NCBI GenBank assembly: GCA_947629505.1
Contig: CANRDW010000005.1
Span: 1-40,078, forward strand
Direction: 5' to 3'
Length of the DNA: 40,078 nucleotides
Origin: an uncultured Clostridia bacterium
GTDB lineage: Bacteria; Bacillota; Clostridia; Christensenellales; UBA1242
Of the stretch, positions 1 through 40,078 are shown piece after piece. The notes beneath the pieces are model-generated. The model was not told the origin of the DNA, searched no databases, and saw only the letters and a program-made list of their open reading frames with translations. Made by a program: the position numbers and the translations under genes. Numbering within the stretch: position 1 is the first letter of the stretch; each line of letters begins with the position of its first letter.

Positions 1-63
1 GGGGCTCGAACCCCGGACACCTCGATTAAGAGTCGAGTGCTCTACCAACTGAGCTAGCAGTCC
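1..63 (-). tRNA. tRNA-Lys(CTT), 3' acceptor strand cut off by the window edge
   Basis: Reverse complement GGACTGCTAGCTCAGTTGGTAGAGCACTCGACTCTTAATCGAGGTGTCCGGGGTTCGAGCCCC: D-arm, anticodon arm CTCGA-CTCTTAA-TCGAG (anticodon CTT) and T-arm CGGGGTTCGAGCCCC are all present. Confidence 0.93.
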
Positions 64-87
64 ATATTTGTTATTAAGTTGTTTTTT

Positions 88-135
88 GACCCTTCGATTA
101 AGAGTCGAATGCTCTACCAACTGAGCTAGCAATCC
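88..135 (-). pseudogene. truncated tRNA-Lys(CTT) 5' half (acceptor 5' strand, D-arm, anticodon arm, variable loop; no T-arm or 3' acceptor)
   Basis: Reverse complement GGATTGCTAGCTCAGTTGGTAGAGCATTCGACTCTTAATCGAAGGGTC, then AAAAAACAACTTAATAACAAATAT and directly the next tRNA-Lys. No T-arm or 3' acceptor strand can be found. Confidence 0.85.
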
Positions 136-161
136 ATATCTTCCAACGAAAAACTATGTGT

Positions 162-190
162 ATTATACTACACAAATTTATCAATGTCAA
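162..190 (-). promoter_or_regulatory. consensus sigma70/sigmaA promoter driving the tRNA-Lys-half / tRNA-Lys unit
   Basis: Reverse strand TTGACA-N17-TATAAT (TTGACATTGATAAATTTGTGTAGTATAAT); predicted start about 20 nt upstream of the tRNA-Lys 5' half. Confidence 0.85.
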
Positions 191-212
191 TTAAAAATCG
201 GAAGAAAATTTT

Positions 213-389
213 TTAATCTTCCAAATCATCCACTTGAATAGTTCCGTGCAAGTTTTCAAAATCTCTGATATATCTTTTGATTGCGGTTTCGACTTCCTTG
301 TTTTTGCTGCGACCGTTGAAAGTTGCGGTGTATTCAAGTTTTTGATGCATGACGTTTGATATTCTGAGAGTAAACTTTGGCCTAGTCAT
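213..389 (-). CDS. small ribbon-helix-helix (Arc/CopG-like) DNA-binding protein
   Basis: MTRPKFTLRISNVMHQKLEYTATFNGRSKNKEVETAIKRYIRDFENLHGTIQVDDLED; SD GGAGG upstream of this internal ATG. Confidence 0.65.
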   Translation of the reverse strand: MTRPKFTLRISNVMHQKLEYTATFNGRSKNKEVETAIKRYIRDFENLHGTIQVDDLED

Positions 390-510
390 AAAATGCCTCC
401 ATAAACAAATTTTACTAAAAAATAAAAAAAATTGCTTCAAAATGCCGTCACAATTCGACACATTTTACAAAAAACGCACAAAAAAATGTGATTTTGCATA
501 TAAAAACCGC

Positions 511-1497
511 ATGAAAAACGAAAAAATAATAAACTCAAAGAATCTTTTACACAATTTAAATCATTTTGCAGGGCGAAGGGTTTGTGCAATGGTTAAGTCG
601 AATGCATATGGCCATGGAATGCGTGAAATTGCCGAGATTTTGAATGGCAAAGTGGCGTATTTTGGAGTTGTGAGTGCGGATGAAGGAGCGATGCTTAGAA
701 GATATACAGATGCGCCAATTTTGATTTGTGCAAAGACGGAAGATTTTGCAAAATGCCGCAGATTTGATTTGGAAGTTATGGTTGAAAATGAACGCGACAT
801 ACTGCGTGCAAAAAACTTGGGGATGCATCTTAAAATTGATTGCGGAATGCATCGATTTGGCGTTTCAAGTGAAATTGAAATGAAAATGATTGACAGGCTT
901 TTGGAAGAAAAGGGGATTGTTTTAAAATCCATCTACACACATTTTCCATGCACAGATAATTTCAAAGCAACTGAAAAACATTACAGAAAATTTTTAAATT
1001 TAAGCAGTTTGCTTTCTCAAAAAACTTCAATTTGTTTTGGTGGGAGCGGAATCTTGCAATATCCTTTTGAATATGATATGCAAAGAGTTGGCATTGGGCT
1101 TTATGGATATGGAGAGCCGTCACTTCGGCCGGTTATGCAGATTGCATCCCATGTGACAAAAATTTTTCATGCAAAACGCGGGGATTTTATTGGCTATGGA
1201 CAAAAATACAAAGTTAAAAAAGACGGCGTGTTTGCCGTTGTAAATTTAGGCTATGGGGATGGACTTTTTCGTGGACTTTCATCCAATTTTAAAGTTGAAA
1301 TCAACAGCAAAAATTATGACTGTGTTGGCAATATTTGCATGGACGCCTTTTTTGTTAAAGTTGACGAAAATGTGCGTGTCGGCGACAGGGTGATTGTAAT
1401 GAAAGATGCGCAAGTCTTGGCAAAGCGGGTTGATACAATTTCATATGAAATATTGACAAATTTCTCAAAAATGCGTGGAAAAACCATTATTATTTAA
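511..1497 (+). CDS. alr: alanine racemase
   Basis: PLP-lysine motif MVKSNAYGHG, IDCGMHRFG, GYGDGLFRG, GNICMDAFFV. The ORF-track start (349) looks too long; M at 511 fits the family. Confidence 0.85.
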   Translation: MKNEKIINSKNLLHNLNHFAGRRVCAMVKSNAYGHGMREIAEILNGKVAYFGVVSADEGAMLRRYTDAPILICAKTEDFAKCRRFDLEVMVENERDILRAKNLGMHLKIDCGMHRFGVSSEIEMKMIDRLLEEKGIVLKSIYTHFPCTDNFKATEKHYRKFLNLSSLLSQKTSICFGGSGILQYPFEYDMQRVGIGLYGYGEPSLRPVMQIASHVTKIFHAKRGDFIGYGQKYKVKKDGVFAVVNLGYGDGLFRGLSSNFKVEINSKNYDCVGNICMDAFFVKVDENVRVGDRVIVMKDAQVLAKRVDTISYEILTNFSKMRGKTIII

Positions 1498-1503
1498 ATT
1501 TTT

Positions 1504-1532
1504 TTGCTATTTTTTTGCAAATATGCTAATAT
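1504..1532 (+). promoter_or_regulatory. extended -10 promoter immediately upstream of rsmD
   Basis: TTGCTA (1504-1509), 17-nt spacer, TGC-TAATAT (1524-1532), 6 nt before the ATG. Confidence 0.55.
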
Positions 1533-1538
1533 TTACAT

Positions 1539-2075
1539 ATGAGAATTGACAGCGGAAAACTTAAAGGAAGAAAACTTTTAGAAAATAAATACAAACATAT
1601 CCGTCCAACAACGGACAAGGTTAGGCAGGCGATTTTCACTAAATTGCAATTTTTCTTGCCCGACAAAAGAGTGCTTGACCTGTTCTGTGGAACGGGCGCT
1701 ATGGGAATTGAAGCCTACAGCCGTGGGGCAGGCGATGTTGTGATGGTGGATTGTGATTTTCGAAGTGTCCGCCTCACAAAAGACAACCTTAAACTTGTTG
1801 GAGTTGACCTTAAAGTTGTGAAATGTGATGCCCTTGTGTTTTTAGACAAGTGTGACAGACAATTTGACCTTATCATTGTTGACCCGCCTTACAAAAGCGG
1901 GCTTTATGAAAAAGTTTTGCAAAAAATTAAAGAAAAAAATCTTTTGGCGGAAGATGGCATTATTGTCTGCGAACATGCGCTGGAAGATAAAATCAACTGC
2001 GATTTTTTTGAAGTCATAGACGAAAAGAAATATGGAGAGATTTCTGTGACATATTACAAAGAAAAATCTGTTTAG
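1539..2075 (+). CDS. rsmD: 16S rRNA (guanine966-N2)-methyltransferase RsmD
   Basis: MRIDSGKLKGRKL, DLFCGTGAMGIEAYSRGA, IIVDPPYKSGLY. Confidence 0.9.
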   Translation: MRIDSGKLKGRKLLENKYKHIRPTTDKVRQAIFTKLQFFLPDKRVLDLFCGTGAMGIEAYSRGAGDVVMVDCDFRSVRLTKDNLKLVGVDLKVVKCDALVFLDKCDRQFDLIIVDPPYKSGLYEKVLQKIKEKNLLAEDGIIVCEHALEDKINCDFFEVIDEKKYGEISVTYYKEKSV

Positions 2076-2278
2076 AGATGTTTCGCTTTGCTCAGGATGA
2101 CGGGAGTGGTGCTTCAAAGTTCATTTTTCCATATATATAAAATGTTCCACAGTAGTCGCGCAAAACCGCCAATGAAATGCGGTTTTCGTTTGGCGCGAGG
2201 AAGAGGCAAAATCAAATGTAAAAGCGCCGCTTTTTGCCATGCAGTGGCAAAAACAAGCCAAAATGCAGGTTTTGCCGA
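2074..2278. repeat. dispersed structured repeat, copy 1
   Basis: High identity to 9137-9330, including CTCAGGATGAC, CAGTAGTCGCGCAAAA, TTTTCGTTTGGCGCGA, GCCGCTTTTTGCCATGCAGTGGCAAAAACAAG and AATGCAGGTTTTGCCGA. Confidence 0.85.
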
Positions 2279-2704
2279 TTATTTTTCCGTTTCAAGCAGG
2301 TCGTCAATATGGCAGCCAAGCAGTTTTGCAATTTCAACCACTGTTGAAAGTTTTGGGGTCGCGCCATTTTGCCACCTAAGGAATGTTGAACGCGAAATGC
2401 CAAGTTTCTTTGAAAGGTGAGTGCGTTTTACATTCATTTGTTCAAGCATTTTTAAAAGATTGTTGTAAAAATTTGCTTGAGAAGTTTTATATTTTTTAAA
2501 ATTGTTTTCATTTGTTATTTCAAAAATATAGTCCAAAGAAACTTCGACAAAATTTGCGAAATTTATGCCATTTGCCATGGACGGACAATATTTTGAAAAT
2601 TCGTAAAAGACATTTTGTTTGACAACTTTGTTTTTGTTTAAATCGTCAATTGTCAAACCCTTTTCTTTTAACACATCTGAAAATAAATCAAAATAATTTG
2701 CCAA
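2279..2704 (-). CDS. XRE-family helix-turn-helix transcriptional regulator
   Basis: HTH near the C-terminus: RTHLSKKLGISRSTFLRWQNGATPKLSTVVEIAKLLGCHIDDLL. Confidence 0.8.
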   Translation of the reverse strand: MANYFDLFSDVLKEKGLTIDDLNKNKVVKQNVFYEFSKYCPSMANGINFANFVEVSLDYIFEITNENNFKKYKTSQANFYNNLLKMLEQMNVKRTHLSKKLGISRSTFLRWQNGATPKLSTVVEIAKLLGCHIDDLLETEK

Positions 2705-2816
2705 TTTTTGCTCCTATTTTAATTCTAGAAATAATATTATTTATTTACTTGACTTTAAGACTAACGCAACGCTATAATAATGTGTGTAAACGATTATTTT
2801 TTATTAGGAGAAAGTT

Positions 2817-3086
2817 GTGGATAGACAAGATGTGGAAAGAGTTATTTTAAATGAATTTAGGCGAATTAAGGGCAAGGCGATTATTGGCAAGATGGTTGAC
2901 ACTGAAAAAGAACTTGTGCAAAATATGTCGAAAAATCAACTGCTTGTTTTTGGACAATGTAAAAATGAATTTGAAGAAAGTTTTTCTTTGCGCGAAAAAG
3001 AACTCGTTTCGTTTGTTTTAGATTTTAATCATTATATGCACAGTGCATCTTCCTGCAAAAAGTCCACAAAAATTTGGTTTGATTAA
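2817..3086 (+). CDS. hypothetical protein (GTG start)
   Basis: 89-codon ORF with AGGAG SD at about 2805-2810; no family recognised. Confidence 0.5.
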   Translation: MDRQDVERVILNEFRRIKGKAIIGKMVDTEKELVQNMSKNQLLVFGQCKNEFEESFSLREKELVSFVLDFNHYMHSASSCKKSTKIWFD

Positions 3087-3132
3087 CATTTTTTGTTTGC
3101 TAAAAATTTATCTGATGTGTTAAAATGCTTAT

Positions 3133-5241
3133 ATGAATGGTTTTGACATTGAAAGTTTAAACGAGCAGCAAAAAGAGGCACTTTTATGCACAGAGGGTGT
3201 TGTTTTGGTTACAGCAGGGGCTGGAAGTGGCAAAACAAGACTTTTGACGCACAGAATTTGTTACCTTATTGACAAGGGTGTCAGCCCTTATAATATTTTG
3301 GCGATAACTTTCACAAACAAAGCCACAAATGAAATGAAATCACGCCTTGAAAGCATGGGGGCGCACGGCGTTTGGATTTCCACCTTTCACAGCATGTGTG
3401 TGAGAATTTTGCGTGAACATATTGACTGCATCGGCGGATACACGAAAAATTTTACAATCATAGGCGACACAGACCGCGACAAGATTTTGAAAGACCTTTT
3501 AAAAAAATCTAATCTTGAAGAGGACGAAAAAGACAAGGTTGAAATTCATCTTGACAACATCAAAAACAAGGGGCTTGACATAGACGACTATTTTGAAGCG
3601 TTGAAAGAATATCGCAAAGATAAAAGTTTGAATGTAATGCAAAGCATATGTCATGAATATGAAGAATATTTGCAAAAAAACAATGCTTTGGACTTTGACG
3701 ACCTTTTGAATAAAACGCTTTTCTTGTTCAACAATTTTAAAGACATTTTAAACATCTATGCAAATCGTTTTGAATACATTTTAGTTGATGAATTTCAGGA
3801 CACAAATTTGGTGCAATATAAACTTATCAAACTTTTGTGCGGTGTGCATAAAAATTTGTTTGTCGTTGGGGATGAGGACCAATGCATCTATTCTTGGCGA
3901 GGCGCAAACTATGAAAACATCTTCAATTTAAACAAGGATTTTGAAGATGTGAAAGTGTTTAAACTTGAAAGAAACTATCGCTCCACAAAAAACATCTTGA
4001 CGCTTGCAAACAATGTCATAAAAAATAATAAAGAGCGTTTGGACAAAAATCTTTGGACGGAAAAAGACAGCGGCGATGGGCCGGTGGTTTACACTGCTTT
4101 TGATGAGCGTGACGAGGCAATGTTTGTTGCAAAGACGATTGAAGATTTGGCGTGCGAAGGCTATTCTTACAACGATTTTGCAGTTTTGATGCGTGTGAAT
4201 GCACTTTCACGCGCACTTGAAGAAGGATTTTTATCCTATCAAATTCCATACAAATTGTATGGCGGGTTTAAGTTTTACGAACGCGCTGAAATCAAATTGA
4301 TTTTGGCATACCTATCTATATTCGTCAATCCGCGCGATGACATTTCACTTTTAAAGATAATCAATTTTCCAAAACGCGGCATAGGGGATGCGGGGATTTT
4401 GAATTTGCAGAATGAAGCGGGTGAAAATTCGCTGCTAGAATATCTTTTGAGCGAAAGGTTTAATTTTTCAAAATATCACGCAAAACTTGAAAAATTCGTT
4501 GAAAATATCAAAAAAATGCAACAAAATTTAAAAATTTTGCCACTTTTTGATTTTGTGAAGAGTGTTGTTGAAACTTTTGAGATTGACAAAGCGCTTGCCG
4601 GCAAGGATGAGGACGGCGTTTCAAAACTTGCCAATGTTGACAGTTTGCTTTCGGGCGTGCAAGAATACATGAACGACAATGACGGCGCAACGCTTGAAGA
4701 TTATTTGGCGGAGGTTATGCTTAAAACGGACAGCGACCAAATTCAAGAAAATGGCGTTGTCACACTCTCCACAATTCACTCGGTCAAGGGCTTGGAATTT
4801 AAGGTTGTGTTTGTGGTTGGGCTTGAAGAGGGGATGTTTCCGCTTGCACGAGCATCTTTTTCAAAGGCGGAAATGGAAGAAGAGCGCAGGCTTATGTATG
4901 TTGCAATCACACGCGCCGAAGAGAAAATTTATCTTTCTTATACGGCAAAAAGATTTTTGTATGGCAAGTCGAGTTTTCAAACTCCAAGCAGGTTTTTAAG
5001 TGAACTTGGCATTGTTGACAAAAAGCGAACAAAAATTGTTTCCAATGACTTTGTTGCGGGCGAAAAAGAAGAAGTTTTCTCGTCCGGCTTTCAAGTGGGA
5101 GACAGGGTTTTTCATGCACGCTTTGGCGAAGGTCAAATTGTGAATATTTCAGATGATGGGCTTGTCGCGGACATTCAGTTTGATGTTGGCATAAAAAGTT
5201 TGATGCTCAACATGGCAAAACTTGAAAAATTGGAGGATTAA
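3133..5241 (+). CDS. pcrA: UvrD/PcrA-type ATP-dependent DNA helicase
   Basis: LNEQQKEALLCTEGVVLVTAGAGSGKT, DEFQDTN, VGDEDQCIYSWRGA, LSTIHSVKGLEFKVVFVVGLEEG, RRLMYVAITRA. Confidence 0.93.
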   Translation: MNGFDIESLNEQQKEALLCTEGVVLVTAGAGSGKTRLLTHRICYLIDKGVSPYNILAITFTNKATNEMKSRLESMGAHGVWISTFHSMCVRILREHIDCIGGYTKNFTIIGDTDRDKILKDLLKKSNLEEDEKDKVEIHLDNIKNKGLDIDDYFEALKEYRKDKSLNVMQSICHEYEEYLQKNNALDFDDLLNKTLFLFNNFKDILNIYANRFEYILVDEFQDTNLVQYKLIKLLCGVHKNLFVVGDEDQCIYSWRGANYENIFNLNKDFEDVKVFKLERNYRSTKNILTLANNVIKNNKERLDKNLWTEKDSGDGPVVYTAFDERDEAMFVAKTIEDLACEGYSYNDFAVLMRVNALSRALEEGFLSYQIPYKLYGGFKFYERAEIKLILAYLSIFVNPRDDISLLKIINFPKRGIGDAGILNLQNEAGENSLLEYLLSERFNFSKYHAKLEKFVENIKKMQQNLKILPLFDFVKSVVETFEIDKALAGKDEDGVSKLANVDSLLSGVQEYMNDNDGATLEDYLAEVMLKTDSDQIQENGVVTLSTIHSVKGLEFKVVFVVGLEEGMFPLARASFSKAEMEEERRLMYVAITRAEEKIYLSYTAKRFLYGKSSFQTPSRFLSELGIVDKKRTKIVSNDFVAGEKEEVFSSGFQVGDRVFHARFGEGQIVNISDDGLVADIQFDVGIKSLMLNMAKLEKLED

Positions 5242-5242
5242 G

Positions 5243-7195
5243 ATGGACAAATTAAAAAGAATGAAAGAACTTGTGGATGAACTTTTAATTCACAACAGAA
5301 ATTATTATGAACTTGACAATCCAACCATAAGTGACAAAGAATACGACAAATTGTATGACGAACTTGTCGATTTAGAGAAAGAAACCGGCGTTGTTTTGGA
5401 CAATTCTCCAACTCAGCGCGTGGGCGGAGATGTGCTTTCAAAGTTTGTCAAGAAAAAGCATGAAGTCAGGCTTTATTCCATGGGCAAAGTGCGATCGTTT
5501 GGGGAACTTGAAGACTTTTATTTTGATATGAAAAAGTATGTGAAAAATCCAACTTTTGCCGTGGAATATAAATTCGATGGGCTGACAATTGTCACGGAAT
5601 ATAATGACGGCAAATTTGTCAGTGCCACTACACGTGGAAATGGTGAAATTGGCGAAGATGTGACGGCGCAGGTTAAGACAATCAGAAGCGTGCCACTTGT
5701 CATACCATTTAAAAAGCATATTTTGTTTCAGGGCGAAGGCATGATGACAAACTCTGCTTTTAAAAAATACAACAAAACCGCGGAAGAACCACTTAAAAAT
5801 CCACGAAATGGAGTTGCAGGAGCAATTAGAAACCTTGACCCAAAAGAAACTGCGCGAAGAAATTTGGACTATTTTTGTTATGCAGTTTTGACGGCGGACG
5901 GCAAAAAATTTGAAACTCAAAAAGAAATGCACGATTTTATTGCACAAAATGGCTTTAAAACGGGAGATTTTTTTGAAGTTGTCAAAACAATGGAGGCGGC
6001 AGAAGATTTAATCAACCAAATCGATGTTGTCAAAAATAAACTTGATGTTATGATTGACGGCGTTGTCATCAAACTTAACGAAGTTGCCCCACGCGAAAAG
6101 ATTGGCTACACAAACAAATTTCCAAAATGGGCGCGAGCATACAAGTTTGAAGCGGAAGAAATTTCAACAATACTCAAAGATGTTGTTTGGCAGGTTGGCA
6201 GAACGGGCAAAGTTTCGCCAACTGCGATTTTAGAGCCTGTTCAACTTGCCGGAGCGACAATTTCGCGTGCAACACTCAACAATATTGAAGATATCAAAAA
6301 GAAAAAAGTTTCCATCGGAAGCAGAGTTTTCATAAGGCGCAGCAACGAAGTTATCCCAGAAGTTTTGGGCTTGGCGGAAGAATATCCACATTCAAAAAAG
6401 ATTGTCGAGCCAAAAGTTTGTCCATGCTGTGGCAGTGTTTTGGTGAAAAAGGGCCCGCTTGTGTATTGCAAAAATCACGATAACTGCAAAGAGCAGATTG
6501 TCAGCCGTCTTACACACTTTGTCAGCCGTGAAGCGTTTAATATTGAGGGGCTTTCAGAAAAAAGCATCTTGCAATTTTATGACGACCTTAAATTGCGACA
6601 TTTTTCAGATATTTTCACTTTAAAAAAGCAAGACCTTGTCAAACTTGAAAAATTTGCGGACAAAAAGGCAGAAAATTTGCTTTCCAGCATTGAAAGAGCA
6701 AAAAAGATTGAATTTGCAAGATTTTTGTTTGCAATTGGCATAAGCGAAGTTGGCATTAAAACCGCCAAAGACTTGGCAAAACATTTTAAAACTTTGGAAA
6801 ATTTGCAAAACGCCACATATGAACAGGTGGACAGCATTGAAGACATAGGCGACATTATTGCGCAAAATATTGTTGACTTTTTCAAAGATAAGGACAACCT
6901 TTTGGAAATTCAGCGTTTGTTTGATGTTGGCGTGGAAATCCAAGAGGAAGAAGAAGCAAAATCCAACAAACTTGAAGGGCTTACTTTTGTTTTGACGGGC
7001 ACATTGCCACATTATGCAAGAAGCGACATGACAAAAATAATCGAAGAAAATGGCGGCAAAACGGCGTCATCCGTGTCAAAAAACACATCATATGTTTTGG
7101 CGGGCGAAGAAGCGGGCAGCAAACTCGACAAAGCAAAATCGCTTGGCATCAAAATCATAAGCGAAAGCGAATTTTTTGAAACTTTCAAAATTTAG
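5243..7195 (+). CDS. ligA: NAD-dependent DNA ligase LigA
   Basis: EYKFDGLTI active site, ATTRGNGEIGEDVT, zinc-finger CPCCGS...C, C-terminal BRCT. Start at 5243 after GGAGG SD. Confidence 0.96.
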   Translation: MDKLKRMKELVDELLIHNRNYYELDNPTISDKEYDKLYDELVDLEKETGVVLDNSPTQRVGGDVLSKFVKKKHEVRLYSMGKVRSFGELEDFYFDMKKYVKNPTFAVEYKFDGLTIVTEYNDGKFVSATTRGNGEIGEDVTAQVKTIRSVPLVIPFKKHILFQGEGMMTNSAFKKYNKTAEEPLKNPRNGVAGAIRNLDPKETARRNLDYFCYAVLTADGKKFETQKEMHDFIAQNGFKTGDFFEVVKTMEAAEDLINQIDVVKNKLDVMIDGVVIKLNEVAPREKIGYTNKFPKWARAYKFEAEEISTILKDVVWQVGRTGKVSPTAILEPVQLAGATISRATLNNIEDIKKKKVSIGSRVFIRRSNEVIPEVLGLAEEYPHSKKIVEPKVCPCCGSVLVKKGPLVYCKNHDNCKEQIVSRLTHFVSREAFNIEGLSEKSILQFYDDLKLRHFSDIFTLKKQDLVKLEKFADKKAENLLSSIERAKKIEFARFLFAIGISEVGIKTAKDLAKHFKTLENLQNATYEQVDSIEDIGDIIAQNIVDFFKDKDNLLEIQRLFDVGVEIQEEEEAKSNKLEGLTFVLTGTLPHYARSDMTKIIEENGGKTASSVSKNTSYVLAGEEAGSKLDKAKSLGIKIISESEFFETFKI

Positions 7196-7256
7196 CCAAT
7201 TTATTTGGTAAATTATATAAAAAATGTTATAATAAAGTTAGAAAAAGGAGATTTTT

Positions 7257-7694
7257 ATGCCAGGCCCTAATTGCCCTAAATGTGGGAAGCCTATGACACC
7301 AAAACAACTGCTTAATTTTAATTTTGCACTTCAATATATTATTGATGTTGTCACAAGTGCAGGAGTCAAAGCAGTTACAGATCAAGAGTTTGCTTGCAAA
7401 AGAAAAGTTAAGAATGAAAAGTATAAAGATTGGCTTCCTTTAAAGAAAGAATATGATAAAAAAATGGAAGAACGCCAAAAGGTGATCGATAGGAACAACA
7501 AAATGCCGATTGGACTGTTAAGGAAGAAAGTTCCACCACCACCGCCACCAATTCCGCCAGAACCACCAAAAATGGTCCCATGCGAGAATCATTGGACTGA
7601 AAAACCTACAGGGAGGTTCAATGAGTCCGTGGCAAAAAAGGCAAGGCCAGATTTTTATTACGCTGATGGGAGAAAAGTCCAAAAAATTTTTTAA
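7257..7694 (+). CDS. hypothetical protein with N-terminal CxxC and poly-proline segment
   Basis: MPGPNCPKCGKPM...KKVPPPPPPIPPEPPKM...; SD AAGGAG upstream. Confidence 0.7.
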   Translation: MPGPNCPKCGKPMTPKQLLNFNFALQYIIDVVTSAGVKAVTDQEFACKRKVKNEKYKDWLPLKKEYDKKMEERQKVIDRNNKMPIGLLRKKVPPPPPPIPPEPPKMVPCENHWTEKPTGRFNESVAKKARPDFYYADGRKVQKIF

Positions 7695-7699
7695 AATGC

Positions 7700-7729
7700 T
7701 TGACAGGAATAGTGTGTTTGTTGTATAAT
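7700..7729 (+). promoter_or_regulatory. promoter of the str operon (rpsL)
   Basis: TTGACA (7700-7705), 18-nt spacer, TATAAT (7724-7729). Confidence 0.85.
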
Positions 7730-7732
7730 GTG

Positions 7733-7757
7733 CATAGTTTCGTTGTCGGAAACTATG
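7733..7757 (+). promoter_or_regulatory. 5'-terminal hairpin of the rpsL leader
   Basis: CATAGTTTC-N7-GAAACTATG perfect 9-bp stem just downstream of the -10 box. Confidence 0.6.
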
Positions 7758-7939
7758 CTTTGACAAAAAGCAGAAACAAACAACAGGTGGCAAGTTTTAT
7801 ATTGTTTCACCGATTTAGGCAGGTTTGCTTAAAGTCGCTTTGCGATTGTGTTGTTCATGTTTATTTCAAAAAGCATTTTTCATGGCGCGAAATTTTCGCG
7901 TCATTTTTTATGACAAATTTTAATTAAAAGGAGAAAAAG

Positions 7940-8320
7940 ATGTCTACATTTAACCAATTACTTAGAAAAGGAAGAAAAACTTTTGAAAAAAAGAAAAAAG
8001 CACCTCTTCTTGAAGAATGCCCACAAAAACGTGGCGTTTGCCTTTCTGTGAGAACTGCAACACCTAGAAAGCCTAACTCCGCTCTTCGTAAAATTGCCAG
8101 AGTTAAACTTTCAAATGGTCAAGAAGGAACTTGCTATATTCCTGGAATCGGTCACAACTTGCAAGAACACAGCGTTGTCCTTGTTCGTGGCGGACGTGTG
8201 AAAGACCTCCCTGGTGTGCGTTATCACATCATTCGCGGAACTTTGGACACTGCCGGCGTTGCAAACCGCAAACAAGGCCGTTCTAAATATGGCGCTAAAA
8301 AACCTAAATCAGGAAAATAA
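7940..8320 (+). CDS. rpsL: 30S ribosomal protein S12
   Basis: [13 protein letters not shown]...[34 protein letters not shown]. Confidence 0.98.
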
Positions 8321-8499
8321 ACTTTTCTTTTATGCGCTAAAAGAAAAGTTAACAAAAGAAAACGCCGGGGACTTTCGATTTTCCCCGGACCCCTTAAAAC
8401 GACTTACTTTAAAAAAGTAAGCAAATGCGGGCAGTGTTGCAAGCAAATTTGTTGATTTTGCAAATTGTAGAAGTTTAAAGGGGATGCGTCTAGGACGCA
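8320..8499 (+). promoter_or_regulatory. structured rpsL-rpsG intergenic RNA region
   Basis: Hairpins 8320-8332/8338-8350 (13 bp), 8365-8371/8382-8388, 8403-8410/8414-8421 and 8485-8490/8494-8499; long-range CCCCTTAAAAC/GTTTAAAGGGG (8390-8400/8473-8483). Confidence 0.55.
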
Positions 8500-8526
8500 A
8501 AAAAATTTTTAAAAGGAGTTATAATC

Positions 8527-9000
8527 ATGCCAAGAAGAAATAGTGCGGTTAAGAAAGAAGTTTTGCCTGATCCAATCTATGGCAACAAAGTTGTGACAAA
8601 ACTTATCAACCAAGTTATGATGAGCGGTAAAAAAGGCCTTGCACAAAGAATTGTTTATGGTTCTTTCGACATTATCAAAGAAAAAACAAGCCTTGAACCT
8701 CTCGATGTTTGCTTGACCGCAATTGAAAATGTAAAACCTATGCTTGAAACTAAAGGACGCCGTGTTGGTGGGGCAACTTACCAAGTTCCTATGGAAATCC
8801 GTCCAGAACGCCGTCAAACTCTTGCTATTCGTTGGATTGTCAACAACGCAAGAAAACGCACAGGCGAAAGAAATATGGATGAAAAACTTGCCGGCGAACT
8901 TATCGATGCATACAACAACACAGGCGCTTCAATCAAAAAGCGTGACGAAATGCACAGAATGGCTGAGGCAAATAAGGCGTTTGCACACTACAAGTGGTAA
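8527..9000 (+). CDS. rpsG: 30S ribosomal protein S7
   Basis: [37 protein letters not shown]. Confidence 0.98.
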
Positions 9001-9111
9001 GACTGCGCTGTTGGCTCGTTTTCGTGCTTGCACGAAAAGCATCGCTTTGACGCTTGTCTTACCACTTAGCGACCAAACGCAAGTCGCAGCAATGCTTGGC
9101 GACTTGGTCGC
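8992..9111. repeat. nested inverted repeats spanning the rpsG stop codon
   Basis: AAGTGGTAAGAC/GTCTTACCACTT (8992-9003/9056-9067), TTTTCGTGC/GCACGAAAA (9019-9027/9030-9038), GCGACC/GGTCGC (9069-9074/9106-9111), AAGTCGC/GCGACTT (9081-9087/9099-9105). Confidence 0.7.
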
Positions 9112-9136
9112 TACTCTCTTGCGAAGTGGGGCGCTG

Positions 9137-9330
9137 GGAGATCCTTCGTTTCACTCAGGATGACACAGGCGGTGCGTTGCTGTGATCATATAAAATGATC
9201 CGCAGTAGTCGCGCAAAATCGCCAATGAAACGCGATTTTCGTTTGGCGCGAAAAGAGGCAAAACCAAATGTAAAAGTGCCGCTTTTTGCCATGCAGTGGC
9301 AAAAACAAGCAAAAATGCAGGTTTTGCCGA
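9137..9330. repeat. dispersed structured repeat, copy 2 (fusA leader)
   Basis: High identity to 2074-2278; ends about 26 nt before the fusA ATG. Confidence 0.85.
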
Positions 9331-9356
9331 AGACAAATTTATAAAGGAGAAAAATT

Positions 9357-11429
9357 ATGGCTACAAACCTTGAACTTACCAGAAACGTGGGAATCATGGC
9401 ACACATTGATGCCGGAAAAACCACTACAACAGAGCGTATTTTGTTCTACACCGGTAAAAATCACAAGATTGGCGAAGTGCATGACGGACAGGCCACTATG
9501 GACTGGATGGCACAGGAGCAAGAACGTGGCATCACAATCACTTCTGCCTGCACAACTTGTCATTGGAAGGGTCACAAAATCAACATCATCGACACTCCGG
9601 GACACGTTGACTTCACTGTTGAAGTTGAACGTTCTTTGAAGGTGCTTGATGGGGCGGTTTTGATTCTTTCTGCTCGTGACAAGGTGCAACCACAAACAGA
9701 AACTGTTTGGCGTCAATCAACCAAATACAAAGTTCCAACAATCATCTATGTCAACAAGATGGACAGAGATGCTGCTGACTTTTATGGTTGTGTAAATTCA
9801 ATCAGAGATAGATTGAAAACAAATCCTATTGCAATTCAAATGCCAATAGGTGAGGCTGAAACTTTCAGCGGAATTATCGACCTTCTCACAATGAAGGCTG
9901 AAGTCTATGAAGATGACCTTGGAACAAAAATTGACATCGTTGACATTCCTGCAGAATACAAAGACAAGGCTCAAAAACTTCATGACGAAATGATTGAAAA
10001 AATCGTTGAAACTGACGATGCACTTTTGGAAAGATATTTCGAAGGAGAAGAAATTTCTCTTGACGAACTTAAAAAAGCGCTTCGTAAAGCAACTATTTCA
10101 AGAACGTTAGTGCCTGTTCTTTGCGGCTCTTCTTACAAAAACAAGGGTGTTCAGATGCTTTTGGACGCTATGGTGGAATATTTGCCATCTCCACTTGACA
10201 TCGACCATATTGAAGGGCTTAACCCAGAAACAGAACAAACTGAAACTCGCGCTCCAAGCGAAGATGCACCTTTTGCAGGGCTTGCATTTAAGATTATGAC
10301 AGACCCATTTGTTGGTCGTCTTGCATTCTTCCGCGTTTACTCAGGTAAACTTGAAGCCGGCTCTTATGTTTACAACTCAAACAAAGGCGAAAAAGAAAGA
10401 GTTGGGCGTCTTATCCGTATGCACGCAAATCAAAGAGAAGAAATCAAAGAAGTTGGCGCGGGCGACATTGCCGCTATCGTTGGGCTTAAAGACACAATCA
10501 CAGGTGAAACACTTTGCGATGAAAAACATCCAATCGTTTTGGAGAGCATGGACTTCCCAGAGCCTGTTATTCGTGTTGCTATTGAGCCTAAAACAAAACT
10601 TATGCAAGAAAAAATGGTGCTTGCACTTGTAAAACTTGCTGAAGAAGACCCTACATTTAAAACTTACACCGACCAAGAAACAGGTCAAACAATCATCGCC
10701 GGAATGGGCGAACTTCACCTTGAAATCATCGTTGACAGACTTTTGAGAGAATTTAAAGTTGAAGCAAATGTCGGCAAACCACAGGTTGCTTACAAAGAAA
10801 CAATCCGCAAAGCCGCACGTGCTGAAGGCAAATTCATCCGTCAGAGTGGTGGTAAAGGTCAGTATGGACATTGTATCATCGACATCGAACCACTTGAACC
10901 AGGCTCTGGATATGTATTTGAGGACAAGACCGTTGGTGGCTCTATTCCAAAAGAATACATCCAACCAATCAACAACGGAATTCAAGAAGCAAGCAAAACC
11001 GGTGTTGTTGCCGGATATGAAACAGTTGACTTTAAAGTCACAGTCATTGACGGAAGTTATCACGAAGTTGACTCTTCCGAAATGGCATTTAAGATTGCCG
11101 GCTCTATGGCATTCAAAGATGGCGCAACAAAGGCAAACCCTGTTCTTCTTGAACCTATTATGAAAGTTCAAGTTGAAGCGCCAGATGAATATCTTGGAAC
11201 AGTTATGGGCAACCTTACTTCTCGCCGCGGAATTTTGACAGGAAACGAAACAAAACCAGGCGTTCAGGTTGTCAATGCTGAAGTTCCACTTGGAGAAATG
11301 TTCGGCTACGCCACAGACCTTCGTTCTCAAACACAGGGGCGCGGCACATTCACAATGGAATTCTTAAAATACAACGAAGTTCCAAAAAATATTGCTGAAA
11401 CTATCGTTGGCGCAAGAAAGAAAGCGTAA
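9357..11429 (+). CDS. fusA: elongation factor G
   Basis: [35 protein letters not shown]...; full-length 690 aa. Confidence 0.98.
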
Positions 11430-11475
11430 TTTCTTTCAAAAATTTTAAAATTTTTTAAAAAACTTATTAAAATCA

Positions 11476-11505
11476 TTTGGTTTTTTAGAAAAAGTATGCT
11501 AAAAT
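11476..11505 (+). promoter_or_regulatory. candidate promoter upstream of tuf
   Basis: TTTGGT-N18-TAAAAT with extended TGC. Confidence 0.45.
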
Positions 11506-11539
11506 TACAAAGTAAACATTAAAAAGGAGATTTTTTAAA

Positions 11540-12742
11540 ATGGCTACAGAGAAATTTGATAGATCTAAACCACACGTTAACGTCGGAACCATCGGCCACG
11601 TTGACCACGGCAAAACAACTTTGACCGCTGCTATCACAATGTACAGCGCTGCAAAGGGCTTTGCACAAAAAATGAGATATGATGAAATTGATAAGGCTCC
11701 AGAAGAAAAGGCTCGTGGAATCACCATCAACACAGCTCACGTTGAATACCAGACAGACAAACGTCACTATGCACACGTTGACTGCCCGGGACACGCTGAC
11801 TATGTTAAAAACATGATCACAGGTGCTGCTCAGATGGACGGCGCTATCCTTGTTGTTGCTGCAACAGACGGCCCAATGCCTCAGACACGTGAACACATCC
11901 TTCTTGCAAGACAGGTTGGCGTTCCTTATATCGTTGTCTTCATGAACAAAACTGATCAAGTTGACGATCCTGAACTTCTTGACCTCGTTGAAATGGAAAT
12001 CAGAGATTTGTTGACTGAATATGGCTTCCCAGGAGATAAAACTCCAATCATTAAGGGCTCTGCTCTTAAGGCTTTGGAAGCAGGACAAGCCGGCAATATC
12101 AATGATCCAGCTTGCAAACCTATCCAAGAACTTCTTGACGCTTTGGATTCTTACATCCCAGAGCCAAAGAGAGATGTTGACAAACCTTTCCTTATGCCTG
12201 TTGAAGACGTTTTCACAATCACAGGTCGTGGAACTGTTGCAACCGGTAGAGTTGAACGTGGTGTTGTTAGAATCAACGATGTTGTTGAAATCGTTGGTAT
12301 GGGTTCTAAGAAACAAACCGTTGTAACCGGCGTTGAAATGTTCAGAAAACTTCTTGACGAAGGAAGAGCAGGGGATAACATCGGTGTTCTTCTTCGTGGT
12401 ATCCAAAGAAACGAAATCGAAAGAGGACAAGTTCTTTGCAAACCAGGCTCAATTCATCCACACACAAAGTTTGCTGCTGAAGTGTATGTTTTGAAGAAAG
12501 AAGAAGGCGGACGTCACACTCCATTCTTCAATGGTTACAGACCACAATTCTATTTCAGAACAACTGATGTTACAGGAACAATCGAACTTCCTGCAGGCGT
12601 TGAAATGGTTATGCCAGGCGATAACGTTAAGATGACAATCACTCTTAGCAAAGAAATCGCAATCGAACAAGGACTCCGTTTCGCTATTCGTGAAGGCGGA
12701 AGAACAGTTGGATCTGGTGTTGTTTCTCAAATTATAGAGTAA
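11540..12742 (+). CDS. tuf: elongation factor Tu
   Basis: [24 protein letters not shown]...[30 protein letters not shown]. Confidence 0.98.
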
Positions 12743-12748
12743 TAATGT

Positions 12749-12774
12749 AAAAAAAGACCGAAAGGTCTTTTTTT
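12749..12774 (+). terminator. tuf terminator 1
   Basis: AAAAAAAGACC-GAAA-GGTCTTTTTTT. Confidence 0.9.
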
Positions 12775-12897
12775 ATTGCTCAATTTCATTTCGCAATTGT
12801 TCGCTCACTCTCACACATTATCACTCTTTGACTTCGTCAAACATATCCAAATGCTGTCGCGCTTGGCTCTGTTTTCCTTGTCATAGAATAATAAAAC

Positions 12898-12927
12898 AAA
12901 AAAGATTGCATTTGCAATCTTTTTTTA
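12898..12927. terminator. terminator 2 (bidirectional-looking)
   Basis: AAAAAAGATTGCA-TT-TGCAATCTTTTTTT. Confidence 0.8.
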
Positions 12928-13027
12928 TTGCCATGGCAATATTGCTGGCGCAAGTTTTGTTATAGATGACTGCGTCGTGCTCGTCCTTGCAAGCAAACTC
13001 ACACTCCTTGTCATTGAATAATAAAAC

Positions 13028-13056
13028 AAAAAATCTTGCAATTTGCAAGATTTTTT
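13028..13056. terminator. terminator 3 (bidirectional-looking; also ends the minus-strand XRE gene)
   Basis: AAAAAATCTTGCAATTTGCAAGATTTTTT. Confidence 0.8.
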
Positions 13057-13069
13057 ATTGTCAATATCA

Positions 13070-13366
13070 CTATTTCAACAATTCTTTCAGGGCAATTTTC
13101 TTTTGCTCTGGAAGATTTTTTATTAAATTGAGATTTTCTTTGTCGATTTTGTATGTGTTTAAATCTTCATAAAAAAATTCTTCTGGGGTTGTGTTACAAA
13201 CCTCTATAATATCTAATATAACTTTGATTGAAGGCTCATATTCTCCCGCTTCTAGTTTTGTGATATAAGCTGGATTTTTGTCTATTTCAAGACTTAATGC
13301 TCTTGCGCTTAGATTGGCTTTATTGCGGAAATAACCTATTCTGTAAATTACATCTTTAATATCCAT
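13070..13366 (-). CDS. XRE-family helix-turn-helix regulator
   Basis: IGYFRNKANLSARALSLEIDKNPAYITKLEAGEYEPSIKVILDIIEVCNTTPEEFF. Confidence 0.85.
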   Translation of the reverse strand: MDIKDVIYRIGYFRNKANLSARALSLEIDKNPAYITKLEAGEYEPSIKVILDIIEVCNTTPEEFFYEDLNTYKIDKENLNLIKNLPEQKKIALKELLK

Positions 13367-13420
13367 TTAACTCACTCCAATTTTATAAGATTATTATAAA
13401 TCTTGTTGGAGTTTTGTGCG

Positions 13421-13477
13421 TTTCCTATATAGTATTAAATTACAACAAAAAGCAACACTATATTTCTATATAGGAAA
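13421..13477. promoter_or_regulatory. 12-bp inverted repeat, candidate operator between divergent XRE and LRR genes
   Basis: TTTCCTATATAG (13421-13432) and CTATATAGGAAA (13466-13477). Confidence 0.6.
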
Positions 13478-13491
13478 TATTTTCATTTATA

Positions 13492-13520
13492 TTGACATTT
13501 TTGGCAATATTTGATAAAAT
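13492..13520 (+). promoter_or_regulatory. promoter of the LRR lipoprotein gene
   Basis: TTGACA-N17-TAAAAT. Confidence 0.75.
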
Positions 13521-13539
13521 AAAACGGAAGGAGTTTTTT

Positions 13540-15744
13540 ATGAAGAAAAAATCTTTTATTATGATAATTATGTGTTGCATGTTTATATTTGCAGGGGGTG
13601 TTGGGCTTACTGCTTGTTGTTCAAGCGCTCCTACAAAATGGACTGTATCTTTTGATAGTTGCGGTGGAAGTTTGGTTGAAAGCATTGAAGCGGAAGACAA
13701 CACGCTGATCAGCCAACCACAAGATCCAACCAAGACAGGTTATGATTTTGTTGCATGGTTTAAAGAACAGTCTTATGAAAATGAATTTGATTTTGAAGTG
13801 GAAAAAATTACTTCAAATATTACACTCTACGCAAAATGGGAAGATAAAAAAATTACCGTAAGCATAGATGATGGAATCAAAGATGTTTATACACAAGAGA
13901 TTGTTTATGGTGGAAAAATTTCTAAACCCACAGACCCTGTAAGGACAGGCTATGATTTTGTGGATTGGTATGCGGACAATTCTTATTCTCAGGTTTTTGA
14001 TTTTAACAAACCAATAAACGAAGATGTGACAATATATGCTAAATGGGAAGCATATTTCACCTTAAATCCAAAAGGCAATGGAATAACTAGTGTGACAGAA
14101 CATGCTTCAAATTTCCAAGAAATTGAAATTCCTGATGAGATTGATGGAAAGGCAATTACTTTGGTTTGTGCAAATGCCTTTAAAGATATAGATGTTGACA
14201 AATTTACTTTTGGCAAAAATATTCAGCAGTTTGAAAAAAATGCATTTACAGGCGCGCAGATAGATGATGTTTATTTTAAAGGCTATTTGCGTGATTGGGT
14301 AAAAATTAGTTTTGGTTTTTATGCGGGAAGCCCTTTGTATAAAAACTCAAAAAATAATGTTGTGACAAACTTATATATTCAGCATAGGTTGGCCTCTGGT
14401 GAAGATGAGTATGGAATGGTGTCAGGGACTTTGGAAATTTATTCAGATATTACGGAATTTAATGACTATTGTTTTGCTGGCTTCTATTTCATCAATAAAG
14501 TTGAATATAAAAACATTACACTTAAAAAATATTTAGAAATAAAATTTGCAGGTTATTACTCCAATCCTATGGCTTGTGCAACAACCATTCTTATTGGAAA
14601 TGATTCATTATGGGGTGAAGTGAATATTCCAATAGGCATTAAAAAAATCCCAGATTATGCTTTCCTTCACTGTGCAAGCATGACAAATGTGGTGTTGCCG
14701 GTTACAGTAACAGAGATTGGAATAGGAGCATTTGATGGATGTTCGAAACTTTCAAGTATCAATCTTGAAAATGTAACAACAATAGGTGACAGTGCGTTTT
14801 GGGATTGTCAAGTTCTACAAAATGTTGATTTTAGTTCTTGTAAAACAGTTGGAGCACAGGCATTTCGTTCATGTGAGAAGCTTACTGATTTAACATTTGG
14901 AAATAATCTTGTGTCAATAGGGGATCAAGCTTTTCTAGATTGTCTAAATGTGGTCACATTAAACTTAGGGACGTCAGTTGAAAGCATTGGAGAGTTCGCT
15001 TTTGCACGTTCATCAAAGATAAATGCAGTCAACATTCCTGATAGTGTAAAAACTCTTGGCGAGCGTGCATTTGAAGTATGTAAAGGGATTAAAAGTGTGA
15101 ATATTGGCTCTCAATTGAAAGAAATTCCAAATAACTGTTTTGATGGTGCTAGTGGCATTAAAACAGTGAATTTGGGCAACGTGGAAAAAATTGGAGAAAG
15201 TGCTTTTAGTGGGGCGCAAATGGAAAGTATAGTTTTGCCTAACACTTTGAAAGAAATAGGGGATGAAGCTTTTTATGGCTGCTACCTTTTGGCAACAGTT
15301 GATGACAGCCATGTCAACCATATTGATCATATTGGCGAGCATGCCTTTAAAGACACAGCGTTGTTAAACCAAAACGGAACAGTGTATATAAAGGATTGGC
15401 TTGTGCAGTATGACAAATCGCTTGACACAGTTTCATTAAAAGCAGGGACAAAATATATAGCGGCATATGCATTTAATGCTTGCATTAACTTGACTTCTAT
15501 TGTTATTGGCAGCGAAATTGAATATGTTGATTATTATGCTTTTCGTGGCTGCAGTTCTTTGAGTGATGTTACAATTGAAAGTGTCGCTGCTTACAAAACA
15601 GTTAGGTTAAATCGTGATTTCTTGGACAATGTGGAAACTTTGAAAGTGCTAAAAAGTATTGTTGACGAAGTTGGATTTACGGCTGAGATTGCAGATTTTA
15701 CAAGAACAGAAGATGGAAATTACTATATATTTATAAGAGAATAA
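13540..15744 (+). CDS. surface lipoprotein with InlB B-type repeats and BspA-like (LRR_5) leucine-rich repeats
   Basis: Signal peptide with lipobox-like LTACC; two copies of WTVSFDSCGG...DPTKTGYDFVAWFKE...ITLYAKW; many I.IP..V..IG..AF..C..L units. ATG at 13540 after GGAAGGAG. Confidence 0.85.
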   Translation: MKKKSFIMIIMCCMFIFAGGVGLTACCSSAPTKWTVSFDSCGGSLVESIEAEDNTLISQPQDPTKTGYDFVAWFKEQSYENEFDFEVEKITSNITLYAKWEDKKITVSIDDGIKDVYTQEIVYGGKISKPTDPVRTGYDFVDWYADNSYSQVFDFNKPINEDVTIYAKWEAYFTLNPKGNGITSVTEHASNFQEIEIPDEIDGKAITLVCANAFKDIDVDKFTFGKNIQQFEKNAFTGAQIDDVYFKGYLRDWVKISFGFYAGSPLYKNSKNNVVTNLYIQHRLASGEDEYGMVSGTLEIYSDITEFNDYCFAGFYFINKVEYKNITLKKYLEIKFAGYYSNPMACATTILIGNDSLWGEVNIPIGIKKIPDYAFLHCASMTNVVLPVTVTEIGIGAFDGCSKLSSINLENVTTIGDSAFWDCQVLQNVDFSSCKTVGAQAFRSCEKLTDLTFGNNLVSIGDQAFLDCLNVVTLNLGTSVESIGEFAFARSSKINAVNIPDSVKTLGERAFEVCKGIKSVNIGSQLKEIPNNCFDGASGIKTVNLGNVEKIGESAFSGAQMESIVLPNTLKEIGDEAFYGCYLLATVDDSHVNHIDHIGEHAFKDTALLNQNGTVYIKDWLVQYDKSLDTVSLKAGTKYIAAYAFNACINLTSIVIGSEIEYVDYYAFRGCSSLSDVTIESVAAYKTVRLNRDFLDNVETLKVLKSIVDEVGFTAEIADFTRTEDGNYYIFIRE

Positions 15745-15770
15745 AAAACTTGCAGAAATGCAAGTTTTTT
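15743..15770 (+). terminator. terminator of the LRR lipoprotein gene
   Basis: AAAAAACTTGCA-GAAA-TGCAAGTTTTTT. Confidence 0.85.
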
Positions 15771-15774
15771 TAAT

Positions 15775-15972
15775 GGAGCTGTTCAGTGAGTGAAGCGAAC
15801 GCTGATAAGCTCCAAAGCGAAACAAAGTTTCGCGCGGATTTTTTTAAAATCCGCAAAAATTTTATTTCATAAAATTTTTTTGGCTGTTACCGCCAAAAAG
15901 TCGACTTTTGATTTCTCGTTTTGATATTGCGATTATAACATATTTTGATTAAAAATCAAAATAAATCAAAAA
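15775..15972. repeat. chain of consecutive inverted repeats in a non-coding gap
   Basis: GGAGCT/AGCTCC, GCGAAAC/GTTTCGC, GCGGATT/AATCCGC, AAAATTTTAT/ATAAAATTTT, TTTTTGGC/GCCAAAAA, palindrome AAAAGTCGACTTTT, TATTTTGATT/AATCAAAATA. Confidence 0.7.
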
Positions 15973-16025
15973 TAATCAAATTTTGATTTTGCGACAACCG
16001 TTTGATTTTGCGAAAATCAAAAGTT

Positions 16026-16655
16026 TTAATTGTATTGAATAATTTCTTTTATAATTCCTTTTTCATCTTTAAAACAATACGTGAACATTGTTCCCTGTTT
16101 ATTTTGAGACAAAAAATGGAGGGGCTTGCTAGAAACCGGCCATTCTGGCTCTTGGACCCACTTAGGCTTTTTGCTCGTTTCACAAACAAACGATTCCTTT
16201 ATTTGCTGTTTTATTATTTTCTTCCTTTGTGAATCACTGGCGTTTGATGGTAAAGACTCTATCATTTTGTCAATATAAGCTTCGGCCTCATCCCCACCAA
16301 TGTATTCAGGTAAAATATCCTGCAAAAATAAAAATCTTTTGTGATAAAAATCATTGTAACTTACATTAAAGCCGTTGGCTAGCATTAATTTATAAACAAA
16401 CTCATAAAATCCACTCTTTCCAGAAGGCGTTTTCCCATTTGAATATCTGAGTTTTATAATCTCTTTCAAATCATATTTGTGTGTGCGCAATGTTAAGGCA
16501 TACGGAAAGTTTTTCCATTTCTCATCGAATAAGGTTTCTTCGGTCGGCAACAAATTTTGCAACTCGTCATACAAGTCTTTATCTTGCTCGATTTTATCTA
16601 AAAACTCTTTCACACTGATTTTTAAGTTTAAAAAATCTAAAATAAGTTGACTCAT
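16026..16655 (-). CDS. hypothetical protein
   Basis: 209-aa ORF, SD GAGGAAA on the reverse strand; C-terminal KPKWVQEPEWPVSSKPLHFLSQ...TYCFKDEKG. Confidence 0.75.
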   Translation of the reverse strand: MSQLILDFLNLKISVKEFLDKIEQDKDLYDELQNLLPTEETLFDEKWKNFPYALTLRTHKYDLKEIIKLRYSNGKTPSGKSGFYEFVYKLMLANGFNVSYNDFYHKRFLFLQDILPEYIGGDEAEAYIDKMIESLPSNASDSQRKKIIKQQIKESFVCETSKKPKWVQEPEWPVSSKPLHFLSQNKQGTMFTYCFKDEKGIIKEIIQYN

Positions 16656-16692
16656 TTTTCCTCCTCAAATTAAGACAAAAAATAGTTTTATC

Positions 16693-16767
16693 TGGAGCTG
16701 ATGGCGGGAATCGGACCCGCGACCACCACCTTACCAAGGTGGTGCTCTACCCCTGAGCCACATCAGC
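16693..16767 (-). tRNA. tRNA-Thr(GGT), CCA encoded
   Basis: Reverse complement GCTGATGTGGCTCAGGGGTAGAGCACCACCTTGGTAAGGTGGTGGTCGCGGGTCCGATTCCCGCCATCAGCTCCA: complete cloverleaf, anticodon GGT. Confidence 0.97.
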
Positions 16768-16869
16768 ATATTGTTGGGGGATTGGACAACTGCAAGCATG
16801 TTTAATATAACATATTTTGGCTTTAAAGTCAACTTTAATAGAATTTTTTTTGCACATATTTGCAATTAT

Positions 16870-16899
16870 TTGACATTTTGGCATATATTTTGATATCAT
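16870..16899 (+). promoter_or_regulatory. promoter upstream of nfeD
   Basis: TTGACA (16870-16875), N18, TATCAT (16894-16899). Confidence 0.65.
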
Positions 16900-16915
16900 T
16901 ATTATGAAAAAGGGT

Positions 16916-16946
16916 GACCACTGCCTTACCAAGGTGGTGCTCCACC
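16916..16946 (-). pseudogene. tRNA-Thr(GGT) anticodon-arm fragment inside the nfeD 5' leader
   Basis: CCTTACCAAGGTGGTGCTC (16924-16942) is identical to 16729-16747 of the tRNA-Thr gene; flanks are also similar. Confidence 0.75.
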
Positions 16947-16959
16947 ATAGGAGGCTTTT

Positions 16960-17694
16960 ATGGATGTTATGTTTTGGGTTTGGCTTGGGGTGATTATTGT
17001 CACAGCCATCGTTGAATTCGCCACAATGGAAGTGGTGTCCATATGGTTCACCTTTGGCGCAGTGATTCCGTTTATTTTGGCGGCAACAGGGGCTTTGAAT
17101 TGGATTTGGCAGGTTGTAATTTTTGTTGTGCTGTCGGCGATTATGATTGTTGCTTTAAGAAGTGTGACAAAAAAGTTTTTGCTTAGAAATTCAAATGAAA
17201 AGACGAATGTTGACTCACTTATTGGGCAGAAAGTTAGAATGCTCTCCCGCACAGATTTTGAAACGGTTGGAAGTGTTAAAATCAACGATGTTGTTTGGAG
17301 TGCGATTGGCTTTTCGCAGCAAGTGATTGAAAAAGATGAAATTGTCACTATTTTGAGTGTTCAGGGCAACAAACTTGTTGTGAAAAAAGACAAAGTTGAG
17401 CCTGAAAAAGTGGAAGAAACAAAGCCAAAGCGCAAGAAAAATGAAAAAGTTGCAGAAAAGCCGAAGCAAAAGACCAAGGCTGAAAGCGATGCTGAAAAAG
17501 TTGAAAAGAAAGAAGTTTCTGCGAAAAAAACAACAAAAAGTGTAAAAAAAGTGGCAGAAACAAAGAAAACAACAAAACAAAACGCTTCCACTAAGAAAAC
17601 ATCTACAAAAGCGGGGGCTAAAACAAAAACGACATCTAAATCGGCAAAAAACACTACAAAAGTGACCAAAAGTGGCGCTAATAAAAGGAGTTAG
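16960..17694 (+). CDS. nfeD: NfeD-like membrane protein with long Lys/Thr/Ala-rich C-terminal tail
   Basis: MDVMFWVWLGVIIVTAIVEFATMEVVSIWFTFGAVIPFILAATGA..., OB-like domain, then about 100 aa of low-complexity KKTTKSVKKVAETKKTTKQN... Confidence 0.8.
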   Translation: MDVMFWVWLGVIIVTAIVEFATMEVVSIWFTFGAVIPFILAATGALNWIWQVVIFVVLSAIMIVALRSVTKKFLLRNSNEKTNVDSLIGQKVRMLSRTDFETVGSVKINDVVWSAIGFSQQVIEKDEIVTILSVQGNKLVVKKDKVEPEKVEETKPKRKKNEKVAEKPKQKTKAESDAEKVEKKEVSAKKTTKSVKKVAETKKTTKQNASTKKTSTKAGAKTKTTSKSAKNTTKVTKSGANKRS

Positions 17695-17696
17695 TT

Positions 17697-18620
17697 ATGA
17701 TTGCAGGAATTGTTTTAGGGGTTTTAGGAGTTTTAATTTTAGTTACACTTGTTGCCTCACTGAGAATTGTAAGGCAAGCGACAGCAGTGGTTGTTGAAAG
17801 GCTTGGAAAATATCACAAGACGCTTGACACGGGCGTGCATATGGTGATTCCATTTTTTGACAGATGTTCAAGGCCAATTTCACTGAAAGAGATTGTTGCA
17901 GACTTTAAGCCACAGCCTGTTATCACAAAAGATAATGTCACCATGCAGATCGACACAGTTGTGTATTTTCAAGTGACAGATCCAAAACTTTTTTCATATG
18001 GAGTTGACAGCCCAATTCGCGCGATTGAAAATTTAACAGCAACCACGCTTAGAAACATTGTCGGCGAACTTGAACTTGATGAAACGCTCACTTCTCGCGA
18101 CACAGTCAACACAAAAATGCGTCAAATTTTGGATGATGCCACAGACCCATGGGGGATTAAAATCAACCGTGTGGAACTTAAAAACATTTTGCCACCACGC
18201 GACATTCAAGAAGCCATGGAAAAACAGATGCGTGCAGAACGTGAACGTCGTGAACAAATTTTGAAAGCCGAAGGTGAAAAGAAGTCCAGCATTCTTGTTG
18301 CGGAAGGTGAAAAACAAGCGCAAATTCTTCGTGCAGAGGCTGACAAACAGACAAAGATTTTGCAGGCAGAGGCAGAAAAAGCGGCAACCATTGCAAAGGC
18401 AGAGGGTGAAAGCAAGGCGATCAACCTTATCAACACAGCAAATCCAAATGCGGCTTACATCACTTTGCAGGGCTTTGAAGCGCTTAAATCTTTGGCAGAT
18501 GGTCAATCCACAAAGATTATTGTGCCAAGTGAAATTCAAGATGTTGCGGGGCTTTTGACAAGCATGACAGAGGTTGTCAAAGGTGACAAAAACGTCAAGA
18601 AAATTGGAAAGAAAGAATAA
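17697..18620 (+). CDS. SPFH/Band 7 (stomatin/paraslipin-like) protein
   Basis: VRQATAVVVERLGKYHKTLDTGVHMVIPFFDR...; heptad-rich EGEKQAQILRAEADKQ repeats. Confidence 0.9.
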   Translation: MIAGIVLGVLGVLILVTLVASLRIVRQATAVVVERLGKYHKTLDTGVHMVIPFFDRCSRPISLKEIVADFKPQPVITKDNVTMQIDTVVYFQVTDPKLFSYGVDSPIRAIENLTATTLRNIVGELELDETLTSRDTVNTKMRQILDDATDPWGIKINRVELKNILPPRDIQEAMEKQMRAERERREQILKAEGEKKSSILVAEGEKQAQILRAEADKQTKILQAEAEKAATIAKAEGESKAINLINTANPNAAYITLQGFEALKSLADGQSTKIIVPSEIQDVAGLLTSMTEVVKGDKNVKKIGKKE

Positions 18621-18649
18621 AAAAAGAAGGGAAACCCCTTCTTTTTTTG
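18618..18649. terminator. bidirectional terminator between SPFH and pyk
   Basis: AAAAAAGAAGGG...CCCCTTCTTTTTTT between convergent genes. Confidence 0.8.
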
Positions 18650-18650
18650 T

Positions 18651-20048
18651 TTACAATTTTTTGATGACAAGTGAATTTGTGCCGCTTTTTCCAGCTTTTG
18701 GGCCACTTACAAGCACAACTTTTTGCCCATTTTCAACAAGTTTTGTTTCAATCGCCTTTTGAAGTGCGCTTTGATTGAGTTCTTCTATGCTGTCATAGTT
18801 TTTATCTAATATTGGAAGAACATCATACAAAATACTCATTTTGTGGAACACTTTTTCACTTGGAGTGCAGGCAATGATTGGCACGCGTGGGCGGAATCGG
18901 CTTATGTTTTCTGTTGTTGTGCCCGTTTTTGTGACGGCAACAATTGCTTCAACTCCGCGCGTTTGACTTAATGCATACACGGCATAGCCCAAACCTTTTG
19001 AGGTGTTTTTTGTTTCGAAAAGATAGTTTGTGTTTTGAGCATAATTTTCACTTTCAAGAGCAATTCTGTTCATGGTTTGAACGCTTTCAACGGGGTGTTT
19101 GCCAGAGGCAGTTTCGCCAGAAAGCATAATTGCAGTTGTACCGTCAAACACTGCGTTTGCCACATCCGAAATTTCTGCACGGGTTGGGCGAGGGTTTGTG
19201 ATCATGCTTTCAAGCATCTGTGTGGCTGTGACAACAATCTTGCCATAGCGATTGCACTCGCTGATGAAATATTTTTGCAGGATTGGAATGCGCTCAAAGT
19301 CGATTTCAACGCCCAAATCACCGCGTGCAACCATGATGCCGTCACTTACACGCAAAATGGCGTCAAAGTTGTTTACGCCCTCTTCACTTTCAATTTTTGA
19401 GATGATTCTAACATCCTTAAAATTGATTGATTTTAAATAGTTTTTCACTTGCAAAACGTCATCCACGCAATTTACAAAAGAAATTGCAAGAAAGTCTGCA
19501 TTCATCTGTTTTGCAAACAAAAGGTCGCTTTTGTCTTGTTCGCTTAGATATGGCATCTCTGTTTTAACGCCTGGAATGTTTATGCTTTTGTTGTTTGAAA
19601 GTTCGCCGCCATTTACAACTTCGCAAAGAATGTCTTTTCCGCTGACTTTTTTCACTTTTAGTTCAATATTTCCGTCATTTAACAGAATTTTTGTGTCTTT
19701 TTTCAATATTTTTGGCAGTTTTGCATATGTGACACTCACTCTGTCAATATCTCCAACACAATCCTGTGTTGTCAATGTAAATGTTTTTCCATTTTCCAAG
19801 AAAACTTTGCCTTTTTCAAATTGTTTAATTCTAATTTCAGGCCCTTTTGTGTCAATCAAAATGCCAACTGATGCTTTTTTGTTTTGACGCGCAAGTTTGA
19901 CAAGTTCAATCATTTTTTGATGTGATTCATGTGTGCCGTGGCTCATGTTAAAGCGCGCAACATTCATTCCAGCATCAATCATCTTTTCAAGAGTTTTCAA
20001 GTTGCTGCTTGCGGGGCCAATCGAACATACAATTTTTGTCTTGTTCAT
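18651..20048 (-). CDS. pyk: pyruvate kinase
   Basis: MNKTKIVCSIGPASSNLKTLEKMIDAGMNVARFNMSHGTHE; MVARGDLGVEI; TATQMLESMI. Confidence 0.96.
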   Translation of the reverse strand: MNKTKIVCSIGPASSNLKTLEKMIDAGMNVARFNMSHGTHESHQKMIELVKLARQNKKASVGILIDTKGPEIRIKQFEKGKVFLENGKTFTLTTQDCVGDIDRVSVTYAKLPKILKKDTKILLNDGNIELKVKKVSGKDILCEVVNGGELSNNKSINIPGVKTEMPYLSEQDKSDLLFAKQMNADFLAISFVNCVDDVLQVKNYLKSINFKDVRIISKIESEEGVNNFDAILRVSDGIMVARGDLGVEIDFERIPILQKYFISECNRYGKIVVTATQMLESMITNPRPTRAEISDVANAVFDGTTAIMLSGETASGKHPVESVQTMNRIALESENYAQNTNYLFETKNTSKGLGYAVYALSQTRGVEAIVAVTKTGTTTENISRFRPRVPIIACTPSEKVFHKMSILYDVLPILDKNYDSIEELNQSALQKAIETKLVENGQKVVLVSGPKAGKSGTNSLVIKKL

Positions 20049-20191
20049 TTTTCCACCTTCCTTAGTTAAATTTTAACAAAATTACATAGAGAAATCAAAT
20101 TATTTGACATTATATTTAAAAAATTATTATAAAAGAGTTGTTTTTGTTTTAAAAGTATGTTAGAATATAGGAGAAATGAGGAGTATTCAAA

Positions 20192-20434
20192 ATGTTATCA
20201 ACAATGTGTAATATTTGGGATGATTTTTCAAATTGGGTCACTCTTGAATGGCACCCTGTAGTTTTTATACTTGTTGTAAGCGTGCTTGCACTTTTTGGAA
20301 GTTTTGCATTCGTGTCATTTATAAAAGGGCCAAAATACAACAAAGATAAAAAACCTTTCAAATGGGGGACACTTATTTTCGGTTTTTTGCTGTTTGGGAT
20401 AATGGCCATTATAGTATGTGCTAAATATGCTTAA
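20192..20434 (+). CDS. small two-TM hypothetical membrane protein
   Basis: 80 aa with two hydrophobic segments; SD GAGGAG upstream. Confidence 0.6.
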   Translation: MLSTMCNIWDDFSNWVTLEWHPVVFILVVSVLALFGSFAFVSFIKGPKYNKDKKPFKWGTLIFGFLLFGIMAIIVCAKYA

Positions 20435-20451
20435 AAAGGAGTTTTATATAA

Positions 20452-20766
20452 ATGTTCAATATGTTACTTGATGATAAACTTGTTCCGGTTTGGGTTTCAC
20501 AATCCTTTCCAATTATAAGAATTGTTTTGTTCTGTTTGGTTGTCGCTTGTGCAATTATTTTGGTTGTCACAACACTTTTTCAACACTCTGATAGTGAAGG
20601 CGGCGATGTAATAACAGGTCAACAAGAAAGTTATTTTTCTAAAAACAAGGGCGGTTCAAGAGATGCAAAACTGAAACTTATCACAATCATAACATCTGTT
20701 GTTGCTGTGGTTTGCGTTATACTTTATTTTGTAAGTTTGTTGATTTACTCTGGAACTGCCATTTAA
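20452..20766 (+). CDS. secG: preprotein translocase subunit SecG
   Basis: Two TM segments with QHSDSEGGDVITGQQESYFSKNKGGSRDAKLKLIT between them; upstream of rnr-smpB as is common in Firmicutes. Confidence 0.75.
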   Translation: MFNMLLDDKLVPVWVSQSFPIIRIVLFCLVVACAIILVVTTLFQHSDSEGGDVITGQQESYFSKNKGGSRDAKLKLITIITSVVAVVCVILYFVSLLIYSGTAI

Positions 20767-20777
20767 AAGGCAAAAAC

Positions 20778-22865
20778 ATGGGTGAAAAGAAGAAAATTTT
20801 AGAAATTTTAGATAAAAATAGTTTGACTTATTCAAATACTGACAAACTATTTTTATTTCTGTCCAACGCCCTGTCCATGCCACTTGACAAGGTGAAAAGT
20901 GTTTTTTATTTTCTTCTTTCAAATGGTGATATTTTTGAAATCAGAAAGGGCAAATTTATCACAATTCCATCTCACGGATATGTAAAAGGCGAGTTTTTTG
21001 GCACTGCAAAGGGCTTTGGCTTTGTGAAAGTTGACGGCTTTTCAGACGATGTGTTTATCCCTGCAAACAAGACGATGGGCGCTCTTGACGGGGAATGGGT
21101 TGTTGTCAAAATTTTAAGTCAATCTGCAGACGGGGTGGATGGTGAGGTTGCCAGCATTTACAAAGAACTTGAAAATATTGTTGGCATGGTGACAATGTCT
21201 TGTGGCAACTATTTTTTAAGCCCTGACAACGCCAAAATCGCTTTTGACATTCCTATTATCAAAACGGGGCTGAAAATCAAAGAAAAAATGAAAGTTTTGG
21301 CAAAGATTGTCCGCACAGACAAAGGCAAAGTCAAATGCAACGTCATTGAAATGCTTGGCATGCAAGACGATGTTAAGGCGCTTGAACTTTCAATTATTCG
21401 CGACCATAATCTTTTTGAAACTTTCCCATCTCAAGTTGTGGATGCAGAGAAAAAAGTGCCAAAAACTGTGTCAGAAAAGCAGAAAAAAGGCAGATTAGAC
21501 CTTACAAAAGAAACAATTTTCACAATTGACGGCGCTGACGCAAAGGACCTTGACGATGCCGTCAGCATCAAAAAATTCGATAAATTTTATGAACTTGGCG
21601 TGCATATCGCCGATGTTGGCGAATATGTCCCTCAGGACAGCGTGATAGACCAAGAGGCGTTTAAGCGTGGCACAAGCGTTTATTTCCCGACTTCTGTTTT
21701 GCCAATGCTTCCAAAATCACTTTCAAACGGCATCTGTTCACTCAATGAAGGCGTTGAAAGATTGACACTTTCTTGCATTATGAAAGTAGATTTTTCTGGC
21801 AAAGTAATCGACTACAATATTTGCGAAAGCGTGATAAAAAGCGTTGCAAGGCTGACCTACACTGAAGTTTTTGATGCACTCAACAATCGAAATTTGAATG
21901 AAAAAACCTCAAAACTTCAAAAAGATTTCCTTCTTATGCGTGAACTTTGCGATATTTTGGAAGAAAACACAAAAAAACGCGGGGCGCTTGATTTGGACTT
22001 GCCAGAAGTTCAATTTGTGTTTGACGAAAACGGCATGGCTGTAGATCTGACAAGAAGAGAAAGAAATGAGGCGCACAGGCTTATTGAGGACTTTATGGTG
22101 CTTGCAAACGAAACTGTGGCAAGACATTTTCATAAACATCAAATTCCTTTTGTGTATCGTGTGCATGAGCCGCCATCAAATGAAAAAGTGATGGCTGTTT
22201 GCGATTTTTTGAAAGGAATTGGCGTGAAATATCCTGCAATTCCGGACGAAATAAAGCCGGATTATTTCCAAACAATTTTGGACTCTGTTGAAAATCTTTC
22301 AACAAAAGATGTTGTCAACAAAATTGTGCTTCGCTCTATGCAAAAGGCAGTTTATTCAAACAAGGATTTGGGGCACTTTGGCTTGGCACTTGTGGACTAT
22401 TGTCATTTCACTTCACCAATTCGCCGTTATCCAGATCTCTCTATTCACAGAATTATCAAAGAATGGCTGCACAAAAATGGCAAAATTTCTGAAAGCAGAA
22501 AGGCAGAACTTGATGAATTTGCTTTTGAATCTTCTCAACAATCTTCGGCGTGCGAGAGAAATGCGGACTATGCAGAGCGTGATGTTGACGACCTTTGGAA
22601 AGCCTATCTCATGCGCGACAGGGTTGGGCAGGAGTTTGATGCAACCATTTCATCCGTGACAAATTTTGGCATTTTTGTGGCACTTGATAACACTGTTGAG
22701 GGGCTTGTGAAAGTGGAAGATTTGCCGGATGACGCATATCTATTTTTGGAAAAGCAACTTAAACTTAAAGGCTCATCACACACATTCTCAATCGGGGACA
22801 AGGTGAAAGTTGTGCTTACAAATGTAAATTTGCACACCAGAAACCTTGATTTTAAAATTGCCTAA
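20778..22865 (+). CDS. rnr: ribonuclease R
   Basis: TIDGADAKDLDDAVS, RGTSVYFPTSVLPMLP, HFTSPIRRYPDL, C-terminal S1 domain. Confidence 0.95.
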   Translation: MGEKKKILEILDKNSLTYSNTDKLFLFLSNALSMPLDKVKSVFYFLLSNGDIFEIRKGKFITIPSHGYVKGEFFGTAKGFGFVKVDGFSDDVFIPANKTMGALDGEWVVVKILSQSADGVDGEVASIYKELENIVGMVTMSCGNYFLSPDNAKIAFDIPIIKTGLKIKEKMKVLAKIVRTDKGKVKCNVIEMLGMQDDVKALELSIIRDHNLFETFPSQVVDAEKKVPKTVSEKQKKGRLDLTKETIFTIDGADAKDLDDAVSIKKFDKFYELGVHIADVGEYVPQDSVIDQEAFKRGTSVYFPTSVLPMLPKSLSNGICSLNEGVERLTLSCIMKVDFSGKVIDYNICESVIKSVARLTYTEVFDALNNRNLNEKTSKLQKDFLLMRELCDILEENTKKRGALDLDLPEVQFVFDENGMAVDLTRRERNEAHRLIEDFMVLANETVARHFHKHQIPFVYRVHEPPSNEKVMAVCDFLKGIGVKYPAIPDEIKPDYFQTILDSVENLSTKDVVNKIVLRSMQKAVYSNKDLGHFGLALVDYCHFTSPIRRYPDLSIHRIIKEWLHKNGKISESRKAELDEFAFESSQQSSACERNADYAERDVDDLWKAYLMRDRVGQEFDATISSVTNFGIFVALDNTVEGLVKVEDLPDDAYLFLEKQLKLKGSSHTFSIGDKVKVVLTNVNLHTRNLDFKIA

Positions 22866-22951
22866 AAATCCAATTTTTGAGCAAAAATGCCTATTTTTGG
22901 CAAAAAAATCAAAAAAATCTTAAAATTTTGCCCTTTTTTTGAAAAAAGGTA

Positions 22952-22980
22952 TTGAAATATTGAAAACATAGTGTTATAAT
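22952..22980 (+). promoter_or_regulatory. promoter of smpB
   Basis: TTGAAA-N17-TATAAT ending 10 nt before the smpB ATG. Confidence 0.65.
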
Positions 22981-22990
22981 AGGAGAGGAA

Positions 22991-23428
22991 ATGAAGGTTA
23001 TCTCAAACAATAAAAAAGTATTCTTTGACTACTTCGTTTCAGACTTAGTTGAGGCTGGAATTGTTTTGGAGGGTTGTGAAGTTAAATCTATCCGAAACGG
23101 CGGCGCAAGTTTGATTGACAGTTTTGTTGTTATTAAAAACGGTGAGGCTGTCTTGAAAAATGCTTACATCGCCACTTATGACAAGACCACTTCCTTCAAG
23201 CCAGACGAAAGACGCGACAGAAAATTGCTTTTAAACAAAAGTGAAATTCTAAAACTTCAAAGGATGGCAAAGGAAAAAGGTTTCACACTTGTCGCCACAA
23301 AACTCTATATAAATGATAGGGGAAAGGTGAAAGTGGAAATCGGGCTTGCAAAAGGAAAGAAACTTTACGACAAGCGAGCAACGCTTAAGGAAAAACAAAT
23401 AAAGCGCGACATGCAACGACTTTCTTAA
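22991..23428 (+). CDS. smpB: SsrA-binding protein SmpB
   Basis: FFDYFVSDLVEAGIVLEGCEVKSIRNGGASLIDSFV...KGKKLYDKRATLKEKQIKRD. Confidence 0.96.
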   Translation: MKVISNNKKVFFDYFVSDLVEAGIVLEGCEVKSIRNGGASLIDSFVVIKNGEAVLKNAYIATYDKTTSFKPDERRDRKLLLNKSEILKLQRMAKEKGFTLVATKLYINDRGKVKVEIGLAKGKKLYDKRATLKEKQIKRDMQRLS

Positions 23429-23433
23429 GTTTT

Positions 23434-23818
23434 GGGGACGATTTTGGTTTCGACGGAAATTTGGGCAAGATATACAAAGCATGTGGTGGAGCCCTGACAC
23501 CTTAAACAAGAGCACTGCAAATAAACGCAGACAGAAATGAAAATGTTGTTTCTTCTTATGCATATGCTGCCTAAGAAAGCAACGACCTGATTGAACTTTT
23601 CAATCTGTTCACCTTCTGCTTTTGCCAGGCGAAGTGTTGAGCATCAAATTTGGCAAAACTTTGCATTAAGTTGTCCTTGTAGATGCAAAAAATTTAAGGA
23701 ATAGTTTTTAAAACTTGTTTATGGGTTAATTAAAAACGAATTTAAGCATAAACTAAACATGTAGAAAAATATCTTGAAAGGTTTTCGGACGAGGGTTCAA
23801 TTCCCTCCGCCTCCACCA
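23434..23818 (+). ncRNA. ssrA: transfer-messenger RNA (tmRNA)
   Basis: 5' GGGGACGATTTTGGTTTCGACGG, 3' GAGGGTTCAATTCCCTCCGCCTCCACCA. Tag ORF 23527-23571 reads ADRNENVVSSYAYAA, then TAA. Confidence 0.95.
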
Positions 23819-23880
23819 ATCTAAATCTGAAACTTGCTTGACTTAATTTTCACAAAACCAATAAAAGGAAGGTAATTGCT

Positions 23881-25011
23881 ATGTTTAATTCTCTTTTAAA
23901 TGCAAGCAGCGTTAGTATCGACACTTTGATCTTGGATATCTTTATCATACTTGGCGTTGTGATTGCTGGCGCTTTGATTGTCTACTTTGTTTGGGAAGTT
24001 GTTTCTTCAGTAGTCAACAAAGATAAAAAAGAATCTTCTGTTAAAGAGCCAAACTTTGGGCCTAAACAAGAAGAAAAGAAAGAAGATGTGGTTGTTGTAG
24101 AAAACTATTCTCTCGACCAAGAAGAAACAAAAGAAGAAGAACAGAAAAATTTGCTTGATGAAAGCAAAATGACTGAAGTTGACGAAGAGAAGGCTGAAGA
24201 AGAAAAAACTGAAGCCGAAGATGAAATGTCTGAAGAAGAACGCGCTAATGCTGAAAGACGCGCTTATTTGGAAGCAAGACGTCAAGAACTTATTGCAAGA
24301 ATGCAAGAAGAAATGGATGACGAAGAAGAAACTGAAGAACAACACGAAGAATCTGAAGAAGAATCAGAGGTTGAAGAAGAACCTGAAGTTGAGGAAGTTG
24401 AAGAAACTGAAGAAGTCCAAGAAGAATCTAAAGACGACCTTGACGATGAAAGAGCCGCACTTCAAGCTGAAAAAGAAAGATATGAAGCAATGGTTCAAGA
24501 ACTTGAAGCTGCAAAGAAAGCGCTTTCAGAAGAAAAAGTTGTTACTACAACCGTAGTTACAAATGGCGTGCTTTCTTTGGATGAACTTAAAGCAAGACTT
24601 GCTGACGCTGAAGAACGTTTGAAAACAACTGAAAAAGAATTTAAACAATGCAAAAAAGAATATACTCCACTTCATAGAATTTGGAAAACTCATGAAAGAG
24701 ATGAGAAGAAACTTAGAAGAAAAGAAGCACTTGTTGCTAAACAAAAGGTTATTCTTTATGGCGTAAACAATTATGCTGATATCGATGAAGACAAAGCTAA
24801 GAAATTGGCTGAAGACCTTGACCTTCTTGATGGACTTAAACTTTCTGTTCAACATTGCGAAGAAGTTATGAAAGAAAATCAAGAAAGATATCCTCTTCTT
24901 CAAAGAATGTATGGTGTGCTTTCTCAAAGAAACGAAGAACTCAAAGCAGATATTGAATACTACAAGAGTGAAATCGCTAAACTTGAAGAAGAAAAACCAG
25001 ACCAAGAATAA
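23881..25011 (+). CDS. single-TM, Glu-rich coiled-coil protein
   Basis: N-terminal hydrophobic segment, long acidic region (EEETEEQHEESEEESEVEEEPEVEEVEE), coiled-coil C-terminus. Confidence 0.8.
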   Translation: MFNSLLNASSVSIDTLILDIFIILGVVIAGALIVYFVWEVVSSVVNKDKKESSVKEPNFGPKQEEKKEDVVVVENYSLDQEETKEEEQKNLLDESKMTEVDEEKAEEEKTEAEDEMSEEERANAERRAYLEARRQELIARMQEEMDDEEETEEQHEESEEESEVEEEPEVEEVEETEEVQEESKDDLDDERAALQAEKERYEAMVQELEAAKKALSEEKVVTTTVVTNGVLSLDELKARLADAEERLKTTEKEFKQCKKEYTPLHRIWKTHERDEKKLRRKEALVAKQKVILYGVNNYADIDEDKAKKLAEDLDLLDGLKLSVQHCEEVMKENQERYPLLQRMYGVLSQRNEELKADIEYYKSEIAKLEEEKPDQE

Positions 25012-25014
25012 TTT

Positions 25015-25043
25015 AAAAAATCCGCTGAAAAAGCGGATTTTTT
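25015..25043 (+). terminator. terminator of the coiled-coil gene
   Basis: AAAAAATCCGCTGAAAAAGCGGATTTTTT. Confidence 0.85.
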
Positions 25044-25068
25044 ATTGTCTAGAACAAAATTTTAATAA

Positions 25069-25096
25069 AAAAACCGTGTTTTTATACACGGTTTTT
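25069..25096 (-). terminator. terminator of the minus-strand PIN-like gene
   Basis: AAAAACCGTGT-N6-ACACGGTTTTT. Confidence 0.7.
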
Positions 25097-25855
25097 ATAA
25101 TCATGAAAGCCAATTTTGACTTTGCCATTATTCATTTGTTTGAGTGTTTTTTGTGTGTTTTTTGATAAATACACAAAATTGTCAGGTGCAGGCGATGGAT
25201 TATTTTTTAACACTCTTGAAACAAAAGTTTTGATTTTAATCGGAAATGCTTGATGTTGATATGTGCCAAGGATGCTTTCATTTACCTCTCTAATTTTGCC
25301 TATTTTGTCATTTTCCTTGCCAACGATGTGATTATCTCTTGAAATCACAGGAATGTTGAAAATTGATGCTTCAGCGACAAGTTTTGCATCCATTGTTTGA
25401 TTTGGAGAGAAAAGTCCGCGATCTCTGTATGCTTTTACAAGTGTGTTTTCAAGTTGTTGAAACTGTGAGTGATAATGTTCGTCAATCTCAGCAATAAGCA
25501 CGTGTTTGTTGAGGATTTTTTCTATCACTTCGTGATATTTGCCGTGATAATTTGACAGTTCTTCTTGTGTTGCAGGCATAAGCATCATCACAACAGAGCC
25601 ATTTGCAAATCTATCTCCAATGCGCGCTTTTGACAATCTTAAAAGCAGATTTAGACTGTGCATATACTCTGGGACCGCTTTGCTGATTCTGCTTGTTTTC
25701 ATCTTTTCAATATCAATCAAAATGCAGGCGTCTGGGGCAACATACACGAGTTCGCGCTGTTCGTTGTGGCGTTGAGATTGAAAGTTTTGTTTTTGGTTTG
25801 CCCTCAGATAATTTTTTGTATCTGAATTTGGAGTTATGTGTGAATTTTTTTTCAT
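25082..25855 (-). CDS. PIN-like domain protein
   Basis: YVAPDACILIDIEKMK... and DAKLVAEASIFNIPVISRDNHI acidic PIN-type motifs. Confidence 0.6.
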   Translation of the reverse strand: MKKNSHITPNSDTKNYLRANQKQNFQSQRHNEQRELVYVAPDACILIDIEKMKTSRISKAVPEYMHSLNLLLRLSKARIGDRFANGSVVMMLMPATQEELSNYHGKYHEVIEKILNKHVLIAEIDEHYHSQFQQLENTLVKAYRDRGLFSPNQTMDAKLVAEASIFNIPVISRDNHIVGKENDKIGKIREVNESILGTYQHQAFPIKIKTFVSRVLKNNPSPAPDNFVYLSKNTQKTLKQMNNGKVKIGFHDYKNRV

Positions 25856-25859
25856 TTGT

Positions 25860-26072
25860 TTATTCCTTTAATATGTAAATTTTTGACAACAATGTTTTCT
25901 TAACTTCTAAAAGTTGTTCATATATGTCCAAATCTATGTTTTTATTGTCCATCAAAACGTCCAAATCGTTTATGCTTTTCTGGTAAAATTCTATTTGATT
26001 TTCTTTCGACATGTTTTGCAAATCTTGGTCAATCAAGTCTTTAAATTGGGAAATAAGTTCTTCCATATCCAC
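25860..26072 (-). CDS. small hypothetical protein upstream of the PIN-like gene
   Basis: 70-aa ORF with SD (AGGAG) on the reverse strand. Confidence 0.55.
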   Translation of the reverse strand: MDMEELISQFKDLIDQDLQNMSKENQIEFYQKSINDLDVLMDNKNIDLDIYEQLLEVKKTLLSKIYILKE

Positions 26073-26150
26073 TCCTTTTCTTTATAGTGCTATAATACAA
26101 TAAATTGCAGCAAAAATCAATACCAAAATTTAAAATTTTTTGTTTTTTTC

Positions 26151-26179
26151 TTTGTTTTTATTTATATCTTTGTTATAAT
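26151..26179 (+). promoter_or_regulatory. promoter abutting the P-type ATPase start codon
   Basis: TTTGTT-N17-TATAAT, 6 nt before the ATG. Confidence 0.55.
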
Positions 26180-26185
26180 AATATC

Positions 26186-28933
26186 ATGAAAAGTTATGCA
26201 AATGATATTGAGTCAAATTTAAAGCAGTTTGATACCAACGCCAATGGGCTTTCTCATGCAGAGGCTAAAAGCCGATTAGAGCGCGATGGGAAAAATGTTT
26301 TATTGCAAAAAAAGAAAACTCCTGCCATTTTGAAATTTTTGGCACAGTTTAAAGATGTTTTGATTGCCGTTTTGATTGTAAGTGCAATTATCAGCATTAT
26401 TTTGGGTGTGGTTGAAAAATCTACTGAAGAATTTGTTGATGCTGGCATTATTTTTTTGGTTGTCCTTATCAACGCCATCATAGGCTACATTCAAGAGCGA
26501 AAAAGTGAAAAGGCGATGGAAGCGCTTAAAAACATGACAAAACCTTATTGCAAAGTTGTGCGAAATGGGCGTTCCATCAAAATTAAAACAGAAGAACTTG
26601 TCGTTGGAGATATCGTGCTGCTGGAAGCGGGAGATATTGTTCCGGCGGACTTGCGTCTTATTGAAGCAAACTCGCTTAAAATTGAAGAGAGCGCCTTGAC
26701 GGGTGAAAGTGTTGCTGTGGAAAAAGATGCTAATGTTGTTTTGGAAGAAAATTGTGTGCTTGGCGACAGAATAAACATGGCGTTTATGAGCAGCGTTGTC
26801 ACTTATGGGCGTGGAAGCGGCGTTGTTGTTGCGACAGGCATGAACACTGAAATGGGCAAGATTGCATCTGCTCTCAATGAAATGGACAACACAGTGACAC
26901 CTTTGACAAAGCGACTTAAAGCCACAAGTTTAATCATCACACTTGTGGTTGTTTGCGTGTGCATCGCTGTTTTTGTGGCACAAGTGATTGCAAGAGGAAA
27001 CATCTTTGGGGCGTTTTCTATGGCAATTGCCATTGCAGTGTGTGCAATTCCGGAGGGCTTGCCAGCCTGCAACACAGTCACACTTTCAATGGGTGTGAAA
27101 CGCATGAGTGACCAGCGTGCTATTGTGAAAACACTGCCGTCTGTGGAAACTCTTGGCAGCACTGAAGTTATTTGCAGTGATAAAACCGGAACACTTACTC
27201 TTAACAAGATGACCGTGAAAAAGATTTTCTTTATTGGAGATAATTGTGAGGCGATAAACAACATACAATTTGAAGAGAAAGTTGACGGAAATGTTGTTGA
27301 CAGTTTTATGACGCTTGACGAACTCAGACAAGAGGCGTTTAAAGGCGACAGAAATTTCTCAGAACTGTTGCACTGCATGCTTTTGTGCAATGACACAAAA
27401 GTTAGGGTGGAAGATGACAAATTGGAGTCCATCGGAGATCCAACTGAGATTGCGCTTGTGCATTATGGCTATAAAATGGGGCGCAATAAAGAATTCCTTG
27501 ACGGAAAATGCAAAAGATTGAATGAAATTCCTTTTGACAGCGACCGCAAGATGATGAGCGTCTTTAACAACGTAGATGACAAAATTGTGGTTTACACAAA
27601 GGGGGCAATTGACAGTGTTCTTTCCCGTTGCACCAAAATTTTGGACAATGGCAAGGTGAGAAGATTGACCGCAAAAGACAAAGAAACAATCATTGCTAAA
27701 AACAAAGAATTTGCCTCTGGGGCGCTGAGAAATTTGGCATTTGCATTTAAAACTGTGGATAAAATTGGCAGACCAACAAGCGAAAACACTGAAAACGGGC
27801 TTTGTTTTTTGGGGCTTGTGGGCATGATTGACCCACCAAGAGAAGAAGTTAAGGACTCAATCAAAACTTGCAAACAAGCGGGAATTACAACGATTATGAT
27901 TACAGGCGACCACAAAGACACCGCTTTTGCAATTGCGAAAGAACTTGGCATCTGCACAAGTGAAGAGCAGGTTATTACGGGCAGCGAACTTGACCAACTT
28001 GACGACATCGCATTTGAAAAAGTTGTTGAAAAATATCGCGTCTATGCGCGTGTAAGTCCAGAGCATAAGGTGAAGATTGTCAATGCAATCAAATCTAAAG
28101 ACAAGATTGTTGCCATGACGGGTGACGGCGTGAATGATGCTCCAAGCATCAAGGCGGCGGACATTGGCGTTGGCATGGGCATAACGGGCACAGACGTCAC
28201 AAAGGAAGCGGCAGATTTGATTTTAACTGACGACAACTTTGCAACGATTGTTGGTGCTGTCAAAGAGGGCAGGCGAATCTATGACACAATTTTGCGCATT
28301 CTCATCTTCCAACTTGGCACATCAATTGCAGAATTATTCTTGCTGACAATGATAAATCTCATCTTCTTAGACCAAAACTTCTTTACTCCGGCGCTTTTAC
28401 TTTGGATCAACTTTGTTTCAGACACATTTATGGGGCTTTCACTTGGCTTTGAAAAAGAAGAGCCAGATATTATGAAGAAAAAGCCCGTCAAAAACAAGGG
28501 GAATCTGTTTAAGGGGAACGTTGGTGTTCAAATTTTGATTTGTTCAATCTTTGTTTCTATTGTGTCAGTTGTTTTATATTGTGTTTTGACCTTTGTTTTG
28601 AAACTTCAATCAGCGGAAGTTACAACAGTTTGCTTCTTGTTTATATGTCTAACAGAACAACTCCACACTTTCAACTTGAAAAGCATCAACAAATCGCTTT
28701 TCAGCAAAAACCCATTCGACAACAAAATTATGGATTTGGCTTTTGTAGTTTCCTTTGTGTTGACAGCGCTTTTGGTGGCTGTTCCACTTGGACCTGTGCA
28801 CAGCGTCATGGGAATCACAACAATTTCGTGGCAACTTTGGTTGATTGCGATTGGGGCGGCATTTTTGATTATTCCTTTCTTTGAAATTGTAAAAGTCATC
28901 ACTCGTGCAGTGCTTAAAAGGAAGGAAAAATGA
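26186..28933 (+). CDS. P-type cation-translocating (Ca2+-type) ATPase
   Basis: CSDKTGTLTLNKM, TGESVAVEK, MTGDGVNDAPSIKAADIGVGMGITGTDVTKEAADLIL. Start moved to M at 26186. Confidence 0.93.
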   Translation: MKSYANDIESNLKQFDTNANGLSHAEAKSRLERDGKNVLLQKKKTPAILKFLAQFKDVLIAVLIVSAIISIILGVVEKSTEEFVDAGIIFLVVLINAIIGYIQERKSEKAMEALKNMTKPYCKVVRNGRSIKIKTEELVVGDIVLLEAGDIVPADLRLIEANSLKIEESALTGESVAVEKDANVVLEENCVLGDRINMAFMSSVVTYGRGSGVVVATGMNTEMGKIASALNEMDNTVTPLTKRLKATSLIITLVVVCVCIAVFVAQVIARGNIFGAFSMAIAIAVCAIPEGLPACNTVTLSMGVKRMSDQRAIVKTLPSVETLGSTEVICSDKTGTLTLNKMTVKKIFFIGDNCEAINNIQFEEKVDGNVVDSFMTLDELRQEAFKGDRNFSELLHCMLLCNDTKVRVEDDKLESIGDPTEIALVHYGYKMGRNKEFLDGKCKRLNEIPFDSDRKMMSVFNNVDDKIVVYTKGAIDSVLSRCTKILDNGKVRRLTAKDKETIIAKNKEFASGALRNLAFAFKTVDKIGRPTSENTENGLCFLGLVGMIDPPREEVKDSIKTCKQAGITTIMITGDHKDTAFAIAKELGICTSEEQVITGSELDQLDDIAFEKVVEKYRVYARVSPEHKVKIVNAIKSKDKIVAMTGDGVNDAPSIKAADIGVGMGITGTDVTKEAADLILTDDNFATIVGAVKEGRRIYDTILRILIFQLGTSIAELFLLTMINLIFLDQNFFTPALLLWINFVSDTFMGLSLGFEKEEPDIMKKKPVKNKGNLFKGNVGVQILICSIFVSIVSVVLYCVLTFVLKLQSAEVTTVCFLFICLTEQLHTFNLKSINKSLFSKNPFDNKIMDLAFVVSFVLTALLVAVPLGPVHSVMGITTISWQLWLIAIGAAFLIIPFFEIVKVITRAVLKRKEK

Positions 28934-30243
28934 AAAATAAAATCTTCAATCTAAGTGCAATATCAATCATAGCCTGTGACTGTTTGCAAGCAATAATCTG
29001 CATTTTCATGGACTCGTTTTTCATTTCGCAACTGCTGACAAAAAGTGACGGCTCAGCATCCATGAACATCATTTTCATCGGGCTTTTCTATGTTGTTTAT
29101 TATATAGTTTTGGTTTCACAATATTGGATTTGGGGAAATTTAATGAAAAAAATCAACAAATCCATTTTTGTGACAATAGGCTCTGTGTTTTTGACACTTG
29201 TGATATTTTTGGTGTATTTTTTAAATACAATCCCATATTATACAGTGCCACTTATCGCAATTTGCTACGGAATTGGCTTTGGATTTTTCTCATCTGGCTA
29301 CAGCAACCTCACTGCGGAAACTATAAGCAGCAAACATCAGGTGCGTTTCTTTGCAGTAAAGAGAATCATGTTTCAGGTCACATACATTGTCGCTCCAATT
29401 TCAATAGGCTACATAATCAGCGCAATGCAGTTTAAAGGCATGGCACTTATCATGCTTATCGTCTGCGTTGCACTCATCATTTTTTCATTTCTTATCCGTC
29501 CAAAAACATCTTACAAACAAACCTTTCAGCCTGTCAAATTTATCTCATATCTCAAAGAGCATAAAAGCGAAGTTAAGCCGATTTTGTGGGTTATGGTGGC
29601 GGATTTCTTCCGCGGGGCATCCTATGATAGTTTCACAACTCTCATCACAATTTTGGTTATGTTTGCTTTCAATTCCACAACAAAACTTGGCACTTTTCAG
29701 TCAATTTTCACCGCTTGTTCGCTTGTGACAATGTTCTTCTATTTGAAATTCTATCGAAAAAAGCGTGCAAAAGCCTTTATTGTGCCAACAATAACGCTTG
29801 TTTCTATGTCAGTGATTGCCATTCTTGGCACAATCATTGCTGGGCAAATTTTTGGCACTGCGGGGCAGGTTGTTATCATAGTTTTCTATGCAATTTACGC
29901 CATTTTAAACGTCATTTTGATGTCAGTTTCTGACTCGCGCCGTGCGGGAGTTGTGAGAATGTTGTCACTTCACTCGCATATCTTGGAATACAGCGCTGTG
30001 CGAGAAGTTGCGCTTGCTGTGGGCAGAATTACATCGTCTTTTGCAATTCTTTTTGCCGGGCTTTTTGATATGCTTGTGGGCAACAACTCCATCATCTTTT
30101 TAAGCATCGGAATTGGCTTTGTTTGCATCATGTATGTGTTCTATGGGCTGAGCCTTATGAAACTTGAAAAAGTTTTAGTTAAACAAGACGAAGAATTTAA
30201 ACAAGTTCATATTGCAGAGCAAATTGAAAAGACAGAGGATTAA
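28930..30243 (+). CDS. MFS-like multi-TM transporter
   Basis: About 12 hydrophobic segments; ATGA overlap with the upstream ATPase gene. Confidence 0.7.
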   Translation: MKNKIFNLSAISIIACDCLQAIICIFMDSFFISQLLTKSDGSASMNIIFIGLFYVVYYIVLVSQYWIWGNLMKKINKSIFVTIGSVFLTLVIFLVYFLNTIPYYTVPLIAICYGIGFGFFSSGYSNLTAETISSKHQVRFFAVKRIMFQVTYIVAPISIGYIISAMQFKGMALIMLIVCVALIIFSFLIRPKTSYKQTFQPVKFISYLKEHKSEVKPILWVMVADFFRGASYDSFTTLITILVMFAFNSTTKLGTFQSIFTACSLVTMFFYLKFYRKKRAKAFIVPTITLVSMSVIAILGTIIAGQIFGTAGQVVIIVFYAIYAILNVILMSVSDSRRAGVVRMLSLHSHILEYSAVREVALAVGRITSSFAILFAGLFDMLVGNNSIIFLSIGIGFVCIMYVFYGLSLMKLEKVLVKQDEEFKQVHIAEQIEKTED

Positions 30244-30275
30244 AAAAAACGACTTATTTCAAGCCGTTTTTTATT

Positions 30276-31763
30276 TTATTCTTCAAAAAGTTTTGCTCCA
30301 ACAAACACAGGCTCGCAGGTGACATTTATGCCAAGTTTTTTAAGCGTCTGCTCTTCTGAAACAGGCAAAATGTATGTTGCGTGGGCTTCACAGCCGACAA
30401 GATTTGTGATTTGCTCCATTGCCTTTTTGGCTTTGTCATTTTTGCTTGTGCTGATTGAAAGTGCGACGAGCACATCGTCAAGGGTGAGCACGCTGCAATT
30501 CGATTTCAGAATCTTTGTGCGATAGTCCACTATTGGCAACAGAACATCGTCTGTGATTACATCAAAATCATCTCCAAGTCCGGCAAGGGTGCGCAGTGCG
30601 TTTAAAACAACCGCTGCACTTGCAGAAACAATCTTCTTTGTTTTTCCTGTGACGATTTTGCCATTTGGAAGTTCAAGCGCAACACAAGGATAGCCGCTTT
30701 CTTTTGCTGTGTCTTTTGCAACATCCACAACTTTCAAAAGGTCGTCAGTTGCACCGGCTTCACTTGCAAGTGATTTATTGCGTTCGAGGGTTTCAAAGGT
30801 GCATTGTCCGCGCTTGTAGTCGCATTCCGCACGATAATATCTTCTTAAAATCTCTTTCTTAGCCGCTTTTTTGGCTGCTTTATCATCAACAATGGCGGAC
30901 GCAATCATGTTCACGCCCATGTCGGTTGGAGATTTGTAAATTTCTTTGCCCGTGATTTTTGTTAAAATGTTTTGCAAGATTGGGAAAACTGCAATGTCGC
31001 GATTGTAGTTGATGGCAAGTGTGCCATATGCGTTGAAATGGAACGGGTCAATTTGATTGACATCATAAAGGTCGGCGGTTGCCGCTTCATATGCGATGTT
31101 TACAGGGTGTTTAAGTGGCAAATTCCAAACAGGGAAGGTTTCAAACTTGGCATAGCCTGCTTTAACGCCGCGTTTGTATTCGTGATAGAGTTGTGAAAGG
31201 CAGGTTGCAAGTTTGCCGCTGGATGGGCCCGGAGCGGTGACTACAACAAGTGGGCGAGTGGTTTCAACAAACGGATTTGCGCCATAGCCATCGTCCGACA
31301 CGATTGTGTTAACTTCGTTTGGATAGCCCTTTGTGTATTTGTGAAAATAAACTCTCTCTCCGCGCTGTTCAAGTTTTTTGCCAAACTTTGTTGCACTTGG
31401 CTGACCTTTATACAGCGTGATGACAAAGGCTGAAACATACAGCCCAAGTTCACGCATGTTGTCCACAAGGCGCAAAACCTCATTGTCATAACTAAGCCCC
31501 AAATCAGCACGAATTTTGTTCTTTTCAATGTCGTTTGAACTTATGCAGAAGATAATTTCCGCTTTATCTTTCATTTTTTGGAGCAATTTGATTTTGATGT
31601 TTGGATCAAAGCCAGGCAGAACACGTGCGGCGTGAAGATCATCAAAAATCTTCCCGCCAAATTCCAAATAGAGTTTGTTGTTGAACTTTTTAATCCTTTT
31701 GCTGATGTTTTCGCTTTGTAATTTCAAATACAAATCATTGTCAAAGCATTTTTTTTCTTTCAT
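30276..31763 (-). CDS. DUF1846 domain-containing protein
   Basis: Whole-protein resemblance: KLYLEFGGKIFDDLHAARVLPGFDPN..., VVVTAPGPSSGKLATCLSQLYHE, PTDMGVNMI. Confidence 0.88.
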   Translation of the reverse strand: MKEKKCFDNDLYLKLQSENISKRIKKFNNKLYLEFGGKIFDDLHAARVLPGFDPNIKIKLLQKMKDKAEIIFCISSNDIEKNKIRADLGLSYDNEVLRLVDNMRELGLYVSAFVITLYKGQPSATKFGKKLEQRGERVYFHKYTKGYPNEVNTIVSDDGYGANPFVETTRPLVVVTAPGPSSGKLATCLSQLYHEYKRGVKAGYAKFETFPVWNLPLKHPVNIAYEAATADLYDVNQIDPFHFNAYGTLAINYNRDIAVFPILQNILTKITGKEIYKSPTDMGVNMIASAIVDDKAAKKAAKKEILRRYYRAECDYKRGQCTFETLERNKSLASEAGATDDLLKVVDVAKDTAKESGYPCVALELPNGKIVTGKTKKIVSASAAVVLNALRTLAGLGDDFDVITDDVLLPIVDYRTKILKSNCSVLTLDDVLVALSISTSKNDKAKKAMEQITNLVGCEAHATYILPVSEEQTLKKLGINVTCEPVFVGAKLFEE

Positions 31764-31773
31764 TTTTTCTCTC

Positions 31774-32877
31774 CTAAATAATTCTTTTTATTAATTCAAG
31801 TGCGCTTTCTATAGTTTTATCCATATCAAAATACTTATATTGTCCCAAACGCCCACCAAAATAAACATTGTCCAATTTTTTTGCTTCGTTTTGATATTTT
31901 ATATATAGTTGTGAATTTTTATCATCGTTGATTGGATAATAAGGTTCCAATCCAGGTTTCCATTCAGTTGGATATTCTTTTGAAATTACAGTTTTAGGCT
32001 GCAAGCCAAATTCAAAATGCTTGTGTTCAATTATGCGCGTGAAAGGAATTTTTCTTTCAGTGTAATTTACAACTGCGCATCCTTGATAATTATCTGTGTC
32101 TAAAATTTCTGTTTCAAATGACACGGTTCTGTATTCTAAGTGGCCAAATTTATATTCGAAGAATTCATCAATTGCGCCTGTGTAAATAATTTTTTCATAT
32201 TTAAGGTCGCTAAATTTTTTTGCAAATTCTTTAAAATCGGTTTCAAGTTTAACAACGCTTTTGTCTAACAGTTTTTCAATTATTTGATTATATCCGCCAA
32301 TTGGAATCCCTTGATAAGTGTCGTTGAAATAATTGTTGTTGTAAGTGAAACGCAGGGGCAATCTTTTTATTATAAAACTTGGCAAATCTTTACAATCTCT
32401 TCCCCATTGTTTTTCTGTGTAGCCTTTAACAAGTTTTTCATAGACATCTGTTCCAACCAAATTTATTGCTTGTTCTTCTAGATTATTTGGATTTTCACAG
32501 AAATGAGATTTTTTTTGTTGTTCAATGATTTGTTTGGCTTCCTGTGGAGTCTTGATTCCCCATAATCTACTGAAAGTGTTCATGTTGAAAGGAAGATTGT
32601 AAATTTCATCTTTATATCTTGCCATAGGGGAGTTGATGAAATTGTTAAATTCTGCAAATTGATTGACATATTGCCAAACTTCTTTGTTGCTTGTGTGAAA
32701 GATATGTGCACCATATTTATGTACATTTATTCCCTCAATATTGTCACAATAAATGTTTCCGCCTATATGATTGCGTTTATCAATTACAATGCATTTTTTT
32801 TCTTTTTTTGAAAGTTCATGTGCACAAACTGCTCCAAACAGCCCAGCGCCGACAATTAGATAATCATATTTTTCCAT
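31774..32877 (-). CDS. glf: UDP-galactopyranose mutase
   Basis: YDYLIVGAGLFGAVCAHELSKKEKKCIVIDKRNHIGGNIYCDNIEGINVHKYGAHIFHT; GRLGQYKYFDMD. Confidence 0.95.
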   Translation of the reverse strand: MEKYDYLIVGAGLFGAVCAHELSKKEKKCIVIDKRNHIGGNIYCDNIEGINVHKYGAHIFHTSNKEVWQYVNQFAEFNNFINSPMARYKDEIYNLPFNMNTFSRLWGIKTPQEAKQIIEQQKKSHFCENPNNLEEQAINLVGTDVYEKLVKGYTEKQWGRDCKDLPSFIIKRLPLRFTYNNNYFNDTYQGIPIGGYNQIIEKLLDKSVVKLETDFKEFAKKFSDLKYEKIIYTGAIDEFFEYKFGHLEYRTVSFETEILDTDNYQGCAVVNYTERKIPFTRIIEHKHFEFGLQPKTVISKEYPTEWKPGLEPYYPINDDKNSQLYIKYQNEAKKLDNVYFGGRLGQYKYFDMDKTIESALELIKRII

Positions 32878-32890
32878 TTTTCACCTTTTA

Positions 32891-33913
32891 TCAATTAAAT
32901 TTGATGATTTTTCTTGCAATTTTATAAATTGCTTTGCAAAAGCCCATGCCGAGTTTTGAATTTGTCGAAACAAGCCCTTCGGCGTGATGTTTGCAATCAG
33001 AGTAAAGTTTTTTGTCTTTTGATTTCAAATATGTCCAAAGTTCTTTCTTTTTGTTTAAAGCGTCCTTATCACCTATTTTGATAAGATATATTGATGTGAT
33101 TGCCATCAAAATTGAAATAAAATCAGTCATATACTTTGCCAATTTTTTATCTTTACTTGCAATCTCTTGAATATTGTGTGAATCAATGCAAATTTTCGTG
33201 ATTTTGATGTGTTGGTCAATTCGCTTCATAATCACATCTTCGTTTATAGATTGATCGGCACGTCCAACAAAATATCTATACAAATCAGCGTCGATATAAT
33301 AAAAACTTTTGACATATGGAAGGGGAGTGTAAACAAAAATGTTGTCAACATAAAATGTGTGTTTTGGCAAGGTTAGGTTGATGTCTTGCAAGATTTTTGT
33401 TTTATAAATTGCCGAATGCATGGTGATGAATTGCGATTTTTTAAATTTTTTGGTTTCTGAAAAAGTGAATTCTTTTTCAACTGGAAAAACATTTTTATAG
33501 TCGATCACTCTGCACTTTGTTCCATCGGTGTATTCATACACATAATTGCAAATTAGCATGTCGATGAGATGGTTTTCTTCATGCAATTTTTTGATTGTTT
33601 CAAGCAGTTTTAAAAGTGATTCTTTGTCAGCCCAATCATCTGCGTCCACAATTTTAAAATAAAGCCCTGTGGCATTTTTTATGCCTTGATTTACACCTTC
33701 GCCATGTCCACCATTTTCTTGATGGACAACTTTGACAATGTTTGGATATTTTTTGCCATATTCATCGGCAATTTCTGGGGTGTTGTCTTTTGTTGATCCG
33801 TCATCAACGATGATAATTTCGGCATCATCTCCACATACAAGTAAAGAATCGATGCATTTTCTCATATAATTTGCCATGTTATAACAAGGCACACAAAAAG
33901 AAATGTATTTCAT
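32891..33913 (-). CDS. family 2 glycosyltransferase
   Basis: SFCVPCYNMANYMRKCIDSLL...EIIIVDDGSTKDNT...KIVDADDW. Confidence 0.92.
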   Translation of the reverse strand: MKYISFCVPCYNMANYMRKCIDSLLVCGDDAEIIIVDDGSTKDNTPEIADEYGKKYPNIVKVVHQENGGHGEGVNQGIKNATGLYFKIVDADDWADKESLLKLLETIKKLHEENHLIDMLICNYVYEYTDGTKCRVIDYKNVFPVEKEFTFSETKKFKKSQFITMHSAIYKTKILQDINLTLPKHTFYVDNIFVYTPLPYVKSFYYIDADLYRYFVGRADQSINEDVIMKRIDQHIKITKICIDSHNIQEIASKDKKLAKYMTDFISILMAITSIYLIKIGDKDALNKKKELWTYLKSKDKKLYSDCKHHAEGLVSTNSKLGMGFCKAIYKIARKIIKFN

Positions 33914-34035
33914 AAATTTCTCCTTGATTAAAGTTTATCATATAACAACTTTTTTTCAAAATGATTTTAAAAATTTATCAACTTTTTTAGAAATGTTTTG
34001 TGTATGAATTTAAATTTTAAAAACATCATATTAAT

Positions 34036-34584
34036 ATGATTTCTTTGTATTATCTTATCCCGGCCTTTGTGATTTTGCTTTTAGTCTGTCCAATTTTCAC
34101 AGAGATTAGGGTGAGTGTAAATCCAAGTTATAATCGTGGGGTGGTGGCGCTTTTCGTGTTTGGAAAGAAGATTTTTTATTACATAATTTCGCTGAAAGGG
34201 AACGCAGTTGAACTTGAAAATGAAAAGCAGACCAAGATGCAAAAGATTGAATTTTCAAGTCCGCAGTTTTTGTTTATGGAAGAATTTACTCGGCAGATAA
34301 AAGACAAAGTGAGGCTTAAAAAGATGTATGTTTTTTACAACATAGGAAGTGGCGATGCGTTTTCAAGTGCGCTTGTTTGCGGGCTTATAAATCAAATTTT
34401 GACTTACATTTTTTTGTATTTGAAAAGCAAAAAGCCGACCGCATCTTTTTGCATTTATGACACAGTTTCATACAATCGGGCGGTGTGTGAAATTGCGGGC
34501 AGAGTGAGTGCAAGCATAACGCTTTTTGATGTTTTATATGCTTTTGTTTATTCTTTTATCGTGCAAAAGCGACAAAGAAAATGA
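34036..34584 (+). CDS. DUF2953-like membrane protein
   Basis: N-terminal TM, ISLYYLIPAFVILLLVCPIFTEIRVSVNPSYNRGVVALFVFG; adjacent to gerW/ytfJ. Confidence 0.65.
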   Translation: MISLYYLIPAFVILLLVCPIFTEIRVSVNPSYNRGVVALFVFGKKIFYYIISLKGNAVELENEKQTKMQKIEFSSPQFLFMEEFTRQIKDKVRLKKMYVFYNIGSGDAFSSALVCGLINQILTYIFLYLKSKKPTASFCIYDTVSYNRAVCEIAGRVSASITLFDVLYAFVYSFIVQKRQRK

Positions 34585-34683
34585 TTTTTGCATACATAAT
34601 TTTTTGCGCTTTTTTACACAATATATGGTGTATTATGTTGCAGACTACACCTTGTTTTGTGTAGTATGCATAAAGGGGGATTT

Positions 34684-35079
34684 ATGAAAACTTACGCAAA
34701 CGAAACAAAATTATCTGACCTTATCACAAACGCTATGGACAAACTTAAAAGCATTATGGACAGTTCCACAATCGTTGGTGAAAGTTTGAAAACGCCGGAC
34801 GGAGTGACGATTATTCCAATAAGCAAAGTGACTGTTGGATTTGTTGTTGGCGGCGGAGAATATGCCGACCTTTCTGCAAGGCGCGTTGCAAATCACTTTC
34901 CTATGAGTGGTGGCAGCAGTGGAGGAATGAGCGTTTCGCCGGTTGGATTTTTGATTATTCAAACTGACGGCGAAGTGGACTTTGTGAATGTTGAAAACAA
35001 GACACTTTATCAAACTGTTTTGAATATGTTTAACTCGCTTTTGCAGAAGATTGAAAAGGACAAAGAAAATGACAATTAA
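34684..35079 (+). CDS. gerW: GerW/YtfJ-family sporulation protein
   Basis: MDSSTIVGESLKTPDGVTIIPISKVTVGFVVGGGEY...GGSSGGMSVSPVGFLII. ATG at 34684 after GGGGGA. Confidence 0.9.
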   Translation: MKTYANETKLSDLITNAMDKLKSIMDSSTIVGESLKTPDGVTIIPISKVTVGFVVGGGEYADLSARRVANHFPMSGGSSGGMSVSPVGFLIIQTDGEVDFVNVENKTLYQTVLNMFNSLLQKIEKDKENDN

Positions 35080-36205
35080 AAAAGTTTCCGCCTCAATTGT
35101 GCTTGTTTTGTTTGCGGTTGTTTTTGCCGTGATTGGCGTTTTTGCGCAGCCAAAAGTTTCATATGCGTTTTACTCAACGGCAAGGGGTGCGTGCGTGATT
35201 GAAACCACCACAAAAAGAAAACTTTTTGCACAAAACGAAAACAAAAAAATGCCTATGGCAAGCACAACCAAAATCATGACGGCAATCACTGCGATTGAAA
35301 ACTGCAAGGATTTGGACGAAAAATTTGAAGTTTCGCCAAAGGCGGTGGGTGTGCCGGGGACTTCGCTTTATCTAAGAAAAGGCGACACTTACAGCACGCG
35401 TGATTTGTTGTATGCACTTATGCTTATCTCTGGCAATGACGCCTCTGTTGCCATTGCAGAGCATGTTGCAGGCTCGACAAGTGAATTTGTGACTATGATG
35501 AATGACCTTTCTCGAAAAATTGGTGCGACAAACTCTCACTTTGCAAACACTCACGGGCTGGATGCAGACGGACATTACACAACGGCATATGACCTTGCAC
35601 TTATCACTTCATATGCGCTTGAAAATGACACTTTCAGAGAGATTGTTTCCACAAAAAACACGCGCATTACAAAGGCGGACGGCGAGCATAGATATTTGAA
35701 AAACAAAAACAAACTTCTTTTCACTTTGGACGGGTGCATCGGCGTTAAAACGGGCTACACAGACGATGCGGGCAGATGCCTTGTTTCAGCGGCTGAAAAG
35801 GACGGCATGAGAGTTGTTTGTGTGGTGTTAAACTGTGGGCCAATGTTCCCAGAGAGTGCCGACCTTTTGACAGAATGTTTAAACACCTACAAACTTGTAA
35901 ATTTGACTGATTTATACGATTTTAAACGGGAAATTGAGATTGTTGACGGCAGAAAAAACACCGCTAAAATTGGAGTGAGTGGAGATTTTGTCTATCCGCT
36001 TTCACAAGCAGAACTTGAAAGAGTGAAAATTGCTTACACTCTTCCACAAAACCTGCAAGCCCCACTTGAAAAAGGCGCTGAGATAGGAAAAACTGAAATA
36101 TTTTTAGATAATAACTTGCTATTTTCACAAAAAATCTTTACAATAGAAGATATAAAGCCAAAGTCTGTTCTTCAAAGGGTGAAAGAATTTTTTGCGAATT
36201 GGTGA
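35069..36205 (+). CDS. dacF: D-alanyl-D-alanine carboxypeptidase (DacF-like)
   Basis: KKMPMASTTKIMTAITAIE (SxxK), SGNDAS, KTGYTDDAG. Start overlaps the gerW stop. Confidence 0.88.
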   Translation: MTIKKVSASIVLVLFAVVFAVIGVFAQPKVSYAFYSTARGACVIETTTKRKLFAQNENKKMPMASTTKIMTAITAIENCKDLDEKFEVSPKAVGVPGTSLYLRKGDTYSTRDLLYALMLISGNDASVAIAEHVAGSTSEFVTMMNDLSRKIGATNSHFANTHGLDADGHYTTAYDLALITSYALENDTFREIVSTKNTRITKADGEHRYLKNKNKLLFTLDGCIGVKTGYTDDAGRCLVSAAEKDGMRVVCVVLNCGPMFPESADLLTECLNTYKLVNLTDLYDFKREIEIVDGRKNTAKIGVSGDFVYPLSQAELERVKIAYTLPQNLQAPLEKGAEIGKTEIFLDNNLLFSQKIFTIEDIKPKSVLQRVKEFFANW

Positions 36206-36207
36206 AG

Positions 36208-36239
36208 AAAATCCCCTTGAAAGAAAAAGGGGATTTTTT
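36208..36239 (+). terminator. terminator-like hairpin overlapping the rluB ribosome-binding site
   Basis: AAAATCCCCTT (36208-36218) / AAGGGGATTTT (36227-36237), T6 tract 36234-36239, ATG at 36240. Confidence 0.65.
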
Positions 36240-36947
36240 ATGAGAATTAACAAATTTTTAAGCGCCTCGGGTGTGGCATCAAGAAGAAAATGCGAAGAGA
36301 TTGTCCTTGCAAAAAGAGTGACGATAAATGGCGCTGTTGTTGACGCACTTTCAACCGATGTTAACGAGAAAAAAGATGTTGTGTGTGTGGACGGCGTTCA
36401 GGTGAAACTGCCGGGTGAATTTGTGTATTTAAAACTCAACAAGCCAAAGGGTTATGCTTGCACAGCAAGTGACGAAAGGGGCAGAAAAACCATTTTTGAT
36501 TTAGTTGACAGCGATGTTCGACTTTTCAGTGTTGGCAGGCTTGACTATGACACAGAGGGGCTTATTTTTCTCACCAATGACGGCGAATTTGCAAATTTAG
36601 TTACGCATCCAAAGTTTCACTTTGAAAAAGAATATCATGTGTCGGTTGAAGGCGCTGTGAAAGAAAGCGAACTTGCTGTTTTAAGAAAAGGCGCTGTTGT
36701 GGACGGAAAACGCATGCCGCAGGCAAAGGTCAAAGCCCTTTCTTTTGACGGCAAAATCACAAAACTGTCCGTTGTGATAAACGAAGGTCAAAATCATCAA
36801 GTTAGGCGTATGTTTGAGGCCATCGGCAGAGAAATCCACCTTTTAAAGCGCGTGAGAATTGGCTCTGTCACGCTCGGCGGACTGTCGCGCGGCAAAACAA
36901 AGCCTATGACTGCCGAAGAAATCTCTTCGTTTGGGAGTGAAAAATGA
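36240..36947 (+). CDS. rluB: RluB/RsuA-family 23S rRNA pseudouridine synthase
   Basis: S4 domain MRINKFLSASGVASRRKCEEIVLAKRVTING; VGRLDYDTEGLIFLTNDGEFAN; EGQNHQVRRMFEAIG. Confidence 0.93.
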   Translation: MRINKFLSASGVASRRKCEEIVLAKRVTINGAVVDALSTDVNEKKDVVCVDGVQVKLPGEFVYLKLNKPKGYACTASDERGRKTIFDLVDSDVRLFSVGRLDYDTEGLIFLTNDGEFANLVTHPKFHFEKEYHVSVEGAVKESELAVLRKGAVVDGKRMPQAKVKALSFDGKITKLSVVINEGQNHQVRRMFEAIGREIHLLKRVRIGSVTLGGLSRGKTKPMTAEEISSFGSEK

Positions 36948-38149
36948 GAGTGGCGGTTGTTGGAGCGGGTGCTGCTGGGCTTATGGTGTCTGGATTTTTG
37001 GCAAATTCGGGGCATGATGTGTTTGTTTTTGACAAAAATGAAAAAGTTGGCAAAAAGTTGTATATTTCGGGCAAAGGGCGTTGTAATTTGACCAATCTCT
37101 GCCCGCCAGATGAGTTTTTGAAAAATGTTGTGCGTGGAGAGAAATTTGTCAAAAGCGCAATTTACAATTTTACAAGTCAGGACGCAGTTGATTTTTTTGA
37201 AAATTTGGGACTTGAAACAAAGGTTGAGCGCGGCAACCGAGTCTTTCCAAAAAGTGACAAATCAAGCGATGTTATCAAAGTTTTAAAAGAAAAACACTGC
37301 AAAAATGTGAAATTTTGTTTTAACACAAAGATTGACAGCATATCAAAAACAGAAGAGAGCTTTATTTTGCACTTTGACGGCAAAAGTGAACTGTTTGACA
37401 GAGTGATTGTTGCAACGGGCGGCAAAAGTTATCGTTCAACAGGCAGTGACGGAGATGGCTTCAAATTTGCTAAAATGTTTGGGCACAAGATTGTGGAGTG
37501 TGTGCCGGCGTTGTGTCCGATTAAACTTAAAGACAAGTTTGTGAAGGCTCTTCAAGGGGTGTCGCTTAAAAATGTCACCTTAAAATGTAAATATGGGGAC
37601 AAGAAAAAAGAGCTTTTTGGCGAAATGCTTTTCACAGATGAGGGGATTTCGGGCCCGATTGTGCTGTCGCTTTCAAGTTTTATCAACCGTGAGAAAGATG
37701 TGGCGCTTGCCCTTGATTTTAAGCCCGCACTAGATGAAAAGCAACTTGATTTAAGGTTATTGCGAGATTTTGAAGAAAACAAAAACAGCGAAATAAAAAC
37801 CGTTTTTCGAGGGCTTTTGCCAAAGGCTGTTGCAGAGGTTTTTGAAAAGGTTGTAGGGCTTGACGGTGCGCAAAAAGTGAACACAATCACAAAAACGCAG
37901 CGAAATGACATAATCAAATTCTTGAAAAACTTTCCGCTTGAATATGGCGGGCTGTATGACTTGGATGCGGGCATTGTCACAAGCGGCGGAGTTGACTTAA
38001 AAGAGATTGACCCAAAGACCTTTGAAAGCAAACTTCAAAAGGGGCTTTACTTTGTTGGTGAAGTTTTGGACGTGGACGCTTTGACGGGCGGATTTAATCT
38101 TCAACTTGCGTGGGCAGAGAGTTTTATGTGTGCAAAAAATTTCAGTTAG
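36944..38149 (+). CDS. HI0933/YhiN-family flavoprotein (NAD(P)/FAD-dependent oxidoreductase)
   Basis: MRVAVVGAGAAGLMVSGFLANSGHDVFVFDKNEKVGKKLYISGKGRCNLTN; GEVLDVDALTGGFNLQLAWAES. Confidence 0.93.
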   Translation: MRVAVVGAGAAGLMVSGFLANSGHDVFVFDKNEKVGKKLYISGKGRCNLTNLCPPDEFLKNVVRGEKFVKSAIYNFTSQDAVDFFENLGLETKVERGNRVFPKSDKSSDVIKVLKEKHCKNVKFCFNTKIDSISKTEESFILHFDGKSELFDRVIVATGGKSYRSTGSDGDGFKFAKMFGHKIVECVPALCPIKLKDKFVKALQGVSLKNVTLKCKYGDKKKELFGEMLFTDEGISGPIVLSLSSFINREKDVALALDFKPALDEKQLDLRLLRDFEENKNSEIKTVFRGLLPKAVAEVFEKVVGLDGAQKVNTITKTQRNDIIKFLKNFPLEYGGLYDLDAGIVTSGGVDLKEIDPKTFESKLQKGLYFVGEVLDVDALTGGFNLQLAWAESFMCAKNFS

Positions 38150-38159
38150 GGAGAGATAT

Positions 38160-38780
38160 ATGTTTTATCAGATTTGCAAAATACTTTTGTGGGTGCCGCT
38201 GAACATCATGCATCCAACATCGATTAAGGGGCGCAAAAATTTGCCGAAGAAAAGGGTGATTATTGCGTGCAATCACAGAAGCAATTGGGACTATGTGCTT
38301 TTTGGCTTAAACACCGCAAAAAAGAACAAGATTTTGGCGAAGAAAGAACTTTTTAAAAACAAATTCTTTGGGGCAATTCTTCGCAATTTTGGCGGAATTG
38401 AAATTGACCGTGACGGAAATGACATAAACGCAATCAAACTTTGCATGAAAGCGCTTAAAGATGAAAAAAGGTTGTTTATTTTCCCTGAGGGCACGCGTCA
38501 TCACGGCGAGGGCATGGGCGAAACAAAAAGCGGCCTTGCCATGATTGCAATCAAAACAAAAACACCAATCGTTCCGCTTTGGATTGACAGAGCGCCAAAA
38601 CTTTTCAGAAGAAGTGTATATTATATAGGAAAGCCGTTTGAACTTTCACAATTCTACGGGCAGAAGATGGACGAAGATGCTTTAAACGAGGCAAACGAGT
38701 TTGTTCGCCAAAAAATGCTGTCTGTGAAAGAGGAATTTCTTAGAGAAAAGGCAGAAAAGAAGCGCAAAAAGAAAGATTGA
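38160..38780 (+). CDS. plsC: 1-acyl-sn-glycerol-3-phosphate acyltransferase
   Basis: ACNHRSNWD (NHxxxxD) and FPEGTRHHG motifs. ATG at 38160 after GGGAGAG. Confidence 0.9.
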   Translation: MFYQICKILLWVPLNIMHPTSIKGRKNLPKKRVIIACNHRSNWDYVLFGLNTAKKNKILAKKELFKNKFFGAILRNFGGIEIDRDGNDINAIKLCMKALKDEKRLFIFPEGTRHHGEGMGETKSGLAMIAIKTKTPIVPLWIDRAPKLFRRSVYYIGKPFELSQFYGQKMDEDALNEANEFVRQKMLSVKEEFLREKAEKKRKKKD

Positions 38781-38853
38781 CCATTTTTGTTTGACAAGAC
38801 TTGTGTTTTTTGCTAAAATATGTCCTATAATGTGTGTTTAAAGGACTTTTATT

Positions 38854-39882
38854 ATGAGCGAAAAATTTAGTTTAGATTTGATTGACAAAACTTTTACATC
38901 TTACAAAAAAGGGCAGGCGTTTGACGGAGTTGTGGTTTTAAAGCGCGATGACGGAGTTATTTTCAACATCGGCGGCAAAAATGATGCGTTTATTCCTGCC
39001 AGCGATTTTGCGGACTTTGACGGAATTAAAATTGGCGACAGATTTTCTGTGGTTATCACAAATTCTAAAAACGAAGAGGGCTTGATTGAGGCGTCCAAAT
39101 CCCTTGCGGACGCGCTTAAAATGGCAAATCAAAATGCACAAACGCTTAGGCTTGGCAGCAAGTTTTCTTTTGTTGTTTCGGGCGTGGGCGATGGGCTTGT
39201 TTCAAAGATGGGCGACTTTAAAATTGTCATTCCATTTGCCGAAGTTTCTGAAAACTATGTCAAAAACTTTCACAACTTTGTTGGCAAACAGATGGAAGCG
39301 GTTGTCACAGAAATTGACAAGGAAAACAAACTTATTGTCGGCAGCGTGAAGATGCTTCAAGAACAAACGCGAATTGCCATTGAAAAAAACTTTTGGAACA
39401 GCATTTTCATCAATAAAATTGTCACGGGCAAAGTTGAACGCATCATGCCATATGGCGCTTTTGTCAGCGTTGACGGATTTGATTGCTTTGTGCATATCTC
39501 ACAACTTGCATATGAAAGATTGGACAAGGTGGAAGATGCGCTTAATGTTGGAGATGTGAAACAATTTAAGGTTTTGAAAGTTGACCGCGAAAATAAAAAG
39601 GTTGAACTTTCGCTGAAAGCACTTTTGACAGACCCTAAAACGCAGCGAGTTGCAAGCCTTTCTGTCGGCGAAATCTATGACGGCGAAGTTGTCAAACTTT
39701 TGGCGTTTGGGGCAATTGTTAAACTTGAAAATGGCGCAACGGGGCTTTTGCACATCTCAAACGCAACTGACAATCAAACAAAGAAAATCTACGAAATTGT
39801 CAAAGTTGGCGACAAGATAAAAGTTGAACTTTTGGACAAAGACGAAGAAAACGCAAAAATATCTTTCAAACTCACAAAATAA
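38854..39882 (+). CDS. rpsA: S1 RNA-binding domain protein (ribosomal protein S1-like)
   Basis: Repeated S1 domains: GQAFDGVVVLKRDDGVIFNIGGKNDAFIPASDF; GKVERIMPYGAFVSVDGFDCFVHISQL; GEVVKLLAFGAIVKLENGATGLLHIS. Confidence 0.88.
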   Translation: MSEKFSLDLIDKTFTSYKKGQAFDGVVVLKRDDGVIFNIGGKNDAFIPASDFADFDGIKIGDRFSVVITNSKNEEGLIEASKSLADALKMANQNAQTLRLGSKFSFVVSGVGDGLVSKMGDFKIVIPFAEVSENYVKNFHNFVGKQMEAVVTEIDKENKLIVGSVKMLQEQTRIAIEKNFWNSIFINKIVTGKVERIMPYGAFVSVDGFDCFVHISQLAYERLDKVEDALNVGDVKQFKVLKVDRENKKVELSLKALLTDPKTQRVASLSVGEIYDGEVVKLLAFGAIVKLENGATGLLHISNATDNQTKKIYEIVKVGDKIKVELLDKDEENAKISFKLTK

Positions 39883-39897
39883 GGTGCAATTTGCACC
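39883..39897 (+). terminator. hairpin after the S1-like gene, no clear T-tract
   Basis: GGTGCA-ATT-TGCACC. Confidence 0.4.
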
Positions 39898-39903
39898 AAT
39901 TAT

Positions 39904-39941
39904 GCTAACGTGGCTCAGTCGGTAGAGCAGCTGATTCGTAA
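39904..39941 (+). pseudogene. tRNA-Thr(CGT)-like 5' half, unit 1
   Basis: GCTAACG-TG-GCTC-AGTCGGTA-GAGC-A-GCTGA-TTCGTAA; stops at the end of the anticodon loop, no 3' half. Confidence 0.8.
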
Positions 39942-39995
39942 ACAAAAATCAAACAAAAACAAATCACAAAAACTTGGGTGTTAAAAACACCTTAT

Positions 39996-40033
39996 GCTGA
40001 TGTGGCTCAGTTGGTAGAGCAGTCGATTCGTAA
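39996..40033 (+). pseudogene. tRNA-Thr(CGT)-like 5' half, unit 2
   Basis: GCTGATG-TG-GCTC-AGTTGGTA-GAGC-A-GTCGA-TTCGTAA; same truncation point as unit 1. Confidence 0.8.
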
Positions 40034-40078
40034 ACAAAAATCAAACAAAAACAAATCACAAAAACTTGGGTGTGAAAA

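What the first reader, a model, noticed from the sequence alone, without database searches (positions are those of the whole stretch)
39901..40078. Tandem array of tRNA-Thr(CGT) 5' halves fused to a constant A/C-rich tail
Seen directly: two 92-bp units. Each begins with a recognisable tRNA 5' half (acceptor 5' strand, full D-arm, anticodon stem 5' strand, loop TTCGTAA) and stops at the end of the anticodon loop. The 3' anticodon strand, variable loop, T-arm and 3' acceptor are absent. They are replaced by AACAAAAATCAAACAAAAACAAATCACAAAAACTTGGGTGT, identical in both units and G-free for its first ~32 nt. A small hairpin follows (GGTGTT-AAA-AACACC in unit 1). The tRNA-derived parts differ between units (GCTAACG/GCTGATG, AGTC/AGTT, GCTGA/GTCGA) while the tail is invariant, so the tail is the more conserved part. 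Inference: this may be a family of tRNA-derived small RNA genes (genomically encoded tRNA halves with an unstructured tail), a repeat spreading by capture of tRNA 5' ends, or split-tRNA-like genes. The break lies at the canonical 37/38 position, where archaeal split tRNAs and introns break.
Basis: partly seen in the sequence, partly recalled or inferred. Interest (0 to 1): 0.85.

Follow-up and report, generated by a model that had tools for sequence, protein, structure and literature searches.

The report
Scars of tRNA-splitting mobile elements
The repeated half-tRNAs are scars left where small mobile DNA elements, one after another, cut into a bacterium's tRNA gene at its anticodon loop, each bringing its own complete replacement tRNA, so the cell comes to depend on tRNAs supplied by mobile DNA.

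Summary
In detail: two 92-bp units (tRNA-Thr(CGT) 5' half plus a constant A/C-rich tail) end contig C5 of a fragmented 0.99-Mb gut Clostridia MAG. They are not split tRNAs or small-RNA genes. Each half is the left attachment junction (attL) of an integrated element. A tyrosine integrase splits the tRNA at its anticodon loop; the tail is the element's left end, followed at once by the element's own complete tRNA of the same isoacceptor. The matching 3' half lies at the element's far end. Unit 1's partner was found on contig C20; joined, they give a tRNA-Thr(CGT) with 7/7 acceptor and 5/5 anticodon-stem pairs. At the same S1-tRNA-Thr locus, relative G080 holds a complete 9.4-kb element, and other relatives hold an uninterrupted tRNA. 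The next element integrates into the replacement tRNA, giving nested insertions; G036 shows two, with 3' halves in exact reverse order. The same happens at Thr(GGT), Lys(CTT), Ile(GAT), Arg(CCT), Arg(ACG) and Arg(TCG) across the genus. The principle is known from mycobacteriophage "tRNA-dependent lysogeny" (2024). New here: non-phage elements, replacement tRNA placed directly behind attL, and natural arrays recording serial integrations. New variant of a known kind.

The parts
38791..38819 (+). Promoter-like site (TTGACA-17-TAAAAT) ahead of the S1-domain gene; probable source of transcription through the tRNA-Thr(CGT) locus
   Evidence: none found between the S1 stop codon and the contig end
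38854..39882 (+). S1-domain protein gene directly upstream of tRNA-Thr(CGT); synteny marker for this locus in relatives
39883..39897 (.). Small hairpin of the native leader (GGTGCAATTTGCACC); similar hairpins precede the uninterrupted tRNA-Thr(CGT) in relatives
39904..39941 (+). Unit 1: 5' half of the host's native tRNA-Thr(CGT), left half of the split attB; its 3' half is on G000:C20:21995-22073(-)
39942..39995 (+). Tail 1 (54 bp): left end (attL side) of the first element, with hairpin 39977-39991 just before the replacement tRNA
   Evidence: same tail in G024 (L074), L090 and L095
39996..40033 (+). Unit 2: 5' half of the first element's replacement tRNA-Thr(CGT) (GCTGATG/GTCGA type), split by a second element
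   Evidence: the complete tRNA of this type follows the same tail in G024, L090 and L095
40034..40078 (+). Tail 2: left end of the second element, cut by the contig end
98..135 (-). tRNA-Lys(CTT) 5' half of a second array
64..97 (-). Tail of the Lys array (34 bp; keeps the 3' anticodon strand and variable loop, then A/C-rich)
1..63 (-). tRNA-Lys(CTT) following that tail, cut by the contig end (probable replacement tRNA)
   Evidence: Rfam RF00005 44.6 bits

Best explanation
The units are attL junctions of integrated, integrase-bearing elements that swap tRNA genes. Step 1 (shown by sequence in relatives): a tyrosine integrase recombines attP with the anticodon-loop region of a single-copy tRNA gene, with a shared core of only about 7-10 bp, so no functional tRNA is rebuilt. 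Step 2 (shown): the 5' half is left at the element's left end and the 3' half at its right end, typically 7.5-11 kb away. Step 3 (shown): 30-300 bp inside the left end, on the same strand, the element carries a complete tRNA of the same isoacceptor with its own stem sequences. Step 4 (shown in G036; inferred for the window): a later element integrates into the anticodon loop of that replacement tRNA, so 5' halves pile up upstream and 3' halves pile up downstream in reverse order. Step 5 (inferred): element bodies can be lost while 5' half, tail and replacement tRNA stay, as in G024, leaving a scar. Step 6 (inferred): because the replacement tRNA sits directly behind the host tRNA's leader it is transcribed from the host's transcription unit (here probably the S1 operon), and because each anticodon is single-copy the cell depends on the element's tRNA. 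In the window, unit 1 is the native gene's half, unit 2 is the first element's replacement tRNA split by a second element of the same kind, and the second element's tRNA should lie beyond the contig end.
For: Empty and filled sites at one locus: single intact tRNA-Thr(CGT) after the S1 gene in L085, L087-L089, L092-L094, L096-L099 and L102; complete element in G080 between half (6852) and orphan 3' half (16215), with integrase, Xis-like HTH and Rep genes. Reconstruction: joining 5' half and orphan 3' half gives an ARAGORN tRNA of the right anticodon with 7/7 + 5/5 pairs in 12 cases and 6/7 + 5/5 in a 13th, including window unit 1 + C20; the adjacent replacement tRNA usually pairs worse with the orphan. 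True nesting: G036:C1 has halves GTTCTCG, GTGGGTA, complete GTTCCCA, integrase, orphan TACTCAC (10199), second integrase, orphan CGGGAAC (25631), the exact reverse order. C20 flank: 88.8% identity over 80 bp to the native downstream region of L098, while its element side matches G062 at 90% over 1,142 bp. In L090 the first half is the native GCTGGTG type (as in L093) but the complete tRNA is the GCTGATG type. Sister elements G010 (Lys) and G080 (Thr): Rep 94% and tail 87% identical, integrase 64%, and attachment core and carried tRNA both changed to match the new target. 32 of 63 distinct integrases lie beside such an array. G080 has one gene per elongator anticodon.
Against: The window genome's own element is not assembled: no complete tRNA-Thr(CGT) is in the MAG, and no integrase lies in the 1.5 kb of C20 beyond the orphan. 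The identical tails of units 1 and 2 could in part come from unequal crossing-over. No excised circular form was found. No RNA data; co-transcription and dependence are inferred.
Confidence: 0.94

Rival explanations
1. Ordinary tDNA-integrated island: the element brings the missing tRNA part and restores the split gene, and the halves are merely displaced leftovers.
For: tRNA anticodon loops are the classic target; a few tails keep tRNA-3'-half-like remnants (Ile arrays L170 and L201), and in G030:C27 ARAGORN still calls a tRNA at attL.
Against: The junction tRNA is not rebuilt in most cases: cores are 7-10 bp and tails are unrelated to tRNA. The intact copy is a separate complete gene with different stems 30-300 bp further on.
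Confidence: 0.03
2. Tandem duplication of a tRNA gene followed by decay of the 3' halves; no mobile element needed.
For: Very constant unit lengths (tails 61-63 bp in all 8 Ile cases, mostly 60-64 in Thr(GGT)) resemble a tandem repeat; identical tails in the window.
Against: Partner 3' halves lie kilobases away, beyond an integrase, and restore the 5' half's own tRNA. L090's first half belongs to a different tRNA type than its intact tRNA.
Confidence: 0.02
3. Genomically encoded tRNA halves as functional small RNAs, or split tRNA genes joined in trans.
For: Clean break at position 38; conserved, mostly G-free tail; D-arm kept in recent units.
Against: The loop TTCGTAA is present on both halves, as expected of a recombination core and not of a split tRNA; relatives have an uninterrupted gene at the same locus; a complete replacement tRNA is present; the most upstream units in G028 and G030 are decayed.
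Confidence: 0.02
4. Assembly artefact at a contig end.
For: Both ends of the window are contig ends inside tRNA arrays.
Against: The same structures lie inside long contigs of independent assemblies (G080:C2 141,844 bp; G010:C2 112,508 bp; G036:C1 166,850 bp; L090 and L095 from rabbit MAGs).
Confidence: 0.02

Closest known systems
tRNA-dependent lysogeny of actinobacteriophages (Guerrero-Bustamante and Hatfull 2024, PMC10865867); the paper also points to prophage Lj965 of Lactobacillus johnsonii
   Same: [quoted passage not shown] The authors speculate that a second element could integrate using the first one's tRNA gene as attB; the arrays here look like natural cases of that.
   Different: There: temperate phages, cognate tRNA elsewhere in the phage genome (in Fionnbharth antisense to gene 37, with its own promoter). 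Here: small elements without recognised phage genes in those examined, replacement tRNA always 30-300 bp behind attL on the same strand, seven target isoacceptors, repeated nested integration.
Genomic islands in tRNA genes (Islander, PMC4383910; Williams 2002)
   Same: Integration into the tRNA anticodon loop by a tyrosine integrase; a displaced fragment marks the other end.
   Different: Those elements restore the target gene; these do not, and they replace it.
tRNA gene fragments from element integration (van der Gulik et al. 2023, PMC9897764)
   Same: Partial tRNA genes as traces of integration.
   Different: There single partial duplications; here arrays of 5' halves, each with a tail and a replacement tRNA.
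Integrative mobilizable elements / integrative plasmids with rolling-circle Rep
   Same: Integrase, Xis-like HTH, XRE regulators, a Rep-like protein (PF23343) and cargo (LRR protein, DNA methylases, metal ATPase-like and radical-SAM proteins).
   Different: Conjugation or mobilisation genes were not looked for systematically.

Membership tests
tRNA-dependent lysogeny | Tyrosine-family integrase | tested here: met
   PF00589 hits beside the arrays in relatives; not seen for the window's own, unassembled element
tRNA-dependent lysogeny | Short common core, tRNA not rebuilt at the junction | tested here: met
   Cores about 7-10 nt; window/C20 core TTCGTAA
[quoted passage not shown]
tRNA-dependent lysogeny | Carrier is a temperate phage | tested here: not met
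   No capsid, terminase or tail family among the proteins scanned from G010 and G036; attP patterns and the integrase found no close match in IMG/VR
tRNA-dependent lysogeny | Carried tRNA is needed for viability after integration | not testable with these tools
   Consistent: one gene per elongator anticodon in G080
Classical tRNA-restoring genomic island | Element sequence regenerates the split tRNA | tested here: not met
   Tails are not tRNA 3' halves; complete separate tRNA downstream
Split tRNA genes (archaeal type) | Halves abut exactly and are joined in trans; no intact gene | tested here: not met
   Loop duplicated on both halves; intact tRNA present; uninterrupted gene in relatives. 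Complementarity of the flanks was not computed
Integrative plasmid / IME | Own replication or mobilisation gene | tested here: inconclusive
   PF23343 Rep-like hit in G010 and G036; relaxase or conjugation genes not searched

The most novel reading that the evidence does not exclude
A whole bacterial genus has repeatedly handed single-copy, probably essential tRNA genes over to mobile elements. By placing the replacement tRNA directly behind attL, these elements take over the host tRNA's own transcription, make themselves hard to lose, and offer the next element a fresh attB, so the array of 5' halves is an ordered record of past integrations. Integrase specificity, attachment core and carried tRNA are exchanged as a set between elements with the same backbone.
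Probability: 0.6. Interest if true: 0.72.

Novelty: new variant of a known kind. Interest (0 to 1): 0.62.

Why it matters
It suggests that tRNA-dependent integration is not a peculiarity of actinobacterial phages but a common way of life for small elements in gut Clostridia with about 1-Mb genomes, reaching at least one other family of the order. The arrays order past integrations in time, and they give natural examples of a tandem integration so far only speculated about. The elements probably make the host depend on their tRNA without any toxin. They also offer a simple explanation for assembly breaks and odd partial tRNA annotations at such loci.

Tried and rejected
Split or trans-spliced tRNA: rejected because the loop is duplicated and relatives have the intact gene. 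CRISPR-like uptake with unique spacers: rejected because the spacers are element ends shared between genomes. T-arm remnants in tails as general proof of descent from ordinary islands: weak (4 of 57 tails against 0.59 expected in shuffles, maximum 4; two clear Ile cases). Search for free attP in IMG/VR: nothing; integrase relatives in IMG/VR: one distant hit. A full element in the window's own genome: not assembled. G009:C42 has a 5' half and its partner 3' half in the wrong order on one contig; left unresolved.

Full report
Observation. The window is contig C5 of a 991,195-bp, 43-contig MAG. At 39904-40078 there are two 92-bp units: a tRNA-Thr(CGT) 5' half ending exactly after the anticodon loop TTCGTAA, then the same 40-nt A/C-rich tail, then a small hairpin. 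ARAGORN calls no tRNA there. The contig ends inside the second tail. The opposite end of the window (135 to 1, minus strand) is a second array: tRNA-Lys(CTT) 5' part, A/C-rich tail, then a tRNA-Lys(CTT) cut by the contig end. In the same MAG, contig C16 starts with a tRNA-Ile(GAT) array of the same build.

Partner of unit 1. It exists at G000:C20:21995-22073 (minus strand). Joining window unit 1 to it at the loop gives a tRNA that ARAGORN calls Thr(CGT), with 7/7 acceptor and 5/5 anticodon-stem pairs. The DNA downstream of this orphan matches the native downstream region of the intact locus in L098 (88.8% over 80 bp including the tRNA end), whereas the DNA on its other side matches G062 (L095) at 90% over 1,142 bp. 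In L095 that stretch lies 2-3 kb downstream of the same tail and replacement tRNA. The two halves therefore flank an insertion.

Empty and filled sites. The S1-domain gene upstream is a synteny marker. In twelve relatives it is followed by one uninterrupted tRNA-Thr(CGT); in L090 and L095 and in G024 it is followed by 5' half(s), the same tail as in the window, and a complete tRNA-Thr(CGT) of another sequence type. In L090 the first half is the native GCTGGTG type seen intact in L093, while the complete tRNA is the GCTGATG type. G080 (98% complete) has the whole thing at this locus: S1 gene, half at 6852, tail of 155 bp, complete tRNA-Thr(CGT) at 7045, a 470-aa tyrosine integrase, a 70-aa protein in the usual Xis position, a Rep-like protein, and the orphan 3' half at 16215.

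The general pattern. In G010 a Lys(CTT) element has its half at 7129, replacement tRNA at 7333, integrase at 9603-11006 and partner 3' half at 17302. Over all cases tested, joining the 5' half to an orphan 3' half restored the cognate tRNA with 12 of 12 stem pairs in 12 cases and 11 of 12 in one more; on single contigs the two were typically 7.6-11 kb apart, with two multi-element loci (G067, G069) at 16.4 and 12.8 kb (two of the cases, G000 and G030, join two contigs, and G009:C42 has the pieces in the wrong order and is unresolved). The replacement tRNA next door usually pairs worse with the orphan (for example 3/7 + 2/5 in G036 and 7/7 + 1/5 in G080); in the Ile case G009 it cannot be told apart. 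In the fetched DNA, 43 of 144 tRNA loci have an upstream half of the same anticodon and only 1 has one of another anticodon; all 43 are Thr(GGT), Thr(CGT), Lys(CTT), Ile(GAT), Arg(CCT), Arg(ACG) or Arg(TCG) (the sample is biased, because DNA was fetched around integrases and the S1 gene). Of 63 distinct integrases of 380 aa or more, 32 lie beside such an array, in several deep clades of the integrase tree, with targets clustered on the tree (26 label changes against 41.1 in shuffles). One case, G054, is in another family of the order.

Nesting. G036:C1 reads: half GTTCTCG, tail, half GTGGGTA, tail, complete tRNA-Arg(CCT) GTTCCCA, integrase, orphan 3' half TACTCAC (partner of the second half, 7/7 + 5/5), second integrase with DNA-methylase genes, orphan CGGGAAC at 25631 (partner of the first half: 7/7 with one G-T pair and 4/5, counted by hand). 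5' halves in one order and 3' halves in the reverse order is what serial integration into each new replacement tRNA predicts, and duplication does not. G028 has four recognisable Thr(GGT) halves plus a more decayed one upstream, so the array reads from old to young towards the intact gene.

What the tail is. It is the left end of the element. Sister elements G010 (Lys) and G080 (Thr) share an 87%-identical tail and a 94%-identical Rep protein, yet their integrases are 64% identical and both the target and the carried tRNA differ: integrase, attachment core and replacement tRNA move together. Tail length is tightly held for each type (61-63 bp in all eight Ile cases, mostly 60-64 in Thr(GGT), 53-54 for the window's type), and the replacement tRNA is always on the same strand close behind the junction. 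In the window there are only 21 bp between the S1 stop codon and unit 1, and the scan found no promoter-like site between that stop codon and the contig end, so the replacement tRNA is probably transcribed from the host's unit. This last point is inference.

Loss and dependence. G024 (98% complete) keeps half, tail and replacement tRNA, but a genome-wide pattern search found no separate 3' half, and no integrase hit lies on that contig: probably a scar after loss of the element body. In G080 each elongator anticodon found is encoded by one gene (38 tRNA genes, three of them Met(CAT)), and the Thr(CGT) and Thr(GGT) copies are the element-side ones. Ile(GAT) and Thr(GGT) are expected to be indispensable from general knowledge of decoding; not tested here.

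Element nature. G010 and G036 elements encode integrase (PF00589 with SAM-like domains), HTH regulators and a Rep-like protein (PF23343), with cargo such as a BspA-type LRR protein and DNA methylases. No phage structural gene was recognised in those scanned, and IMG/VR gave no attP match and only one distant integrase relative. They look like small integrative plasmids or mobilizable elements; mobilisation genes were not searched systematically.

Comparison. The principle (integration that breaks a tRNA, rescued by a carried tRNA) was described for actinobacteriophages as tRNA-dependent lysogeny (PMC10865867), where the tRNA lies elsewhere in the phage genome and, in Fionnbharth, has its own promoter. 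The same paper speculates that a second element could integrate into the first one's tRNA. The anticodon loop as the 7-bp overlap of tyrosine integrases is established (PMC8371274), and tRNA fragments as traces of integration are known (PMC9897764). Literature searches found no report of 5'-half arrays, within an open-access library only. Hence: new variant of a known kind.

Noticed in passing
G000:C24:16300-16985 (L070): Downstream of tRNA-Lys(TTT), a copy of the tRNA 3' end plus trailer (CGAACCCGGGCGAGCCACCAAAGAATTTTTTTTAAAAGTTCTT) is repeated about 100 bp further on: a 3'-side duplication of another kind.
   Followed up: no
L102 7260-7530: The 3' part of tRNA-Thr(CGT) (GTCGCGGGTTCGAGTCCCGCCATCAGCTCC) is repeated about 200 bp downstream of an intact gene, without a 5' half.
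   Followed up: no
L095 10781-11181: Right after the element's right end in G062, an array of 66-bp tandem repeats (TTATATTAACGATATAACTG...GCAAGCGGTTTGATTGCTCGGC) replaces the expected orphan 3' half.
   Followed up: partly
window 221-400 (-): A small protein resembling ribbon-helix-helix regulators (MTRPKFTLRISNVMHQKLEYTATFNGRSKNKEVETAIKRYIRDFENLHG..) lies just upstream of the tRNA-Lys(CTT) array; a homologue is in the same place in G030:C31 (L079).
   Followed up: no
G009:C42 (L156): 5' half GCTGTTA and its partner 3' half TAACAGC lie on one contig in the wrong order, with two integrases; possibly two loci or a misassembly.
   Followed up: partly
L163, L170, L201; G030:C27 (L154): Some Ile(GAT) and Arg(TCG) tails keep T-arm-like sequence where a tRNA 3' half would lie, perhaps relics of ancestors that still restored the target tRNA.
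   Followed up: partly
window 23434-23818: tmRNA gene with tag peptide ADRNENVVSSYAYAA.
   Followed up: no
G000:C2:3755-4432, G063:C2, G065:C51: Other integrases of the genus sit beside tRNA-Val(TAC) without any 5' half, apparently the ordinary kind of integration.
   Followed up: no
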